Assembly (NCBI RefSeq): GCF_024347535.1
Contig: NZ_AP025498.1
Span: forward strand, 310,001-374,000
Source of the DNA: Vibrio kanaloae
GTDB lineage: Bacteria; Pseudomonadota; Gammaproteobacteria; Enterobacterales; Vibrionaceae
DNA: 64,000 bases
Direction: 5' to 3'
In this document: in pieces, positions 1 through 64,000 of the stretch
How positions within the stretch are numbered: the stretch's first letter is position 1
Layout of the letters: every line of letters begins with the position of its first letter
Program-made: the position numbers and the translations under genes
Notes under the pieces: model-generated
Told to the model about the DNA's origin: nothing
Seen by the model: only the letters and a program-made list of their open reading frames with translations
Database searches by the model: none

Positions 1-416
1 AAGCGGGCATTGAGGTGAACAGAGGTATCATCGTTAACGAAGCAATGAGAACCAGCATACAAAATGTCTATGCGATTGGTGATTGTACTGAGATTCAAGG
101 CCAAGTAATGGCTTACCTACAACCCGCCGTATTGTCGGCCAGCATATTAGCTAAACAACTCACCACAGGAGAAGGCAAGCTAAGGCTGCCGCATATTATT
201 ACTAAGGTAAAAACACCCCGTTATCCTATTCAACTGGCAGGTAGAAATATTCAAACCGTTCAGAGTTGGGAAGCGAGGTTTGACCCGAAAGGGATTATTG
301 CCAAAGGCTTTAATGAATCTAACCAGCTTGTAGGATTTATTGTCACTGGTGAGCACACCCAATCTGCGTTTTCTCTGCTAAAGGAATTACAAATAAGTTC
401 ACCGCCACATGCATAA
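1..416 (+). CDS. norW: Nitric oxide reductase FlRd-NAD(+) reductase NorW, 3' part
   Basis: The frame is open from the window edge, so the start lies upstream and about 138 codons are visible. The product belongs to the FAD-dependent pyridine-nucleotide-disulphide/rubredoxin reductase family. NorW passes electrons from NADH to the rubredoxin centre of flavorubredoxin NorV, which reduces nitric oxide in the cytoplasm. The C-terminal FAD motif YAIGDC is present, followed by GQVMAYLQP and a KVKTPRYPIQLAG stretch. These match the end of E. coli NorW closely as I recall it, including the short helical tail ending in a FSLLKEL segment. norV should lie upstream. A terminator follows within 40 bases. 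The NorW call is preferred over a generic rubredoxin reductase because of the C-terminal domain. Confidence 0.83.
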   Translation, partial: AGIEVNRGIIVNEAMRTSIQNVYAIGDCTEIQGQVMAYLQPAVLSASILAKQLTTGEGKLRLPHIITKVKTPRYPIQLAGRNIQTVQSWEARFDPKGIIAKGFNESNQLVGFIVTGEHTQSAFSLLKELQISSPPHA

Positions 417-451
417 ACGCAGTTAAGAAAAGGCAAAGTAGAACAATAAAA

Positions 452-475
452 AAAACCAGTCAATCGACTGGTTTT
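452..475. terminator. Bidirectional terminator between norW and gltS
   Basis: A perfect 10-bp stem (AAAACCAGTC / GACTGGTTTT) with a 4-base loop lies between two convergent genes. An A-run precedes it and a T-rich run follows it, so it can serve both strands. Confidence 0.85.
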
Positions 476-501
476 CTTTGTATCAATTCTCTGTATTACC
501 A

Positions 502-1728
502 TTAACCTATAAACGAGATGTACCCTTGTAGGATGATCAGGTTAACAATATCGATAAAGAAGGCACCGACAATTGGCACTACCATGAACGCCTGTGGCGA
601 TGGACCGAATCGACTCACCAAAGACCCCATGTTCATTACTGCTGTTGGCGTTGCTCCTAAGCCGAAACCACAGTGGCCACCCGACATAACTGCCGCTTCA
701 TAGTTCGCCCCCATCACCTTAAAGGTCACAAAGTAAGAGAAAAGTCCCAACACCACCGCTTGAACACTAAGGATAACCAAGAATGGAATCGCAAGATCAA
801 AAATGTTCCAAAGCTTAAGGCTCATTAGTGCCATGGCTAAGAACAGCGATAATGACACGGTACCAAGAATATCGACCGTTTCACTGTCGGTTTTGTGCAG
901 CTTAGTCACTTCAAAAACATTAGTAATGAACACACCAATGAATAGCGCATACACAAAGTCAGGAATCATCAACCACGAAACTTCAAAAGTAGCGACCCAT
1001 TGTTCTAGGTATCTCGCACCAGTGATGCAGATAAGAAGAATGAAAAGAACCTCAATTACCTTCTTCGCCGTTACTTTGTCTTCTTCATATTCGTTGTAAG
1101 TCACCAACTCAGGGAAACGTTCGTGAGTTTGTGTACCAGTACCGTATTCAGACTCTAGGTTGTTTTTATCAATCAACTTTTGGGCTACCGGACTACCAAT
1201 AATACCGCCGATGATAAGACCGAAAGTCGCTGACGCCATCGCAATTTCTAGGGTGTTGGCAATGCCATAGGTCTCTGAAAAAGTTTGTGCCCAAGCGGCG
1301 CCAGTTCCGTGACCACCAGATAGCGTAATTGACCCTGCAATCAACCCCATCAAAGGTTCGAGACCAAGTGCCGTGGCGAGAGTTACACCCACACCATTCT
1401 GGATGATGATATAAACAGAGGCGACCCCTAGGAACAGAAATACCTTTGCCCCACCTTTTATCAACTGTGTGTAGTTAGCGGCAAGGCCGACGGTAGCAAA
1501 AAACATTAGCATGAATGTATTCTGTAATGGCAAAGAGAACTCTAGATCAACGCCATTAAAGTGTAGGGCTGTAATAGCAAAAGCGACGATCAAGCCGCCC
1601 ACAATGGGCTCTGGGATATTGTATTTTTTGAGAACCGGTAGCTTTGCATTTACAAAATTGCCTAGAAACAAAACACTAATCGCGATTAGGAAAGATTCTA
1701 GTGGCCCTATTGAAATTAATTGATTCAT
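502..1728 (-). CDS. gltS: Sodium/glutamate symporter GltS
   Basis: An inner-membrane carrier that takes up L-glutamate with sodium. The 408 residues are close to the usual length of about 400. Hydrophobic segments run throughout, with the family's two inverted halves. GGLIVAF appears near residue 45 and a glycine-rich SGGHGTG loop near 138. A second glycine loop, SGGHCGFGLG, lies near 350. These two loops form the conserved re-entrant motifs of the ESS family. The ATG is preceded by AGAGG at a normal distance. The gene stands alone, converging on norW. Its long upstream gap suggests its own promoter. Confidence 0.93.
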   Translation of the reverse strand: MNQLISIGPLESFLIAISVLFLGNFVNAKLPVLKKYNIPEPIVGGLIVAFAITALHFNGVDLEFSLPLQNTFMLMFFATVGLAANYTQLIKGGAKVFLFLGVASVYIIIQNGVGVTLATALGLEPLMGLIAGSITLSGGHGTGAAWAQTFSETYGIANTLEIAMASATFGLIIGGIIGSPVAQKLIDKNNLESEYGTGTQTHERFPELVTYNEYEEDKVTAKKVIEVLFILLICITGARYLEQWVATFEVSWLMIPDFVYALFIGVFITNVFEVTKLHKTDSETVDILGTVSLSLFLAMALMSLKLWNIFDLAIPFLVILSVQAVVLGLFSYFVTFKVMGANYEAAVMSGGHCGFGLGATPTAVMNMGSLVSRFGPSPQAFMVVPIVGAFFIDIVNLIILQGYISFIG

Positions 1729-2032
1729 ATAACCTCTATATTTTTACGTTCTCATATTCCCTAATGAGTCTAGTGACCTGTAATTATGTGTTGCTCCGCT
1801 TATATTTATGTAAATAGGTGAGAAGTTGTAGATTAGAAAAACGAGCACATTGCCGTGTTCGCTCTGTGCTATGTATGTAACGTGTTAACCTTTATCGAAG
1901 GTTTTTTAACAACAATCACCTCAAAGAAATACAAGCCGACAGAAATAATATCGCCGCTCAATACCTTTCTAAATGCCTAATAAAGCAAAAAGGAGCTACT
2001 GCTAGCTCCTTTTTTATTACCATTACAGGTAA
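1729..2032. other. Gene-free stretch between gltS and yibL
   Basis: This 304-base gap holds the upstream region of gltS (minus strand) and a terminator at 1987-2014. The terminator is an 11-bp stem AAAAAGGAGCT / AGCTCCTTTTT with a 6-base loop and T-runs on both strands. It serves the minus-strand yibL gene. No further gene or clear operator was seen. Confidence 0.7.
1987..2014 (-). terminator. Terminator of yibL
   Basis: An 11-bp perfect stem with loop ACTGCT lies 19 bases past the yibL stop. On the minus strand it runs into a T-rich tail. Confidence 0.8.
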
Positions 2033-2389
2033 TTAGAATTTTTTCGGGGCATAACCTGTCATAACCTCAATACGAAGCTCTTTACCAATCTTCGTCATTG
2101 GGTGAACAATCACTAATCCTTTTACAGACTTTTTCAGTTTCCCCATATCCGCTTGCTCAGCTTTGGTGATTTCACGGCTAAATGGCATATCAATCAGCGA
2201 TTTACGCTCTTGATTCACATCGAAGCTTTCTTTGTGTTTAAGCTGGGCAATTTTCTTCGTAAGTTTCTTAATCTCGTCTTCAAATTGACGAACAACAGGA
2301 CGATCATTACGAGTTTTAGCAGCCGCTAACTTGTGGCGACACTTGTCTAGACGGTTGTTAATTTGTTGAAGTTCGTTTTTAGCACTCAT
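2033..2389 (-). CDS. yibL: YibL family ribosome-associated protein
   Basis: A small basic protein of 118 residues, close to the E. coli YibL length of 120. The N-terminal half is a charged helical region (LQQINNRLDKCRHKLAAAK, then DEIKKLTKKIAQLKHKE), likely a coiled coil. The C-terminal half carries the conserved MPFSREITKAEQADMGKLKK and VVHPMTKIGKELR-like segments. The family co-sediments with ribosomes, and its exact role is unknown. The start ATG has an AGGAAA site 7 bases upstream. It is a single gene with its own terminator. Confidence 0.85.
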   Translation of the reverse strand: MSAKNELQQINNRLDKCRHKLAAAKTRNDRPVVRQFEDEIKKLTKKIAQLKHKESFDVNQERKSLIDMPFSREITKAEQADMGKLKKSVKGLVIVHPMTKIGKELRIEVMTGYAPKKF

Positions 2390-2501
2390 AATAATTTCCT
2401 AAGATTAAGCAAGCCAACTTGGATTGGGGCGCGGAGTATAGCACAAGGGTTTACGCGAACCGAAATTTATCTGATAAATCGCCCGCAGAACCAAACATAA
2501 G

Positions 2502-2888
2502 CTAAACCTTCACTTTGTACTGGAGGTCTTGAGCTTCATCTCCCGTCATGCCTCTAAAACCCCAACAGTGTGACGGCTGTTCTTTTATCGTAATTTCGAT
2601 ATCTAAAGGAGAGATACCTAACTGTTTTTCTATTTCTGAGAAAATCTTCTTAATCAGCCGTTTTTTGGTGTTAACAGCTCGACCTTCCATCATGTTGATT
2701 TCAATAACGGTGTAAGCTTCAGACCGCCCTTCAGGATAAAAAAAGTCATCTCTTTCTAATGGAACAAATCGATGCGCCCGCTTGTCATCAGGTAAACCCA
2801 TCTCACTGTTCAAACATTGCTGTAAAACATTAGAGAGCTGTAACTTAATAGGATTTAAACACTCTTTGATACCATAAATAACGATCAT
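2502..2888 (-). CDS. Tautomerase-superfamily protein without N-terminal proline
   Basis: A 128-residue protein beginning MIVIYGIKECL. It carries the tautomerase-fold features DDFFYPEGRSEAYTVIEINMMEGR and CWGFRGMTGDEA found in a proteobacterial tautomerase family. I moved the start to the second ATG because the AGGA site sits 7 bases before it, while it directly abuts the first ATG. With this start the residue after Met is Ile, not the catalytic Pro1 of 4-oxalocrotonate tautomerases. The molecular function is therefore uncertain. It stands alone between yibL and the stress block. Confidence 0.7.
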   Translation of the reverse strand: MIVIYGIKECLNPIKLQLSNVLQQCLNSEMGLPDDKRAHRFVPLERDDFFYPEGRSEAYTVIEINMMEGRAVNTKKRLIKKIFSEIEKQLGISPLDIEITIKEQPSHCWGFRGMTGDEAQDLQYKVKV

Positions 2889-3099
2889 GACCATTCCTTT
2901 GATGTGATGTCGGATAAAGAAATCTCCGTCAGATAGACGCTCACTATCTCACCTATCCATTCGCTTACTATTTAATCATATAACCTAATGGCATTCATGA
3001 AAGAAGGGATAAACAATGAATTTATTAACAGGTGCAACAAAAAATGCAGACCACCGATTTACACTCGGCCACTCCCCGATAAACCATGACTCATCAAAT

Positions 3100-3127
3100 T
3101 GATCGTACACCAAACTAGGAACGTATA
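3100..3127 (+). promoter_or_regulatory. Candidate ECF-sigma promoter of the LON-domain gene
   Basis: TGATCG, 16 bases, then CGTATA. This has the same architecture as the site before the sigma factor gene at 3827 (TGATCC, 16 bases, CGTAGT). TGATCC is the -35 element known for the RpoE-ChrR (ECF11) group. The site ends 37 bases before the gene's start, a normal promoter distance. Confidence 0.6.
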
Positions 3128-3163
3128 TCCCTAAGATGAATTTTATGTTTGAAGGAGTACTAT

Positions 3164-3775
3164 GTGCCTAAATCAGCTAAAAAAATACAGCCGTTAGATA
3201 ACACCGAATCAGAAGCACTTGACAGACTGCCAGTATTCCCGCTTCCTTTGTTTATTTTACCAAACGGTAGACAGAGACTACGCATTTTCGAACAGAAATA
3301 CTTGAAAATGGTCTCCAGTGCGTCTCAAGGAGGTGGGTTTATCATCGCCCCCCAAGATGCAGCAAAACCCAAAACACTCAGCTCATGGGGAACCAGAGTA
3401 ACGATAGTGGACTTCAATATTTCTGACGACAATATTCTTGAAATCGACGTTGAAGGCGTTCAATTAGTTAAGCTTAAGGATGCAATGCGTCAACAAGACA
3501 CTCTGATCACCAGTCGCTTTCAAAACTTGCCTCACTGGCCAGAGTTAAATGCCAAAACCCCAAATATCATGACCTCATTTCTTGTTCAGCTTTTCAGAGA
3601 AAATGAATCGATCAGAACGCTTTATCCAACACCTGACTTCGAAAATTCTCAATGGACTTGTGCAAGACTCTTGGAAATGTTGCCTATCCCTCTAGAAAAA
3701 AAAGCCGAATTTACTAGACCCGCGAGCTTTCCTTCTCTCGTTCCTTTTCTTAATCAAATCATTACGGGGCAATAG
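3164..3775 (+). CDS. LON peptidase substrate-binding-domain protein
   Basis: A 204-residue cytoplasmic protein made mostly of the domain found at the N-terminus of Lon. The segment LPVFPLPLFILPNGRQRLRIFEQKY near residues 25-50 is the typical LON-N signature. There is no ATPase or protease domain, so it resembles stand-alone YcfI/cereblon-like LON-N proteins and may bind proteins rather than cut them. The start is a GTG at 3164, chosen because GAAGGAG sits 7 bases upstream. An ATG two bases earlier is out of frame. The gene stands just before the ECF sigma gene and shares its promoter pattern, so it is probably a member of the same stress regulon. Its partner is unknown. Confidence 0.78.
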   Translation: MPKSAKKIQPLDNTESEALDRLPVFPLPLFILPNGRQRLRIFEQKYLKMVSSASQGGGFIIAPQDAAKPKTLSSWGTRVTIVDFNISDDNILEIDVEGVQLVKLKDAMRQQDTLITSRFQNLPHWPELNAKTPNIMTSFLVQLFRENESIRTLYPTPDFENSQWTCARLLEMLPIPLEKKAEFTRPASFPSLVPFLNQIITGQ

Positions 3776-3826
3776 ACACTTTTATTCACTATAATTTCGT
3801 ACAATAGAAATTAGTTTAAATTGAAG

Positions 3827-3854
3827 TGATCCTGAGCTTTACTTTCTGCGTAGT
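3827..3854 (+). promoter_or_regulatory. Candidate autoregulatory ECF-sigma promoter
   Basis: TGATCC, 16 bases, CGTAGT, placed 31 bases before the sigma factor start. It matches the 3100 site in -35 core, spacing and CGTA core. Autoregulation from a TGATCC promoter is known for the RpoE-ChrR group. Confidence 0.68.
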
Positions 3855-3885
3855 GTTAACCAAATTCGCATGATGGTCAGATACT

Positions 3886-4533
3886 ATGCAAGTGGAAATG
3901 AGAAGTTCAGGGAAAGGCAAGGAGCATGTCATTATTCCCGATAACAAATTACCTACCGAAACCAAAGTACCAGCAGAGCTTTCAAGCTGGTTGATTTTGG
4001 TTGGTACAGACCGAGACAAGCAGGCTTTTACTAATTTGTTTAAGTTTTTTGCTCCCAAAATCAAACGCTTTGGTATCAGTAAGTTGGGGAGCGAAGCTGC
4101 GGCTAACGAACTTGTTCAAGACTCAATGGCTAATGTTTGGAAAAAAGCACACCTCTATAACGAAGAGAAAGGCGCGGCAACGACTTGGGTGTACACCGTG
4201 ATGCGAAACGCTGCTTTCGATATGTTGAGAAAAGTGAAATCAAAAGCGGAACAAACCATTGCAGACGATATCTGGCCAATCGATTCAATGATAGCGGAAT
4301 CTCAAAACGAAGAGCTTCCATTTGGTGACCATCTAATGAGCCGTCATGTAATGACTCAGATAGAGAAACTACCTCTCGCCCAGAAAACGATTGTGAAAGG
4401 GGTTTACTTTCAAGAGCTATCACAAGAACAACTCGCTCAACAACTTGATGTCCCGCTAGGAACCGTCAAATCACGTCTAAGACTCGCTTTAGCCAAACTT
4501 AAGGTCCACATGGGAGAACAAAACCATGATTAA
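3886..4533 (+). CDS. rpoE: ECF sigma factor of the RpoE-ChrR (ECF11) group
   Basis: A 215-residue sigma-70 family protein. Region 2 runs from about residue 50 to 115 (DRDKQAFTNLFKFFAPKIK, then ELVQDSMANVWKKAHLY and TTWVYTVMRNAAFDMLR). Region 4 lies at about 155-205 (LPLAQKTIVKGVYFQELSQ, then VPLGTVKSRLRLAL). The next gene overlaps by 8 bases and encodes a ChrR anti-sigma factor, which places this sigma in the group that answers singlet oxygen in Rhodobacter. Photolyase and a CFA-like methyltransferase downstream fit that regulon. The start is not certain: ATG 3898 has AGTGGA before it, while ATG 3886 has no clear site. It is not the envelope-stress RpoE of gamma-proteobacteria despite the shared name. 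Confidence 0.88.
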   Translation: MQVEMRSSGKGKEHVIIPDNKLPTETKVPAELSSWLILVGTDRDKQAFTNLFKFFAPKIKRFGISKLGSEAAANELVQDSMANVWKKAHLYNEEKGAATTWVYTVMRNAAFDMLRKVKSKAEQTIADDIWPIDSMIAESQNEELPFGDHLMSRHVMTQIEKLPLAQKTIVKGVYFQELSQEQLAQQLDVPLGTVKSRLRLALAKLKVHMGEQNHD

Positions 4534-5215
4534 ACATCACCCAAATTTAAATATGTTGAAAAGCTTTGTTGGGGGTTCTCTCGCTGATTCCGTTTCTTTG
4601 ATTGTGGCGAGCCATGTTGAGCTCTGTGAACACTGCCAACAACAAGTTAATCAGTTAACAGCCGAAGCTGCCAACACTGTATTTGACACTGACAATTTAG
4701 AATTACCTCTGGGTCATAGAGAAATCAACACCTTTTTTTCTGATGATGTAGAGTTTGATTTAAATGCAATTGAATCAATCACCGCTGACTTATCTCAATC
4801 CGTTGAAATGGAGCCAGAAATACAGAAAATAACAGTAGCTAAAACCACTTTTACGCTTCCTAGAGCGCTTAACTCAGTCGCACTAAAAGACTGGATAAGT
4901 TTAGGGAAAATATCGAGAGCAAGACTCGATTTCGATGATGAGTCGCACCACACCAGTTTATTGCATATAGACAAAAATGGACAAGTGCCTTGCCACACAC
5001 ACAAAGGTTTTGAAATAACCCTATTGCTAGAGGGAAGCTTCGAGGACGAAATGGGAGTCTATAACAAAGGCGATTTCATCTGGTTAGACGGTAAACACAC
5101 TCATCAACCAGAAACTAAAGAAGGCTGTGTGTGTTTAACGGTTTCAAGCGACGCCATGCATTTCACTAAAGGCGTAAGTCAGTTATTCAACCCATTGGGT
5201 AAGTACATTTACTAA
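4526..5215 (+). CDS. chrR: ChrR family zinc anti-sigma factor
   Basis: A 229-residue cytoplasmic anti-sigma factor. The N-terminal zinc site is complete: His4/His5, His30, Cys34 and Cys37, which matches the ZAS arrangement of Rhodobacter ChrR. The C-terminal half is a cupin domain with likely metal ligands His157, His159, Glu163 and His191/His193 in PCHTHKGFE and KHTHQPE. In the family the cupin domain is needed for release of the sigma factor by singlet oxygen. The start codon lies inside the sigma gene with an 8-base overlap, so translation is probably coupled. No membrane segment is present. Confidence 0.9.
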   Translation: MIKHHPNLNMLKSFVGGSLADSVSLIVASHVELCEHCQQQVNQLTAEAANTVFDTDNLELPLGHREINTFFSDDVEFDLNAIESITADLSQSVEMEPEIQKITVAKTTFTLPRALNSVALKDWISLGKISRARLDFDDESHHTSLLHIDKNGQVPCHTHKGFEITLLLEGSFEDEMGVYNKGDFIWLDGKHTHQPETKEGCVCLTVSSDAMHFTKGVSQLFNPLGKYIY

Positions 5216-5298
5216 AAGTAAGTGTGATTCAGGTATACAGAACGGTATAGAGACCAATAAATAAATAGTCTAAAATTATATCGGCTTTTTAAAATCAT

Positions 5299-5334
5299 CA
5301 AGTTACAGAGCTGCTATGTACAGCTCTGAACTTG
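5299..5334 (+). promoter_or_regulatory. Long hairpin in the chrR-DUF523 gap
   Basis: CAAGTT-a-CAGAGCTG, loop CTATGTA, CAGCTCTG-AACTTG. This is a 14-bp stem with a single bulged A. No T-run follows (TTAAAT), so it is not a classical terminator. It lies in the 168-base gap that splits sigma/chrR from DUF523-phr, where no third TGATC-N16-CGTA site is found. It could be an attenuator, an mRNA end or a protein site. Confidence 0.55.
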
Positions 5335-5383
5335 TTAAATAGCCTAGACTAAATTAAACAGCACAGAGCGAAGGAGTTGGCCA

Positions 5384-6331
5384 ATGGACAAAAAAATCAA
5401 GATAGGCATCAGTGCATGTGTTGCCGGTCACAAAGTTCGGTTTGATACAGGACATAAACGTTCTCGCTTCTGCACAGACGACCTTGCAGAATATGTCGAA
5501 TTGGAACCAGTTTGCCCAGAAATGGCAATTGGTCTACCGACACCAAGACCAACCATTCGTCAAACTCGTCAACTAGATGACATCATCCATGTCTCTCGTC
5601 CAGACGGTTCCGGTGATGTAACCAATGAGCTTATTGAGTTTGGACAAAACTATTCAAAAAACAATCAGCACATTGCTGGTTTCATTGTTTGCCAAAAAAG
5701 CCCGACCTGCGGTATGGAACGAGTAAAAGTTTACCACCATCATGGCCGCGGTTCTGAATCGACAGGCGTGGGCATGTTCACCCAACAAATTATGGATGGG
5801 AACCCGTTACTTCCAGTTGAAGAGAACGGTCGCCTTAACGATCCGATTTTGCGCGAAAACTTCATGACACGAGTATTCACCTATCAAAAGTGGTTAGACC
5901 TTGTCGATGAGGGCGTGACTAAACACAAATTAATTCAGTTCCACAGTGCACATAAGTACCTAGTAATGTGTCATCACGTGGAAGGTTATAAGAGCCTAGG
6001 CAAGCTACTGGCCAGTAATGATTTAGAGATAGATGAACTAGCAGGTCAATACATTGAAGGCTTGATGACGGCGTTATCTCACCACGCGAACCGTGGTAGC
6101 CACGCTAACACCTTGCAACACCTTCAGGGTTACTTTAAAAAGCAACTGAGCAGCGCGCATAAGCAAGAACTTGCCAATCAGATAACCTCATTCCGCGAAG
6201 GTGTCATTCCTCTGTTAGTACCATTAACACTGATAAACCACTATCTAATGGAATACCCAAATGAATACCTCGAGTCACAAGTGTATCTAAACCCTCACCC
6301 ACAAGAACTTAAACTGAGGTACGGATATTGA
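5384..6331 (+). CDS. DUF523 and DUF1722 (YbgA-like) fusion protein
   Basis: A 315-residue protein with two domains. Residues 1-160 are DUF523, with GISACVAGHKVRFDTG, the VCPEMAIGLPTPRPT segment and CQKSPTCGMERVKVY; the conserved cysteines are kept. Residues 180-310 are DUF1722 (YbgA), with KWLDLVDEG, FHSAHKYLVMCH and NHYLMEYPNEYLESQVYL. YbgA/DUF523 proteins are often encoded next to photolyase, as here, where the stop overlaps the next start by four bases (TTGA). The biochemical role is unknown. The context argues for DNA or oxidative damage response. The ATG has GAAGGAG upstream. Confidence 0.85.
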   Translation: MDKKIKIGISACVAGHKVRFDTGHKRSRFCTDDLAEYVELEPVCPEMAIGLPTPRPTIRQTRQLDDIIHVSRPDGSGDVTNELIEFGQNYSKNNQHIAGFIVCQKSPTCGMERVKVYHHHGRGSESTGVGMFTQQIMDGNPLLPVEENGRLNDPILRENFMTRVFTYQKWLDLVDEGVTKHKLIQFHSAHKYLVMCHHVEGYKSLGKLLASNDLEIDELAGQYIEGLMTALSHHANRGSHANTLQHLQGYFKKQLSSAHKQELANQITSFREGVIPLLVPLTLINHYLMEYPNEYLESQVYLNPHPQELKLRYGY

Positions 6332-7743
6332 GCGATATTTTATGGATACGACGAGACCTAAGGATTCACGATAATCCCGCTCTCGTCGCTGCAATTGAAA
6401 GCGGCGTAACTATCGCCGTTTTTATCTCTACCCCGCAGCAATGGCAACGGCATCACCTAGCACCAATCAAAGCAGATTTTATCTACCGCCACCTCAAGCA
6501 GCTAGAATCACAGCTCTCGGAGTTCGGTATCACTCTGCTGCACCTCAAAGCCACTGATTTTAACGACCAAGCCACAAAACTAGTCGACTTATGTAAACAG
6601 CTCGATGCGACATGTGTCTACGCAAACTCAGAGCCTGAGGTTGATGAACAAGCTCGCGATCAAAAGCTGATTTCAAACGGCCTAAACCTGAAGGTAAGCG
6701 ACTGCGATGTAATGCTGCCACTAGGTAGCGTTCTCAACAAACAAGGTGAGATGTTCAAAGTCTTTACACCCTTTAAGAACGCTTGGCTAAAAGAAGTTCA
6801 GGTAAAAGGCATCATCTGTAACCCTGCTCCTTTCGTGCCTACTGAGTTTTCACAAGAACAGCTTCCTGATGACTTAAAAGCCTTAAAAATATCCGCTGAC
6901 TATGATTTCGACTTTCCTCGTGTTGATTCAAGTCGCTGGCCATTAAGTCAAGACGTGTTAAAAAGTGTGATTCCCAACTTCCTAGCAAACAAAGTCAACG
7001 ACTACGCGACGTTTAGGGATATTCCTTCGATTAAAGGCACTTCAGGGTTGTCACCCTATTTAGCAATAGGAGCGATCAGTCCGAGGTGGCTAGCGATTCA
7101 ATTGATTCAGCAGCAACCTGACCTATTATTTGACACTCAATTACCTGCCTTTTCTTGGCTTAATGAATTGATATGGCGAGATTTCTATAAACATCTGATG
7201 TTTCACCACCCTGATTTAGTGAAAGGTTCTAATTTCCAGCCCAAATACAACGGCTTAGATTGGCATCAAGACCACCCAAGCTTCAAAGCATGGTGTGAAG
7301 GTAAAACGGGTTATCCATTGGTTGATGCCGCAATGCGTCAATTAGTTGAGACTGGCTGGATGCACAACCGGTTAAGAATGGTGGTGGCGAGTTTCCTGAC
7401 CAAGCATCTACTCATTGACTGGCGCTGGGGCGAGCGATTCTTTATGTCGCACCTTATCGATGGTGATTTTAGTGCCAACAATGGTGGCTGGCAATGGGCG
7501 TCAAGTACCGGCTGTGACGCTCAACCTTACTTTAGAATTTTCAACCCAATCACTCAAAGTGAAAAGTTTGATCCAAAAGGCATTTTTATTCGTAAGTACA
7601 TACCAGAGCTGCAAAATATCCCTGATAAGCATGTACATTTCCCACATGACTTTATCGCTAAAAACGGAATAGACAGCGAATACTGGCAACCCATCGTCGA
7701 ACATAAAGAAGCACGATTGAGAGCCTTAGCCTTTTTCAAATAA
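6328..7743 (+). CDS. phr: Deoxyribodipyrimidine photolyase (CPD class I)
   Basis: A 471-residue light-driven DNA repair flavoenzyme that splits cyclobutane pyrimidine dimers. The N-terminal antenna-binding domain starts ILWIRRDLRIHDNPAL. The C-terminal FAD domain has WLNELIWRDFYKHLMFHHP near residue 275 and the long signature GYPLVDAAMRQL, GWMHNRLRMVVASF, then WRWGERFFMSHLIDGDFSANNGGWQWA near 380. The Asn-Gly-Gly-Trp-Gln-Trp segment is typical of folate-type class I photolyases. The likely start is TTG, supported by GAGGT 8 bases before and the overlap with the DUF523 stop. Cryptochrome function is less likely because the neighbouring genes are repair and oxidative stress genes. Confidence 0.93.
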   Translation: MSDILWIRRDLRIHDNPALVAAIESGVTIAVFISTPQQWQRHHLAPIKADFIYRHLKQLESQLSEFGITLLHLKATDFNDQATKLVDLCKQLDATCVYANSEPEVDEQARDQKLISNGLNLKVSDCDVMLPLGSVLNKQGEMFKVFTPFKNAWLKEVQVKGIICNPAPFVPTEFSQEQLPDDLKALKISADYDFDFPRVDSSRWPLSQDVLKSVIPNFLANKVNDYATFRDIPSIKGTSGLSPYLAIGAISPRWLAIQLIQQQPDLLFDTQLPAFSWLNELIWRDFYKHLMFHHPDLVKGSNFQPKYNGLDWHQDHPSFKAWCEGKTGYPLVDAAMRQLVETGWMHNRLRMVVASFLTKHLLIDWRWGERFFMSHLIDGDFSANNGGWQWASSTGCDAQPYFRIFNPITQSEKFDPKGIFIRKYIPELQNIPDKHVHFPHDFIAKNGIDSEYWQPIVEHKEARLRALAFFK

Positions 7744-7757
7744 TTAGAGTGAGTATT

Positions 7758-8189
7758 ATGGATAACTCTCTATGGCTTGATAACTTTCTCAACATGTATC
7801 GAGAACTTGGTACCGAGAATTTTGATGTGCTGAAAACGGTGTATCATCCAAAAATTGAATTCCAGGACCCACTGCATCAAGTCAGTGGGATCGAAGCACT
7901 GACGCACTATTTTGAGAACCTATATTCCCAAGTAACCAGCTGCTACTTTCACATAGAGCACAAGTTTGAGGTGAAAGATGAGGCGTCTATATATTGGACA
8001 ATGCAGTTTGCTCACAAGCAGTTGAATGGTCAAAAGCCTATCGAAGTTCAAGGCCACAGCCATATCAAAATGCTCGATGACCAAGTGATCTATCACAGAG
8101 ACTACCTCGACGTCGGCTCTATGTTGTATGAACACATTCCAGTGTTAGGCTGTGCCATCAAATCCATCAAGAAAAGAGCGAGCCGATAA
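7758..8189 (+). CDS. NTF2-like (SnoaL-type) protein
   Basis: A 143-residue single-domain protein with the NTF2-like cone fold pattern: an N-terminal helix (WLDNFLNMYRELG), YHPKIEFQDPLHQVSG, and a C-terminal HSHIKMLDDQVIYHRDYLDV strand pair. NTF2-like proteins can be isomerases, cyclases or binding proteins, and no catalytic residues allow a firm choice. I start at ATG 7758 with AGAGTGAG upstream rather than at GTG 7749. It follows phr by 14 bases and its stop overlaps the next ATG (TAATG), so it is the first gene of the lipid-modifying part of the operon. Confidence 0.75.
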   Translation: MDNSLWLDNFLNMYRELGTENFDVLKTVYHPKIEFQDPLHQVSGIEALTHYFENLYSQVTSCYFHIEHKFEVKDEASIYWTMQFAHKQLNGQKPIEVQGHSHIKMLDDQVIYHRDYLDVGSMLYEHIPVLGCAIKSIKKRASR

Positions 8190-8920
8190 TGCGTATTATG
8201 ATCACTGGCGCGACCTCAGGTATCGGCCAATCACTGACACTCGATTATGCTCAGCAAGGGCATCAAGTAATTGCTTGTGGCCGCAACTCAGACAAGCTGC
8301 AAACCTTAGTCGATTCCCACAAAACAGACCTATCACACTCATCCATTGAGCCACTCTGTTTTGATCTAACCGATTACCACAATTTCCCTGAGCTTGACCA
8401 CAACAAGCCACTCGACCTGCTAATTTTGAATGCAGGTGATTGTGAGTATATCGATGATCCATTGAATTTTGATGCGGAGCTTTTCGAACGCGTCATTAAT
8501 ATCAACCTGATCTCTATTGGCTACGCTTTAAAAGCATGGCTCAAAAACATCAAGCCCGGCGGTCGCTTGGTTTTGGTGAGTTCAAGCGCGAGCTTTTTGC
8601 CTTTGCCTAGAGCTGAGGCTTATGGCGCTTCTAAGGCGGCACTCACGTATTTAGGCAGAACGCTTTCGGTTGACCTGGCACAACACGATATTCATGTATC
8701 AATTGTGCATCCTGGCTTTGTTGAAACACCATTAACCGAGCGAAATACGTTCTCTATGCCTATGATCATTAGTAGTGAGGCCGCAACTCAGCGAATCGTA
8801 AACGGTATTGCTCAAGGAAAGAGTGAGATCGACTTCCCAAGACGATTCATCATGTTGATGAAGCTATTAAGAATGCTTCCAACTCAAGTTTGGCAAAAAC
8901 TCGCTTCAAGGATGGTATAA
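8189..8920 (+). CDS. Short-chain dehydrogenase/reductase
   Basis: A 243-residue classical SDR. The NAD(P)-binding glycine motif TGATSGIG is at residues 6-13, NAG appears in LILNAGD, the active serine is in VSSSAS and the catalytic pair in YGASK. Substrate specificity is not visible. It overlaps its upstream neighbour by one base and is followed by the FAD enzyme after two bases. Its place in a CFA-like cluster points to a lipid or acyl substrate by inference only. Confidence 0.85.
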   Translation: MRIMITGATSGIGQSLTLDYAQQGHQVIACGRNSDKLQTLVDSHKTDLSHSSIEPLCFDLTDYHNFPELDHNKPLDLLILNAGDCEYIDDPLNFDAELFERVININLISIGYALKAWLKNIKPGGRLVLVSSSASFLPLPRAEAYGASKAALTYLGRTLSVDLAQHDIHVSIVHPGFVETPLTERNTFSMPMIISSEAATQRIVNGIAQGKSEIDFPRRFIMLMKLLRMLPTQVWQKLASRMV

Positions 8921-8922
8921 CA

Positions 8923-10194
8923 ATGAAGAAAATCGCCATTATTGGTTCAGGCATCTCTGGACTCACTTGCGCGCATATATTGGATAAGCACCACGACGTA
9001 ACGGTATTTGAAAAAAATGATTACGTTGGAGGGCACACTGCCACCGTTGATATTGAACATCAAGGCTCGGCGTTTTCTATCGACACCGGCTTTATTGTAT
9101 TCAACGATCGAACGTACCCGAATTTCAACCAGCTTCTAGAACAACTCGGTGTTGAAAGGCAACCGACTGAGATGAGCTTCAGTGTTCACAACTCGACCAC
9201 TAAGTTTGAATACAATGGCCACAGCATTAATTCATTATTCGCTCAAAGGAGTAACATTTTTAAACCGCAGTTCTGGTCTTTGGTTTCCGACATTCTTAAG
9301 TTCAACAAATTGTGTAAAGCACAATTCGAAAGCAATGTATTCACGCCTGACGTTACCCTTGGTAATTTCCTGCGAGATAACCAGTTTTCCGACTTCTTTA
9401 GCCAGCACTACATCCTACCGATGGGTGCCGCTATTTGGTCGACAAGCTTAGAAGAGATGGAAGAGTTTGAGCTTAAGTTCTTTATTCAGTTCTTCTATAA
9501 CCATGGCCTGCTAGACATCGCCAACCGACCTCAGTGGTACGTGATTCCTAAAGGATCGCGATCTTATGTTGAGATCATCCTTTCGCGTTTGAACAAACCG
9601 GTTGCGTTGAATACATCAATCAAACAGGTCACCCGCCAAGAAGTTGGTATTACCATTGAATTTGAAGATGGTGATACACAAGACTTCGATGAAGTGATAT
9701 TCGCCTGTCACTCAGACCAAGCCCTGCGCCTACTTGGTGATGCGACCGAACAAGAGCAGCAGGTACTAGGCGCGATCCCTTACAGCCGCAACGAAGTAGT
9801 GCTCCACACGGATACTCGCTTACTACCAGACAGAAAGCTGGCTTGGGCGAGTTGGAACTACATGCTCGATGGCGACAGCAAACGACCGGCTTGTGTCACT
9901 TACAACATGAACATCCTACAGGGCATTGAAAGCCAAGATACCTTCTGTGTAACCCTAAATCAAAGTGACGCGATAGCACCTGAGAAAATCATTCGCAGCT
10001 TTGTCTATCACCACCCCGTTCTAAACTCGAACACGGTTGAAGCTCAGCACAAGCGTGAACAGATTTGTGGCAAAAACCAAACTCACTTCGCAGGAGCTTA
10101 TTGGTATAACGGGTTCCATGAAGATGGTGTCCACAGCGCACTTGATGTAACCAAACGCTTCGGCTTAGATTTGAATACGAGTTCAGCGCTATGA
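8923..10194 (+). CDS. FAD/NAD(P)-binding amine-oxidase-like flavoprotein
   Basis: A 423-residue flavoprotein beginning KKIAIIGSGISGLTCAHIL, a Rossmann GxGxxG motif followed by the acidic FEK and a GGHTAT loop. The amine-oxidase/phytoene-desaturase fold is likely, with a C-terminal ending AGAYWYNGFHEDG that binds FAD in this family. Related proteins in CFA-like clusters act on fatty acyl chains; in Rhodobacter a similar gene set makes furan fatty acids. The start at ATG 8923 is preceded by AAGGA. The stop overlaps the DUF1365 start (ATGA). The substrate is not known from sequence. Confidence 0.82.
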   Translation: MKKIAIIGSGISGLTCAHILDKHHDVTVFEKNDYVGGHTATVDIEHQGSAFSIDTGFIVFNDRTYPNFNQLLEQLGVERQPTEMSFSVHNSTTKFEYNGHSINSLFAQRSNIFKPQFWSLVSDILKFNKLCKAQFESNVFTPDVTLGNFLRDNQFSDFFSQHYILPMGAAIWSTSLEEMEEFELKFFIQFFYNHGLLDIANRPQWYVIPKGSRSYVEIILSRLNKPVALNTSIKQVTRQEVGITIEFEDGDTQDFDEVIFACHSDQALRLLGDATEQEQQVLGAIPYSRNEVVLHTDTRLLPDRKLAWASWNYMLDGDSKRPACVTYNMNILQGIESQDTFCVTLNQSDAIAPEKIIRSFVYHHPVLNSNTVEAQHKREQICGKNQTHFAGAYWYNGFHEDGVHSALDVTKRFGLDLNTSSAL

Positions 10195-10997
10195 ACACTC
10201 ACGCCCTGACACCCGACATGAGGGCCGATCCAGAAAAGAGTGAAGAACTCAGCGGGATCTATTGGGGTAACGTCAGACATCGCCGTTTCGGCGACATCAC
10301 CCACGAGTTCAGCTATCAGCTATATATGATGGGGCTGGATCTTGATGAACTGCCCCAAACCACAGCGCGTAGTGCGCTGTTCGGAACTCAATGGTATAAC
10401 CCGATTCGCTTTGTCGAATCGGATTATCTCGCTGAAAAAAAAGAAAATAGCATTAACAATGAACCAAAATCACTTAAGCAACGTATAGCTTCCAAAGTGC
10501 AACAACTTGGTGGGGTTTGGTCTGAGTCAAATAGAGTAACAATGTTGGCACAGTGCCGTTGTTTAGGTATTTATTTCAGCCCAATCAACTGTTTTTTCTG
10601 CTACGACGAAACCGGAGAGTGTCGCTATATGTTGGCTGAAGTGAGTAACACACCTTGGCGACAACGACACTACTATCTGATCGACATGCAACAAGAGTTA
10701 AAGGTTAAGAAAGAGTTCCACGTATCGCCGTTTATGGACTTAAACATGACCTACTTTTGGAAGATTAAGCCACCAGCGAAACGAACATTAGTCCACATCG
10801 AAAGCCGCCGAGACGAAAAGCTTTTCGATGCAACGCTGGCACTGACCAAGCAGTCAGTAACCAAGCAAAACATTCGACGAACAGTATTCAAAATTCCGGC
10901 GATGACGATAAAAGTCGTGATGGGAATTTATTATCAGGCTCTCAAATTATTCCTGAAAAAAGTACCGTTCGTGGCGCATCCAGACTCAACGTCTTAA
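10191..10997 (+). CDS. DUF1365 domain protein
   Basis: A 268-residue member of DUF1365, recognised by GIYWGNVRHRRF near the start, LYMMGLDLDEL, and the central FSPINCFFCYDETGECRYMLAEVSNTPW stretch followed by KEFHVSPFMDLNMTYFW. The family is almost always next to a FAD amine-oxidase-like protein and a CFA-synthase-like methyltransferase, as here, and its chemistry is unknown. It starts within the stop of the previous gene and is probably translationally coupled. A 119-base gap to the next gene carries no clear terminator. Confidence 0.87.
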   Translation: MNTHALTPDMRADPEKSEELSGIYWGNVRHRRFGDITHEFSYQLYMMGLDLDELPQTTARSALFGTQWYNPIRFVESDYLAEKKENSINNEPKSLKQRIASKVQQLGGVWSESNRVTMLAQCRCLGIYFSPINCFFCYDETGECRYMLAEVSNTPWRQRHYYLIDMQQELKVKKEFHVSPFMDLNMTYFWKIKPPAKRTLVHIESRRDEKLFDATLALTKQSVTKQNIRRTVFKIPAMTIKVVMGIYYQALKLFLKKVPFVAHPDSTS

Positions 10998-11116
10998 GCG
11001 CCTTTACAGTCACTAAATAGTACAACTCAATTAACGATTTGGGCGTCTCAAACCAATGAACAACACCCAACCTTAGTTGACCTAAAAAATTTAAATGAGT
11101 TCTCAGCGAGGTTTAC

Positions 11117-12397
11117 ATGGAACAGCTTGCAAAACAAAACAACAACATTAAACAACAAGCTAAAGCCGTTGCTGTTTCAAGCAACTGTAAATATCGATCT
11201 TTAATCTTCAAGGTGTTAGAACGCCTGCAATTTGCGACGCTCGAAATCATCGAGCGAGACCAAAATTCAGTGTTTGGTGATCGAGAAGCCGACTTGAAAG
11301 GTCAAATTGTGATTCACGATGCGACCTTTTTTAGAGATGTTGTCATCAACGGCAGTATTGGTGCATCCGAAGCCTACATTGATGGTAAATGGACCAGCCC
11401 AGATCTGACTCGCGTTATCCAGATCATGGCGCGCAACCAATCGCAGCTAGACGAATTGGACGATAAAACACAGTGGATTTCTCGCATCAAAAACCTGCTA
11501 TTACGACGTAAGAATGCCAACACCGAGCAAGGCTCTAAGCGAAATATTCTCGCTCACTACGACATCGGTAACGAACTGTATGAGCGATTCTTAGATAGCT
11601 CTATGCAATATTCGTCGGCTATCTACAGCGAAGAAGCAGAAACCCTATCCAAAGCTCAGCAAAACAAAATGAAAACCATCTGTGAGCGATTAGAGCTGTC
11701 TGAGAACGATAACGTGGTCGAGATAGGCACAGGCTGGGGTGGCTTGGCTATATTCATGGCGCAACACTATGGTTGCCATGTCACCACAACCACAATCTCA
11801 GATGCCCAACACGCGCTTGCAGAACAGAGAGTAAAAGCGCTTGGCTTAACCGACAAAATCACCCTCCTTAAGGAAGATTATCGTAACCTCGCTGGCGAGT
11901 ATGACAAATTGGTTTCTATCGAGATGATAGAAGCAGTCGGACATGAATATCTACAAACCTTCTTTGAGAAATGTTCTTCGCTACTGAAACCTTCAGGCAA
12001 GATGTTGATTCAAGCAATCACCATCGCCGACAGTCGTTACGATAAATACCGCAAAGGCGTCGACTTTATTCAGAAGTACATTTTCCCGGGCGGTTGTTTA
12101 CCTTCGGTTTCAGTGATGACTCAACACCTTGCGACCAGCACAGACCTTGTCGTCCAAGAAATTAATGACATAGGCCTGCACTACGCTCGCACGCTTAACG
12201 ACTGGAACATCGCCTTTGAAAACAGCTGGCAAGAGTTAGAGTCTCTCGGTTATTCAGAAGAGTTTAAGCGCTTATGGATCTTTTATTTCTGTTACTGTGA
12301 AGGCGCATTCAAAGAGCGCGTGATCAGTACACATCACCTAGTGGCCAGAAAACCTCGTTACTTTGGAGCAAAAGATGAAACAGTTTTGGATTATTAA
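11117..12397 (+). CDS. cfa: Cyclopropane-fatty-acyl-phospholipid synthase family methyltransferase
   Basis: A 426-residue SAM-dependent methyltransferase acting on unsaturated acyl chains of membrane phospholipids. The N-terminal lipid-facing part has GSIGASEAYIDGKW near 95. The family signature NILAHYDIGNELYERFLDSSMQYS is near 160 and the SAM motif VVEIGTGWGGLAIFMA near 205. SIEMIEAVGHEY and YIFPGGCLPS follow. The sequence is typical of the second CFA-like family found with DUF1365 genes, so the product may be a methylated or furan precursor rather than a cyclopropane. GAGGT lies 5 bases before the ATG. Confidence 0.88.
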   Translation: MEQLAKQNNNIKQQAKAVAVSSNCKYRSLIFKVLERLQFATLEIIERDQNSVFGDREADLKGQIVIHDATFFRDVVINGSIGASEAYIDGKWTSPDLTRVIQIMARNQSQLDELDDKTQWISRIKNLLLRRKNANTEQGSKRNILAHYDIGNELYERFLDSSMQYSSAIYSEEAETLSKAQQNKMKTICERLELSENDNVVEIGTGWGGLAIFMAQHYGCHVTTTTISDAQHALAEQRVKALGLTDKITLLKEDYRNLAGEYDKLVSIEMIEAVGHEYLQTFFEKCSSLLKPSGKMLIQAITIADSRYDKYRKGVDFIQKYIFPGGCLPSVSVMTQHLATSTDLVVQEINDIGLHYARTLNDWNIAFENSWQELESLGYSEEFKRLWIFYFCYCEGAFKERVISTHHLVARKPRYFGAKDETVLDY

Positions 12398-12899
12398 TCT
12401 GGTCTTGTTTCAAGCGACCTGGGTTTGCAGCGCCTTCTTTACCGCGCAAGCCCCGTTCATCGCGCCACTGATTGTCGCTGTTCATTTCCTTCTCTCTCCG
12501 ACTCGTAGTCGTGACCTGAAAATACTCTGTTTGCTTCCATTAGGGCTATTGCTTGATAGCCTCATGCTTTACTTCGGCGTGTTTGCCGTCGATTCTGAAA
12601 TTGCCAATCAATCATGGTTTCCAGTGTGGCTCGTATGTCTATGGATCATGTTTTTGATCAGCTTCAATCACAGCCTAAATTGGCTTTTAAAATGCTCGAA
12701 AGTGATCTTGTTCGCCATAGGGTTCGTAGCGGGTACTAGTAGCTATTGGGGAGGCATCAAAGTAGGCGCCCTTATTACTACTTGGCCAGATGCATCGGTA
12801 GTCGCAGCCCTTGCAATAAGTTGGGGAATTTTGTTGCCCTTACTGGTGGCCGCCTACTCCAACTTAGTACAACCTGAAATAGCAAGGACAACGAGGTGA
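12375..12899 (+). CDS. DUF2878 membrane protein
   Basis: A 174-residue inner-membrane protein with about five to six hydrophobic segments (for example IINLVLFQATWVCSAFF and VWLVCLWIMFLISF). It fits DUF2878, a family that lies beside CFA-like methyltransferases. The start at 12375 has GGAG 6 bases upstream and overlaps the methyltransferase gene by 23 bases. Motifs LLDSLMLYFGVF and SSYWGGIKVGAL are visible, but no catalytic residues are known. It could be an accessory membrane anchor for lipid modification. Confidence 0.78.
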   Translation: MKQFWIINLVLFQATWVCSAFFTAQAPFIAPLIVAVHFLLSPTRSRDLKILCLLPLGLLLDSLMLYFGVFAVDSEIANQSWFPVWLVCLWIMFLISFNHSLNWLLKCSKVILFAIGFVAGTSSYWGGIKVGALITTWPDASVVAALAISWGILLPLLVAAYSNLVQPEIARTTR

Positions 12900-12902
12900 C
12901 TT

Positions 12903-13526
12903 ATGGCTTATTCACGCAACCCTACCCAAGCGTTCATACCTGAGAACGAAACAAGCCGCGTTCGTGCGCTGTCAAAATCTACAGTGCAATCAAGCTATCT
13001 AAATCAAGAGAGCACTCAAACAACAAACAGATTGGTAAGCTTCATCACACTACCCCTGATTTTTGCTGTGCTCTTCTTTACTGGAAACGCGAACGCCTCT
13101 GCTGTTGATGATTTAAATAAACGCGGCCAAGGCGAAATGAGTTACCTGTTTTGGAAACTTTATTCTGCTGAGTTCTACGCAACGCCAACCAACTCAGATC
13201 GAGCATTAAAACTTGAGTATTACCGCGCGATAGATAGCAAAGACCTCGTAGACGCAACCAAAGAGCAATGGAACAAACTTGGCTACTCAAACAACAATAT
13301 TCAACGTTGGCTACAACCTTTGTACGAGATGTGGCCTAACGTTGAAGCAGGAAGCACACTCACTATCCGTGTAACAGAAGACAATATAAGCCGGTTCTAC
13401 TTCGACGAACAACCGATCGGCACCATCCAAGACAAACAATTTGGTGAAGCTTTTTTGGCAATCTGGCTATCTGAAAACACATCCGAGCCCGGCCTACGCA
13501 AACAACTATTAGGGTTAAATAAATGA
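12903..13526 (+). CDS. Chalcone-isomerase-like exported protein
   Basis: A 207-residue protein with an unusually long polar N-terminus of about 43 residues before a hydrophobic segment (LVSFITLPLIFAVLFF) and a likely cleavage site after ANA near residue 66. The mature part, GEMSYLFWKLYSAEFY, LEYYRAIDSKDLVDATKEQW, then FGEAFLAIWLSE, fits the bacterial chalcone-isomerase-like family. Fatty-acid binding is known for this fold. Plant-type isomerase activity is not implied. GAGGTGA precedes the ATG. No well-placed internal start was found, so the long n-region is kept. Confidence 0.7.
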   Translation: MAYSRNPTQAFIPENETSRVRALSKSTVQSSYLNQESTQTTNRLVSFITLPLIFAVLFFTGNANASAVDDLNKRGQGEMSYLFWKLYSAEFYATPTNSDRALKLEYYRAIDSKDLVDATKEQWNKLGYSNNNIQRWLQPLYEMWPNVEAGSTLTIRVTEDNISRFYFDEQPIGTIQDKQFGEAFLAIWLSENTSEPGLRKQLLGLNK

Positions 13527-14065
13527 GTCCAAAAACAAAAATAATAAAACTCGCTCTAGCACTGCTTTCTCTCATTTTGCTAGCGGGCTGTGGCTCTGCA
13601 AGTTTAGAAGACCATGTCGACACTACGCCAGAGCTCAAGCTTGAAACCTTTTTTAATGGTGATCTGATGGCCTATGGCATGGTGCTCGACCGCTCTGGTA
13701 ACCTGCTGCGCCGCTTTGATGCCAAACTTATCGCGACTTGGGACGGTGACAACGGAGAGATAAAAGAGTGGTTCTCCTTTGCTGATGGTGAGCGCTCAAC
13801 TCGCGTTTGGAATCTGATCAAAACGGGCGAAAACACCTATTCTGGGACTGCCAACGATGTCGTTGGAACCGCTTATGGTGAGACTCAAGGCTCCGCCTTG
13901 TACTGGAAGTATGACCTCGAAATTGAAGTAGACGGCAGCACCTATGAAGTCGTACTAGATGATTGGATGTTCTTAATGGACGAAAAACGACTATTCAACA
14001 AAACCGAAATGTCGAAGTTTGGCTTTAAGGTCGGTGAGGTCATCTTATACATAGAGAAAATCTGA
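13523..14065 (+). CDS. DUF3833 lipoprotein
   Basis: A 180-residue envelope lipoprotein. The signal ends in LILLAGC, a lipobox with acylated Cys near residue 23. The rest (LKLETFFNGDLMAYGMVLDRSGNLLRRF, then SGTANDVVGTAYGE and DDWMFLMDEKRLFNKTEMSKFG) is DUF3833. These proteins close many CFA/DUF1365/DUF2878 clusters. The beta-rich pattern suggests a lipid-binding barrel. The start overlaps the previous stop by four bases (ATGA), and a strong terminator 45 bases later ends the operon. Confidence 0.83.
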   Translation: MSPKTKIIKLALALLSLILLAGCGSASLEDHVDTTPELKLETFFNGDLMAYGMVLDRSGNLLRRFDAKLIATWDGDNGEIKEWFSFADGERSTRVWNLIKTGENTYSGTANDVVGTAYGETQGSALYWKYDLEIEVDGSTYEVVLDDWMFLMDEKRLFNKTEMSKFGFKVGEVILYIEKI

Positions 14066-14110
14066 TGAAGCGAACCTTAGATTTAATATTGTTCGTTTAG
14101 CGCGAAATTT

Positions 14111-14145
14111 CAGCCCACAAAGATATGTTGTGGGCTGTTTTGTTT
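14111..14145 (+). terminator. Terminator of the sigma/phr/lipid operon
   Basis: A perfect 10-bp GC-rich stem CAGCCCACAA / TTGTGGGCTG with a 7-base loop, followed by TTTTGTTT. Confidence 0.92.
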
Positions 14146-14293
14146 GATCTCGCGAATTGCATACCTGCAAGCTCAACGCTCTGTGCTAAGATGCGCCACC
14201 AGCACACAAATGGGCTAGGCTCACACATAGCAGTTCCTATTTGTTTCGCTAGCGTAGATTTCCTAACATGATTAATTGAAAAGGCTTTAAAGC

Positions 14294-14557
14294 ATGAGCA
14301 AGTTGACCTCAGCGGAGCGTAAAGCTCGCGACAATGAACGTTTCTCACAACGCGTAAACGACCGCAGAGAAAAAGGTGAAGACGTCGTTGCTTACGCACT
14401 GACCAACAAAAAAGCTGTAAAATTCCTGACTAAGTCCGAGAAAAAACGTTTCAACGAAACGAAAGCGACTCTTCAAGAAGAGAAGCGAGTTAAAGAACAA
14501 GAAGAGCTTAACCGAATCGAAGACGCGTTCACGATCAAACAGTTCGACGAAGAGTAA
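14294..14557 (+). CDS. Small highly charged hypothetical protein
   Basis: An 87-residue protein that I do not recognise. It is rich in Lys, Arg and Glu (for example SAERKARDNERFSQRVNDRRE and KRFNETKATLQEEKRVKEQEEL), with no membrane segment or cysteine, and is probably mostly helical. A nucleic-acid or ribosome-bound role would suit the composition but is only a guess. The ATG follows AAAGGCTTTAAAGC. It is transcribed in the same direction as the RRM protein 125 bases downstream, with no strong terminator between them. Confidence 0.6.
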   Translation: MSKLTSAERKARDNERFSQRVNDRREKGEDVVAYALTNKKAVKFLTKSEKKRFNETKATLQEEKRVKEQEELNRIEDAFTIKQFDEE

Positions 14558-14682
14558 CCTGACTCTAAAAACCGCTGGCATGACTTAACAAACCCAAGCA
14601 AGCATGAACTTAAATTATTATGTCAGGGTGAGCATGAAAGTGTGCGACAATGCTCGGCGTAAATTCATATTCAAGGTTTATT

Positions 14683-14922
14683 ATGAAACTTCTAGTTCGT
14701 AACCTATCGCGCTCTACATCTGAGCAAGACATCCGTGTGCTATTTTCTGAGTTCGGTTCAGTAAAAGAGTGCAGCCTAGTTTTAGACCAAGAAACTGGCG
14801 ACTCAAAAGGCTTTGCTTTTGTTGAAATGCCAGAGCACGAAGAAGCGAAAGCGGCGCTAAACAAGCTGAACATGACTAAGCTTGGTAAAAACACGATTCG
14901 TGTAAAAGTAGCGAACTCTTAA
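14683..14922 (+). CDS. RRM-domain RNA-binding protein
   Basis: A 79-residue protein that is a single RNA recognition motif. RNP2 is KLLVRNL at residues 2-8 and RNP1 is KGFAFVEM near residue 44. The aromatic side chains that stack on RNA are present in RNP1, but RNP2 lacks the usual aromatic residue. Such single-RRM proteins are common in marine gamma-proteobacteria and bind single-stranded RNA; their targets are unknown. The start at 14683 has AAGG upstream. A 17-bp terminator follows. Confidence 0.88.
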   Translation: MKLLVRNLSRSTSEQDIRVLFSEFGSVKECSLVLDQETGDSKGFAFVEMPEHEEAKAALNKLNMTKLGKNTIRVKVANS

Positions 14923-14975
14923 TCGAGCAATGCTTCATAAGCCAAGTGGCTTAGCTTAACGGCAGCACAGATGAT

Positions 14976-15025
14976 AAAGCCCGTAACGATATTTCGCTGA
15001 AAAACGCAATATCGTTACGGGCTTT
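14976..15025. terminator. Strong bidirectional terminator
   Basis: A perfect 17-bp stem (AAAGCCCGTAACGATAT with its complement) around a 16-base loop, followed by a T-run. It lies between the RRM gene and a convergent gene. Confidence 0.9.
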
Positions 15026-15079
15026 TTGCTGCTCGCGATTTTCTTTTCACAACCCATTCGACTCACTTAAAATTCGCGC

Positions 15080-15424
15080 TTACAACCCTTCATGTTCATC
15101 AATCGCACGTCTTGCTTCTGCCATTGAACATCCAGATTCCATCACCAACTGAGCGACCGTCATCGAGGGTGTCGCCGCTAACAGAGAAGCCAAACACACC
15201 ACAGGTTTAGGCAGTACTTTGTCTATCGCAATGGCGATCCAACCGTCTTTTTCGTGGGTGAGCAAGGCTTTAAATTCAACGAGTTGATGCTCTTGAGCGA
15301 CCAACAACCAATTACGCGAACGACGAACTCGTTTCAACTGGCATCCACATTCCGCAGCATTCGCCATCACTTGGCTTTTATCACTCACACGATGTACAAA
15401 ACTATTCAATGGGACACTAAACAT
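15080..15424 (-). CDS. Ribosome-recycling-factor-like family protein (Vibrio type)
   Basis: A 114-residue protein with WLLVAQEHQLVEFKALL, KPVVCLASLLAAT, and a C-terminal LVMESGCSMAEARRAIDEHEG helix. The ASLL and LVMExxC elements recall the small Vibrio family labelled ribosome recycling factor in domain databases. It has no real similarity in length or coiled coil to Frr. Function is therefore open. It converges on the RRM gene and is separated from OsmC by 168 bases. Confidence 0.5.
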   Translation of the reverse strand: MFSVPLNSFVHRVSDKSQVMANAAECGCQLKRVRRSRNWLLVAQEHQLVEFKALLTHEKDGWIAIAIDKVLPKPVVCLASLLAATPSMTVAQLVMESGCSMAEARRAIDEHEGL

Positions 15425-15592
15425 AACTCTCTGCTAACCAATCTATTCCTACCATTCAAGAGCTCTCTACCTATCTCTCAGAACTTTCTAACTGTCACTT
15501 AATAAAACCATACGTAGGATTACACAGACACAAAAAAACCGCCAGTGATGCACTAGGCAGCCTCGCAGTTGTTCTATGTTCACGTGTGTTGT

Positions 15593-16060
15593 TTACGCTT
15601 TAGTTTCTACCACAATGTCCGTTTTTACCGAGTTCGCAATAAAACAGTTTTTATGCGCTAAATGGTGCAGCTTTTGGATCTGTTTGGCCGTTGGTTGCTT
15701 AGTTCCTAAAAACACAATCTCAGGTCGCAGCGTTACCTTTGTAACGGACGAACGACCTGACTCATCTTCTTCAAGCACACCAACTGCATCGTCCACATAA
15801 GAACCGATCACATACTTCTGTTTAGCCGCGATGCCCAAAAAAGTCAGCATATGACAGCTAGAAAGTGCTGCAATAAAGGCTTCTTCTGGATCAACATTCT
15901 CGGCCACCGAAAGTGGCAATGGCACCACATGAGGCGAAGAGGAAGCAGGCACAGTGACACCACCATCGAACTCCCACGTATGGCTGCGACTGTATTGATT
16001 GTCGCTAAAGGCTTCATCTTCCTCTTTTTGCCAACGAATGACCGCACCATATTCAGACAT
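15593..16060 (-). CDS. OsmC family peroxiredoxin-like protein
   Basis: A 155-residue OsmC/Ohr fold protein. The two redox cysteines are present: one in ALSSCHMLTFL near residue 69 and one in HKNCFIANS near 140. NVDPEEAFIAALSSCH is a typical family motif. Such proteins reduce organic hydroperoxides in the cytoplasm. This one is of the OsmC-like subgroup rather than classical Ohr. GAAGGGAAGG precedes the ATG. It lies 29 bases downstream of the GFA-family gene on the same strand, so the two probably form an operon. Confidence 0.88.
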   Translation of the reverse strand: MSEYGAVIRWQKEEDEAFSDNQYSRSHTWEFDGGVTVPASSSPHVVPLPLSVAENVDPEEAFIAALSSCHMLTFLGIAAKQKYVIGSYVDDAVGVLEEDESGRSSVTKVTLRPEIVFLGTKQPTAKQIQKLHHLAHKNCFIANSVKTDIVVETKA

Positions 16061-16089
16061 AATTCCTTCCCTTCTTAATGCTCAATAAA

Positions 16090-16482
16090 TTAACGATCAG
16101 CTGGGTGATTAACACCATCATTAGTGACCACATCACCAATATCAAAAGGGTTTACCCCTTCCAAACAACCGATATTAAAGCCATATTCATTTGGGCTTGA
16201 GCGGCGTTGATGATGAGTATAGATACCGCAGTTCAAACAGAAGTAATGCTTGGCGGTATTGGTATTGAATTGATAGAGCTTGAGGTAGTCAGCACCTTTG
16301 ATGATCTTGATACTATCAAGCGCCACAGAGCCAACAATCGCGCCTCTACGACGACAGATAGAACAATCACATCGACGTGGCTTTTCTATTCCATTAGGTA
16401 GGCTGAGTTCCAATTCAACTGCGCCACAGTGGCAAGTGGCTTTGTGAAAAGGTTGGATAACCGTATCTCCGACGACTTTCAT
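16090..16482 (-). CDS. GFA family zinc protein
   Basis: A 130-residue protein of the glutathione-dependent formaldehyde-activating family. The zinc-binding cysteines are CHCGAV near residue 17, CDCSICRRRG near 38 and CLNCGIY near 84. Members bind two zinc ions and are usually small detoxification enzymes; formaldehyde activity is proven for few. The start at 16482 is preceded by GGAGAG, so the upstream in-frame TTG is not used. It is likely co-transcribed with the OsmC gene. Confidence 0.88.
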   Translation of the reverse strand: MKVVGDTVIQPFHKATCHCGAVELELSLPNGIEKPRRCDCSICRRRGAIVGSVALDSIKIIKGADYLKLYQFNTNTAKHYFCLNCGIYTHHQRRSSPNEYGFNIGCLEGVNPFDIGDVVTNDGVNHPADR

Positions 16483-16572
16483 TTTTCTCTCCAATCACGT
16501 CCTTATGTTGCAGGTATCATAACCAGTTCAATGACCTCTGTCCGTAAGCTGGCGCTGAGTTCGAGAGATCCG

Positions 16573-17526
16573 TCATACGTAGGTGAGCGTCGACTCTTTG
16601 TCTGATCGCTCGACCAAACCACTGAAATTCTCAAGAAGATAATCTAAGAAGAGTCGGATACGCTTCGGCTGATATTTCTTACTGATGTACACCACATTCA
16701 AGTCGGCGCTTGATACAGAGGTTGAGGTGTTAAAGTTCTTCATGTAGCCATTGAGCAGAGTCACAAGACGCTGGTTATTGATGTCATCTTGCACATCCAA
16801 CACTGATTTAAGGGCAATGCCCTCACCTTTTAATGCCCAATATCGAATCACTTCACCGTCGTCTGAGAATCGCTTTGGTACAACGGTAATCGACTTCTTC
16901 ATATCATGATCTTGGAAGTGCCATGTCTTGAGTTCTTCATTGCTGCGCAGCATCGCTAAACAATCGTGTTCGACCAAATCTTGTGGCGTCAACGGCGTTC
17001 CATACTTGGCAAGATATTCAGGCGAAGCACACAGCACACGTCGGCTTGGCGACAAACGTCTGGATATCAAACTGCTGTCGACCAACTCCCCATAACGGAT
17101 CACGATATCCATGCCCGATTCCGCAATATTCGATAGGTTATCGTTCAAATACAGGTAAGGAATCACATCTGGATACTGCTGACAAAATTCCGACAAGATA
17201 GGCAGGATGTACTGCTTACCGATGTCTTTCGGCGCAGCGATCTTTAATGGGCCTTTAACCTCTTTGACACCATTCTGAATCAGATTTTCAGCCTCGCTGA
17301 CATTATCTAATATCTCCAGACATGCCTTGTAATACAGCTCTCCTGAGTCAGTCAAAGACACATGTCGCGTGCTTCGATTCAACAACTTCACGCCATATCG
17401 TTCTTCAAGTGCCTGCAGCCTTGCTGTCATGGTCGCGGGCGATAAACCCAACTCTCGCCCCGCGGCAGCCAAACCTTGATGTTTCACAATACTGACGAAC
17501 ATCGCCATGTCTGAAAACTTATCCAT
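16573..17526 (-). CDS. LysR family transcriptional regulator
   Basis: A 317-residue LysR-type regulator. The winged helix-turn-helix spans residues 1-60 (FVSIVKHQGLAAAGRELGLSPATMTARLQALEERYG), then the linker helix and the substrate domain with KIAAPKDIGKQYILPIL and GMDIVIRYGEL. It is divergent from the SDR gene at 17652 across 125 bases, the classic layout for a regulator and its target. The target is likely the SDR-MFS-Old Yellow Enzyme set, which points to a quinone or electrophile response. The effector is unknown. Confidence 0.9.
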   Translation of the reverse strand: MDKFSDMAMFVSIVKHQGLAAAGRELGLSPATMTARLQALEERYGVKLLNRSTRHVSLTDSGELYYKACLEILDNVSEAENLIQNGVKEVKGPLKIAAPKDIGKQYILPILSEFCQQYPDVIPYLYLNDNLSNIAESGMDIVIRYGELVDSSLISRRLSPSRRVLCASPEYLAKYGTPLTPQDLVEHDCLAMLRSNEELKTWHFQDHDMKKSITVVPKRFSDDGEVIRYWALKGEGIALKSVLDVQDDINNQRLVTLLNGYMKNFNTSTSVSSADLNVVYISKKYQPKRIRLFLDYLLENFSGLVERSDKESTLTYV

Positions 17527-17651
17527 GCTATTCGTGCCCTCGCCCTATTGTTCACTTAAACCGAATAATGAATTTATATTTTAGCCAATTATCAAATTTA
17601 GTCGAATAAATATAATAACAACCATCAGCAGAACACGTAGGAATTCAAGAC

Positions 17652-18335
17652 ATGAACAACGAACTAGCAAACCAAGAAAAAAACACCTTCGTCATCATTG
17701 GTGGCACGTCAGGTATTGGTAAAGCATTAGCAATGCAATTGAGAAACGAAGACAACACAGTACACATTGCCAGCCGTCACACTGGTGTTGATATCAGCAA
17801 TGAAAAATCGATTTGTGAATACTTCGAATCAATTGGTCCATTCGATCACTTGGTGGTCACGGCAGGCTCATCCGCTCCGGCTGGAAAAGTGACAAACGTT
17901 GCTATCGACGACGCAAAGTCGGCATTCGATACCAAGTTTTGGGGCAGCCTAAACGTTGCTAAGCATGCAGCACGTTACATGAAACCTAACGGTTCGATCA
18001 CGCTCACGACGGGCATGCTATCGCGCAAAGTGGTCGCTGGCACTTACGTAAAAACGGCAATAAACGCCGCACTAGAAAGCGTGACTAAGATACTGGCGAA
18101 AGAGCTATCACCGATTCGAGTCAACGCCGTCAGCCCTGGCATAACCATGACAACTGCCTACAAAAACATGGATGACTCAGCTCGTTCAACCATGTACGAC
18201 AACGCGAAAAACAACTTACCAGCAGGCAAAGTCGGAGAGGCTGAAGATATCGCAATGGGCTACCTATTCGCGATTAACAACCCATATGTAACTGGGTCAA
18301 TCATCGACATCGACGGCGGCGCTCTGCTCGGCTAA
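17652..18335 (+). CDS. Atypical SDR lacking the YxxxK motif
   Basis: A 227-residue SDR-fold protein. The nucleotide motif GGTSGIG is at residues 18-24 and the C-terminal INNPYVTGSIIDIDGG is normal. The active-site region differs: GTYVKTAINAALESV aligns with the usual YxxSK helix so that Lys is replaced by Asn and Tyr by Lys, and the serine strand reads TLTTGML. It may be a non-canonical reductase or a binding protein. It is divergent from the LysR gene and followed by an MFS pump and an Old Yellow Enzyme. Confidence 0.8.
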   Translation: MNNELANQEKNTFVIIGGTSGIGKALAMQLRNEDNTVHIASRHTGVDISNEKSICEYFESIGPFDHLVVTAGSSAPAGKVTNVAIDDAKSAFDTKFWGSLNVAKHAARYMKPNGSITLTTGMLSRKVVAGTYVKTAINAALESVTKILAKELSPIRVNAVSPGITMTTAYKNMDDSARSTMYDNAKNNLPAGKVGEAEDIAMGYLFAINNPYVTGSIIDIDGGALLG

Positions 18336-18358
18336 CCCCTTAACGACACAAAATGCAA

Positions 18359-18389
18359 TTGTTAGGGCGTGTATATAACGCCCTAACAA
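18359..18389 (+). terminator. Intra-operon hairpin between SDR and MFS genes
   Basis: A perfect 12-bp stem TTGTTAGGGCGT / ACGCCCTAACAA with a 7-base loop, lacking a T-run. It probably lowers downstream expression or protects the mRNA end rather than ending transcription fully. Confidence 0.55.
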
Positions 18390-18415
18390 ACAAGAATCAA
18401 CATAGGTAGCTCATC

Positions 18416-19624
18416 ATGAAACAAGAAGCCATCCATAAAGAAAAGATTCCATTCCAAGTTTGGATACTGACACTCGCGGCTTTTGCTATCGGCACAGCTG
18501 AATTCGTTATCGCCGGCATTCTTCCACAAATTGCCACATCCCTTTCGATCACCGAAGGTCAAGCCGGATACCTAATCAGTGCTTACGCATTAGCTATCGT
18601 TATTGGTGGCCCGATCTTAACCATCTACCTCGCACGTTTTAACAAGAAGATGGTACTGATTGGCTTAATGGCTTTGTTCATCATCGGCAATATCTTGTCA
18701 GCCTTAGCTCCTAGTTACCCACTTCTACTTGCAAGCCGCGTTATCGCAGGCTTAGTGCAAGGTCCTTTCTATGGCATAGGTGCAGTTGTCGCGACCAATT
18801 TAGTGTCTGAGAAAATGGCAGGTCGCGCCGTTGGCCAAATGTTCGCAGGCTTAACGCTCGCTAACGTTCTTGGGGTTCCCGCAGGGACTTGGGTGAGCTT
18901 GCAATTCGGTTGGCATACCACCTTCTTTACCGTAGCGGCGCTTGGCACGATTGCGATGATCTCTATCCTAATCTCAATCAAATCAACGGGGCACAGTGAA
19001 GCGAAAGACATCAAAACTCAGCTTCTGGCGTTCAAAAATCCAATGCTGCTGATCAGCTTGGCGATCACCGCATTTGCTTGGTCTGGCTTTATGACGCTTT
19101 ACGGCTACCTAGCGCCTATCGCCATGCACATCACGGGCTACGGTCAAGAATCAGTAACTTGGATCTTAGTCATTGTGGGTATTGGCTTAATCATCGGCAA
19201 CACTTTGGGCGGACGTTCTTCAGATAAAAACCTCGGTAAAGCTTCAATGTTTTGGGCTGTCGCAATGATTGTGTCATTGGTGGTGGTTGGTCTTGTGGTA
19301 GACAACAAAATCCTATTCGTTGCAGCGGCATTTGTCTTTGGTATTGCATCATTTGCGAACGTTCCTGCTATGCAACTTCGAGTAATGAACCACGGTGGCG
19401 AAGGCCAAGAGTTAGCAGCCACCGCGAATATCTCAGCGTTTAACTTAGCTAATGCCTTTGGTGGCTTCCTTGGCGGCATGGTTCTCGACAGCCAACTAGG
19501 CGCAGGCATGATTCCATTCGCAGCCGTTGTTGTCCCCGTGATTGGCTTGCTGCTAATCGCCAAAGCTAACCGAGCTGACAAACCACAGAGCAACTCAATT
19601 TTTAGCCCTGCGGAAAGCAAGTAA
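18416..19624 (+). CDS. MFS transporter, DHA1 (AraJ-like) type
   Basis: A 402-residue inner-membrane transporter with twelve hydrophobic segments. The start, QVWILTLAAFAIGTAEFVIAGILPQIA, and the next loop are typical of AraJ/sugar-efflux and drug-efflux DHA1 members. The motif LASRVIAGLVQGPFYGIG and GRAVGQMFAGLTLANVLGVP are the family's gating helices. Substrate cannot be named. It is co-oriented with the SDR and Old Yellow Enzyme genes under a LysR regulator, so export of a small organic compound is likely. Confidence 0.85.
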   Translation: MKQEAIHKEKIPFQVWILTLAAFAIGTAEFVIAGILPQIATSLSITEGQAGYLISAYALAIVIGGPILTIYLARFNKKMVLIGLMALFIIGNILSALAPSYPLLLASRVIAGLVQGPFYGIGAVVATNLVSEKMAGRAVGQMFAGLTLANVLGVPAGTWVSLQFGWHTTFFTVAALGTIAMISILISIKSTGHSEAKDIKTQLLAFKNPMLLISLAITAFAWSGFMTLYGYLAPIAMHITGYGQESVTWILVIVGIGLIIGNTLGGRSSDKNLGKASMFWAVAMIVSLVVVGLVVDNKILFVAAAFVFGIASFANVPAMQLRVMNHGGEGQELAATANISAFNLANAFGGFLGGMVLDSQLGAGMIPFAAVVVPVIGLLLIAKANRADKPQSNSIFSPAESK

Positions 19625-19694
19625 CTCCGCTTGCCACTGGCACTAGACAAAACTAAAAACTTTAAGACCACATGACTCCAACAAGGTAAACACC

Positions 19695-20783
19695 ATGAAA
19701 AAATTATTCGAAACATCAGAACTGAAAGGCCTAGAGCTGCAAAACCGTGTTGTTATGGCACCCATGACACGCGCTCGTACTAGCCAACCTGGAAACGTGC
19801 CAAACGACATGATGGCAACCTATTACCAACAACGCGCCAGTGCAGGTTTAATCATCACTGAAGCCACACAAATTTCAGATGACTCTCAAGGTTACTCATT
19901 TACGCCCGGCGTTTATACCGATGCACAAATCGAAGGTTGGAAATCAGTAACAACAGCAGCTAAAGCACAAGGTGCCGCGATATTCTGTCAACTATGGCAC
20001 GTGGGCCGAGTGTCTCACCCTACCTTTCAAAAAGGCGAGTTGCCGATTGCACCTTCAGCACTGGCTCCGGTAGAAACTCAGGTTTGGATCTCTGATGAAA
20101 ATGGTAACGGCAACATGGTGGATTGTATCCAACCAAGAGAGATGACCCAAGCAGACATCAGTCGTGTTGTTCAAGATTTTGCTAACTCAGCGAAAAAAGC
20201 AGTCGAGGCAGGGTTCAACGGAGTGGAAATCCACGGTGGTAATGGCTACCTCATCGATCAATTCCTAAGAACTAATTCGAACAAACGCACAGACAACTAC
20301 GGTGGCAGTCGTGAGAACCGACTTCGCTTTCTAATTGAAGTCGTTGATGCGGTAATTGAAGCGATTGGTGCTGACAAAGTGGGTGTACGTTTAGCTCCCT
20401 TCATCACCTTCAAAGACATGAACTGCCCAGACATCGTGCCAACGATTTTAGAAGCGTCAAAGGAACTGCAAGCTCGTAATATCGCTTATCTACACCTATC
20501 AGAAGCCGATTGGGATGACGCGCCTGTGATACCTGAAAGCTTCCGTGTCGAACTAAGAGAGTTGTTCTCTAACACCATCATCGTTGCTGGCAGCTACACA
20601 CCAGAACGCGCTGAAGAAGTACTAAGCAAAGGCTACGCCGACCTCGTCGCATTTGGTCGCCCGTTCGTGGCAAACCCAGATCTCGTTTCACGCCTACAAA
20701 ACGGCAGCGAACTATCCGATCTCGACGGTGCTACTCTGTTTGGCGGCAACGAAAAAGGCTACATCGATTATCCAGCGTTGTAG
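19695..20783 (+). CDS. nemA: Alkene reductase, Old Yellow Enzyme family
   Basis: A 362-residue FMN-dependent reductase (NemA-like) that reduces activated alkenes and nitro compounds with NAD(P)H. The family elements are MAPMTRARTSQPGNVP near residue 22, CQLWHVGRVSHP near 98, and the FMN-binding HGGNGYLIDQFLR near 180 (usually HGANGYLLDQFLR; Ala-to-Gly here). NKRTDNYGGSRENRLRFL and VAFGRPFVANPDL follow. Cytoplasmic. The third gene of the LysR-linked group, with a terminator after it. The gene name is by family resemblance. Confidence 0.88.
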   Translation: MKKLFETSELKGLELQNRVVMAPMTRARTSQPGNVPNDMMATYYQQRASAGLIITEATQISDDSQGYSFTPGVYTDAQIEGWKSVTTAAKAQGAAIFCQLWHVGRVSHPTFQKGELPIAPSALAPVETQVWISDENGNGNMVDCIQPREMTQADISRVVQDFANSAKKAVEAGFNGVEIHGGNGYLIDQFLRTNSNKRTDNYGGSRENRLRFLIEVVDAVIEAIGADKVGVRLAPFITFKDMNCPDIVPTILEASKELQARNIAYLHLSEADWDDAPVIPESFRVELRELFSNTIIVAGSYTPERAEEVLSKGYADLVAFGRPFVANPDLVSRLQNGSELSDLDGATLFGGNEKGYIDYPAL

Positions 20784-20805
20784 TGGTAAAACATTAAATA
20801 AACAC

Positions 20806-20832
20806 CAAGCCTGCATGAGTCCTGCAGGCTTG
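20806..20832 (+). terminator. Terminator after the alkene reductase gene
   Basis: A perfect 10-bp stem CAAGCCTGCA / TGCAGGCTTG with a 7-base loop and a weak pyrimidine tail (CCTCTTT). Confidence 0.75.
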
Positions 20833-20983
20833 CCTCTTTAGAAACGTGACCGATTCGATACCTTTTCACACTCAAAAATTCACTTGCATATTTTGACCTA
20901 AACCACTGTTATATTTGAACTTTACATCAAATTTAAATTATAAAAATATCAATAATAATTAGAATTGAAACGAGGACTCTCCA

Positions 20984-21805
20984 TTGTTCAACGTAGGACA
21001 GGTTTACAATCGACGCACAGATATACACGGTCGCTACAAAGGTCAGCAATATGGTGGTATAGCTACGCCTGCAGCCCACCCATATGTATTTATCTTCACT
21101 AGCGATGCTGGTGAAGAATTTGGCTACTCTGATGGTTTTAGTGCAGACGGCACTTTCCGATATACAGGAGAAGGGCAAGAAGGTGATATGAAAATGGTTA
21201 AAGGAAACTTGGCCATCTTTAAACACCAAAACAACCTTAAAGACATTCTCTTGTTTGAATCTGTCTCAACTGGTTTTGTTAGATTCGTCGGAGTTTGCAA
21301 CTACATCTGTCATCACATTGAGCAACGCCCCGACAAGAACGACCAACTTCGCGATGCAATAGTTTTCCATTTAGATATCGTCCCACAAAGTGTCGGCAAT
21401 ACCATTCAAACACCAAAAGCTTCATACCTAACGAAGCCAACTAAAAGTAAATCATTAAGGCAATTACGAGACATCGCCTTAGCTTCAACACCACTTCAAG
21501 CTGACCCTAAAGAACAACTCACGCATGTGAAGTATCGTAGTGAAGCCATTAAGCTTTACGCAAAAAAGAGGGCAAATGGTATCTGTGAAGGTTGTGGAGT
21601 GCCCTCACCTTTTGAGACCAAGTCAGGTCCTTACCTAGAAGTACATCACCTGACACGGTTAGCGGATGGCGGCGCTGATTGCCCTGAAAATGTGATCGCA
21701 CTTTGTCCGACCTGTCATCGAGAAGCACACTACTCGGTGGGAGCCGCAGATTTCAATGCAAAACTCATCAAGAAAGCGCTAAAGATTGAAGAGAAACTGT
21801 TGTAA
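20984..21805 (+). CDS. HNH endonuclease with SRA-like N-terminal domain
   Basis: A 273-residue protein. Residues 1-125 (GQVYNRRTDIHGRYKGQQYGG, then FTSDAGEEFGY and FRYTGEGQEGDMKMVKGN) resemble the SRA-like modified-base reader domain of McrA-type enzymes. Residues about 195-260 form a full HNH nuclease: CEGCG, LEVHHLTRLADGG, ENVIALCPTCHREAHY. That layout suits a type IV restriction enzyme cutting modified (methylated, phosphorothioated or otherwise altered) DNA. TTG is the start, with GAGGA 7 bases before. It is a single gene with AT-rich upstream DNA and hairpins on both sides, typical of an accessory defence gene. No methyltransferase is nearby. Confidence 0.78.
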   Translation: MFNVGQVYNRRTDIHGRYKGQQYGGIATPAAHPYVFIFTSDAGEEFGYSDGFSADGTFRYTGEGQEGDMKMVKGNLAIFKHQNNLKDILLFESVSTGFVRFVGVCNYICHHIEQRPDKNDQLRDAIVFHLDIVPQSVGNTIQTPKASYLTKPTKSKSLRQLRDIALASTPLQADPKEQLTHVKYRSEAIKLYAKKRANGICEGCGVPSPFETKSGPYLEVHHLTRLADGGADCPENVIALCPTCHREAHYSVGAADFNAKLIKKALKIEEKLL

Positions 21806-21827
21806 ACATTTCCGACAGGCAAAAGAA

Positions 21828-21852
21828 AGGCTCGCATGACTAGTGCGAGCCT
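21828..21852 (+). terminator. Hairpin after the HNH gene
   Basis: A 9-bp stem AGGCTCGCA / TGCGAGCCT with a 7-base loop. It has no good T-run, so it is only a likely terminator. Confidence 0.55.
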
Positions 21853-21883
21853 AATGCAGTTTAGGGGGAAACCGCAATCGAGT

Positions 21884-21899
21884 TTAATCTTAAGATTAA
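21884..21899. repeat. 16-bp perfect palindrome in the HNH-rlmJ gap
   Basis: TTAATCTTAAGATTAA is self-complementary. It lies between convergent genes; no function is evident. Confidence 0.5.
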
Positions 21900-22074
21900 T
21901 TATTTAACTTATGAGCCTTTATGCACCTTTGCGCATTGGTATTCTATTTTTAAATGATTCACTGCAATTAATCAATCGATAAAAGTTAGCGTTTGGTCAA
22001 TTTAAACCACATAGATAACAGTGATTTAGTGAGTGGCGTCTAGAAAAGCATCATAAAACTCATAAAAATCAGAC

Positions 22075-22941
22075 CTATAAGCTTCTCATTTGCCAGTAGC
22101 CTTCACGATTGGTTGCGAGTTGGCTGTGTAAATAATCGAGCGTATCTGCGACCGTTCCAGCGATGCCTTGTGGTGGATTGAATAACAGCAAACCACTGCC
22201 GATCAGGCGATCATCACCCTTGGGATCTCGAAGGCGAAGCTCCGACTTAATCGGACTTGGTAGCAAGCCATCTTTCACAGCTGTCACGCTGTGGTTCAGA
22301 ATCAGTGAGCTCTTATCATCCGTGTAAAGCGGATACCAAATTAATGCTGATACCTTATCAGACTGCTGATACGCCTTAACCAAGGCATCGATTACCGCGA
22401 GGTATTCAGAATCGGTTTCATAGGGTGGGTCGATGACAATCAGGTGATGATTATCGTGTTTTGCTATGTCATCAGGCAGTGCTTCCAAGCCATCGCCCGC
22501 GGTAATGGTGAGCTTACTTGAAACATCAAGATCTCGTTGCAGCTTCTCAATGTTGACTTGTAATAGGTCGGCTTCATCTTGCTGAATGTCTGAAAAATAG
22601 AAACTATCTTGGCTGCGGCCTTGTTGATAGGTGATGGCCGCAGAGCCGGGATACAGCGTGAGAATCTGATTCGGATTGTAGTATTCCAGCACCGACATAA
22701 AAGATGCAAACGACTCTGGAAGATAAGCCTTGTTTCGCCATAAATAGCCGACCCCTTCTGCGAACTCGCCCGCATGATTACTTGGCGCTGTGGTTAGATC
22801 ATAACACCCTGTTCCTGAGTGTGTGTCGATAACATTGAGGCGTGAGTGTTGCTGCATTAATGATTTAACCAGTGCACTCAAGACTGGATGCTTGAGTGCA
22901 TCCCCATGATCGCCTACGTGACATTGATGTCGATATTCCAT
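22075..22941 (-). CDS. rlmJ: RlmJ family 23S rRNA adenine-N6-methyltransferase
   Basis: A 288-residue SAM-dependent methyltransferase similar to RlmJ, which methylates A2030 of 23S rRNA. It starts EYRHQCHVGDHGDALKHPVLSALV, like the family start RHxFHAGNHADVLKH. The SAM segment VIDTHSGTGCYDL, the YPGS motif near 115 and the catalytic DPPYE near 177 are present. It looks a little diverged from E. coli RlmJ, so it could be a paralogue. No operon partners; the next gene upstream is on the other side of a terminator. Confidence 0.82.
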   Translation of the reverse strand: MEYRHQCHVGDHGDALKHPVLSALVKSLMQQHSRLNVIDTHSGTGCYDLTTAPSNHAGEFAEGVGYLWRNKAYLPESFASFMSVLEYYNPNQILTLYPGSAAITYQQGRSQDSFYFSDIQQDEADLLQVNIEKLQRDLDVSSKLTITAGDGLEALPDDIAKHDNHHLIVIDPPYETDSEYLAVIDALVKAYQQSDKVSALIWYPLYTDDKSSLILNHSVTAVKDGLLPSPIKSELRLRDPKGDDRLIGSGLLLFNPPQGIAGTVADTLDYLHSQLATNREGYWQMRSL

Positions 22942-23060
22942 TCCCTTGCCTCATCTCTACTAGCGTCATATAAACATACTTCATATCCTGAGGACTTGCT
23001 TGCTCAATCTATTGTTTTTTGAATTAGCCTCTTTTGACTAACTGTTTGACTCTTATAAAA

Positions 23061-23100
23061 AATAAAGCCCCTCGTTTTGTTATAAACGAAGGGCTTTATT
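23061..23100 (-). terminator. Terminator of secD2-secF2
   Basis: A 17-bp stem with one C-A mismatch and a 6-base loop. On the minus strand it ends in GGGCTTTATTTTTT. Confidence 0.88.
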
Positions 23101-23140
23101 GACGTTACTGACTAAGTGGTACTGTTAACCAATAGAGAGC

Positions 23141-24094
23141 CTAAGGGTACTCACCCTCAATTTCTACTGGTGGTTTCACTTGGTAGTGACAAGGCTGTAG
23201 TCCAAGTAACTTAGGCAGTGTGATGCCTACGGAAACGGAAGACCACGTACCGCTGACAATACCGACAACCAGTGCAATCGCGAAACCTTGCAGTGCTGCG
23301 CCACCAAGCAGCCAAAGCGCTGATACGGTGATCAACGTGGTTCCTGATGTCACCATGGTGCGTGAGAAGGTCGCTTTAACCGATTCGTTAAGCAGGTTGT
23401 CCGTATCACCGTTAGGGTTACCTCGTAGCATTTCACGAACACGGTCGGCAATGATGATCGAGTCATTCAATGAGTAACCCAAAATCGCCAACACAGCCGC
23501 TAACACAGTCAGGTTGAACTCGAACTGAGTAAAAGCGAACAGACCTAAGATAAGCATCACGTCATAGATGATCGCAGCAAGTGCACCCAATGCCAAACGC
23601 CATTCAAAACGTACACTCAGGTACAGCATGATCATTAGGAAACACACTAGTACCGCCAAGCCACCTTGATCAACCATGTCTTGACCCACTTGAGGGCCAA
23701 CTACGCTGCTGTTGAGCACTTTTACTTGGTCACTCACAGAAGACAAAGCATCCACTAAGTTTGGTTGTGGCGCATCGGTCAGTTGACTGTAACGTAGTGT
23801 CCAGCGGTCTTGTTCTGCCATACCAACCACTTGCACGTCTTGTTGGAAAGCCGTATCAAGTTTTGTTTTTAACGCATCTTTGGTTACTTGATCAGAGAGC
23901 TGAACCTCGGCAACCACACCGCCTGTGAAGTCCAAGCCCCAGTTAAAACCTTTCACCGCCACCAGCATCACAGAGCTCATGAACAGCACAATAGATATCG
24001 CAGACATCACCTTACGAAGGCGAGTCATATTGCTGTCTGAAATATAGCGGTCTGAAATATTGCTGTTTGAGTTAGTCATATTTGAAATACTCAT
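23141..24094 (-). CDS. secF2: Protein translocase subunit SecF (second copy)
   Basis: A 317-residue inner-membrane protein with six membrane spans and a large periplasmic loop; with SecD it uses the ion gradient to pull proteins out of SecYEG. GFNWGLDFTGGVVAEVQL near residue 50 is the SecF signature, and GYSLNDSIIIADRVREMLR near 205 lies in the conserved fourth span. The N-terminus has a five-residue repeat (SNSNI, SDRYI, SDSNM). It starts two bases after the secD stop. No yajC or queA/tgt is adjacent, so this is the Vibrio second set controlled by VemP, not the housekeeping set. Confidence 0.93.
   Translation of the reverse strand: MSISNMTNSNSNISDRYISDSNMTRLRKVMSAISIVLFMSSVMLVAVKGFNWGLDFTGGVVAEVQLSDQVTKDALKTKLDTAFQQDVQVVGMAEQDRWTLRYSQLTDAPQPNLVDALSSVSDQVKVLNSSVVGPQVGQDMVDQGGLAVLVCFLMIMLYLSVRFEWRLALGALAAIIYDVMLILGLFAFTQFEFNLTVLAAVLAILGYSLNDSIIIADRVREMLRGNPNGDTDNLLNESVKATFSRTMVTSGTTLITVSALWLLGGAALQGFAIALVVGIVSGTWSSVSVGITLPKLLGLQPCHYQVKPPVEIEGEYP
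24027..24071 (-). repeat. Three tandem 15-bp repeats in secF2
   Basis: Three abutting 15-bp units (ATATTGCTGTCTGAA, ATATAGCGGTCTGAA, ATATTGCTGTTTGAG, plus-strand reading) encode three five-residue units in the cytoplasmic N-terminus of SecF2. The in-frame repeat could change copy number. Confidence 0.8.
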
Positions 24095-24096
24095 GC

Positions 24097-25890
24097 TTAA
24101 ATCCTTACGTCGTGGCGTTGGTCACGCCCCCAAACCAAATTGATGATCGCGCGTGACGCAAAAATGCCTGTAAACATACTGGTTAGAAGACCCAAACCTA
24201 AGGTCAATGCGAACCCTTGAATTGGTCCATTACCAATGGTGTACAGAGCCACGGCAACAATCATGGTGGTGACGTTGGCATCGAAGATTGAAGAGAATGC
24301 GCTATCAAAGCCACGGTCGATGGAGCTCGCAAAGCTGCGTCCTTCTTTCATCTTGTCTCGAATACGCTCAAAGATAAGCACGTTGGTATCGACCGCCATA
24401 CCGACCGTTAATACCAAACCCGCAATGCCTGGCAGGGTTAATACCGCACCCGGTAGCATTGCAATCAAACCAAATAGAGTGGTCATGTTAACGACCAATG
24501 CAGCGTTCGCAACCCAACCAAGGCGGCGATACCATAGCGCCATAAACGTGAGAGTTAGACCAAGGCCAAGTGCCAAAGCAGCAAAGCCGTTAGTGACGTT
24601 TTCAGCACCCAGAGATGGGCCAATGGTACGCTCTTCAATGATGGTCACTGGCGCAGTCAATGAACCAGCACGAAGCAATAGAGCCAGCTCTTGTGCTTCA
24701 GCCATGCTGCCTGCACCTGTGATTCTAAAGCGGCTACCCAATTGAGATTGGATGTTCGCCACACTGATCACTTCACTGGTTTTCTCGCTGTTACCGGCTT
24801 TGTCACGGCTGTATTCGCTGTAAACAGTCGCCATTGGCTTGCCGATGTTATGGCGAGAAAACTCAGACATTTTCTTACCACCCGCTGAATCCAGTGTGAT
24901 GTTTACTTCTGCGCTGCCCATCTCACCAATGCCACTGCGCGCATCGATAATGTGTTCACCGCTCAGCACTGCTTTGCGAGCAACCACGACACGATTGCCA
25001 TCTGAATCTTTCAGAGTTTGAGTATTGAGCGTTGCGTTGTCGTACACAGAGTAGAACGCTAATGAAGCCGTAGCACCAATCACGTCTTTCGCAGCTGCAG
25101 GGTCTTGTACACCCGGTAATTCGATACGGATACGGCTTTCACCTTGGCGTTGAATCGATGCCTCAGTGATGCCTAGCTCTTCAATACGGCTGCGCATGAT
25201 TTGCAGGTTTTGCTGAACCGTTAGGTTACGTAGCGTTCTTTGCTCTTCTTCAGACTGAGTTAACGTTAGCGATTTATCTGAACGGTCACGTTGCCATTGT
25301 GGGAACTCTTCACGAATCAGTTTTTGTGCTTTTTCGAAATCTGCATCTGTACGGAAGTTAAATTCAACTTGGTTGTTCATCACTTTACCGCGTGCATAAC
25401 GCACTTGGCTGGTGATCTCGTCGACCATAGCTTGAGCTTGTGCGTGATAAACCGTCTCCATATCCACTTCTAATAAGAATTGCACACCGCCACGTAAATC
25501 AAGGCCTAGCTGAATTGGTGCGAAGCCCATATCAGTTAGCCATTTTGGTGCTGCTGGCTCCATCGCGAGAGCAACCGTTGCGTTGTCTAGTAGGCGATCA
25601 TTCAGCACCTCTTTGGCTTTCGCTTGCTGCTCGGCATCTTCTAGGATAACCACTAAACGTTTGTCTTTTTGAAAGGCTGATTTGGCTTGGATGCCCTCGC
25701 TCGCAAGGTATTGAGTTACCTGAGTAGCATCGATAGTTTGCTCAGAACGGTTACTGATTTGAACCGAAGCGTTCTCGCCATACCAAGACGGCAGAGCACT
25801 TAGAACCATGATGACGATGGTGGCGATAAGCACCACGTATTTCCACTTTGCGTAGTGGTTGATTTGTTTTCTTGGAATGCGCTTTTTCAC
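24097..25890 (-). CDS. secD2: Protein translocase subunit SecD (second copy)
   Basis: A 597-residue inner-membrane protein. An N-terminal span is followed by periplasmic P1 domains with GLDLRGGVQFLLEVD near residue 130. The C-terminal membrane part has RTIGPSLGAENV, GIAGLVLTVGMAVDTNVLIFERIRD and FDANVTTMIVAVALY. The GMAVDTNVLIFE segment is the diagnostic fourth-span motif. I prefer the GTG at 25890, because AAGAAGAGA lies about 8 bases before it, over the TTG two codons upstream. The vemP gene upstream is separated by a 340-base leader. By analogy with V. alginolyticus, expression rises when VemP stalls the ribosome. Confidence 0.92.
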   Translation of the reverse strand: MKKRIPRKQINHYAKWKYVVLIATIVIMVLSALPSWYGENASVQISNRSEQTIDATQVTQYLASEGIQAKSAFQKDKRLVVILEDAEQQAKAKEVLNDRLLDNATVALAMEPAAPKWLTDMGFAPIQLGLDLRGGVQFLLEVDMETVYHAQAQAMVDEITSQVRYARGKVMNNQVEFNFRTDADFEKAQKLIREEFPQWQRDRSDKSLTLTQSEEEQRTLRNLTVQQNLQIMRSRIEELGITEASIQRQGESRIRIELPGVQDPAAAKDVIGATASLAFYSVYDNATLNTQTLKDSDGNRVVVARKAVLSGEHIIDARSGIGEMGSAEVNITLDSAGGKKMSEFSRHNIGKPMATVYSEYSRDKAGNSEKTSEVISVANIQSQLGSRFRITGAGSMAEAQELALLLRAGSLTAPVTIIEERTIGPSLGAENVTNGFAALALGLGLTLTFMALWYRRLGWVANAALVVNMTTLFGLIAMLPGAVLTLPGIAGLVLTVGMAVDTNVLIFERIRDKMKEGRSFASSIDRGFDSAFSSIFDANVTTMIVAVALYTIGNGPIQGFALTLGLGLLTSMFTGIFASRAIINLVWGRDQRHDVRI

Positions 25891-26230
25891 AGTCAAGATC
25901 TCTTCTTTTTACCAATCACGGTGAATAAATGAACGACACTAGCGCAGGAAAAAGGCTTGAGAACAAGGCAGGATTTTTCGATAAGTAGCTATTCTACAAT
26001 CAAAAATTCTAACGCAGTTATCGAGCATTTTAACCAGCTAGGGTGTCCAGTTATTTACTACGATTGGTATGTCTAATGTTTTGCGAACACGAGCGATAGC
26101 TAACCGCAACCAGAACAAGCTGATTGAAAGATAGTGATGCAAAAGCTGATGTCGCTATGTTTGTGTTGGTTAACTGGCGAGATCAACGGGCACAAGTGAC
26201 CATCGATACAACCAATTTAGGGTCAAACGA
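25891..26230 (-). promoter_or_regulatory. Leader between vemP and secD2
   Basis: About 340 untranslated bases. In V. alginolyticus an RNA structure here hides the secD2 ribosome site until VemP stalls. I see the secD2 site AAGAAGAGA and a complementary CUUCUU in the last vemP codons (26237-26242), only 6 bp and long range, so the switch cannot be confirmed by eye. No other gene is visible. Confidence 0.45.
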
Positions 26231-26743
26231 TTAGCTAAGAAGTTCTCGGAAATGCGAGTACTGGATGTTGCCCTCTTTCCACCCAGCAAGCCGGGAGGAC
26301 GGGGAACTCACAATGCTGGTCCAGTGCTGCTTGGAATCCAACAATGGTGTGTTGAAAAGCAGAGAAGCCAGTAATGAAGGGGGAGAGAAGTCGATCAATA
26401 GATGATAAGCAGGCTCAAGATCGGCCACGCTTTCTTGCTCGTTACTGAGCATACGTCTGAAGTTTGCTGCTTGAAGGCTTGATTCGGTGTCGTGATAGTT
26501 GGAACTGTCACCAGAAGGCACGGTGCCAAACGGAACCTTATCGCACTCTAAATAACCCGACGGATTATCCGTAGTGGCTTGTTTACACTGTTTTATCGAG
26601 GAAGATTGTTCATTCTGCGAAGGTTGCTCTTGAGCTGAGTATATTTGGAATGGCTTAGAAGGGAACGAATAGCCGTTAGAATTCACTAAGCCAAAGCTCA
26701 GTAAAAACAACATTAAGACTAATCGGGTACCTAGTTTAAGCAA
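26231..26743 (-). CDS. vemP: VemP-type export-monitoring arrest peptide
   Basis: A 170-residue secretory protein. It has a signal sequence (LGTRLVLMLFLLSFGLVNSNG), a Ser/Gln-rich middle and a C-terminal SRLAGWKEGNIQYSHF segment. This lines up with the arrest motif of V. alginolyticus VemP, as I remember it, at Arg, Gly-Trp-Lys-Glu, Asn and Tyr. VemP stalls its own ribosome near the last codons until its signal is pulled through Sec, and the stall opens secD2 translation. Here too the motif ends a few codons from the stop and secD2-secF2 follow. TTG is the likely start; an ATG ten codons later would shorten the signal's n-region. Middle residues differ between species, so annotators would call it hypothetical. 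Confidence 0.82.
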   Translation of the reverse strand: MLKLGTRLVLMLFLLSFGLVNSNGYSFPSKPFQIYSAQEQPSQNEQSSSIKQCKQATTDNPSGYLECDKVPFGTVPSGDSSNYHDTESSLQAANFRRMLSNEQESVADLEPAYHLLIDFSPPSLLASLLFNTPLLDSKQHWTSIVSSPSSRLAGWKEGNIQYSHFRELLS

Positions 26744-26900
26744 TGAACAACAATCCTGAATGGTAGAAACAGTGACAATATAGAACAGCTATGAAAGTTA
26801 CAATTGATTTGAAATCACAACCGCCGACATTTGACACTACGCTGACAATTGTTCACCTCATTGCGCTGTGTTTGCGCATCCTGCGTCGCGAGAAAACAAA

Positions 26901-26926
26901 AAGCCAAATGACTTAACATTTGGCTT
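26901..26926 (-). terminator. Terminator of the M16 protease gene
   Basis: A perfect 10-bp stem AAGCCAAATG / CATTTGGCTT with a 6-base loop. On the minus strand TTTTTGTTTT follows. Confidence 0.88.
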
Positions 26927-26983
26927 CGCTCCAAACCCGCAGATTCAGGGCTGATAGGTTACTTACCTGAAAAGCGATTTAGC

Positions 26984-29746
26984 TTAGCTTTGTGGTCTTA
27001 ACAAGTTCTTCAATTTATAACTGTTATCGCCAAAAATCTCTTTCGCATACTCCGTCATGTCTTTACTAGAAATAGAATCCGTCATTCTCTGTAGATCAAA
27101 CAATGCTTCAACACCATAGTCATGAATTAAGTAACGCGAAATAAACCAAGCTTGTTCAGTCGGCTTAGTTTGGAGTGGAGTGAGGTCTGCCAACAGCTGC
27201 TTAGCTGCCGTTCGAGTCTCATCTTCAGAAATCCCTTTTGCAGCTTCAACAATGACCTTATCAATCGCCTGTTCAATTTTATCTGAGTTTTCTGGAGCCG
27301 TTAAAGAGCCGATTAGCCAGTCATAGCTAGGCTCACTGTCTTGTGCGACCGAGTACACATAAGGCGCATAATCCAAACCTAACTCTTCACGAACATAAGC
27401 CGTTAAACGGCTCGACAACACACGCTGAAGCATATCGTCCATAAACACATCTTTTGCAGTTTTATCCCGAGCTTGCTGGGAAATCACACGCAATAAATAC
27501 TGGCTGCTGTCTTCATTATTGATGGATATATCCATTCGTTCTTTCGAATCAGTACTATAAGCCACCTTATAATGAGGAGACACAACGGCTTCTAGTGGCA
27601 ATGAAGCAACATATTGACGCACAAGAGGCTTGATTTCAGCGGGGTTAATATCAGCAACAATAACTAACGTATTGTCTCTCAATTTTTGAAAGAGTTGATG
27701 CTGCACGTTAAGTATATCTTGCGACGTGACAGCTTTGATATCGTCACTTTCAAGCATCATGTGGCGGCTGCTTGTTTGATAGCTATTGCGATTAACCATC
27801 TGAATAAATTGCCCCACAGGTGTTTCTAGATATGCGGTACGAGATTGAGCAAATTCAGACTTCACGGCCTCAAGCTGGTCACTGTCTATTTTAGGTTCAG
27901 TTACAATGGTGTGGAGCGCAGCTAAACCTTCTGCAAGCGTCTTTTTCTTGGCGCTTATTTCTAAGCCATGATGAGTAAAGTTGATGAAGGGATAGATTTC
28001 AATGTCTTCGCGTCTCAAGTGAGCGGTTAGCTCCGAACCACTAAATTTACCAACACCACTACGAATCGAAGCTTGCAGCGCAATTTCTACAGCAGGAAAC
28101 AGCGAAGGATCCAACGCCGCTTTTCCACCCTCACTCGCATAGTACACGCCAACATTATTACCCGCCTCAGAGTTACGTAAGTACCAAACTTCAATGCCGT
28201 TGCTTAATGTCCATTGCTTCAAATTAGGCTCGTCACTCACCTGAACTTGCTTTACAATTTTTCCTTGAGACGCTGGCACACTAAACGCAGAGCTTGCAGT
28301 AACGAGCAATGGTTTGTTGCCAGTTTTCTTATAGGCTCTCCTGACATCTTTTAGCTCGTCATTCATTGCCTGCAAATCTTCTTTAGACGATAAACCTAAT
28401 CCCAAAATATAAGGACTTGAAAGTAAATCATCTAAATTATCATTTACGGCTTTGAGATCTGTACTCGAAAGAAACTCTTTTAAACTCGATTTATAATCAA
28501 GCTGTGATTGAACCGTCTGGTTAATCACCAGTGCCGTCGACTTACCATTCGCATGAGCCACTGCATCCATTTTTTCCCAGTTCACTTGAATGTCATCAAG
28601 ATTCGCTTGGTAGGCCTGTATTACACTCATAAACTCATTCTCACTCACGCCATGATCACGTAAAGAAGAGAGAGTAGAAATAAACTGCTGCTGACTTTGC
28701 TCTCGACTATCGGCAGGAAAGCCAACCGTTGTAATAGAATAGCGTTGGTACTCTAATAAGTAAGGAATCGAAGCAACCCATTGCACTGGTAGCGCAGCGT
28801 CAACAAAGTCAGAATTCAATCTTTGTTGGATAAGTTGCTGAGCTATTTCGTCTAACCAAAGTTGATGTTGCTGCTCATGGCTGTGTGTCACTCTTTCCCC
28901 ACGATCAATGACAATCCCGATACTTGGTGACTCGCTCCCTGCGACGTACGCCACAAAATCTTGAGTATTGTAGTTCGTTGATAATTTCTTCACGGGAACA
29001 GGTGTCGTGCCTCTTTGCCAACTAGAGAAGCTTTTTTCGATCAACGGAATCACTTCTGCCAATGTAATATCACCTGAAACAATCACCTCGGTTAGTTGAG
29101 GTTGATACCAGGTTTGATAAAAGTTCTCTAATTCTTTGGCACTCACATTAGAAACGGATTTTTTATTGCCCATGGGATCGTGGCTTTGGTAATTCGTACC
29201 GTCAACCATATGATTATAGAACTGAAACGAAAGAGGCTTATCTTTAACTCGCGAGTGTCGAAACTCCCCAAGTATTACTCCTTTCTCTTTTTTGGTCTCA
29301 GTTTCGGAGAGCAGTAAACCATCACCAATATCTCTAAACCATGCCAGCGCTTTGTCTAGATTTTTATTATCGGGTAAATCCAACTTATAGAGCGTTTCTT
29401 GGTAAGAAGTATAAGCATTTAAGTCAGCGCCAAAGCTAGCACCAGATTGCTCAAATAGTTCTACTACATCATTACCTGAAAAATTTTTGCTGCCATTAAA
29501 CGCCATATGCTCAACAAAATGGGCGTAACCTTTTTGTTGTTCGTTCTCTTGAAAAGATCCGGCGTGAACAAGTAGGCGTACTGATACGAGTTGTTCTCGG
29601 TCAGGGTAAACGTGGTAGGTTAAGCCGTTATCTAACTCACCTGTGACCCAATATGGATCGGATTTCAATAACGTTTGCTGCTGAGGCGTTGAGCTGCAAC
29701 CTAGCAACGCGGTACTTAATACGACGACTAAATAGTGTGCTTTCAT
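26984..29746 (-). CDS. M16 family zinc metallopeptidase lipoprotein
   Basis: A 920-residue two-lobed insulinase/pitrilysin-type protease of the PqqL group. The start MKAHYL was chosen from AGAGAG upstream and a clean lipoprotein signal ending LLGC (Cys17). The inverted zinc motif HFVEH is at residues 76-80, followed by the conserved acidic stretch TKKEKGVILGEF. A second inactive M16 half lies at residues about 520-900 (LKQWTLSNGIEVWYLRN and later AYVREELGLDYAPYVYS). It acts in the periplasm or at a membrane, degrading peptides. Single gene with its own terminator, next to the TCS operon but separated from it. Confidence 0.88.
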   Translation of the reverse strand: MKAHYLVVVLSTALLGCSSTPQQQTLLKSDPYWVTGELDNGLTYHVYPDREQLVSVRLLVHAGSFQENEQQKGYAHFVEHMAFNGSKNFSGNDVVELFEQSGASFGADLNAYTSYQETLYKLDLPDNKNLDKALAWFRDIGDGLLLSETETKKEKGVILGEFRHSRVKDKPLSFQFYNHMVDGTNYQSHDPMGNKKSVSNVSAKELENFYQTWYQPQLTEVIVSGDITLAEVIPLIEKSFSSWQRGTTPVPVKKLSTNYNTQDFVAYVAGSESPSIGIVIDRGERVTHSHEQQHQLWLDEIAQQLIQQRLNSDFVDAALPVQWVASIPYLLEYQRYSITTVGFPADSREQSQQQFISTLSSLRDHGVSENEFMSVIQAYQANLDDIQVNWEKMDAVAHANGKSTALVINQTVQSQLDYKSSLKEFLSSTDLKAVNDNLDDLLSSPYILGLGLSSKEDLQAMNDELKDVRRAYKKTGNKPLLVTASSAFSVPASQGKIVKQVQVSDEPNLKQWTLSNGIEVWYLRNSEAGNNVGVYYASEGGKAALDPSLFPAVEIALQASIRSGVGKFSGSELTAHLRREDIEIYPFINFTHHGLEISAKKKTLAEGLAALHTIVTEPKIDSDQLEAVKSEFAQSRTAYLETPVGQFIQMVNRNSYQTSSRHMMLESDDIKAVTSQDILNVQHQLFQKLRDNTLVIVADINPAEIKPLVRQYVASLPLEAVVSPHYKVAYSTDSKERMDISINNEDSSQYLLRVISQQARDKTAKDVFMDDMLQRVLSSRLTAYVREELGLDYAPYVYSVAQDSEPSYDWLIGSLTAPENSDKIEQAIDKVIVEAAKGISEDETRTAAKQLLADLTPLQTKPTEQAWFISRYLIHDYGVEALFDLQRMTDSISSKDMTEYAKEIFGDNSYKLKNLLRPQS

Positions 29747-29925
29747 AACGATCTCTCTGAAGTGATTTTCTTCAATATATCCGATCGATAAAATGTAATA
29801 ATTTCTTATTAAATCAAACAATTAAGATTTGAGAGGCAATCGATATTGGCATGAAAATGTTTAATTTATAAATTACACGAATGAGTAAGAGTAAGTAAAA
29901 GGTAAGGTGTCATTAAGCTCGTTTA

Positions 29926-30750
29926 TCACATCCCTTTAAACCTGACTTGCGAGGCTCGGCTGATCGGTAGCTTTTCGCCTGACACATAAGCCGACATCTG
30001 ACCATAGAGCCCTTTCTTCACCTTATCAATGGCTGAAACTTTGACCACCACCGAACGGTGGATCTGCCAAAAATCATCCGGGTTAAGCTGGGCGATCAGC
30101 TCTTTTAGCGACACGCGAATAATAAATTCCTCTAGAGAGCCGCCTCGGCCTTTTTTGAATATCGAGACGTACTTGTCTTCCGCTTTGAAGTAAGCCACAT
30201 CATCGACGGCGATTAAGTGGATATCTTCTCCGACACTGGCTTTGAGCCATGTTAGATATTGAACTTGCTGTGATGTTGATTGGGATAATCGCTGAAGCTG
30301 ACTCATTAACGCCGCGATATCGGGTTGTACTGGCGTGCTATCTGATTTCTCTTGGTTGCTCGACAAGCGCGCTTGAACCTTCAGACATGTGGCAAGTAAA
30401 CGCTCTTCATTGATCGGTTTTAGCAGGTAATCCATCGCATTGAACTCAAAGGCTTTGACAGCGTATTCGTCATAAGCCGTAATAAACACAATCAATGGCG
30501 GTGAATCTAGCTTGTTGAGTTGTTTCGCTAGTGAGATTCCATCCAGCTCCGGCATACGAATATCGAGAAAGGCCACGTCAGGCTTAAGCTGCCGAATACT
30601 CTGCATCGCCTCCAAACCATTTTGTACCTTACTGACAATATCAAGTTCCGGCCAAACTTCAGCCAAGCTCTTGTCTAAGTGGTGTCTTAACAGTGCTTCA
30701 TCGTCTGCGATAATCGCCGTTACGCTTGGCTTTAATACTGGTTTTTTCAT
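29926..30750 (-). CDS. LytTR family response regulator
   Basis: A 274-residue regulator. The receiver domain is residues 10-130, with an acidic pair in [10 protein letters not shown], phospho-acceptor Asp in [13 protein letters not shown] and Lys in YLLKPI. The LytTR DNA-binding domain lies at about 165-274 ([35 protein letters not shown]). It pairs with the histidine kinase gene just upstream in the operon. LytTR pairs commonly govern envelope or peptide functions. Its target is likely the operon itself, by inference. Confidence 0.93.
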
Positions 30751-30822
30751 GGTCAGTCCTTTAAATTCACACTGTAAATCATCTGTCTTTCGTCATTGGT
30801 CTATGCTTTCTGATTTGTAATT

Positions 30823-31857
30823 CTAGGCAGTTGCGTCAGTCAACGGTAATAAGATCGTCGAGACTACCCCGCCTTCAGCTTGTTCAGTAATCGTTAGGCT
30901 CGCCTTATCATCATAAAGGGTTTCGATCCTTTGACGAATATTGCTTAACCCAACACCGTGTCCCGTATTCGCAGAAGGCACTTTCAGCCCTGTGCCATTA
31001 TCTGATACTTCAATTTTGAGCTGATCGGCTTGTTGAGCTATTCGGATATTCACTTGGCCACCCGCCGCTTTGGGCTCAATACCGTGCGTGAGTGCATTCT
31101 CGACCAAAGGCTGAATCAAGAACGGTGGAATCACCTGCAAATCGCTAATCTCATGTGTTTCAATCGAGAACGTTAGGCGCTCACCCAAGCGTATCTTCTG
31201 AATATTAAGATAAGCGTCTAACAAGTCGACCTCTTGTGCGATGGTCGACTGCTCGGTGCGGCTGTTTTTCAAAGTCACACGCAACAAGTCGGTGAGTTTT
31301 TCGAGCATCAGCTTGGCTTTCGCGCTATCACTCTCAATCAACACATTGATGGTCGCAAGTGTGTTGAACAAGAAGTGCGGTTCAATTTGGCTTTGTAGCT
31401 GCTTAAGCTGACTCAATACCACCACCTTCTCTTGATCGGCCTGACGACGCTTGGCTACTTCCAGCTCATTATCGGCCCGTAGCTGTTGCTCTCGTGTATA
31501 GAAATAGTAAAAGCAAACCGAACAGAAAATCACACCGAGCAACACGACAGATTTAAGATCAGAGATATTAGAGCCAAAGAATCCATTCAACCAATAGTAT
31601 GCATTCAAGGTACCAAGAGTCATCGCGACCACCATAGAGATACCCACATCAAACACCTTCGATTTCCTCTTCAACACCTCAACCAAAATAAAAGAGGAGC
31701 CCACCGCGCTATAACCAAAACCAAAACTGATCGCGAGATTGACCACAAGGTCACCGCCCCAAATTGTCTGTGTGGTAATGGCGATGACGAAACAAAACAG
31801 AGTGGTTATTGTGAAGCTTTTAATCCATGGAAACTGACTATTTGAAAAAGTGTCCAT
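30823..31857 (-). CDS. LytS-type sensor histidine kinase
   Basis: A 344-residue membrane kinase. The N-terminal 130 residues hold about four membrane spans with no periplasmic sensor domain. The His_kinase domain has IEPHFLFNTLATINVL, where His is the phosphorylation site, and the N-box QPLVENALTHGIE. The G-box DNGTGLKVP and GLSNIRQR follow. Its ATG overlaps the stop of the barrel gene (TAATG), so it is translated with it. It is expected to phosphorylate the LytTR regulator downstream. Confidence 0.92.
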   Translation of the reverse strand: MDTFSNSQFPWIKSFTITTLFCFVIAITTQTIWGGDLVVNLAISFGFGYSAVGSSFILVEVLKRKSKVFDVGISMVVAMTLGTLNAYYWLNGFFGSNISDLKSVVLLGVIFCSVCFYYFYTREQQLRADNELEVAKRRQADQEKVVVLSQLKQLQSQIEPHFLFNTLATINVLIESDSAKAKLMLEKLTDLLRVTLKNSRTEQSTIAQEVDLLDAYLNIQKIRLGERLTFSIETHEISDLQVIPPFLIQPLVENALTHGIEPKAAGGQVNIRIAQQADQLKIEVSDNGTGLKVPSANTGHGVGLSNIRQRIETLYDDKASLTITEQAEGGVVSTILLPLTDATA

Positions 31858-33149
31858 TAAAATCGTCCTTTAATATTTAAAAGAATCATATGACTATCGG
31901 GTAAGTTGGCGTAAGCAGAATCACTTTTACCACCTAGAAAGCGTGCAGCAAGTTCCAATTCCAACGATGAATCGCCATTATCTAATGCTTGATAATTGAG
32001 CCACTGAGTCGCAATAAAGCCGCTATCTTGAGGAGACAACATCACATCGAATGTCGGCGTGATATCTTCAAGCCAGCCATGTGTCGAATCCAGAGACCAG
32101 TGAAACATGATGTTGTGTTGAACCAAATTGGCGTGTTGATAGCCTTGCGCATAAGAACCGGCCAGTGATGTTGCCGTCGCATTAACCGACAAAGACTCGG
32201 CACTTCCTATTGCGCTTTGCCATTCAGAATCACTCCAAGCTCGGCTATCAAACCAGTATTCCAGCACCACATTGTGGCCCATGTCATTCGCCCATGTTAA
32301 CCCTACTAACGCTTGATAAGCCTCGCCCTGCTCTTCAAGATAAACCGGTTTAAGCAGTGAGTTAGGCTGCCTGTAGCCAAGGCTTTGTCGTTGATAGACC
32401 ATCGAACCATGAAACTCCCAAGCGAGGTTCAACACCGAAACCAAACTCGCCCCAAGTAAACCGTGGCGTACATCGTCGTAATAAGCGACCCATTGATATT
32501 CATGATCGCCCACTAGATTGTAACGACGTACCCCAAAGCCTTGTTGCTGATTCTGCTTTTCGAATTCATTTACGTCTTGGGAAGTCCATGACGAGTCACT
32601 GTAAAGCAATGTCCACTCGCCCGTCATATCGAACAGTGACGCCGAGGCCACTCCTGCACCCTCTTCTGCGACAATGCCCACCGGATTTTGTCGATAAGGC
32701 TTGATGATGTCTAAAGGTCGATAGCCATAACCGACACCCCAATCGAGGCGAACCTTGCCGAGCGTGACATCGAGGTAATGGTCACCGATTAATGAATTCG
32801 ACAGCTCGACACCACCTTGCCAGAACAACTCACGCACAATAAATTCCGATTCAAAGCTCGCCTCTTGCCCTTGAGGGTTATTGCTTAGAATATCGTTGGC
32901 TTTCACTGCGAACAGACCAAGCCAATTGCCATAGCCAACCTCTAGATCCAGCAAGCCATTTACAGACTGACGATTATCAGACGCTAAAGGGCTGAATGGC
33001 GACTCTCTCGATTCAATCGCTTCAGTACTGAGTTGCCAATCCCACGCCAAGCTCAGGTCGCCCGCTTGAATCGTGTTACTCACACAAGACAAAGCAAGCA
33101 ACGTAGTGATTGAAGACTTTATGCGGAATCGGCGATTGGAAGCTTTCAT
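31857..33149 (-). CDS. Outer-membrane beta-barrel protein of an ABC/LolA operon
   Basis: A 430-residue exported protein. The start at ATG 33149 (AGGTGG before it) gives a signal peptide ending near SNTIQA. The rest is rich in alternating aromatic/hydrophobic strands with polar turns, and the final residue is Phe (NIKGRF), typical of proteins inserted by BAM. Motifs YGYRPLDIIKPYRQNPVGIV and VRLDWGVG are visible. I know no named family for sure; DUF1302-like barrels found beside lipid transporters are comparable. Its neighbours suggest it is the outer-membrane exit or acceptor of an ABC system. No porin signature. Confidence 0.68.
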   Translation of the reverse strand: MKASNRRFRIKSSITTLLALSCVSNTIQAGDLSLAWDWQLSTEAIESRESPFSPLASDNRQSVNGLLDLEVGYGNWLGLFAVKANDILSNNPQGQEASFESEFIVRELFWQGGVELSNSLIGDHYLDVTLGKVRLDWGVGYGYRPLDIIKPYRQNPVGIVAEEGAGVASASLFDMTGEWTLLYSDSSWTSQDVNEFEKQNQQQGFGVRRYNLVGDHEYQWVAYYDDVRHGLLGASLVSVLNLAWEFHGSMVYQRQSLGYRQPNSLLKPVYLEEQGEAYQALVGLTWANDMGHNVVLEYWFDSRAWSDSEWQSAIGSAESLSVNATATSLAGSYAQGYQHANLVQHNIMFHWSLDSTHGWLEDITPTFDVMLSPQDSGFIATQWLNYQALDNGDSSLELELAARFLGGKSDSAYANLPDSHMILLNIKGRF

Positions 33150-33158
33150 GACGTCCAC

Positions 33159-33941
33159 CTACAACCCAGATATGCTGTTACGCGATAGGTAGGCAGGGTT
33201 GTAATATTTATCCGCCAAGCTTTGTTCACTCACTTCGCGGTACTCAATCACGGTTTTCTTGCTTGGTTGAATCTTATCGAGCAAGGTCATCGACACAACG
33301 GTTGGTAATCCATCTCGCACGCCTTCGGTAAACCACGCTTGCTTCGCCAGTTTTCCCGAACGCAGATACATATCAGCTTTAACTGGGAATGCTCGGTCTG
33401 CCGTTAGCCACAGATCAATCGATTGATAGCTGGCACCCTTGGTTTTCGCCGCGAGCTTTAGGTGATGGGTATCGAGTGTCTCGCCTGTCGACATCTCAAC
33501 TTGTTGCTCGGCAACCCACTCACCTTGATAATCTTCACTCCAAGTAAGTGTCGAGATATCGCCTACCGAGGCTTCACCCAATAGCTTTTGCATCGGTGTG
33601 ATACGAATTGGTCGGCGTGACTTTGGCATCAGCAGCCAATAGTTATCTTCAATCATCAGCATCTTTTGACCTGCCTCAACGGCTGATTTAAAGACCACTA
33701 ATGACTCTCGGTTTGGCCTTGTGTAGACGTTGTATTCACGGATTTTGTCCAGTTGCTCGTCTTGATACAGCGCCACCAGAGATACTACCTTAGAGGCTTG
33801 TGCGCTGTTCAATCGGTAACCATCCGCCTTGGCGATCATCTCTGTGACCTGTTGTGAATCGACTGCCCAACTTGGTGTCGATGCTAGAACCAAAACCAAT
33901 ACAGAACCTAAAACAGTGAGTGAACGAGTAAATTTACACAT
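33159..33941 (-). CDS. LolA-like outer membrane lipoprotein-sorting protein
   Basis: A 260-residue periplasmic protein with a signal peptide ending near PSWA. The mature part has LolA-like beta strands: VYTRPNRESLVVFKSAVEAGQKMLMIEDNYWLLMPKSRRPIRITPMQKLLGEAS, the typical pattern of LolA/LppX-like proteins linked to transporters. It is not the general LolA, which is much shorter. Its start overlaps the permease stop by 8 bases. It may carry a lipid or lipidated molecule between the ABC permease and the outer-membrane barrel. Confidence 0.83.
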   Translation of the reverse strand: MCKFTRSLTVLGSVLVLVLASTPSWAVDSQQVTEMIAKADGYRLNSAQASKVVSLVALYQDEQLDKIREYNVYTRPNRESLVVFKSAVEAGQKMLMIEDNYWLLMPKSRRPIRITPMQKLLGEASVGDISTLTWSEDYQGEWVAEQQVEMSTGETLDTHHLKLAAKTKGASYQSIDLWLTADRAFPVKADMYLRSGKLAKQAWFTEGVRDGLPTVVSMTLLDKIQPSKKTVIEYREVSEQSLADKYYNPAYLSRNSISGL

Positions 33942-35232
33942 AAACCAACGCCTCCGTGATTGGCTTATTAACGCCTTTGCGAGCAGAGAAATAAGCAGCC
34001 AGCAAACAGATTGTCAGCACACCTAAAGTGGCGTAACCAACCAATTCCAATGAGAAGTAAATGTTGAGTGGGTAACCTTCGGTTCGACCCGGAGGCGGTG
34101 GCATTTGTATATCAACCACCAGCAGTAACACCGACACTAAGCCACTCACTAACGCACCGATCGCGCTGCCAATCAGTGCCAGCAATCCCGCCTCTTTTAA
34201 GAAGCCTGCCACGATTTCAGAAGGGTAACTGCCGAGTGCTGACAAGGTGCCAATCTCACGAGTGCGCTCGGTCACCGACATGGTCATGGTGTTAAACAAC
34301 GACACAAACACCACCAATGCCATCACCGCGCCCATGATGCCGAAGATCCGGTCGTAAAGATCTTTAACCTTGGTGTAGAAAAACGCGCGATCTTGCCATG
34401 GGGTGATCTCGATCTCTGTGCCTTGATCGTTTTGGCTCGCGCTATTTCGATCTAAAGTCGCTTGAATGCGTTGTTGAACGGTCGAGGTCTTGTTAGTTTC
34501 AAATAGGAACACCGATAGGGTGCTGACTTTGTCTGAGGCCAAAAGATCTTTAGCGCTGGTGATATGAACATACAACTGACGCTTATCCAGCTCAGGAACC
34601 CCTGTCGAGTAAATCCCCTGCACCTTAAAATCAAAGGCATTCAATGCACCATCACTGGTGGTGGCGAGCAATGTGACCCAATCACCAATGGCCACTTTGA
34701 GGTTACGAGCAAGGTCAGTTCCCAGCATTACTTGTGGCTCTTGACTATCGTATCTTGGGGATTTCACATCCGACAGGGTTTGCCCGCTGCGCACATCAAG
34801 GAAAGGTCCTTTCATGTCGAACTCACGCTCATTAACGCCCGTTCCCATAAAAATGGTCGATTTGCTGCCATTAGACACCAAGCCGCTGAAGTAGACTCGT
34901 GGTTGAACGCCACGCACATCACTGTCACCAATAATGCTCTTGGTTAGGGCTTGAACATTGTCTAGACCATTGCTCAGCGGCATGTCTTCATCTTGTTCAA
35001 AATAGCCGGGCGTGCTCAAAGTAAGATGACCAGTATCGCGCGCGGTCGATTCACGCAGAGATTCATAGGTGTAAAGCCCGTAGCCTCCTGCCGACGTCAG
35101 TGCAAATACCGCAATCGCGATGATCAACACCGAGAGCAGACTGCGGCGACCGTTTCTCAATAAATTAAGCCACGCTAAACGTACCGAGGTTGGAAGTAAA
35201 AACGTGCTCATTTTTTGTGTTAACTTGCCCAT
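33934..35232 (-). CDS. FtsX/MacB-family ABC transporter permease
   Basis: A 432-residue permease. One N-terminal span (SLLSVLIIAIAVFALTSAGGYG, near 30-50) is followed by a large periplasmic MacB-PCD domain and three C-terminal spans holding the FtsX domain (GIMGAVMALVVFVSLFNTMTMSVTERTREIGTLSALGS, near 300). This is the layout of MacB and LolC/E, which do not pump solutes through the membrane but push periplasmic cargo by mechanotransmission. With the LolA-like neighbour it is closest in logic to LolCDE. Thirteen bases overlap with the ATPase gene. Confidence 0.9.
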   Translation of the reverse strand: MGKLTQKMSTFLLPTSVRLAWLNLLRNGRRSLLSVLIIAIAVFALTSAGGYGLYTYESLRESTARDTGHLTLSTPGYFEQDEDMPLSNGLDNVQALTKSIIGDSDVRGVQPRVYFSGLVSNGSKSTIFMGTGVNEREFDMKGPFLDVRSGQTLSDVKSPRYDSQEPQVMLGTDLARNLKVAIGDWVTLLATTSDGALNAFDFKVQGIYSTGVPELDKRQLYVHITSAKDLLASDKVSTLSVFLFETNKTSTVQQRIQATLDRNSASQNDQGTEIEITPWQDRAFFYTKVKDLYDRIFGIMGAVMALVVFVSLFNTMTMSVTERTREIGTLSALGSYPSEIVAGFLKEAGLLALIGSAIGALVSGLVSVLLLVVDIQMPPPPGRTEGYPLNIYFSLELVGYATLGVLTICLLAAYFSARKGVNKPITEALVYV

Positions 35233-35918
35233 GAGATCGCCTCCGTTGCTGTGGCTTGTGGTGCCAGTTGTCCATCGATAAGTTCAATCACTCGATCACA
35301 ACGCTGCGCCATTCTTGGGTCGTGCGTTGCGACAATAAAGGTGGTGCCCATCTCGTGACCGAGCTCTTTCATAATGTCGATCACTAGGTTAGCGGTGTGA
35401 CTGTCTAGGCTCGCAGTCGGCTCATCGGCAATCACTAGGCTTGGGTTGTGGATCAGTGCTCTAGCTATCGCGACACGTTGTTGCTGGCCACCTGAAAGGT
35501 TGTCTGGTCGGTGATGAACGTAATCCCCTAGCCCAACACGCTCTAACATGTCTTGCGCTCTGCTCTGCTGTTCTTGCTTAGAGCATTGGTTCAACATCAA
35601 TGGGTAGGCTACGTTCTCAAGTGCCGTCATCACTGGAACCAGATTGAAGCGCTGAAATACAAAACCCAACGACTGACGGCGAAAACGCGCAGCGGCGATT
35701 TGCTCAGTCGGATACGGTTGGCCATCAATATCGCTCTGCCCTCGGTAGTCCATATCCAACAAACCAAGAATATTTAAAAGTGTGCTTTTTCCAGAACCCG
35801 ACGGGCCACACAACGCCACCATTTCACCACGCTGGATATGTCCGTCGACTCCGTTTAATGCATCAACACGTTGACCGCCCGTGACATATGCTTTGCCGAT
35901 ATCTTTAAATTCAATCAT
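35220..35918 (-). CDS. ABC transporter ATP-binding protein, LolD/MacB type
   Basis: A 232-residue nucleotide-binding subunit. Walker [10 protein letters not shown] is near residue 39, the signature [15 protein letters not shown] near 140 and Walker [14 protein letters not shown] near 160. It belongs to the LolD/MacB/FtsE family that pairs with FtsX-fold permeases. The AAGGA site is 5 bases before the ATG. It precedes the permease in a seven-gene operon, and it follows the TPR-like gene by 44 bases. Confidence 0.94.
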
Positions 35919-35962
35919 TCCTTGTCCTCTGATGACCCATGATTCTTAAGCGTTCGCAGCTA

Positions 35963-36643
35963 TTATTTGGCTTTCGCTATTAGGGCTTTCGCCGTCATTG
36001 TCTCGATGTTGCCAGCATCGGTGTTTTCCATTTTTTCAAGCCACACTTGTGCTTGTTTGAAGTCTTCAGCACGAATCGATGCGGTAATGGCGTAACGGTA
36101 AATCCACGATGTCGCTGCGAAATGTTGTTGCTGGAAATCATCTTCCGCGAGTAACGAGAGGAACAGGTCATAACCACGGTCAAAATGGTTAAACATGTCT
36201 GGTAGCGAAGTGTAAGTCACCGCAGCCATTGCGCGAGTTAGGTAAGAATCTGGCAGCCCTTGAACACGAGGTTGCTCATGAATCGGTTGGTCTTCGTCTT
36301 TCAGCAGCACCAGTGATTTATCGATGGTTGATAAGCCTTTCTCCACATACTTCATCTTGTTCCAAGGCAAGAACGCATCACGCCCCATCAGGGTTTCTGT
36401 GCTACCTAGGTAAACCAAAGTCAGTGGTGTCGCACCTTCTTGTTGCAGCGTATCGTTAAGGCGTTCGTAAGCCACCTCAACCAGATCTTCATTGCCTTGC
36501 GCGGCTTGATTGTAGATATCAAGCACGTCTGAACTTGGGTTAGCCAAAGCTAATGACGGTGCAAAAGAAACAAGCGCAATCAGTAATGAACGCTTAAGCA
36601 GAGAAGTGGTAAAGCCTGAATTAAATGAGTGTGAAGTAGTCAT
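35963..36643 (-). CDS. Periplasmic helical-repeat (TPR-like) protein
   Basis: A 226-residue protein. The signal peptide runs to about SLALA. The mature part is helical with TPR-like pairs (LTLVYLGSTETLMGRDAFLPWNKMKYVEKGL, then SWIYRYAITASIRAEDFKQAQVWLEKME). I cannot name a family. As first gene of the ABC-LolA-barrel operon it may be an accessory or substrate-binding part. A 356-base region upstream holds the likely promoter. Confidence 0.65.
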   Translation of the reverse strand: MTTSHSFNSGFTTSLLKRSLLIALVSFAPSLALANPSSDVLDIYNQAAQGNEDLVEVAYERLNDTLQQEGATPLTLVYLGSTETLMGRDAFLPWNKMKYVEKGLSTIDKSLVLLKDEDQPIHEQPRVQGLPDSYLTRAMAAVTYTSLPDMFNHFDRGYDLFLSLLAEDDFQQQHFAATSWIYRYAITASIRAEDFKQAQVWLEKMENTDAGNIETMTAKALIAKAK

Positions 36644-36999
36644 GATTTCTAGTCCCTTTCAAATGTTGACGTTGAAAGGTTAACTAGAATTTGTCGTGCC
36701 GTTGTATCAATGCGACGAATGGTAATGACGAGGAGTGAATGGTTGAGTTAGGGCGTGAGTGGGGCAGAACGGAAAACGAAAAAGTAACAGCAACACAAAA
36801 TCGGATAGCTCAGAGCTGACTCATTTCTGCGCCAAAGTGAGCCAGAGGGCGATTGACTTCCATATTGCATTATATGCAAATTTTTCAGTTGGTTAGGTAG
36901 AATACTTGAGATATGCTGAATGTATGAACTCGTACTCGCTCGATATTAAAATGTTATATTTGCTCTTAATTTAGCGTTATATTTGTTAAGGATATAGAA
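36644..36999. other. Divergent control region between ABC operon and EAL gene
   Basis: A 356-base region with no gene. It holds TTGCAT-TAT-ATGCAA (near 36866) and a direct repeat GTTATATTTG at 36953-36962 and 36976-36985 just before the EAL gene. The latter could be a regulator site. No ECF-like or TyrR-like motif was found. Confidence 0.55.
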
Positions 37000-37767
37000 A
37001 TGAAAGAAGAACCTATAATTTATGACAGATTGTCATGTGATAATTGTTCTGATAAAAGCAAACTTGACTTCGACTTCACAATGGCTTTTCAGCCAATTAT
37101 CAACTGCAAAACGAATCAAATTTATGGGTATGAAGCTTTGGTTCGAGGTTTAAACAATGAATCAGCATTTTCAATAATATCTAAAGTAAATGATGATAAT
37201 CGTTATTTATTTGATCAACTATGTCGAGTTAAGGCGATAGCACTTGCATCCGAATTAAAAATTGATTCAATACTTAGTATTAACTTTCTACCAAATGCTA
37301 TATACAAACCCGAACGTTGTATTCGCACAACATTAGATGCGGCCAATAAATATAATTTTCCAATTGATAAAATAATGTTTGAGTTTACAGAAGTTGAAAA
37401 AATTGAAGATATTAATTTAATTAAAAGTATAGTTGATTATTACAGTAAATTAGGATTTAAGACTGCAATTGATGATTTTGGCTCAGGTTATGCAGGCTTA
37501 GGATTGTTAGCTGAACTTCAGACCAGTATAGTAAAGTTTGATATGGAACTCATTCGCAATATTGATAAAGATCACGCTCGCCAATCAATAGTAAAAAACT
37601 GCTTAAATATATTTCGTGATTTGAAAATCACCCCTTTAGCTGAGGGTATTGAGACTAAAGAAGAATTCATCTGCTTGCGAGATTTTGGCATTGAATTAAT
37701 GCAAGGGTATTTATTTGCTAAACCTGGCTTTGAAAGTCTGCCAAATGTAGATTTCAGTAAATTTTAA
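37000..37767 (+). CDS. EAL-domain cyclic-di-GMP phosphodiesterase
   Basis: A 255-residue single-domain EAL protein with no membrane span or sensor. The motifs are YEALVRG near 46, NFLPNAI near 107, EFTEVEKIED near 141, AIDDFGSGYAGL near 166, KFDMELIRNI near 188, and AEGIETKEE with QGYLFAKP at the end. All look active, so it probably breaks cyclic-di-GMP. The N-terminal 25 residues contain Cys-x2-Cys (LSCDNCSDKS), a possible small redox or metal site. Base composition is clearly AT-rich compared with neighbours, hinting at recent acquisition. Confidence 0.88.
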   Translation: MKEEPIIYDRLSCDNCSDKSKLDFDFTMAFQPIINCKTNQIYGYEALVRGLNNESAFSIISKVNDDNRYLFDQLCRVKAIALASELKIDSILSINFLPNAIYKPERCIRTTLDAANKYNFPIDKIMFEFTEVEKIEDINLIKSIVDYYSKLGFKTAIDDFGSGYAGLGLLAELQTSIVKFDMELIRNIDKDHARQSIVKNCLNIFRDLKITPLAEGIETKEEFICLRDFGIELMQGYLFAKPGFESLPNVDFSKF

Positions 37768-37973
37768 TTGAGTGTATATATTCGGAAAATATAACAAGTC
37801 ATTCAAGTAAGAAGGTTAAGTTCCGCTTCGCTACCACAATTTTAGCAATCTATTATCAGCCTCTTAATGAAACGTTGGAACGAAGTCGAAAGGAATGTGT
37901 CATTTTTAACGTTCCAATCTTATTCTCATGATTTTTACTCTAGAACAGGATTTACTTTATCGACATAGCTAAG

Positions 37974-38010
37974 ATGGAGATACACTAACAGGATACTGAG
38001 TGATCTCCAT
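37974..38010. terminator. Hairpin between EAL and GST genes
   Basis: ATGGAGAT-a-CACT, 12-base loop, AGTG-ATCTCCAT: a 12-bp stem with one bulge. The two genes converge on it; there is no clear T-run. Confidence 0.5.
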
Positions 38011-38043
38011 ACATACACCACATTTTATAATAGTTAGCTGTAG

Positions 38044-38811
38044 TTATTTGTCCCACCACTCATTTTGGATCTGAGCAAGAGTATAACTTTTTCGATGTTG
38101 CATTCTTAAGTAGTAACTTGATATTTCTGGGAAATTATCCTTATCTAACCACTTACTATAACCCAACAAGTCAAGTCTTGAGAGCACTACAGTCCAAATT
38201 ACATCAGCTAGTGTATAAACATTGCCTAAAAGAAATTGATTACCTTCAAGTTGCTTTTCAGAAAATGAAATAGCTTCCAATGCATATTGTTCAACCTTTT
38301 CTATATGCTTGCTATCAACCCTAAATACTTTACTATTTTCTGAGCGATCTGCACAAACAATATAGTTATCTTTAAGTTCAGGATATTTATCAGCCATTAA
38401 GAGTGCCTTGGTGATACGGGAATTCAATATTTTTTCAGATTTTTCCATCGATGGATGACGCGAATAACTAAGGATCTGAAGATCAATGCCATCAGCTAAA
38501 TTAATTAACTTATCCATTAATTGACAATTACTTTCACCTGATGGTATCAAGTTGTTACCTTCTGATAAAGAAGCGATGGATCGAATAATATAAGCAGAAT
38601 CAGTCAATACTTTGGTTGTACCATTTCGAATCTCCACTGTAGGGATTACTCCTTGTGGGTTTAATTTCAAATACCATGGGTCTAACTGCTCTTGTTTTCG
38701 CATAATATCAATAACACGACCAGACCAAGCAAGCCCTTTTTCTTCAAGTGCGAGTCTTACTTTCATCGAACACACGGATAGTGGGTGATGATAAAGCATT
38801 AATGATGTCAT
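38044..38811 (-). CDS. Glutathione S-transferase family protein
   Basis: A 255-residue cytoplasmic GST. The thioredoxin-like N-terminal domain has YHHPLSVCSMKVRLALEEKGL, where Ser/Cys near residue 12-14 could bind glutathione, and VIPTVE with DSAYIIRSIA, the conserved cis-proline and SNAIL-like regions. The helical C-terminal domain has YTLADVIWTVVLSRLDLLG. No substrate is apparent. It lies in a stretch of AT-rich accessory genes. Confidence 0.85.
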   Translation of the reverse strand: MTSLMLYHHPLSVCSMKVRLALEEKGLAWSGRVIDIMRKQEQLDPWYLKLNPQGVIPTVEIRNGTTKVLTDSAYIIRSIASLSEGNNLIPSGESNCQLMDKLINLADGIDLQILSYSRHPSMEKSEKILNSRITKALLMADKYPELKDNYIVCADRSENSKVFRVDSKHIEKVEQYALEAISFSEKQLEGNQFLLGNVYTLADVIWTVVLSRLDLLGYSKWLDKDNFPEISSYYLRMQHRKSYTLAQIQNEWWDK

Positions 38812-38981
38812 AGTGTTAGGAACCTATCTTCTAAGTTTTGAATAAACGAGTTAAATCGCTTCATATTCTCGGTTTAACTAGCAGCATACGTGGTAATACA
38901 TCAACATCGGGCTTATCTAAAAAACGATGTTTAAGTACACCTGAAGCATTGGTAAGAAAAACGCTTCACTTTACCGTTAAA

Positions 38982-39374
38982 TTAATACTGTTTTAACCAA
39001 AGCACGCCAGCAGGTGTCAATTGATATGACGCTATTTTCTTTTTAGCTAAAGGTAATTCATCTAATATGTTTTGTGCTTCATTTTCGGTTTTCGCTTTGA
39101 TAAAGAAAATCACTTTGCCAACATCACCTTTACGCACAATCACTTCCGATTTTTTGTTGTCTAGGTAGACATTCTCTATTGTGCCACTAACCCATAGTTC
39201 TAAAACTTTATCCATCTGCTCTTTTAGGGTAGTTTTGAATAAGTTGGCATCATTCACTTCAAGCGTCCACGTAACCATATATGTGTTGCGCATGTCAGCA
39301 TCACTCGCGTGTACTGGTGAAATTGAAGTAAAACTCAATAAAATGAGTGATATAGCAAGTAGTAGTTTTTTCAT
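38982..39374 (-). CDS. Exported dimeric alpha-beta-barrel-like protein
   Basis: A 130-residue protein with a clear signal peptide (KKLLLAISLILLSFTSISPVHA). The mature part, NTYMVTWTLEVNDANLFKTTLKEQM, GKVIFFIKAKTENEAQNILDELP and QLTPAGVLWL, recalls muconolactone-isomerase/YCII-like ferredoxin-fold proteins. An exported member is unusual, and the function is unknown. The start at 39374 is preferred because AGG lies 9 bases upstream, while it abuts the earlier ATG. It is divergent from the LysR gene at 39587 across about 210 bases and is a likely target of it. Confidence 0.6.
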   Translation of the reverse strand: MKKLLLAISLILLSFTSISPVHASDADMRNTYMVTWTLEVNDANLFKTTLKEQMDKVLELWVSGTIENVYLDNKKSEVIVRKGDVGKVIFFIKAKTENEAQNILDELPLAKKKIASYQLTPAGVLWLKQY

Positions 39375-39586
39375 AATATTCATCCTAGATAAAGTCTCAT
39401 TGTGTTGTCGTATTTAAAGGTCAAACTCTAATGATAACCACTTACGTAAAAGGTAATCATCACTCACCCCATTGTTCATTTTTTGTTATCGGGTCGGTTT
39501 CAAATTGTTAACTTCAATTTTATTGTATTTATAGGGTGAAATATATATGCTTAAAGTAAACTCATTGTTTACTCACGAGTGCTAAT

Positions 39587-40474
39587 GTGAATATTTTAAC
39601 TCTTATGGAAACTTTTTCTGTTGTTGTTGATACAGGAAGTTTTACGGCGGCAGCGGAGAAACTTGGGTTCTCTAAATCATTTATCAGCAAACAGATCTCC
39701 ACCTTGGAAGATGATTTAGGAACTCGCCTACTATATCGTACGACTCGTAAATTGAGCTTGTCTGATGAAGGCGGACAGTTCTATAAGCACTGTAAGATAA
39801 TTATGGCAGAAGCTGAGAATGCTCGGGCTGAGGTCATGGATAGCCAAGGCGCACCAAAGGGAAAAATACGCCTAACATTACCTCAAAGTCTTATCATTTC
39901 AGGTTTTGGTCAATTACTAATAGAATTTCAACTCCAGTATCCAGAAATTGAGCTTGAGGTAATAGCCAGTGGGCGTACTGAAGATTTAGTGGAAGAAGGT
40001 ATAGATATTGCGCTAAGAGTAGGACAATTAGAAGACTCCTGTCTTATCTCTCGTCGGTTAGCAGACTGCACATTTCAAGTCGTCGCTTCTCCCCAATATA
40101 TAAGAAAATCGGGAACACCTTACCAACCAGCAGATCTAATGGAACATAATTGCTTAATTTATAGTGACTCCAAGATTAATCGGGGCTGGCCGTTTCTCTC
40201 TCCTAGTGGTGAATCAATTACTGTAAAGGCAAAAGGTAGTTTAACGAGTAATGATGGTGGTTTAATAGTTGAGAGCATTCTTCGTGGGTTAGGCATAGGC
40301 TTTGGACCTAGTTTTTTATTCAAGAATGATATTGAAGAGGGCCGCTTGCAATTACTACTTAGCGATTACTACCAACCAGCCACTACAATTTCAGCCTTAT
40401 ATCCACTAAATCGAAATCTATCAAGACGAGTCAGGATGTTGGTTGATTATTTATCTGAGAGACTATCGGTTTAG
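39587..40474 (+). CDS. LysR family transcriptional regulator
   Basis: A 295-residue LysR regulator. The helix-turn-helix is at FSVVVDTGSFTAAAEKLGFSKSFISKQISTLEDDLG (residues 10-45) and the effector domain at KIRLTLPQSLIISGFG onward. EEGIDIALRVGQLEDS is the typical cleft region. It is divergent from the exported small gene and the GST, which may be its targets. GTG is taken as the start, though an ATG six codons later is possible. It belongs to the CrgA-like branch. Confidence 0.88.
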   Translation: MNILTLMETFSVVVDTGSFTAAAEKLGFSKSFISKQISTLEDDLGTRLLYRTTRKLSLSDEGGQFYKHCKIIMAEAENARAEVMDSQGAPKGKIRLTLPQSLIISGFGQLLIEFQLQYPEIELEVIASGRTEDLVEEGIDIALRVGQLEDSCLISRRLADCTFQVVASPQYIRKSGTPYQPADLMEHNCLIYSDSKINRGWPFLSPSGESITVKAKGSLTSNDGGLIVESILRGLGIGFGPSFLFKNDIEEGRLQLLLSDYYQPATTISALYPLNRNLSRRVRMLVDYLSERLSV

Positions 40475-40774
40475 TAGCATTTATAGAGTTCCACAAATTG
40501 TTTAGTTTACAACCAAGGAAGCCATTTTAGTTCATAGGCCTTTTTAATTAAATAAGGCAGAAAATACAATAATCGGTGCTAGGCATACATTTAATCAATT
40601 TTTCCCATATTTTCGCTAATTCGTGTTTTGCTAATTTAAGTAAAGGCTCGAAGAAGCTTTTATCCAATTGTGAACTTCAGAACGAACGCTTTCACGTATT
40701 CTAAGTGGGTACAAATAAAAATAGCCGCTAATTAGCGGCTATTTTTGTTTATCCAAGAGAAGCTTCTATTACTT
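40475..40774. other. Gap with terminator between LysR and GarR-like genes
   Basis: A 300-base gap between convergent genes. It holds a perfect 30-base palindrome at 40717-40746 (AAAAATAGCCGCTAA and its complement) that makes a bidirectional terminator. Nothing else was recognised. Confidence 0.75.
40717..40746. terminator. Bidirectional palindromic terminator
   Basis: A perfect 15+15 palindrome with A and T ends. A hairpin forms on either strand. Confidence 0.9.
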
Positions 40775-41650
40775 CTACTTCTTAGTCTCTTCAACCACAG
40801 CTTTCATCAATACTGACGTATCCATGCGGCCTTGTCCTTCGGCAGACAGTGCCTTGTAGGCGTTGTTGGTCTTTTCAGTCAGTGGAAGTTGGATGCCTTG
40901 GCGCTCTGCTTCATCTAGGCAGAAGCCTAAGTCTTTGATCATCCAATCAATGGCAAAGCCGAAATCAAACTTGTCTTGCGCCATTGTGGTTGCGCGGTTT
41001 TCCATCTGCCATGAACCAGCGGCGCCATTTTTAAGGCAATCGACCAGAGTTGGGATATCCAAACCTGATTTTTCAGCAAGTACCAAGCCTTCAGATAAGC
41101 CGTTCAATACACCCGCGATGCAGATCTGGTTAACCATTTTCGCGCGTTGGCCTTGGCCGACTTTACCCATCAGAACCGACGACTTACCGTAAGCTTCGAA
41201 CAAAGGTTGAAGGTCGTTGAATTGCGCTTGTTCGCCGCCACACATGATGGTCAACACGCCGTTTTCTGCGCCCGCTTGGCCACCAGACACTGGTGCATCC
41301 ATAAAGCGAATACCCGATTGCTTGGCTGCCACTTCAAGCTCTTCAGACAGTACTGCAGACGTTGTTGTGTGGTCGACAAGAATCGCGTTTGGCTTCATCG
41401 CGGCCAATGCGCCAGTTTCGCTGGTTGTCATGCTGCGTACGTCGTCATCATTACCTACACAAACCAATACCACGTCAGCTTCTGCGACACACTCAGCCAC
41501 GCTCTCAGCGGCTTTACCTTGGTGTTTATCAACCCAGTCTAATGCTTTGCTATGAGTGCGGTTAAATACCGTTACTTCAAAACCGGCTTTGACTAGGTGT
41601 CCTGCCATTGGGAAACCCATTACGCCTAGCCCGATAAAACTTACTTTCAT
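40775..41650 (-). CDS. NAD(P)-dependent beta-hydroxyacid dehydrogenase (GarR/MmsB-like)
   Basis: A 291-residue dehydrogenase of the 3-hydroxyisobutyrate/tartronate-semialdehyde reductase family. The Rossmann motif GLGVMGFPMAGHL is at residues 7-19, the substrate motif DAPVSGGQAGAENG near 118 and the catalytic Lys in GQRAKMVNQ near 170. Substrate could be tartronate semialdehyde, succinic semialdehyde or 3-hydroxyisobutyrate, and no operon partner decides. Its ATG overlaps the TGA of a decayed LysR reading frame just upstream. Confidence 0.88.
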   Translation of the reverse strand: MKVSFIGLGVMGFPMAGHLVKAGFEVTVFNRTHSKALDWVDKHQGKAAESVAECVAEADVVLVCVGNDDDVRSMTTSETGALAAMKPNAILVDHTTTSAVLSEELEVAAKQSGIRFMDAPVSGGQAGAENGVLTIMCGGEQAQFNDLQPLFEAYGKSSVLMGKVGQGQRAKMVNQICIAGVLNGLSEGLVLAEKSGLDIPTLVDCLKNGAAGSWQMENRATTMAQDKFDFGFAIDWMIKDLGFCLDEAERQGIQLPLTEKTNNAYKALSAEGQGRMDTSVLMKAVVEETKK

Positions 41651-41823
41651 TTCTTTCTCCTTTTCATTTGACTGAGCTCATCACTATGAACTGATTGAAA
41701 ACATTCAATCAAAGCGTCGATGAGCAAGGTCAATGCCTTCGGCTGATATTTTCTTTCTTTGTACACTAAATACGCTTGGCGATCACCCCGATGATACTCA
41801 GGGAGTACCTAAATCAGATTCAT
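41647..41823 (-). pseudogene. Remnant of a LysR-type regulator (C-terminus)
   Basis: The minus-strand frame upstream of the GarR-like gene reads VLPEYHRGDRQAYLVYKERK then YQPKALTLLIDALIECFQS, the end of a LysR effector domain, and stops with TGA overlapping the next ATG (ATGA). Before VLPEY the frame has an in-frame TAG where this family normally has Gln (CAG). The rest of the gene is missing. It was probably an adjacent regulator lost by deletion. Confidence 0.78.
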
Positions 41824-41940
41824 GTCGGGATAAGACGAACAATATAATGAAGTTCAGCGATAAATCGCGACCAGAGAACGCTTTGTCAGCCGTACATTAT
41901 GGAACGATGATCAAGGAAAATCAGATATAACGTTCATAAA

Positions 41941-41965
41941 AAAACCGAGCACTAGGCTCGGTTTT
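41941..41965. terminator. Terminator downstream of the YeeN-like gene
   Basis: A 10-bp stem AAAACCGAGC / GCTCGGTTTT with loop ACTAG and T-rich tails on both strands. Confidence 0.9.
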
Positions 41966-41990
41966 TTAATAACTGTTGTTACTGTAAAAA

Positions 41991-42707
41991 TTACAGCTCA
42001 GCGTTGTGGTAAACCTGCTGAACGTCATCACAGTCGTCAAGCATGTCTAAGAACTTCTGGAACTTCTCAGAATCTTCTTCAGCTACTGGCGTAGTTGTTT
42101 GAGGAACGAAAGTGATTTCCTCAACGTCTAGCGTTAGCTCTGGGAACGCAGTGTTTAGTGCTGTCTTCGTTTTGAAGAACTCAGTCGTTGGAGCGAATAC
42201 AGTGATAACACCGTCTTCTAGCTCAACGTCAGTCACGTCTACGTCTTCCATCATTAACGTTTCTAGGATGATCTCGTCATCTTCGCCTTTGAACTGGAAT
42301 ACAGCTTGGTGAGCGAACATATGGGAAACAGTACCTTCAACACCGATTTTCGCGCCAGTCTTAACGAAACATTGGCGAACGTCTTGGAACGTACGGTTGC
42401 CGTTGTCAGTTAGACAGTCAACGATTACGCTTGTGCCACCAGGGCCAAAACCTTCGTAACGAGCAGGTTGGAAGTCTTCACCGCCGCCGCCGTTTGCTTT
42501 ATCGATCGCTTTGTCGATAACGTGAGCGGGTACTTGGTCTTTCTTCGCTTTAGCAATCAGGTGCTTAAGAGGTAGGTTCATATCTGGGTCAGAGCTACCG
42601 TTCTTAGCCAGTACGTAAATCTCTTTACCGTATTTAGAATAAACTTTAATTTTTGCGCCTGCAGTTTTCGCCATTGAGGCCTTGCGCACTTCAAAACTTC
42701 TTCCCAT
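41991..42707 (-). CDS. yeeN: YebC/PmpR family protein, YeeN type
   Basis: A 238-residue cytoplasmic protein of the TACO1/YebC family, like E. coli YeeN in length. The start is [19 protein letters not shown]. Other signatures are [32 protein letters not shown], and [24 protein letters not shown]. The acidic C-terminus is [13 protein letters not shown]. Family members bind DNA or help ribosomes translate difficult stretches; the role of the YeeN branch is less clear. An AGAGAGAAG site lies before the ATG. Confidence 0.9.
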
Positions 42708-42803
42708 CGGGATCTTCTCTCTGATTCAATTAACGGTGAAAATTCTAGCAAATTACTGTGTCATTTCAATTCTACAGCATTGCTGGGCAAGGTTTATCTG
42801 CGT

Positions 42804-43013
42804 TTATGCGACACCCATTACCCGTTTGTATTTTTCTACAGACTGCTCAAACCACACCTTTTCATCAGGGTCACTTAGCTTCATTGCTTCTTCAACAATG
42901 GCTTCAGGGCCACATTTTGCTTGCTTTAGTTTCCATACAAGAAACGATGCTTGCTTATCCAGTTCGATTTTATTTTTCTCGCTGGGTGGAAGGAGTGAAA
43001 GGTTGATAGACAT
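42804..43013 (-). CDS. DUF3283 family protein
   Basis: A 69-residue small protein starting MSINLSLLPPSEKNKIELDKQA. The start at 43013 has AAGG 8 bases upstream and leaves out a longer hydrophobic frame. It contains FLVWKLKQAKCGPEAIVEEAM and DEKVWFEQSVEKYKRVM. DUF3283 is a Vibrionaceae family with no known function. It is transcribed alone. Confidence 0.83.
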   Translation of the reverse strand: MSINLSLLPPSEKNKIELDKQASFLVWKLKQAKCGPEAIVEEAMKLSDPDEKVWFEQSVEKYKRVMGVA

Positions 43014-43134
43014 TATTAGCCTTCGTCTGTAATACACTTGGCCGAGAAATATATCATAGAGCAGGATCATAAAACCAATACTATGAGCATTAGTGGGTGG
43101 ATGCAGGGCGAGAAAACAGCAAATCGCTGATGTA

Positions 43135-43166
43135 CATCAAGCTACTTTGAGAGAAGTAGCTTGATG
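43135..43166. repeat. 13-bp perfect hairpin upstream of DUF3283
   Basis: CATCAAGCTACTT, 6-base loop TGAGAG, AAGTAGCTTGATG. It is not followed by a T-run. It lies between phhB and the DUF3283 gene, so it might be an mRNA end or a regulatory structure. It overlaps the small palindrome GATGTACATC. Confidence 0.6.
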
Positions 43167-43259
43167 AGAAAGTATTGAGTATTCGACTCACCGAATGAGC
43201 CGAATAATGAGGTAATCACATCAAAAAGACTGCAAAAGAGTAACCCCCTAATCTACAAA

Positions 43260-43598
43260 CTAATCACTCACCGCGAACACATCACAGCGTGAGGCGCAGA
43301 TGAAATCATTCTTGTGCAGGCCTTTGATTGAGTGGCTCCACCAAGTTACAGTTACTTTGCCCCACTCCAATAAAATCGAAGGGTGATGAAATTCTTCTTC
43401 TGCCAACTCTGACACTTTGTTGCTGAATGCCCAGGCTTGTTTGTAGTTCTTAAACTTAAACACCTTCTCAAGCTGCGGGATGCCCTCTCTTTCCATGATC
43501 TGCCAGTCAGACAACTCCAACAGTAAAGATTGTTGATCACCTTTACTTAGAGCAATCGCGTCGATACTGCAGGCTTCGCATTTTTGTTCATTCAACAT
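43260..43598 (-). CDS. phhB: Pterin-4a-carbinolamine dehydratase PhhB
   Basis: A 112-residue enzyme that recycles the tetrahydropterin cofactor made by phenylalanine hydroxylase. The start at 43598 follows AAGGA and overlaps the phhA stop by 11 bases. Characteristic residues are FKFKNYKQAWAFSNKVSELAEEEFHHPSILLEWGKVTVTWWSH, with the His-His and later His of the active site, and the ending GLHKNDFICASRCD. It lies directly behind phhA in the same transcript. Confidence 0.93.
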   Translation of the reverse strand: MLNEQKCEACSIDAIALSKGDQQSLLLELSDWQIMEREGIPQLEKVFKFKNYKQAWAFSNKVSELAEEEFHHPSILLEWGKVTVTWWSHSIKGLHKNDFICASRCDVFAVSD

Positions 43599-44382
43599 GT
43601 GTTGGTTCCTTGGGTTCAAAAAGTGGTGGTAGTAATCCCGCATCAATCGCGAGATCAGCTTGCTGTAATAAGTTTTTCTGACTGATTTCGAATAACTCAG
43701 ATAGCTCGTCGATCACATAATATTTCGGCTGCATAATGTCGATGCGATAAGGGGTTCTTAAAACGGTTTTTAGCTCGAACCGCTCACGAACGGCCAAGTC
43801 CCCTTCCAACGCGTAAATGGTTTCTGCCGGAGAGGAAAGAATGCCACCGCCATAGATTTTCAGCTTGTGCCCTTCTTTGACTAAACCAAACTCGACCGTA
43901 AACCAATACAAACGGGCAAGATAGGCGCGCTGCTTGGATGTCGCCGCTTGGCCTAGTTTTCCATAATGTTCAGTGAAAGCCGCGAAATCAGTATTAGTCA
44001 ACATTGCACAATGGCCAAAAATTTCATGGAAAAAATCAGGTTCTTGTAAATAATCGAACTCGTCTCGCGTTCTCAGAAATGTCGCAACGGGGAACTTCTT
44101 ATTAGCGAGTAAATCAAAGAAACGGTCGAAATCGATCAATGCCGGAACAGGCTTAACCTGCCAACCTGTTGTTTCTTTTAGCACTTTATTTATCTCTGGG
44201 AGTTGAGGGACCCTATCTAATGGTAGATCAAGCAAGGTCAAACCGTGCAAATAAGCATCGCAAGCGCGGTCACTAATTACGTCCAGTTGCCTTTTCACCA
44301 AGTCGTGCCAAATGGCGTCTTCTTCGAGGCTCCACTCAACCCATCCCTCTTGGCTCACGGGCTTAGAATGATATTGAGTCAT
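43588..44382 (-). CDS. phhA: Phenylalanine 4-monooxygenase PhhA
   Basis: A 264-residue iron- and pterin-dependent hydroxylase that makes tyrosine from phenylalanine. The iron ligands are in FFHEIFGHCAMLT, with two histidines near residue 121 and 126, and Glu in YWFTVEFGLV near 166. PDFFHEIFGH, GGGILSSPAETIYAL and RIDIMQPKYYVIDE are the hydroxylase signatures. It is the single-domain bacterial type without a regulatory ACT domain. A TyrR-like box lies 89 bases upstream, in the region shared with the divergent acetoacetyl-CoA synthetase. Confidence 0.95.
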   Translation of the reverse strand: MTQYHSKPVSQEGWVEWSLEEDAIWHDLVKRQLDVISDRACDAYLHGLTLLDLPLDRVPQLPEINKVLKETTGWQVKPVPALIDFDRFFDLLANKKFPVATFLRTRDEFDYLQEPDFFHEIFGHCAMLTNTDFAAFTEHYGKLGQAATSKQRAYLARLYWFTVEFGLVKEGHKLKIYGGGILSSPAETIYALEGDLAVRERFELKTVLRTPYRIDIMQPKYYVIDELSELFEISQKNLLQQADLAIDAGLLPPLFEPKEPTHVE

Positions 44383-44470
44383 TACACACCTCCTAACGAA
44401 TGTCTCCCTTTAAGCCTATCTCCACTCTTTATAAGCGCCAATCTTCGCTATCTTTCTAAACACCCTCCCG

Positions 44471-44488
44471 TGTAACATTTTGTTTACA
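44471..44488. promoter_or_regulatory. TyrR-like box between phhA and acetoacetyl-CoA synthetase
   Basis: TGTAAC-ATTTTG-TTTACA, one mismatch from the TyrR/PhhR consensus TGTAAA-N6-TTTACA. It lies in the divergent control region. A weaker inverted repeat TTAAC-N5-GTTAA at 44557-44571 follows near the ligase start. Confidence 0.72.
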
Positions 44489-44581
44489 CACCTATATCAA
44501 ACGCTTATTTTGCTGATCTTTTGACTTTATAAAACCTAAATACCAGACTGAAATCGTTAACTTTTTGTTAAAGGTAAAGGA

Positions 44582-46615
44582 ATGCACGAAAGCAATAAGT
44601 CCATTTGGCAACCAAACGAGCAACGTATCGCCGATGCCAACGTAACCCGATTTATCGACAGCCTCGACCTGTCTGAATTAAAACCGCAAGTATTGAAGTT
44701 AGAGAGGGAGCTAAGAAGCTACGCCGATCTCCATCAATGGTCTGTGGAGCAACCGGAGTCGTTTTGGCAAAACGTGTGGCAGTTTTGTGGAATGGTGGGT
44801 TCGCAAGGAGATGACACCAAAACTCAAGGCGAGAGCCGTTGGCAGCAGCCAAAATCGAATCGCGATGCGGTGTGGTTTCCGAATGCGCAAGTTAACTACG
44901 CCGAAAACTTACTGCATTCATCAAAAACGTTGCCAAACGAACTTGCGATTTGGTTTGAGAATGAACGTGGCGAACAGCAGAGTTATACATGGAAAAGCCT
45001 GTGTGAAGCAGTCTCTAGTGTTCAGCAATGGCTTGTCGATAGCGGCGTGGAGCAAGGTGATGTAGTTGCCGCTTATACCCCTTATCTGCCACAAACCGTG
45101 GTCGCAATGCTAGCGACCACCAGCTTAGGGGCTATTTGGACATCAACCTCACCTGACTTTGGCGTCGAGAGTGTGATTGAGCGATTTGGCCAAGTGAAAC
45201 CTAAGGTGCTGTTCACCTGTGACGGCTACACCTTCAATGGCAAGACGTTCGATATGACAGACAAGAACCGTGAAATCATCGAACACTTAAACACGCTAAA
45301 ACAGGTGTGTGAGATCAGCTATTTGAAACCGACTCGTGATTTAGAGAAAAACGATTTAGATAAGAACAACGTTAAACATGATGTGTCACCCCAAAGCTGG
45401 AAAAACATCATTAGTTACTATCAGCCAAAACTTCTTCTATTTACTCGTGTCGGCTTCAATGAACCACTGTTTGTACTCTACTCTTCCGGCACCACAGGCC
45501 AACCTAAATGCATTGTTCACTCTGTCGGTGGCACCACCATCAACCACCTAAAAGAGCATCAACTTCACTGCGATATTAAACCAAGAGATCGCGTGTTCTA
45601 CTACACCACATGTGGTTGGATGATGTGGAACTGGCACGTCTCTGCGCTCGCCAGCGGTGCTTGTTTGGTGATCTTTGATGGGAGCCCGGTTTACCCGCAA
45701 CCCAACGTTCTGTGGGATTTAGCGCAGCGTGCGGATGTATCGCTGTTTGGCACTTCAGCCAAGTATTTAGAAGCGATTGAGAAAGCGGAGCTCTCGCCTA
45801 TCGACAGTCACTCTCTGCCTCAATTAAGAACACTGTGCTCGACGGGTTCTATGCTTTACCCAGAGCAGTTCGATTATGTCTACAAGCACATCAAACAAGA
45901 CCTGCATTTAGCGTCTATTTCTGGTGGTACGGATATTTGTGGCTGCTTTGTGTTGGGTAATCCTATCTCACCAGTGTATCGCGGCGAGTGCCAACAGGCC
46001 GGGCTCGGCGTCGACATCAAGGTGTTCAATTCGTCTGGTGGCAAGGTCAACCAAGAACGGGGCGAGCTAGTATGCACTAACTCCCTACCCAACTTCCCCG
46101 CTGGCTTTTGGAATGACACCGGAGAACGCTATCACAGCACCTATTGGGATAGGTTTGATAATGTGTGGCATCACGGTGATGAAGTCGCACAGAGCGAACA
46201 TGGCGGTTATCTGTTCTACGGGCGAGGCGACACCACACTCAACCCTGGTGGTGTGCGAATTGGTACCGCTGAGATCTACCAGCAAGTGAACACCATTGAC
46301 GGCATTGTTGATTCGATAGCAGTCGGTAAAGACATCGACCGCAATGAGCAGATATGGCTGTTTGTTCAACTGCAGCAAGGTGTGGATCTAGATGATGAAT
46401 TACTGACAGCCATCAAAAGCAAACTCAAATCATCCTGCTCACCAAGGCATGTGCCAAGCCAGATCTTTGCGATCAGCGATGTGCCAAAAACACGCTCTGG
46501 CAAACTGGTGGAGCTGGCAGTAAAACAGGTGATTAATGGTAAGAGTGTAGAAAACCTCGGGGCTATCGCTAACGCCGAGGTTTTGGAAGAGATAAAACGT
46601 GCTGTTTCGTTTTAG
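44582..46615 (+). CDS. aacS: Acetoacetate-CoA ligase
   Basis: A 677-residue adenylate-forming enzyme that joins CoA to acetoacetate. The N-terminal acetyl-CoA-synthetase-like region begins IWQPNEQRIADANVTRFID. The AMP motif YSSGTTGQPKCIVH is near residue 300, and the C-terminal hinge and catalytic Lys lie in VPKTRSGKLVELAVK near 645. It is divergent from phhA, where a TyrR-like box lies, and it uses acetoacetate from the Tyr pathway downstream (hpp operon at 56-60 kb). AAGG lies 7 bases before the ATG. Confidence 0.92.
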   Translation: MHESNKSIWQPNEQRIADANVTRFIDSLDLSELKPQVLKLERELRSYADLHQWSVEQPESFWQNVWQFCGMVGSQGDDTKTQGESRWQQPKSNRDAVWFPNAQVNYAENLLHSSKTLPNELAIWFENERGEQQSYTWKSLCEAVSSVQQWLVDSGVEQGDVVAAYTPYLPQTVVAMLATTSLGAIWTSTSPDFGVESVIERFGQVKPKVLFTCDGYTFNGKTFDMTDKNREIIEHLNTLKQVCEISYLKPTRDLEKNDLDKNNVKHDVSPQSWKNIISYYQPKLLLFTRVGFNEPLFVLYSSGTTGQPKCIVHSVGGTTINHLKEHQLHCDIKPRDRVFYYTTCGWMMWNWHVSALASGACLVIFDGSPVYPQPNVLWDLAQRADVSLFGTSAKYLEAIEKAELSPIDSHSLPQLRTLCSTGSMLYPEQFDYVYKHIKQDLHLASISGGTDICGCFVLGNPISPVYRGECQQAGLGVDIKVFNSSGGKVNQERGELVCTNSLPNFPAGFWNDTGERYHSTYWDRFDNVWHHGDEVAQSEHGGYLFYGRGDTTLNPGGVRIGTAEIYQQVNTIDGIVDSIAVGKDIDRNEQIWLFVQLQQGVDLDDELLTAIKSKLKSSCSPRHVPSQIFAISDVPKTRSGKLVELAVKQVINGKSVENLGAIANAEVLEEIKRAVSF

Positions 46616-46985
46616 TTTTTCTTTCCTAGGAAAATCGAAAGAAAAACCTCCGTTGGTTCAACACTGTGGAAGTTTTTAGCCTTGGAACTCGTGGTCGTTA
46701 ATTGGAATCGTCAGGACGTACCTATTACTTTATCTATTCAAGGATTAATCCTATGTGGACAGACAGACTTCGATTCACAAGCGTAGGTTTCACTAAACTC
46801 ATCCACACCTTAGTGACTTCAAAACCATTTCCTCGACTCTTTCGGTTCTTGATTTAGTTCAACTGAATGACGTAACAAAGCCGCTTGAATTAACATGCTT
46901 ATTCGAATCGTAGGTGGTTAAGTAATAAAAACAGTGCTGACCTTTGTGGTTATGCTTCTCTCATGAAAGTCAGCACTTTCGCTGA
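46616..46985. mobile_element. Decayed IS5/IS903-like end and terminator
   Basis: A 370-base gap. On the minus strand, from 46882, the sequence GGCTTTGTTACGTCATTCAG recalls the terminal repeat of IS5/IS903-type elements. About 90 bases inside, a broken frame reads KPTLVNRSLSV, similar to the start of such transposases. The rest of the element is missing. The terminator AGTGCTGAC / GTCAGCACT at 46933-46977 follows. The IS assignment is from memory of these ends and is uncertain. Confidence 0.38.
46933..46977. terminator. Terminator between ligase and MFS genes
   Basis: AGTGCTGAC(c)TTT with the complementary AAAGTCAGCACT closes a hairpin with a long loop between convergent genes. On the minus strand a T-run follows. 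Confidence 0.7.
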
Positions 46986-48155
46986 TTAATTCACTTCTGA
47001 AAGTTTAAGAGCGGGACTTTTTTTCTGATTTAGTAAGATACTAATCAACGCTAATACCGTAAATGCTAAGCTTGATAGGAATAGATTTTCTACACCGAAC
47101 TGAGCGATAAACCACCCCGCTATTACCGATCCAATAGTAATTCCTAGGTTTGAAAAAGATACAAAAAGACTATTCGCAAACACTTTAGAATCTCCCGCAT
47201 TTTCCATTATCCATGTCTGGCTAACGATCAAGCCTGCTGAGTGTACAGCGCCCCAAAATGCAACCATGGCAATCATAAAGTAGAAAGAAAATCCCATAAG
47301 GTAAATTGTGATAAAGGTAAGACTGAATAGTATAGGGTACAGTACTACAGTTTTTCGCATATTCTGACTGAGTAACTTACCAAAGATAAAGTTGCCAAAG
47401 ATACCAAATACACCGAACACCATCAGCATGGCACTAATCCACGTACCGTTCATATTCGTTACTGTGCTTAAGTATTGAGTAATAAAGCTGTACGAAGAAA
47501 ACATCGCTGCAAAGATGAATATAACGGTGAATAGCGACAGCCACATGGACTTGCTACGTAAAATAGTCACTTGAGAGCCGAATGACATTTTTTCCTTTAC
47601 AGGAGCGCTTTCCATCAAAAACATCACACTCACTAACGCAATAGCACAAGCAGTTAAGCCAAAGTAGAAGGCATAAGCAAGTGAATATTCTTCAGCTAGA
47701 AAAGCGCTAATCGGAATACCAAAGACCAAACCAACCGCTACTCCACCAAAAACTTTAGCAGCGGCGTTGCTTTGCTCTTCAACTGGAACCATTGATGTGA
47801 CAACCACTAAAGCGACAGAAAAGAATACAGCATGTACTAACGCCGGTAGAACGCGAAATATCATCATGGTTGTGTAATCTTGCGTCATAGCGTACACAAG
47901 GTTAGAGACAACGAATAGAGACAAAATGCCGACTAGAACATACTTTCTATTCCACCCAGACATCATTAACGTAATAAATGGTCCGCTGACTGCTACAACG
48001 ACAGCATAGATACTCACTAACAGACCAGCTTCTTGTACGTCAATGTTTAAATCTTTCATGACTTGTGGCAAGAGTCCGATGATACCAAGCTCTGTCGTGA
48101 TAACGCCAAAAACGGCTAAAGATAGAGCAAAGATAAACAAGCTTTGTTTTTTCAT
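46986..48155 (-). CDS. MFS transporter, DHA1 (AraJ-like) type
   Basis: A 389-residue transporter with twelve membrane spans. The start has SLFIFALSLAVFGVITTELGIIGLLPQVM, then AVSGPFITLMMSG, like AraJ/YdhP-type efflux proteins. There is an FGVFGIFGNFIFGKLL loop and a final segment ending NQKKSPALKL. Substrate unknown. It differs from the MFS gene at 18.4 kb. It lies between an IS5-like remnant and an IS1 fragment, with AT-rich composition, so it may be acquired. Confidence 0.85.
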   Translation of the reverse strand: MKKQSLFIFALSLAVFGVITTELGIIGLLPQVMKDLNIDVQEAGLLVSIYAVVVAVSGPFITLMMSGWNRKYVLVGILSLFVVSNLVYAMTQDYTTMMIFRVLPALVHAVFFSVALVVVTSMVPVEEQSNAAAKVFGGVAVGLVFGIPISAFLAEEYSLAYAFYFGLTACAIALVSVMFLMESAPVKEKMSFGSQVTILRSKSMWLSLFTVIFIFAAMFSSYSFITQYLSTVTNMNGTWISAMLMVFGVFGIFGNFIFGKLLSQNMRKTVVLYPILFSLTFITIYLMGFSFYFMIAMVAFWGAVHSAGLIVSQTWIMENAGDSKVFANSLFVSFSNLGITIGSVIAGWFIAQFGVENLFLSSLAFTVLALISILLNQKKSPALKLSEVN

Positions 48156-48344
48156 TGTTTCAACTCAAAATTATTTATATGCGGTAATTACGTACCGTCG
48201 ATATTGGTTGTTGTTAGAGCCCTAAGTCCAAGTGTCGGAAAAGTGGCACAAAAATGTTGTTTTTTATCCAATAAAAATGCCGTTTTCAATGTGATTGAAT
48301 TCGGCAACGTATCAGAATTCGCATTTTCAAAGGGGGAATGGCTT

Positions 48345-48611
48345 CTATTTATCCCGATGACATGCGCTTAGAACCGTGTTGTACGAAACTTGCAAATGAC
48401 GACTGGTTGCTCGCTTTCCATGATTTTGTGAGGTCATTTCAATAATCCTATTTCGAATTTCTGGTTTACAGGCCTCGTAACAATAATTCACTTGAAAGGT
48501 ACGGCGGCAAGCAAGACAGCGAAATCGTTGATGGCCGTTGGGGCCATAGCCATGCTTTATGACACTGTCACTCTTATGACAGAAGCAGCAGTTAGGTCTA
48601 TTCGTTGTCAC
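48345..48611 (-). pseudogene. insA: Truncated IS1 family insA fragment
   Basis: An 88-codon frame starting TTNRPNCCFCHKSDSVIKHG, with GHQRFRCLACRRTFQVNY, a zinc-ribbon, and a helix-turn-helix (GKRATSRHLQVSYNTVL). This is the InsA first protein of IS1 elements. After SYNTVL the sequence diverges into a different ending (SACHRDK) and no InsB frame follows. The left and right ends of IS1 are not visible, so it is a deleted relic. It may be one scar in a recombined region. Confidence 0.8.
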
Positions 48612-48747
48612 ATCGAACCGTAAATTTCACCAAAAGATATTGGTAGTCGTTTGAATTTAATTATCAACTTGGATTGCATAATAGGGGATAACACACGCAA
48701 GATTAAGTCCTTAAAATTACCAATACATATTCCTACAGGGACTTAAT

Positions 48748-48974
48748 ATGCCTTTTTGAAGTTTTATTGTGCAAATGGTACTTGAAATAATTTGTGGGAA
48801 ATGCTGATCCTGGCAATATCAGATAACGCTCAAAGTAGTTTAGGGACAACTCAAATCAATCAAATGAAAGAGTATGCCAATGACGTTCAAGGTCATGTGT
48901 TGGAGTCATGTGGTCACTGGTTGATGGAGGAGTATCCAGTCCAGGTTGAAGATCTAGTTATTGATTTTTTTTAA
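48748..48974 (+). pseudogene. Alpha/beta hydrolase remnant (C-terminus)
   Basis: The frame at 48792-48974 reads LILAISDNAQSSLGTT, then GHVLESCGHWLMEEYPVQVEDLVIDFF. The GHW near the end fits the catalytic His of epoxide-hydrolase-like alpha/beta hydrolases. The catalytic nucleophile half is missing. An ATG at 48748 with AGGG upstream lies in a short dead-end frame (MPF stop), so the original gene start may survive while the centre was deleted. Confidence 0.72.
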
Positions 48975-48980
48975 CAAAAA

Positions 48981-49017
48981 ATAATCAACAAAACTCAGTT
49001 TGAGTTTTGTTGATTAT
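48981..49017. terminator. Long terminator hairpin
   Basis: A perfect 17-bp stem with a 3-base loop and a T-run on the minus strand. It probably ends the DsdC-like LysR transcript. Confidence 0.75.
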
Positions 49018-49063
49018 GCAGTCTTCATTGCTGCCATAGACTGCCTATCATTGTTGTTAATAT

Positions 49064-49095
49064 ATACCCTAAAGTAAACTCTAGGGTATTTTTTC
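49064..49095 (+). terminator. Terminator after the hydrolase remnant
   Basis: ATACCCTA / TAGGGTAT stem with a 10-base loop followed by TTTTTT on the plus strand. Confidence 0.78.
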
Positions 49096-49194
49096 ATTTG
49101 AGCGATGATGAGGCTAAAGCACTGGAGAGGCTCTGAGAACGATGGCGTTTGAGTTGATTCGTGCTCAGTCATATAACAATATAACGAGCACGCT

Positions 49195-50088
49195 TTATCC
49201 GTTGTCTATCTCAGAATGTACCCAGCGAGAAAACGCTTGGAATTTTACTCTTGTTTCCATTCCTTTAGGGCAAACCAAATCGTAGCCTTTTCCTGATTCA
49301 ATATGTGGAAATGGCGCGACTAGCCTCCCCGCTTGGATTAAAGGCAGCGCAAATTCATACCGAGCAAGAAACACACCGAGCGATAATTCCGCCGCTTCCA
49401 TCGCTAGGCGATTGTCACTATAGAAGTCACACCGTTTTTTACAATCAATGTCGATATGCATTTCATCTAACCAATACTGCCACGCACTTGTATCCCCTCT
49501 ATGGATAAAATTAACGTCAGATAGAGCGCTCAACCCATTGTGAAGACCATGCTCGGTGGCGTAATTAACACTGCACACAGGTGTTCTTTTCCCTGAAAAC
49601 AGTCGCTCACTGTAGTGGTTTGGATACCGCCCTTGGCTATAAAAAATCGCCACATCGTAAGGCTCAAATTGAAAATCAGATTGATTTTGTTTGGTTTGCA
49701 GCTTGATGCTTAGATTGGGGTATAGCTGACGAAGTGAAGGGAGTTTCGGGATCAGCCAAGCAGAGGCGAAATAAGGTGATGTCGCTATATGTAAGCTACC
49801 AGTCAGCTCTCCGGTTTGAATGTCAGAAAGGGTGGAAAAAATGGACTCAAATGATGAATTCAGAACACTCAGAACTCTTTGTCCCTCCGGTGTGAGCTCT
49901 AACTTTCGGGTTTTTCTAATGAATAGATTGAATTGAAGCTGCATTTCCAGTTTTTTAATTCGCTGGCTAACCCCACCTTGGGTCAGAAAGAGCTCTTCTG
50001 CTGCTTTGGTAAAACTCAAGTGGCGCGCTGCAACGCTAAAAGTATGAAGCAGAGAAAGCTGCTGTTGTTGATTGGTGATTGAGCTCAT
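49195..50088 (-). CDS. LysR family regulator, DsdC/GcvA-like
   Basis: A 297-residue regulator. LSLLHTFSVAARHLSFTKAAEELFLTQGGVSQRIKKLEMQL at residues 11-52 matches the DsdC/GcvA branch, where AARHxSFxxAAEEL is usual. The effector domain starts GSLHIATSPYFASAWLIPKLPSL. DsdC itself responds to D-serine, but the divergent gene here is a ChbG-type deacetylase, so the effector may be different. A 17-base palindrome lies in the shared 179-base control region. Confidence 0.88.
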   Translation of the reverse strand: MSSITNQQQQLSLLHTFSVAARHLSFTKAAEELFLTQGGVSQRIKKLEMQLQFNLFIRKTRKLELTPEGQRVLSVLNSSFESIFSTLSDIQTGELTGSLHIATSPYFASAWLIPKLPSLRQLYPNLSIKLQTKQNQSDFQFEPYDVAIFYSQGRYPNHYSERLFSGKRTPVCSVNYATEHGLHNGLSALSDVNFIHRGDTSAWQYWLDEMHIDIDCKKRCDFYSDNRLAMEAAELSLGVFLARYEFALPLIQAGRLVAPFPHIESGKGYDLVCPKGMETRVKFQAFSRWVHSEIDNG

Positions 50089-50161
50089 GCATTACTCTGG
50101 TTAATTCGTGTGGGGGAATTATTCGTTTGTCCGAAGTTGTCAGTCATTATAGATTAATTTG

Positions 50162-50178
50162 TGTAATGTCACATTACA
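50162..50178. promoter_or_regulatory. 17-base palindromic operator candidate
   Basis: TGTAATGT-C-ACATTACA: 8-bp perfect arms around one C. It lies between the LysR and deacetylase genes. The T-N11-A pattern of LysR boxes fits (T at 50164, A at 50176). Confidence 0.6.
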
Positions 50179-50267
50179 AGGACGTTAATGGTGACTCAAT
50201 CAAGAAGGGAATCGGAGCTGATAACGCTATTACGAGAATCGATAAGATATAACGTGGATGAGATACG

Positions 50268-51035
50268 ATGAAACTTATTTTAAATGCTGATGATTTCGGG
50301 CTGACGGAGTCGGTGAACTTGGGGATTGCGGATTGTTTTCGTGCCGGAACCGTAAAATCGACCACCATAATGATGAACCAACCTGGTGTCTCTCACGCGT
50401 CACAACTCTATCAACGTGGTCTTATTCATGAAGTTGGACTGCATTTTACAGTGACATCAGGTAAATCAATATCGTCCCCTAAATTAATTCCAACACTGGT
50501 TGACGAGAATGGTCATTTTTTTGATAGAAAGACCCTGTTTAATAAATCTGATGTGTCTTCTGATGAAGTCTTTAGAGAGTGTATGGCGCAATATCAAGCG
50601 GCTTTAGACGCGGGATTTAATATTAATCATATCGATAGCCACCATTTTGCTGGTGCCTATCGCCCTCTTAAAATAGGTTTTACACAAGCAGCCAATGAAA
50701 TAGGCCTCCCCGTCAGGCGTATTGATAGCTTTATACGGGGTCAAAACTTATTGTCGGTTCCTACCCCAGATGCGTTTGATATGGGCTTTCATGCAGAAGG
50801 TGTCAATATTGAATACCTCAAAGCAGTATTGCTGGCTTATCAATACAGCATGCCTAACAGTACGATTGAATTAATGTGCCACCCAGCAAGGACGCTAACT
50901 GAAGAGCTAGAGGACATCTCTAGTTATACCCATGCTCGTGTTGAAGAGTGGAAGATTTTAACCAGCGATGAGTTCTCTCTCTGGCTAAGAAAAAGTGGCA
51001 TTGAATGCGTTGGCTTTGATGCGCTTCATGCTTAA
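50268..51035 (+). CDS. ChbG/HpnK (YdjC) family deacetylase
   Basis: A 255-residue metal-dependent carbohydrate deacetylase. The N-terminal metal motif NADDFGLTESVN is at residues 6-17, HEVGLHFTVTSGK gives the next His near 60, and HIDSHHFAGAY adds the histidines near 125. ChbG removes an acetyl from chitobiose or chitotriose and YdjC relatives act on other acetylated sugars. No chitin genes are next to it, so the sugar is unknown. It is divergent from the LysR gene, which probably controls it. Confidence 0.88.
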   Translation: MKLILNADDFGLTESVNLGIADCFRAGTVKSTTIMMNQPGVSHASQLYQRGLIHEVGLHFTVTSGKSISSPKLIPTLVDENGHFFDRKTLFNKSDVSSDEVFRECMAQYQAALDAGFNINHIDSHHFAGAYRPLKIGFTQAANEIGLPVRRIDSFIRGQNLLSVPTPDAFDMGFHAEGVNIEYLKAVLLAYQYSMPNSTIELMCHPARTLTEELEDISSYTHARVEEWKILTSDEFSLWLRKSGIECVGFDALHA

Positions 51036-51142
51036 ATCGCGAAACAACCTACCTTCTCACAAGATAAACCATCGGCCTTGTTAGGTCGTTAAAACCGTTC
51101 CTTGCGGTTCAATAAATCAGCACAATAATAAAGGGTAACATT

Positions 51143-52990
51143 GTGGTAAATCCTACCGTACTTTCCCAAATTAATATCTATCCAGTCAAATCCATTGGCG
51201 GGCTTTCTCTCTCTTCTTCATGGCTCGAAAAGCAAGGCCTTGTTTTTGATCGTCGCTTTATGTTGGCGTTAACTGGTGATGATGTCTCCGCTTCGGCTAA
51301 ATACCCAACCATGGTGACGGCGCGTCAGTATCCAAATATGGTTCAAGTGAGTTCTAGTCTACTGCCAACCGGTATCATTTTTTCTTACCCTGGGCTGGCG
51401 GCACTAAAATTACACTACTCTACCTTCAAAATGCAGGCGACAGATGCCAGTGTTTGGAGGGACCGCTTTTCAGCCTATACAACAACCGATGAAGCGAATG
51501 AGTGGTTTAGCCAAGTAATTGGGAAGCGAGTTGAGTTACTGTTTACTGGCGAGCAATCTAACCGCATGAGAGAAAACCTTGGTCATAATGTGAGCTTTGC
51601 CGACGGTTTTCCTATCTTGCTTATTAGCTCTGGCTCATTAGCGGAGCTAAATAGACGCAGCAGCGAAGTTCACACCATGGAACAGTTTCGTACCAACCTC
51701 GTGGTGCAATCAAACGAACCTTTTATCGAAGACTCATGGAAGCGTATCAAGATAGGTGACGTTGAATTTGAAATTGTAGAGCCGTGTGAGCGGTGCATTT
51801 TAACGACACTTGATCTGGAAAATGGAGAATTTAGGGCCAGTAAAGAGCCATTGACGAGCTTTTCACGCTTTAGAGCCAACGAGCAAGGCAAAATATTTTT
51901 CGGGCAAAACCTTGTAGCGAAAAACGAAGGTGTTATCTCCATCAATGATGCTATCGAAGTGCTTGAGTATAAATCCAAGGAGTTTTATGAAGATCTCGAC
52001 GCAAAAAAACAAGAGTTGATTTGTGTTGAAAGAGAACCTACAGCAAGAAACTTCGAGACATTTTGGTTTGAGCCTAAAAACGGCATGGTGCCTGAGTATA
52101 AAGCGGGACAACACCTCCCTATTGAGATCACGGTCAATGGCAAACTGACCAAACGAATGTATACGCTGTCATCTAGCCCCTCTCGGCCAGAACGTTTGTC
52201 GATTTCAGTGAAACGAGTCCATGGTGGTGAAGTTTCCAACTGGTTGTTCAACCACTTACAAGTTGGCCATACCATTATTGCGGATCAACCCAAAGGCACT
52301 TTTCATATTACTAAAGAATCGAATGAGCCGCTGTTGCTGCTTTCTGCCGGTAGCGGTGTGACGCCCATGATCGCTATGCTTCGGTATTTGACTGACCAAC
52401 GAGACACGCGTGATATTGCGTTTTATCATCAATGTTTGACGAAAGCGGATATTCCATTCATGGAAGAGCTCCTTATGCTAGAAAAACAACACGCCAATGT
52501 CACTGTGACTCTAGCCCTTAGCGAGCCATCAACTGATTGGCTAGGCGAAAAGGGGCATTTTAGTCGTACTCATTTAAATCAAATTTCAGAGTTTCACAAA
52601 CGTCAAGTTTTTGTATGTGGTCCTGGTGGTTTCATGGAAAGTGTAAAGCGCTTGATGATAGAGAGTGGGCTGCCCGAAGAACAGTACCATCAAGAGACAT
52701 TTGGCGTTGCAAGAGTGGCGGACGGGAGCGAGAAAAGGGTTCAAATCAACCTTGATGGTGTCGTGTTTGAAGGAAGCAACCAGCGCACCGTTCTGGAGCA
52801 AGCTGAAGCAGCAGGGCTTTCTATTTCGAATAACTGCAGAGCTGGTTTCTGCGGCGCCTGCAAAGTCACTGTGAAATCAGGAGAGGTTTACCAGCCCGAT
52901 GCCCCAGGAATTGAAGACAGTGATAAGGCGAAAGGAATGGCCCTAGCTTGCTGCGCGATACCTAAGACAAATGTAAATATTGTTAGCTAG
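51143..52990 (+). CDS. MOSC-flavin reductase-ferredoxin fusion oxidoreductase
   Basis: A 615-residue multi-domain protein. Residues 1-100 are MOSC N-terminal (INIYPVKSIGGLSLSSSWLEKQGLVFDRRFML). Residues 100-270 are MOSC, with conserved PCERCILTTLD whose second Cys binds molybdenum in YcbX/mARC. Residues 300-400 are an FAD domain (RMYTLSSSPS), residues 400-530 NAD-binding (LLLLSAGSGVTPMIAML and VFVCGPGGFM), and residues 535-615 2Fe-2S (NNCRAGFCGACK, then LACCAI). It is likely a reductase of N-hydroxylated compounds supplied by NAD(P)H in one chain. E. coli YcbX has only the MOSC and ferredoxin parts and needs CysJ. GTG start with AAGGG 7 bases upstream. A terminator-like hairpin follows. Confidence 0.88.
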   Translation: MVNPTVLSQINIYPVKSIGGLSLSSSWLEKQGLVFDRRFMLALTGDDVSASAKYPTMVTARQYPNMVQVSSSLLPTGIIFSYPGLAALKLHYSTFKMQATDASVWRDRFSAYTTTDEANEWFSQVIGKRVELLFTGEQSNRMRENLGHNVSFADGFPILLISSGSLAELNRRSSEVHTMEQFRTNLVVQSNEPFIEDSWKRIKIGDVEFEIVEPCERCILTTLDLENGEFRASKEPLTSFSRFRANEQGKIFFGQNLVAKNEGVISINDAIEVLEYKSKEFYEDLDAKKQELICVEREPTARNFETFWFEPKNGMVPEYKAGQHLPIEITVNGKLTKRMYTLSSSPSRPERLSISVKRVHGGEVSNWLFNHLQVGHTIIADQPKGTFHITKESNEPLLLLSAGSGVTPMIAMLRYLTDQRDTRDIAFYHQCLTKADIPFMEELLMLEKQHANVTVTLALSEPSTDWLGEKGHFSRTHLNQISEFHKRQVFVCGPGGFMESVKRLMIESGLPEEQYHQETFGVARVADGSEKRVQINLDGVVFEGSNQRTVLEQAEAAGLSISNNCRAGFCGACKVTVKSGEVYQPDAPGIEDSDKAKGMALACCAIPKTNVNIVS

Positions 52991-53009
52991 TATGTAGGTT
53001 TTATGATGA

Positions 53010-53044
53010 TTGAGGCCACTATCAAACTTTGATAGTGACCTCAA
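53010..53044. terminator. Bidirectional hairpin between fusion oxidoreductase and LysR
   Basis: A 16-bp stem (TTGAGG, CACTATCAAA and complements) with one C-A mismatch and a tiny loop. There is no T-run, but its position between convergent genes suits a terminator. Confidence 0.65.
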
Positions 53045-53113
53045 TATCGTTGGATTATCTAAAACACAATAACACCCAAATGACCTGCAATGTCGTGCTT
53101 CGATTAGTCAACA

Positions 53114-54037
53114 TTACAAAGAAGCCTCAAAAATATCCGGATGACGGCTCGATAATGCAATGATTTCATCTATGATGACTCTTATTTTAGGCAGAATGTA
53201 AGGTGTTTTTAGCCAAACAATACTGATGGGTGCTCCTTCGCCATTGAATTTCTCTAATACAGGGCATAATTGCCCATCATCAAGGTATTGCTTCACTAAC
53301 CATACTGGTAGTTGAGCTAAACCTGCACCAGATAAAGTCGATTGCAAAATACCTTCACAGTCGGCTATCTCATGACGTGCTGAAATATCAACAGATTCGG
53401 TTGCCCCTTTAGCATTTTTCAGCAGCCAACTATGCCTTTGTCCTATAGGCCAACCGACGATGCAATCATGTTGAGCAATATCTTCTTTTTTGGTAATAGG
53501 TGCTCGCGTTGCTAAATAAGAGGGAGAGGCACATATCACCCTTTTTTGCTCCCCTATTTTACGTGCAACAATATCGCCCGAGTTTTCTAAGTGCCCAACG
53601 CGGAGCGCAAGATCAATCCCGTCACTGACTAAATCCGTAGGACGGTCATTAAAGGTAATAGATAGATCTAATTGCTCGAACTTGGACGTTAATTCTAGCA
53701 ACTTGGGTAGGATTGCTCTTCTACCGAGAACTGCGGGTAAATCTATACGCACACGCCCTGATGGCAATAACTGTTGATTGCTTAAGCGCTTCTCTGCTTC
53801 CTCTAAAATGGTCATCGCTTTAAGGCAGTCGGCTAAATAGGAATCCCCATCATTGGTTAACGCGATGCGTCGAGTTGTTCGATGAAGGAGTTTGGTGCCT
53901 AGCTGTTTTTCTAGTCGAGCAACGCTTTTACTTAAAGCTGAACCGGTCATTCCAAGCGCTTGAGCCGCAAGGGTAAAACTCCCCAATTGCGCAACGGTGA
54001 CAAAGTGACGAACTTCCACAAATTGGCTTTTTAACAT
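53114..54037 (-). CDS. LysR family transcriptional regulator
   Basis: A 307-residue LysR regulator with the helix-turn-helix at FVTVAQLGSFTLAAQALGMTGSALSKSVARLEKQLG and effector domain KGxxRIDLPAVLGRRAILPKLLEL. It is divergent from the SDR gene at 54159 over 121 bases. Start at ATG 54037 is preferred over the preceding TTG; GGGA lies upstream. It is a CrgA-type regulator and is likely to control the SDR. Confidence 0.9.
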   Translation of the reverse strand: MLKSQFVEVRHFVTVAQLGSFTLAAQALGMTGSALSKSVARLEKQLGTKLLHRTTRRIALTNDGDSYLADCLKAMTILEEAEKRLSNQQLLPSGRVRIDLPAVLGRRAILPKLLELTSKFEQLDLSITFNDRPTDLVSDGIDLALRVGHLENSGDIVARKIGEQKRVICASPSYLATRAPITKKEDIAQHDCIVGWPIGQRHSWLLKNAKGATESVDISARHEIADCEGILQSTLSGAGLAQLPVWLVKQYLDDGQLCPVLEKFNGEGAPISIVWLKTPYILPKIRVIIDEIIALSSRHPDIFEASL

Positions 54038-54040
54038 CAA

Positions 54041-54158
54041 TTAATTCCCACAAGGACTTTATGTTCGTCATTATATGGACTTAATAAGCGAATGTGAATC
54101 GATTATTCTGTGTACATCAACGAGATGATTACATCGATTTTCAATTAAGGTAAACATA
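54041..54158. promoter_or_regulatory. LysR-SDR control region with GGACTT repeats
   Basis: The direct repeat AAGGACTTTATG and TGGACTTAATAAG occurs at 54052-54088. The second copy matches GGACTTAATA near 48739, before the hydrolase remnant, where an inverted copy lies 28 bases away. This may be a common LysR operator. Confidence 0.45.
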
Positions 54159-54908
54159 ATGAATAACTTCAATAGATTCAAAGGTAAGGTCGCTTTTATC
54201 CAAGGTGGCAGTCGCGGCATTGGTGCCGCCATTGTTGAGAGATTGGCATTGGAGGGAGCGTCTGTTGCTTTTACATTTGTGTCATCCCACGAAAAAGCTA
54301 AAGCGCTTGCTGAGAACTTAACTTCACAAGGTAGCAAAGTCATCGCAATAAAGGCGGATAGCACTAAGACTGAAGATATCAGAAATGCAATCAGCGAAAC
54401 CATAGAACAACTTGGTCAAATTGATATTGTCGTAAACAACTCAGGTACGCTGATCTGGGACAGTATTGAAAATTTGACGATGGATGATTGGGACAAGACC
54501 ATCAATACAAACGTACGAAGTGTATTTGTGGCTATTCATGAAGCCGCGAAGCATATGAATAATAACGGCAGAATAATCAATATCAGTAGTACGAACGCTC
54601 AGCGCATTCCTTTTGCTGGCGGTTCTATATATGGAATGAGCAAGTCTGCACTAACCGGATTGGCCAAAGGTCTCTCTCGCGATCTAGGCCCTAGAGGTAT
54701 TACAGTCAACAACATTTTACCTGGTCCGGTAGATACCGACTTAAACCCAGACAATGGCGATACTTCAGAGCCTGTAAAAGCTATCGGTGCACTTGGTCGT
54801 TATGGTCAAGTTGAGGAGATTGCTAGCTTAGTAGCATTCGTCGCTAGCTCAGAAGCGGGTTACATCACTGGTGCTGATTTGATGATCGACGGTGGCTTTT
54901 CCGCTTAA
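54159..54908 (+). CDS. SDR family oxidoreductase (FabG-like)
   Basis: A 249-residue classical SDR. GGSRGIG is at residues 12-18, NNSG near 90, SSTNAQ near 145 and the catalytic pair YGMSK near 155. Its C-terminus (GYITGADLMIDGGFSA) has the family IDGG. The 3-oxoacyl-ACP reductase type is likely by length and motifs; substrate unknown. AAGG precedes the ATG. It is divergent from its presumed LysR regulator. Confidence 0.85.
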   Translation: MNNFNRFKGKVAFIQGGSRGIGAAIVERLALEGASVAFTFVSSHEKAKALAENLTSQGSKVIAIKADSTKTEDIRNAISETIEQLGQIDIVVNNSGTLIWDSIENLTMDDWDKTINTNVRSVFVAIHEAAKHMNNNGRIINISSTNAQRIPFAGGSIYGMSKSALTGLAKGLSRDLGPRGITVNNILPGPVDTDLNPDNGDTSEPVKAIGALGRYGQVEEIASLVAFVASSEAGYITGADLMIDGGFSA

Positions 54909-55267
54909 TCAAAATATGCAGTCAAGTAACTCGTGATTTATCAATCTAACTTCAAGCAATCATCGATACATGATTAGTAAAGAGAAGTACAATGGTTGGC
55001 CTATTTCACAGGTCAATCATTTAGAACCCCTTGGCTTTGATCAGTTTTGCATACTTGCCAACGACATCCAGTCACTACCACATAAACATCCGATGTTAAA
55101 TATTGAGTTCAACAATAAAATAGATAACACATTAAAAACTAGCGTTATTAAATTGAATTCTGACTCTTAATCCAACATTTCTAAACAAAGAGGTAAATTA
55201 CTTCTATGGACGACCCCGTTAGGTGCCGTTTTATCCCATTGTCTTCTTGTATTAAGGAGATAAGCAC
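54909..55267. other. Gap between SDR and TerC genes
   Basis: A 359-base stretch. One frame at 54970-55170 could encode 66 residues (starting MISKEKYNGWPISQVNHLEP), but it lacks a good ribosome site and resembles nothing I know. AAGGAG at 55255 serves terC. No terminator hairpin or manganese riboswitch (yybP-ykoY) was found. Confidence 0.5.
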
Positions 55268-56038
55268 ATGCTAGAGCTCTTTCTACAACCCGAAATCTGG
55301 GTAGTATTTGCAACTTTATTGATTCTTGAAATTGTTTTGGGTGTCGATAATGTCGTCTTCATTTCTGTTCTATGTGAGCGGCTTCCCGAACAGCAACGCA
55401 AAGTTGCACGTAATTTAGGTATTGGTCTGGCGGTGTTAACGCGAATAGGTCTTGTATTTTCTATTTCGTGGGTGATGTCTCTGACTAATCCTTTGCTGAG
55501 CTTCGCCCATACAACGTTCACCGGGCGAGATATTATTATGATATTGGGTGGTGGTTTTTTGTTAGCTAAAAGTGCGAAAGAACTTTGGTCATGGTTAAGA
55601 CATACACCATCGTCATATTCGACTCAAGCTAGGACTGGACTAGCCGTCGTACTTCTCCAGATTGTAGCGGTAGATGCCGTTTTTTCAATGGATTCAGTTA
55701 TAACCGCTGTCGGCTTAACATCTGAAGTGCCCGTTATGATAGCCGCTATTTTGACATCCGCGATTTTTATGATTTTAACAGCGGAAAAAATTAACAACTT
55801 GGTTATTCGTTACCCAGGATTTAAAACGCTGGCTTTACTGTTTTTGGTTTTATTAGGAGGGTTGTTGATGGCGGAAGGGCTAGCCATTCATATCAATAAA
55901 GGCTACGTGTACTTTGCTATGGTTTTCGGACTAACGCTTGAGTTATGTCATATACAAATAAAAAACAAACATAAGCGAACCTTAACCATCCAGCGAATTA
56001 AAGCATATCAGTCCAAAGCGAACCGAGTTACATTCTAA
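55268..56038 (+). CDS. TerC family integral membrane protein
   Basis: A 256-residue inner-membrane protein with about seven spans. TerC motifs are LEIVLGVDNVVFISVL near residue 19 and VDAVFSMDSVITAVGL near 137; the acidic Asp pair in GVDN/SMDS is thought to bind Mn2+ or Ca2+. Alx and YoaE are relatives, and in other bacteria the family exports manganese. It carries no C-terminal CBS or CorC domain. AAGGAG precedes the ATG. Confidence 0.9.
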   Translation: MLELFLQPEIWVVFATLLILEIVLGVDNVVFISVLCERLPEQQRKVARNLGIGLAVLTRIGLVFSISWVMSLTNPLLSFAHTTFTGRDIIMILGGGFLLAKSAKELWSWLRHTPSSYSTQARTGLAVVLLQIVAVDAVFSMDSVITAVGLTSEVPVMIAAILTSAIFMILTAEKINNLVIRYPGFKTLALLFLVLLGGLLMAEGLAIHINKGYVYFAMVFGLTLELCHIQIKNKHKRTLTIQRIKAYQSKANRVTF

Positions 56039-56226
56039 TGAGACACGTCTCCACTATAAGGAGACTGTCAGCTCTGCTAATTCGGAATGTGCAAACCTAT
56101 CCGACACGGTCAGCACTAGACAAAGCGGCTTTCTATAAATAAGGATCATTCATTAATTGCTAATTTAGGAAGGTTGCTAGCATGAAATTGTCCAGAAACG
56201 ACTTTAGTGATGCAAGGGACGAGTAT

Positions 56227-56916
56227 TTACACTGGTGCATTCGCATCCGCTTGATTCTCTGGCGTCGCATCAATGAATGCCGGTAACTGATTACACGCTT
56301 CAACAATCGAATTAATCAGCGGATACGGCGACATATCAACGCCAAAACGCAGCGCATTGTAGACTTGCGGCACTAAGCAGATATCGACAATGCATGGTGA
56401 ATCGGTGAGGCTATACACCGAATCACCGTGTGTTTGACGATGCTTAGAAAGCTTCTCTTCTAACGCCGAGAAACCTTGGCTCATCCAATAGTGAAGCCAA
56501 TCCATTTTTGCCTCTTGCTCGCACGATAATTCTCGCTCCAAATACTGCAGCACACGCAGGTTATTAAGAGGGTGAATTTCTATCGCAATATCCTGAGCCA
56601 TTGCCAACGCTTGATAGCGCAGTGGTGTTTGCTCAGGAATCAGCGAGACTTCCGGGCTACTCTCACAAGAATAGTGCTCATCGAGATATTGAAGAATAGC
56701 CAGTGACTGATTGAGTTGAACGTCACCATCCACCAGCACCGGCACTAATTCACTGGCATTGAGATCGCGATATTGTGGATCATGCTGCTCGCCGCCATTA
56801 CGCACCAAGTGCACCGATTTAGACTCATAGTCGAGTTGCTTTAGGTTCAATCCAATACGCACCCGATAGGCGGCCGAAGAGCGCCAGTAGCCGTAAAGTG
56901 TCATGTTCTGATTCAT
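56227..56916 (-). CDS. maiA: Maleylacetoacetate isomerase
   Basis: A 229-residue zeta-class GST that isomerises maleylacetoacetate to fumarylacetoacetate with glutathione. The active motif YGYWRSSAAYRVRIGLN at residues 8-24 is characteristic. ELVPVLVDGDVQLNQSLAILQYLDE and the C-terminal DIAIEIHPLNNLRVLQYL are both present. It is the last gene of hppD-hmgA-fahA-maiA, 38 bases past the fahA stop. Confidence 0.92.
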   Translation of the reverse strand: MNQNMTLYGYWRSSAAYRVRIGLNLKQLDYESKSVHLVRNGGEQHDPQYRDLNASELVPVLVDGDVQLNQSLAILQYLDEHYSCESSPEVSLIPEQTPLRYQALAMAQDIAIEIHPLNNLRVLQYLERELSCEQEAKMDWLHYWMSQGFSALEEKLSKHRQTHGDSVYSLTDSPCIVDICLVPQVYNALRFGVDMSPYPLINSIVEACNQLPAFIDATPENQADANAPV

Positions 56917-56954
56917 ACAATGATCTCGCTCGAGCTGAATCTTTATAATATGGG

Positions 56955-57992
56955 CTATAACGCTCGATATTGGCTAACTTTTTGGTCAATCGCACCAAAA
57001 ATCGAGTTACCCGCCGCATCAAACATCTCTAGGCGAATCGAGTCACCAAACGACATGAATTGAGTCGAAGGTTTACCATCACGAATCGTCTCGATCATGC
57101 GAACTTCGGCAATGCATGAATAGCCTACGCCGCCCTCGGCAATTGAGGTGCCATGATCGGTGCCTTGTTTATTCGATACCGTGCCTGAACCTATGATTGC
57201 ACCGGCCGACAGTGGTCGAGTTTTCGCTGCATGCACAACTAACTCGGCAAAGTTAAAGGTCATATCCACGCCTGCATTCGGGCAACCAAAAGGCTGGTCG
57301 TTATAGGTCGATATTAATGGTAAATGTACCTTACTGCCTTTCCATTGCTCGCCAAGCTCATCAGGTGTTACCGCAACCGGAGAGAACGCCGAAGACGGTT
57401 TAGACTGGAAGAAGCCAAAACCCTTAGCAAGCTCCGCTGGAATCAAACCGCGCAGCGACACATCGTTCACCAACATCAGTAATCGAATCGAATCGTGCGC
57501 TTGCTTAACACTAGCGCCCATCGGTACATCACCGGTGACAATCGCCACCTCACCCTCGAAATCGATGCCCCACTCGTCACTGGCAAATTCGATGTTGTCA
57601 CGAGGGCCAATAAAGGCATCTGAGCCACCTTGATACATGAGTGGATCGACCCAGAAGCTTTCTGGCATCTCAGCACCACGAGCCTTACGCACCAACTCAA
57701 CGTGGTTTACATAAGCGCTGCCATCAGCCCATTGATAAGCGCGTGGCAGAGGTGATTCACAATACTGAGGTGCAAAGGCTTCACTGCCTGTCACATGCCC
57801 ATTATTTAACGAGGTGTATAACTCTTCTAACTGAAAAGCCACGCTGTCCCAGTTATCCAAAGCCACCTGCATGGTGGGTGCAAGGTGCATCGCGTGGAAG
57901 ACTTCAGTGGCAGCCACACACTGTTTGAGATCTTTACTCACGACCACCAACAGGCCATCGCGAGTGCCATTTTTCTTGGTTGCTAATTTCAT
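56955..57992 (-). CDS. fahA: Fumarylacetoacetate hydrolase family protein
   Basis: A 345-residue FAH-family hydrolase expected to split fumarylacetoacetate to fumarate and acetoacetate. The metal-binding region is RDNIEFASDEWGIDFEGEVAIVTGDVPMG, and GSGTVSNKQGTDHG comes later. The sequence is shorter than eukaryotic FAH but like the bacterial hpp-type hydrolases next to hmgA. It is the third gene of the homogentisate operon, so substrate is clear from context. Confidence 0.9.
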   Translation of the reverse strand: MKLATKKNGTRDGLLVVVSKDLKQCVAATEVFHAMHLAPTMQVALDNWDSVAFQLEELYTSLNNGHVTGSEAFAPQYCESPLPRAYQWADGSAYVNHVELVRKARGAEMPESFWVDPLMYQGGSDAFIGPRDNIEFASDEWGIDFEGEVAIVTGDVPMGASVKQAHDSIRLLMLVNDVSLRGLIPAELAKGFGFFQSKPSSAFSPVAVTPDELGEQWKGSKVHLPLISTYNDQPFGCPNAGVDMTFNFAELVVHAAKTRPLSAGAIIGSGTVSNKQGTDHGTSIAEGGVGYSCIAEVRMIETIRDGKPSTQFMSFGDSIRLEMFDAAGNSIFGAIDQKVSQYRAL

Positions 57993-58001
57993 CCTTGTCC
58001 C

Positions 58002-59162
58002 TTATTTCTTATCGTCAGCCATTTCTTTAACACCAGAGTCTTGCCAACTGTAGACATACTCTTTGTTCTCAACGCTATCGAGTTCATCAGAGAACTGCAG
58101 CGCGTGGCGAGTATCGATCATCACCGCCACTTCATCGGTAAACTTCTTCTTGTGCGCTTGCCCAGCCTTGAACGCCTTTGGGTGAGGCCCATGAGTGAAG
58201 CCCGCCGGATGGAAGGTCACCATGCCCGCTTCAATGTTGTCGCGGCTAAAGAAGTCACCAGCGTGATAGAACAGCACTTCGTCGTAATCATCGTTGTTGT
58301 GGTAGAACGGCACTTTCAACGCCCCAGGATCGCTCTCAATTGGGCGCGGCACAAAGGTACACACCACAAAGCCTGCGCCAACAAACGTCGTATGCGCAGA
58401 GGGTGGCAAATGGTAGCGATGTGACATCAAGGGTCTGATATCGCGCCAATTCACTTTCACCACGGCCAAATCGCCATGCCAACCAATTGCATCCAATGGA
58501 TTGAACGGATAAGTAATAACGCTGACTTTGTCGTGGCGTTTTACCTGAACCTGAGTTTGGTTTTCTGAGTACTGAGCGCGGAATTGATCGTTGATTGAAG
58601 GTATGTCGAGCACAGCAGGATCAAACACCGCGTGATTGCCGACCATGCCTTTCTCTGGCAAGGAATAAGCCGCGTCGGTGTTTTCTATCATCAAGATAAA
58701 CATCGGCTCACTTGGCTCTAAGCGCCAATTGGTCGAGCGCGGGATCATCACGTAATCCCCTTCACTCACTTCTAAATGGCCATAGTCGCAATAGAGATCA
58801 GCACTGCCTTGATGAATGAACAACAGCTCATCCCCGTCGGAATTACGCACCAAGAAATCCATCTTCTCATCCATGCGCCATACGCGGATTTTGCAGTCTG
58901 CGTTGTGCAAAAGATGAGGCACAGCCCAAGGGGTTATCTGACTGGCTTTGTCCACCAGCGTAAAATCAAAAGCGCGAGGGCGTAAATCCCCCTCCCACTC
59001 CGACCAACCTGTTGGGGCATGTTGGTGATGGAAGTGAGCCGCAGGGCCAAAGAAACCACTCCGACCCGCCTCCCGCTCATAGATTGCCTCTTCGGGAAAA
59101 TCGGCATGCGCTTGTTTAGAACACACCCCCTCCCGATGAGGAAACGAGATCCATTTATGCAT
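58002..59162 (-). CDS. hmgA: Homogentisate 1,2-dioxygenase
   Basis: A 386-residue iron-dependent ring-opening enzyme that makes maleylacetoacetate. The sequence has GDYVMIPRSTNWRLEP and the iron-site region EVLFYHAGDFFSRDNIEAGMVTFHPAGFTHGPHPKA. It is a little shorter than the approximately 430 residues of animal and Pseudomonas HmgA, but that length is usual in marine gamma-proteobacteria. Its start overlaps the hppD stop by 8 bases. Confidence 0.93.
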   Translation of the reverse strand: MHKWISFPHREGVCSKQAHADFPEEAIYEREAGRSGFFGPAAHFHHQHAPTGWSEWEGDLRPRAFDFTLVDKASQITPWAVPHLLHNADCKIRVWRMDEKMDFLVRNSDGDELLFIHQGSADLYCDYGHLEVSEGDYVMIPRSTNWRLEPSEPMFILMIENTDAAYSLPEKGMVGNHAVFDPAVLDIPSINDQFRAQYSENQTQVQVKRHDKVSVITYPFNPLDAIGWHGDLAVVKVNWRDIRPLMSHRYHLPPSAHTTFVGAGFVVCTFVPRPIESDPGALKVPFYHNNDDYDEVLFYHAGDFFSRDNIEAGMVTFHPAGFTHGPHPKAFKAGQAHKKKFTDEVAVMIDTRHALQFSDELDSVENKEYVYSWQDSGVKEMADDKK

Positions 59163-60228
59163 CGTCTAATACTCCTCGACGAACCTGGTCCTCTTCAATC
59201 GATTCAAACAGCGCTTTGAAGTTACCTTCGCCAAAGCCTTCGTTGCCTTTACGCTGAATGATCTCAAAAAATACAGGGCCGATGACCGTCTGCGTGAAAA
59301 TTTGCAGCAAGATGCCATCTTTGGTCGGCGCGCCATCAATCAGAACACGTAAATCGCGCAGCAGATCAGTGTCTTCACCGTGGCCTTTCACACGCTCGTC
59401 GACTTTCTCGTAATAGGTATCAGGGGTTGGCATAAAGTCCATGCCGCGATCACGGAGGGTTTTCACCGTTTTGTAAATGTCATCCGTAGCGAGCGCGATG
59501 TGTTGGATACCTTCGCCGTTGTATTCGCGGATGAACTCTTCGATTTGTGATTTGTCGTCTGAAGACTCATTGATTGGAATTCGGATCTTGCCACATGGTG
59601 AGGTCATGGCGCGGCTCACAAGGCCTGTCAGCTTACCTTCAATGTCGAAGTAGCGAATCTCACGGAAGTTACCGATGCGCTCATAAAACCCAGACCAAAC
59701 ATCCATATTGCCTTGCTTCACGTTGTGCGTGAGATGGTCGATTTCATACAAGCCAACATTAGCTTCGGCCATGCGCTCTTCCGCATCGTCATAGAATCGG
59801 AAATCAACGTCGTAGATGCTCTGCTTGCCATAGCGATCCACAAAATAAAGCAAACTTTCACCGATACCATAAATGGCAGGAATGCTCAGCTCCATCGGCC
59901 CTATTTCTGTTTTGTACTCTTCACCACCGCCCTTGAATGCTTGCTCCATAGCAGATGTTGCTTCGTTGACACGAAAAGCCATACCGCACACTGATGGCCC
60001 ATGCACTTTAGCAAAGGCTTCCGCTTGGCTGTGTGGTTGTTCATTAACGATAAAGTTGATGTCACCTTGTCGATACAGCCAAGCCTCTTTTGATCGGTGC
60101 TTGGCGATCTCAGCGAAACCAAGTGACACAAACAGCGCTTTAAGTTGCTCAATTCCCTTGTGGTCAACGGCCGTGTATTCAACAAACTCGAATCCATCCG
60201 TACCAAGCGGGTTGTATGTATCCACCAT
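59155..60228 (-). CDS. hppD: 4-Hydroxyphenylpyruvate dioxygenase
   Basis: A 357-residue Fe(II) enzyme that turns 4-hydroxyphenylpyruvate to homogentisate. Iron ligands fall in LYEIDHLTHNV near 160, IQHIALATDD near 240 and the C-terminal PVFFEIIQRKGNEGFGEGNFKALFESIE, where Glu is a ligand. The start is GTG-rich MVDTYNPLGTDG with AAGGAG before the ATG. It is the first gene of the operon; two TyrR-like boxes lie upstream. Excess product gives pyomelanin if hmgA fails. Confidence 0.95.
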   Translation of the reverse strand: MVDTYNPLGTDGFEFVEYTAVDHKGIEQLKALFVSLGFAEIAKHRSKEAWLYRQGDINFIVNEQPHSQAEAFAKVHGPSVCGMAFRVNEATSAMEQAFKGGGEEYKTEIGPMELSIPAIYGIGESLLYFVDRYGKQSIYDVDFRFYDDAEERMAEANVGLYEIDHLTHNVKQGNMDVWSGFYERIGNFREIRYFDIEGKLTGLVSRAMTSPCGKIRIPINESSDDKSQIEEFIREYNGEGIQHIALATDDIYKTVKTLRDRGMDFMPTPDTYYEKVDERVKGHGEDTDLLRDLRVLIDGAPTKDGILLQIFTQTVIGPVFFEIIQRKGNEGFGEGNFKALFESIEEDQVRRGVLDDA

Positions 60229-60399
60229 GAACTTTCTCCTTGTACCTATTGGTTTTGTATTACGTGACTTTTTATTACGTGCTTTCTATTACACGATTAA
60301 GTGTTGTGTGTTTTTTGTCCTTAATTAAATTTGGCCCACAAGCCGAGATAATGGAATGCATCGAAGAAAATGGACGGTCACGGTGAAAACTCGTCAATA

Positions 60400-60417
60400 T
60401 GTAAAGTAATTGTTACA
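60400..60417. promoter_or_regulatory. TyrR-like box upstream of hppD
   Basis: TGTAAA-GTAATT-GTTACA: one mismatch from TGTAAA-N6-TTTACA. It is 172 bases upstream of the hppD start. Confidence 0.7.
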
Positions 60418-60495
60418 GGCGAACAGCTAGAATAGGAAAGTGAGTACTATCAAAGGATTGAAAGGCGGTGCTTTAATTTACAATCGAACATAGGA

Positions 60496-60513
60496 TGTGA
60501 ATAAGTTGTTACA
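60496..60513. promoter_or_regulatory. Second TyrR-like box upstream of hppD
   Basis: TGTGAA-TAAGTT-GTTACA: two mismatches from the consensus. It lies 96 bases from the stronger box, about nine helical turns. Confidence 0.5.
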
Positions 60514-60566
60514 GGTAAGCTTTTATTCGTACAGGCATAACTTACAGAAATGCATTGAATACAAAA

Positions 60567-60588
60567 AAGCCACTGTAGTCAGCGGCTT
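60567..60588 (-). terminator. Terminator of the HAD/ABC operon
   Basis: AAGCC(a)CTG / CAG(c)GGCTT stem with loop TAGT. On the minus strand TTTTTT follows. Confidence 0.82.
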
Positions 60589-60630
60589 GATGAGCTCTAG
60601 AAAAAACCTAATTCCAATATAAAATTCGCA

Positions 60631-61290
60631 TTAATCCCACTCCAAAATCGACCAATTCGGTTGATCAGCTAACGCTTTTAAACGCGGGCATGGGTTCACC
60701 AAATAAGCAAAATCAGCGTGTTCACACAAAGGTAAGTCGTTGATTGAATCCGTATAAAAGTGGATATCTGAGTAGTTGGTTTCTTGATTGTCTAACCACT
60801 CTTTTAAACGAATCACTTTACCTTCACGGTAACTTGGCACGCCTGAGATCTCAGATGTGAAACGGCCTTGGTTTTCAATCAAATCAATACCGAGTGCGTT
60901 CTCGATACCAATCTTACGGCCGACCGCTTCCACTAAAAAAGTGACGCTGGCTGAGATGATCAACATATCGATGTTGTCGCGCGCTAGCTGATCAATCAAA
61001 AACTTAGACTGCTTGAACTGTTTAGGCAAAATATGTTGTTCGACACACTCTTCCACCAAGGCAGTCACTTGCTCTGTTGGCATGTAGGCCAGTGGTTGCA
61101 TGGAAAACGTTAGGTAATCTTCCATATTCAGTTTACCTTCCGAATACAGGCCCATTAAGCGCTTATCTTCTTCAATAAAGTTGGGCGCAGTGGCAATGCC
61201 CTTTTCAACCAAGAACTCATTCCAAAGCATTGCTGCATCGGCATTGATCAGCGTTTCGTCCATATCAAATACATACAAAGGTTTGAACAT
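60631..61290 (-). CDS. HAD-IB family hydrolase (SerB-like)
   Basis: A 219-residue phosphatase-fold protein. HAD motif I is FDMDETLINAD at residues 9-19, motif II Ser in LIISASVTFLVEA near 112, and motif III/IV in FYTDSINDLPLCEHAD near 180. It is encoded one base after the ABC ATPase gene and probably acts on the imported compound. Phosphoserine is only one possible substrate. Cytoplasmic. It is the last gene of a four-gene operon ending in a terminator. Confidence 0.87.
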   Translation of the reverse strand: MFKPLYVFDMDETLINADAAMLWNEFLVEKGIATAPNFIEEDKRLMGLYSEGKLNMEDYLTFSMQPLAYMPTEQVTALVEECVEQHILPKQFKQSKFLIDQLARDNIDMLIISASVTFLVEAVGRKIGIENALGIDLIENQGRFTSEISGVPSYREGKVIRLKEWLDNQETNYSDIHFYTDSINDLPLCEHADFAYLVNPCPRLKALADQPNWSILEWD

Positions 61291-61291
61291 C

Positions 61292-62311
61292 TTAGGCTCT
61301 CACAGGTTGAATTTCGTTAAGGTTAAACAGGAGTTCAAGTTGGCTGCCGTTTGCCAACAGTCGCTCAGAGGAACGGTTAAGTAGGTCAACCGTCAGTTCA
61401 CACTCATCGACGTCCACTTGGTAGCGAATCACGTTACCCAGCAGCTGGTGGTTGCGAATGGTGCCCGTTTTCGGCGCGGAGATATGCTCGCCATACTGTC
61501 GGCCTTGCTCTTTAACGTAGATAGATTCAGGTCGAATCGCTACTTTCCAATCGGTTTCAATATTGAACAACTGCTTAGCTTTATTCGCTAGCACCAGATT
61601 GTAGTGCCCCATGAACCCCGCCACGAACTCATTGGCAGGTTGAGTGTAGATCTCTTCGGGTGTACCCGCTTGGACGATCTCACCTTTATTCATCAAAAAG
61701 ATGCGGTCAGACATGATCATCGCTTCTTCTTGATCGTGAGTCACGAAGATCGTGGTCAGGTTCATCTCTTTTTGAATATCTCGGATCTGTTGGCGTAGGT
61801 GTTTACGGATCTTCGCATCCAGCGCCGAAAGCGGCTCATCGAGCAATAGAATACGCGGCTTGACCACCAAGGCTCTAGCTAAGGCGACACGTTGACGCTG
61901 GCCACCCGATAACTGATGTGGGTAGAATTTCTCTTTGCCCGTTAAGTCCACCAGCCCAATTACTTTCGCAACTTCGTGCTTAATCTCATCGGCGGCAAAC
62001 TTTTTCATTTTCAGGCCAAAGGCAATATTTCCTTCAACCGTCATGTTCGGAAACAGCGCATAAGATTGAAACACCATGCCGATACCACGCTGTTGCGGCA
62101 CTTGGTGAGTAATCTCTTCGCCGTTAACCCAGATCTCGCCACCATCGACAGGATTCAGGCCAGCCAAGCTGCGGAGTAGAGTCGATTTACCACAGCCACT
62201 TGGGCCAAGCAGAGTAATGAATTCGCCCTTCTCGATTGAGAATTGAATATCTTCAAACACTGTGTTGTCACCAAAACGCTTGGTGAGGTTTTTCGCATTT
62301 ACATAGCTCAT
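61292..62311 (-). CDS. ABC transporter ATP-binding protein, PotA/FbpC type
   Basis: A 339-residue ATPase of an importer. Walker A GPSGCGKST is near residue 38, the signature LSGGQRQRVALARAL near 135, Walker B RILLLDEPLSALD near 155, and a C-terminal TOBE domain from about 240. Start MSYVNAKNLTKRFG at 62311 overlaps the permease stop (TAATG). The family serves polyamines, iron, thiamine or organic phosphonates; a HAD phosphatase in the operon may favour a phosphorylated compound. Confidence 0.92.
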   Translation of the reverse strand: MSYVNAKNLTKRFGDNTVFEDIQFSIEKGEFITLLGPSGCGKSTLLRSLAGLNPVDGGEIWVNGEEITHQVPQQRGIGMVFQSYALFPNMTVEGNIAFGLKMKKFAADEIKHEVAKVIGLVDLTGKEKFYPHQLSGGQRQRVALARALVVKPRILLLDEPLSALDAKIRKHLRQQIRDIQKEMNLTTIFVTHDQEEAMIMSDRIFLMNKGEIVQAGTPEEIYTQPANEFVAGFMGHYNLVLANKAKQLFNIETDWKVAIRPESIYVKEQGRQYGEHISAPKTGTIRNHQLLGNVIRYQVDVDECELTVDLLNRSSERLLANGSQLELLFNLNEIQPVRA

Positions 62312-63096
62312 TATTTTGTTCCCTGGCTGAAACGACTTGCCAACCAAGTCAGTAAGAAAATAAACAGGAAGTACGTCATCACAAGGGCTGACGTGAAGTG
62401 GCCGCTGGTTTGACGCATGTTGTATAGGTAGATTTGCAGTGTCTCGTAACGTGTACCCACCAAGATGTTGGCGAACACGAACTCGCCTAATAGGAACGAG
62501 AACGACAAGAACAATGACGCCATTAAGCCTTTCTTAAGGTTTGGCAGAATAATCAACAAGAACGCCTTGGTGGTGCTTGCACCAAGCAGGTGAGCAGCGT
62601 CCATCAAGTCGTGCAGGTTGATCGCTTCAAAGCTGTTGGCAATCGCGCGGTACATGAATGGTAGAGCGATGGTGAAGTAAGTACCAATCAGAATCCACGG
62701 CGTGCCTATCAGTGAGATTTCGCTGTCTGCATACAGCTGAAGCAAGCCGACTGACGACACTACTGGCGGCACCGCGAACGGCAATAAGATCAGGATATTC
62801 ATCACCTTGTCGAGCTTCGGGAAATAGTAAAACACCACGAAAATCGCAGGCAGAACCAACACCACACTCAATGACAGTGCCACCACACAGATAAACAGTG
62901 AACGACCAAAGGCTTGTAAGAAGCGAGGATCGGTCAATAAGTTGATGTACCAATCCAACGTGAAGCCATCCGGCAGGATCGTCGCGCCCCATCGAGAAGA
63001 GATTGAATAGATAAAGGTCGCTAAGATCGGGATCATCATGATGCCAACAATCGAATAGACAACCGTTTTATGAAAGCGAGTATTGACGGTGTTCAT
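62311..63096 (-). CDS. ABC transporter permease (second subunit)
   Basis: A 261-residue inner-membrane permease with six spans. The inner loop EAINLHDLMDAAHLLGASTTKAFLLIILPNLKKG near 160 is the EAA-type coupling motif. The start at 63096 overlaps the stop of the first permease (TAATG). Similar to PotC/ThiP halves. Confidence 0.9.
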   Translation of the reverse strand: MNTVNTRFHKTVVYSIVGIMMIPILATFIYSISSRWGATILPDGFTLDWYINLLTDPRFLQAFGRSLFICVVALSLSVVLVLPAIFVVFYYFPKLDKVMNILILLPFAVPPVVSSVGLLQLYADSEISLIGTPWILIGTYFTIALPFMYRAIANSFEAINLHDLMDAAHLLGASTTKAFLLIILPNLKKGLMASLFLSFSFLLGEFVFANILVGTRYETLQIYLYNMRQTSGHFTSALVMTYFLFIFLLTWLASRFSQGTK

Positions 63097-63989
63097 TACT
63101 TTCTCTTCCCTGCGTAGCTTTTGCTGATAAGCCATTGGTTAATCACGGTGATGAAGGCCAGCATCGCCATCAGAATCACTGAAATTGCAGCAGCTAGGTT
63201 TGGTTCTAAGAACAGATCTCCCGATACCAAGCTCGCGATTCGAATCGTAATTACGTTGTAGTTGCCCGAGGTCAACGCATACACGCTCGCGTAGGCGCCA
63301 ATCGCATTAGCAATCAAAATGATGAAGGTGCCGAACAAGGCAGGAGATAGCACAGGCAGCGCGATTTTGGTCCAGTACTGCCAAGTTTTCGCGCCAAGCA
63401 ATGCCGAAGCGGCTTGCCAGTCGTCACTCAAGGCATCGAACGCTGGATACAGCAACAACACCGCTAATGGGATCTGGAAGTAGATGTAAATCGCCAGCAA
63501 ACCCCATTTACCGTACAGGTCGAAATCACCCAATAATCCATACTGCTTGAGCAATAAGGTGATCGCACCATTGGTGCCCAAGATGATGATGAAAGCGAAC
63601 GACAAAGGCACACCAGAGAAGTTGCTGCTCATGTTGATGAAGGCAATCACCGCATCGCGGATTTTAGAATCAACGCGGCGCAGTGAAGAAACGAGCAGAG
63701 TCGCGATCGCTAAACCAACAATGCTCGACCAAATCGACAACCATAAACTGTTACCGAAGGCCTGCATCATGAAGGCAGAATCGAATATTTCAGAATAGTT
63801 TTCGAGAGAGAGCTCATCGTCGTAGAAGAAGCTGTTGATCAGCACCCAAACCATAGGTGCCAGTTGGAACAGATAGAAAAACAGCGCGAAAGGCGCAAGC
63901 CACAAGGCGGGCTTGAAGCGTTGAAACAAAGATTTGGTTTTGGGTTTAAGCGCAGAGCCATCGCTCTGCGTGATTACAGAACTGCTCAT
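63096..63989 (-). CDS. ABC transporter permease (first subunit)
   Basis: A 297-residue inner-membrane permease. After a polar N-terminus it has about six spans; DALSDDWQAASALLGAKTWQYWTKIALPVLSPALFG near 190 is the EAA motif. Both this and the second permease are of the spermidine/putrescine/iron type. The gene is complete; a solute-binding protein gene is expected just upstream, beyond the window. Confidence 0.9.
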   Translation of the reverse strand: MSSSVITQSDGSALKPKTKSLFQRFKPALWLAPFALFFYLFQLAPMVWVLINSFFYDDELSLENYSEIFDSAFMMQAFGNSLWLSIWSSIVGLAIATLLVSSLRRVDSKIRDAVIAFINMSSNFSGVPLSFAFIIILGTNGAITLLLKQYGLLGDFDLYGKWGLLAIYIYFQIPLAVLLLYPAFDALSDDWQAASALLGAKTWQYWTKIALPVLSPALFGTFIILIANAIGAYASVYALTSGNYNVITIRIASLVSGDLFLEPNLAAAISVILMAMLAFITVINQWLISKSYAGKRK

Positions 63990-64000
63990 AAGGCCAACAA

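Follow-up and report, generated by a model that had tools for sequence, protein, structure and literature searches.

A VemP-like candidate export monitor with a divergent C-terminal tail upstream of secD2-secF2 in Vibrio kanaloae

In the structure of Vibrio alginolyticus VemP, a helix ending in Q156 is credited, together with N154, with shutting the catalytic centre. The accessible sections of the literature describe translation arrest of VemP, its release by translocation, and a stem-loop that hides the start site of secD2 (PMC5449182, PMC7793623, PMC11470409). According to the excerpts of PMC5449182 available, mutation of 17 of the 19 residues of the stalling window affects stalling, L153, N154 and Q156 matter for the arrest, and N154 contacts U2506 and U2584. 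A (hydrophilic)xP motif is located 18–20 residues before Arg-85 (accessible part of PMC11470409). A wider VemP-like cluster of 339 sequences sharing an RxxxWKxxNxxY-like motif was introduced by Fujiwara et al. in 2024 (PMC10987492, available in part).

The window, a 64,000-nt stretch of the Vibrio kanaloae genome, carries on its minus strand a vemP-like gene followed by secD2 and secF2, with the coordinates given in the original prediction, as verified by an ORF check. The vemP-like gene (26231..26743, 170 aa, TTG start) is recognised by its ORF, by 41 homologues and by its conservation upstream of secD2; its start codon is uncertain, as some 154-aa homologues start at an internal ATG. Downstream of a 334-nt leader (25897..26230) lie secD2 (24097..25896; NF009545, 983 bits with a cut-off of 728) and secF2 (23141..24094; TIGR00966, 267.5 bits with a cut-off of 160). 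Translation of secD2 may start at TTG 25894–25896 or GTG 25888–25890, giving 334 or 340 nt from the vemP stop, in agreement with the predicted spacing of about 340 bases. Terminator-like hairpins, also on the minus strand, are located 3' of secF2 (23061..23100, 17 pairs plus a T-rich tail) and between the upstream gene and vemP (26900..26927, 11 pairs plus a T-rich tail); terminator-like sites number nine in the region versus 3.9 in shuffles. Two SecD genes score above the cut-off in this genome, and SecD1 is located on the other contig.

The C-terminal end of the 170-aa protein (RLAGWKEGNIQYSHFRELLS) contains the sequence R151-L-A-G-W-K-E-G-N-I-Q-Y162 (RLAGWKEGNIQY; 26258..26293, minus strand), which reads as the VemP arrest motif claimed for it and matches R139–Y150 of reference VemP. 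The published motif RxxxWKxxNxxY is present at these residues, and the ORF lies directly 5' of secDF on the same strand, as the definition of the VemP-like cluster demands. This core or a near form of it is found at the end of the ORF upstream of secD2 in 169 of 171 secD2 records. A DNA pattern for WK[ED]xxNxxY occurs once in the 4.65-Mb genome, at vemP, a count which alone is no evidence because the reversed control pattern is commoner, with two occurrences; a chance origin of the core is instead excluded by the place of the gene and the conservation across the secD2 records. A protein search identified a single ORF of the vemP kind in the genome. Pfam, NCBIfam and PDB gave no match naming the protein, and a PDB sequence search with it returned nothing at E 1. 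Its 41 homologues are unnamed or annotated as "(conserved) hypothetical protein", the annotation that had been anticipated. A search with the C-terminal 66 residues listed 41 proteins; as each of them shares at least 73% identity with this part of the query, no V. alginolyticus-type protein is among them. Types I and II, defined below, are bridged by the core they share, by the position of the gene and by profile alignment. In BLASTP against a V. alginolyticus-like VemP the sole good segment is the 12-residue core (E 0.001), in line with the earlier remark that most of the protein is unlike the characterised one. By inspection, the N-terminus has a basic start and a hydrophobic run of about 13 residues, with no clear AxA site.

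Downstream of the tyrosine the tail SHFRELLS (26234..26257, minus strand) replaces VALNSQFSA of the characterised protein. Two kinds of tails can be distinguished: type I, of the V. alginolyticus kind (YVALN), and type II, present in V. kanaloae, Photobacterium, Shewanella and Motilimonas. Tail type follows two SecD2 clades (54 and 25 rows) with a single change and an SH-aLRT of 98. All 57 distinct type II tails, which come from at least five genera, retain R, W, K and N, and type II lacks VALN. At the positions of L153, N154 and Q156 the V. kanaloae protein has F, R and L, and an arrest like that of V. alginolyticus can therefore not be taken for granted; the predicted VemP-like monitor before a second secDF pair stands, and the match to the motif does not extend beyond the tyrosine. 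Judged from its sequence, V. kanaloae VemP agrees with the motif and gene context published for VemP-like proteins, yet is not of the characterised type. The accessible published literature yielded no arrest data for type II proteins. Stalling by type II VemP is likely, and its last step probably differs from that in V. alginolyticus.

The reading adopted here, with moderate confidence, is that vemP-secD2-secF2 forms an export-monitoring operon of the type II VemP kind. During VemP synthesis the ribosome would pause at the C-terminal end, except when the chain is being pulled by the Sec machinery. As in V. alginolyticus, the conserved RxxxWKxxNxxY core would anchor the chain inside the exit tunnel, and the catalytic centre would be blocked by SHFRE, a tail specific to the lineage, in which R occupies the place of V. 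alginolyticus N154 (most other type II tails have H or Q there). From the data we infer arrest, the site of arrest, its release by force and a response to Na+. It is unlikely that the arrest is identical to that of V. alginolyticus, with an inner helix, the P site at Y+6, U2506/U2585 blocked by the side chain that stands in for N154, and only conservative tail differences. The core is the same, the N154 position is mostly polar or charged in type II (H 22, Q 20 and R 5, together 47 of 57 distinct tails), and Y+6 remains within the tail; however, the mutational sensitivity of 17 of the 19 stalling-window residues and the nucleotide contacts of N154 (PMC5449182, accessible part) speak against an identical arrest, and both the proline at Y+2 of Motilimonas-type tails and the F at the Y position of five Shewanella loci (L067, L071, L074, L077 and L080) are difficult to reconcile with an unchanged helix and unchanged contacts.

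The core is under constraint at the amino-acid level: among 35 distinct splendidus-clade sequences one of its 12 residues varies, and nine of 11 degenerate codons vary synonymously. SHF is also strongly constrained in amino acids while its synonymous sites change freely. This pattern, along with the R, W, K and N common to the 57 distinct type II tails, argues against a loss of arrest that would leave vemP as a translated leader and secD2 controlled solely by ribosome passage or RNA folding. Such a loss would agree with the missing critical residues, with the RNA-level constraint on the last codons described below, and with one relative (G240) in which vemP is apparently split between two frames, so that loss may be tolerated there; as an account of the locus it is decidedly improbable.

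The original prediction also suggested an RNA switch within the long leader. Its extra length is a 160-bp MITE-like insert (25910..26069) with terminal repeats TACCAATC/GATTGGTA, absent from part of the close relatives: the end sequence of the MITE is missing from 13 of 37 distinct splendidus-clade leaders. Alignment of 14 near-full copies from this genome, 11 of which measure exactly 160 bp from one terminus to the other, revealed a short non-coding repeat with terminal inverted repeats and many copies, as expected of a MITE; the target-site duplication is at most TA at both ends. No Rfam family reached its gathering score in positions 25600–27000, and the sole match, to a Staphylococcus sRNA (20.3 of 100 bits), is located beyond the leader. 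The 334-nt length and the well-paired predicted folding could point to a structured RNA sensor within the leader itself, such as a riboswitch, but this is very improbable, and the candidate was rejected; the long leader is explained by the MITE, not by an RNA switch. A promoter in the MITE was likewise rejected, with one 9-of-12 match (26033–26006) and four sites in the region versus 4.9 expected.

The RNA component of the proposed switch is predicted to be a pairing of the secD2 ribosome-binding stretch (AAAAAGAAGAGATCTTG; 25894..25910, minus strand) with the end of vemP. In all 18 splendidus-clade sequences folded, the likeliest predicted partners of this stretch are the last vemP codons, R166–S170 in V. 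kanaloae (CGAGAACTTCTTAGC; 26234..26248, minus strand), with peak pairing probabilities of 0.41 to 1.00 whether the MITE is present or absent. Synonymous sites of these codons are nearly frozen. The last six vemP codons are synonymously invariant at 6/6 versus 7/48 elsewhere in 16 sequences, and at 4/6 versus 5/53 in 35 distinct sequences (Fisher P = 0.0036, a value that overstates independence because the sequences are related). Compared with synonymous recodings, the pairing of the native tail ranks among the top 3.5 to 20% (median 6.5%, 18 sequences). The tail is not the sole part of vemP able to pair in this way: of 119 other in-frame windows, counting those that overlap, 1 to 9 pair equally or more strongly. 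When the ribosome-binding site is defined generically, the mean pairing of the vemP end is 0.28 in 91 type II records and 0.12 in 77 type I records. Coevolution of each pairing arm with its own partner was considered and rejected, as a cross-pairing table gave the tails no such preference.

When the footprint of a stalled ribosome was simulated, mean accessibility of the secD2 site rose from 0.44 to 0.67–0.73 with the P site at Y+2 to Y+8, versus 0.44–0.49 with P-site codons from Y upstream. In V. kanaloae itself the predicted opening is small: accessibility is 0.63 in the free RNA, 0.70–0.78 when the P site lies anywhere between Y+1 and the stop and 0.42–0.65 when it lies further upstream, and it changes from 0.41 to 0.53 in a second masking simulation. 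Among the 18 splendidus-clade, 73 other type II and 77 type I records, this second simulation gave gains above 0.1 in 14, 31 and 24, and losses above 0.1 in none, one and three, respectively. The masking simulation is weak, because an upstream control block gained as well (in six splendidus-clade, three other type II and two type I records), and a reference-like type I record, L015, gained almost nothing (0.09 to 0.11).

In the operon as proposed, absence of a stalled ribosome would let the codons R-E-L-L-S pair with the ribosome-binding stretch of secD2, which would reduce SecDF2 synthesis; stalling on the tail would hide these codons beneath the ribosome and thereby free secD2, and the MITE would be a passenger inside the leader. 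The last vemP codons would then carry two codes, one for the peptide tail and one for the mask of the next gene. As type II keeps the anchor without the V. alginolyticus tip, comparison of the two types separates chain anchoring from the block of peptide-bond formation, and type II VemP may serve as a natural test of how export sensors stop the ribosome.

In some type II relatives the operon runs on into a ChaA-like antiporter gene (vemP-secD2-secF2-chaA). In six of the 46 antiporter loci examined, from six genomes, VemP stands alone and directly before the antiporter gene. Where vemP heads chaA, sensing of weak (Na+-driven) export would also turn on the antiporter; if so, the switched-on cation/proton antiporter could rebuild the Na+ gradient, a link that would join export monitoring to ion homeostasis. 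It can be proposed, tentatively and with some doubt, that VemP is a modular arrest cassette with one tunnel anchor and at least two mechanistically different blocking tips; two old operon lineages, together covering at least five genera, would carry the cassette, which would have been redeployed for other outputs, including chaA.

Compared with V. alginolyticus VemP, the V. kanaloae protein has in common the place before secDF2, the core residues R139, G142, W143, K144, E145, N147 and Y150, a secretory-type N-terminus (by inspection) and R97 as a possible counterpart of Arg-85. When the profile of all type II sequences is aligned to that of type I, R97 pairs with R85 at 98.4% with the core included and at 35.8% with the core excluded; in a 30-sequence splendidus-like subset without the core the value is 5.9% and R85 is unaligned. 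The ungapped counterpart of the (hydrophilic)xP motif, residues 77–79, reads SGD; T74-V75-P76 would fit three residues off, and its proline is absent from homologues P0001 and P0016. The two proteins differ in their tails, VALNSQ in V. alginolyticus and SHFREL in V. kanaloae, and in the tryptophan preceding the core, W124 being 15 residues before the core R and W141 10 residues before R151, and their SecD2 proteins belong to opposite clades. The V. kanaloae protein satisfies the motif and gene-context definition of the VemP-like cluster as given in the accessible text of PMC10987492, in which the cluster is unsplit, no type II member is tested and chaA is not mentioned; both species named there as having two distinct copies, V. 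hangzhouensis and Vibrio sp. 10N.286.49.B1, have a type II copy. The arrest motifs of SecM and RQH are RAGP/RAPP-like and differ from that of VemP, but SecM-secA, MifM-yidC2 and uDF_RQH-secDF2 have in common with the proposed operon a stalled ribosome that unmasks the downstream start site.

The vemP-like gene (26743-26231, minus strand) encodes a protein of 170 residues with the core R151-Y162 and the tail SHFRELLS, and is followed on the same strand by secD2 (25896-24097) and secF2 (24094-23141), whose products score above the curated SecD2 and SecF2 cut-offs. The three genes look like a single transcription unit, since terminator-like hairpins of the minus strand bound them on both sides (26927-26900 and 23100-23061). 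Searches with the VemP-like protein gave no match among NCBIfam models (E 0.1), Pfam models or PDB chains (E 1 for both). All 41 of its homologues among the matches listed are either unnamed or annotated as hypothetical or conserved hypothetical proteins, and every one with a named organism comes from Vibrio. In the two-contig V. kanaloae genome a protein search found a single VemP-like ORF; SecD1 is encoded on the other contig than that of the window.

A census of secD2 loci comprised 171 records: the window, 30 loci, 80 named loci and 60 further places, overlapping in part because one genome may sit in both collections. The 30 and 60 places were drawn from the matches listed, and the sample is not random because that list is ranked by SecD2 score and holds the best matches. 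In 169 of the 171 records a same-strand ORF that has the core, or a close variant of it, at its end lies at most 1500 nt upstream of secD2, among the named loci also beyond Vibrio. The other two are L044, with no core-ending ORF in its 171 nt of upstream sequence, and L073, whose ORFs within 893 nt lack the motif. The tails are of two kinds: type I, ending as in V. alginolyticus (77 records, 42 distinct tails), and type II, as in the window (92 records, 57 distinct tails). In the type I YVALN ending Y, V, L and N are present in all 42 distinct tails and A in 41. VALN is absent from the 57 distinct type II tails, in all of which R, W, K and N are retained; the tyrosine position holds Y in 45, F in eight and H in four, and the equivalent of V. 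alginolyticus N154 is H (22), Q (20), R (5), L (4), G (3), S (2) or A (1).

A SecD2 tree was built from 82 rows (80 loci plus the window and a SecD1 outgroup) by a quick search, with SH-aLRT support only and no bootstrap. One of its branches (SH-aLRT 98) parts 25 type I rows from 54 type II rows; L044, L073 and SecD1 were assigned to neither type. The named type II rows belong to Vibrio, Photobacterium, Shewanella, Parashewanella and Motilimonas, and the type I rows to Vibrio and one Photobacterium. Both types occur within V. hangzhouensis (L060, L119) and V. amylolyticus (L064, L108), one copy each. A literature search for VemP with Shewanella or splendidus yielded nothing on the topic, judging by title or abstract.

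The facts for comparison with VemP were drawn from the available portions of PMC10987492, PMC11470409, PMC5449182, PMC7793623 and PMC8887479. The 159-residue protein of locus L015 was taken as the V. alginolyticus-type reference because it carries the expected residue at all 23 positions specified there. BLASTP aligns the window protein with this reference best over R139-Y150 of the latter (E 0.001), the remaining segments being insignificant. When profiles were aligned with type I, a subset of 30 splendidus-like type II sequences aligned in the core region alone (97.2%), while the alignment of all type II (87 sequences) with type I (64) reached back across the Arg-85 region, placing R97 of the window protein opposite R85 (98.4%). 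Homology of the two types beyond the core is only suggestive, as the probability drops to 35.8% (all type II) and 5.9% (the subset) once the core is removed.

Among 35 distinct sequences from close relatives (the splendidus clade), one of the 12 core residues from R to Y is variable and nine of 11 degenerate codons vary synonymously; in the following SHF no residue is variable and all three codons vary synonymously. Thus both the core and the beginning of the tail are preserved as protein, their residues being near-constant while synonymous sites change. Between 33 and 67 codons from the end, 15 of 35 residues are variable. The last six codons (CGA GAA CTT CTT AGC TAA) are all synonymously invariant in 16 sequences, versus seven of 48 codons elsewhere; in the 35 distinct sequences four of the six are invariant, versus five of 53 (P = 0.0036), the other two showing one deviation each. 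These values are optimistic, the sequences being related.

A predicted RNA pairing joins the stretch AAAAAGAAGAGATCTTG, upstream of the secD2 GTG, to CGAGAACTTCTT, which encodes R-E-L-L; for the former the vemP end provides the likeliest predicted partners in 18 of 18 splendidus-clade sequences. In the outlying L055 and L056 the residues are altered to DSLY and DSLS, and the predicted pairing is still strong (-10.3 and -10.6 kcal/mol). The native pairing ranks within the best 3.5 to 20% among 1000 synonymous recodings; equal or stronger pairing is shown by one to nine of the 119 other vemP windows. It is likely, according to these predictions, that the secD2 stretch pairs with the vemP end codons. 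In the best reading, type II VemP would stall the ribosome through a shared anchor and a tip particular to the lineage; the stalled ribosome would then cover vemP's own last codons and free secD2. When the footprint of a ribosome whose P site lies at Y+2 to Y+8 (residues after the core tyrosine) is masked, mean predicted accessibility rises from 0.44 to 0.67-0.73; with the P site from Y upstream it stays at 0.44-0.49. Several observations count against such a switch, namely the small predicted gain in the window itself, the mixed partners in a generic pairing scan of 168 records, a gain with an upstream control mask, too, in six of 18 splendidus-clade records, and almost zero predicted opening in the type I reference despite its known biology.

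The vemP-secD2 leader is 334 nt long in the window, against 135-178 nt in the nine of 18 aligned loci that lack an insert. The extra DNA (25910-26069) is a MITE-like repeat with inverted ends TACCAATC and GATTGGTA. It has 19 matches in the V. kanaloae genome, this copy included; 14 near-full copies were aligned, 11 of them exactly 160 bp end to end. Its terminal sequence is present in 24 of 37 distinct splendidus-clade leaders (four in the long form) and absent from 13.

The window VemP matched 70 of 227 genomes of the genus. Of 12 weaker matches fetched, seven adjoin secD2 and five lie elsewhere. In L234 (3718-5549, minus) and L226 (4723-6551, plus) the next gene after the VemP-like ORF, with no secDF2 between, encodes a ChaA-like cation/proton antiporter, above the cut-off for Pfam Na_Ca_ex and with ChaA as the best NCBIfam model, but scoring 312 and 325 bits, under the 505 bits of the equivalog cut-off. 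The antiporter has matches in 54 of 329 genomes of the family and none, at E 1e-40, in that of the window. Among the 46 loci examined of 61 places, 11 have the order VemP-SecD2-SecF2-ChaA, six VemP-ChaA (L234, L226, L237, L238, L277 and L279, the near relatives L234 and L237 sharing 98% in ChaA), 11 SecD2-SecF2-ChaA without the VemP motif (secD2 being partial or fragmented in L268, L278 and L280), and 18 ChaA with neither. SecF2 and ChaA are 0-26 nt apart (aligned ends) in all eight named type II loci having chaA, which is absent from 45 of 53. From gene order, the sole basis here, we infer that VemP may control chaA; a whole-word search of the literature library found no paper pairing the two.

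Several related ORFs were also seen. A possibly decayed VemP-like ORF lies upstream of chaA in L304 (4784-5242; tail CIYGCNNNNLQYKFTHSRHY). An additional SecD-SecF-ChaA cluster with no upstream VemP motif occurs in L282-L288, L291 and others, and several genomes with it have three secD matches. A conserved ORF with the tail KYR[LI]G..QESNLIYRF[IM]HAR, having other residues at W and K of the core, is found in L223 (3728-4144), L224 (1781-2197) and L225 (3565-3981), all on the plus strand, and immediately precedes a DedA-family gene in L223 and L224. The same three loci carry, on the minus strand, an orphan VemP-like ORF with the tail HL[AP][RG]WKQANLLYVF.HSRDA (5370-5834, 5029-5493 and 5207-5746, respectively). 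In L223 and L224 a 105-residue protein comes after it; the start of this protein is signal-like, and its L223 copy matched no Pfam or NCBIfam family. In one relative (G240:C2:473572-474059) vemP is apparently split across two frames, a possible natural null allele.

As far as the available text of PMC10987492 describes the published VemP-like cluster, the window protein shares its motif and gene context and would work in the manner of VemP; its localisation signal was judged by inspection only. The supplement of that paper probably already includes type II sequences among its VemP-like entries. Some features reported for the characterised V. alginolyticus-type VemP, in the portions of the papers available, are absent from the window protein; because not all of them are present, the window system is placed, on its sequence, in a second lineage of VemP-like monitors and not with the V. 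alginolyticus type.
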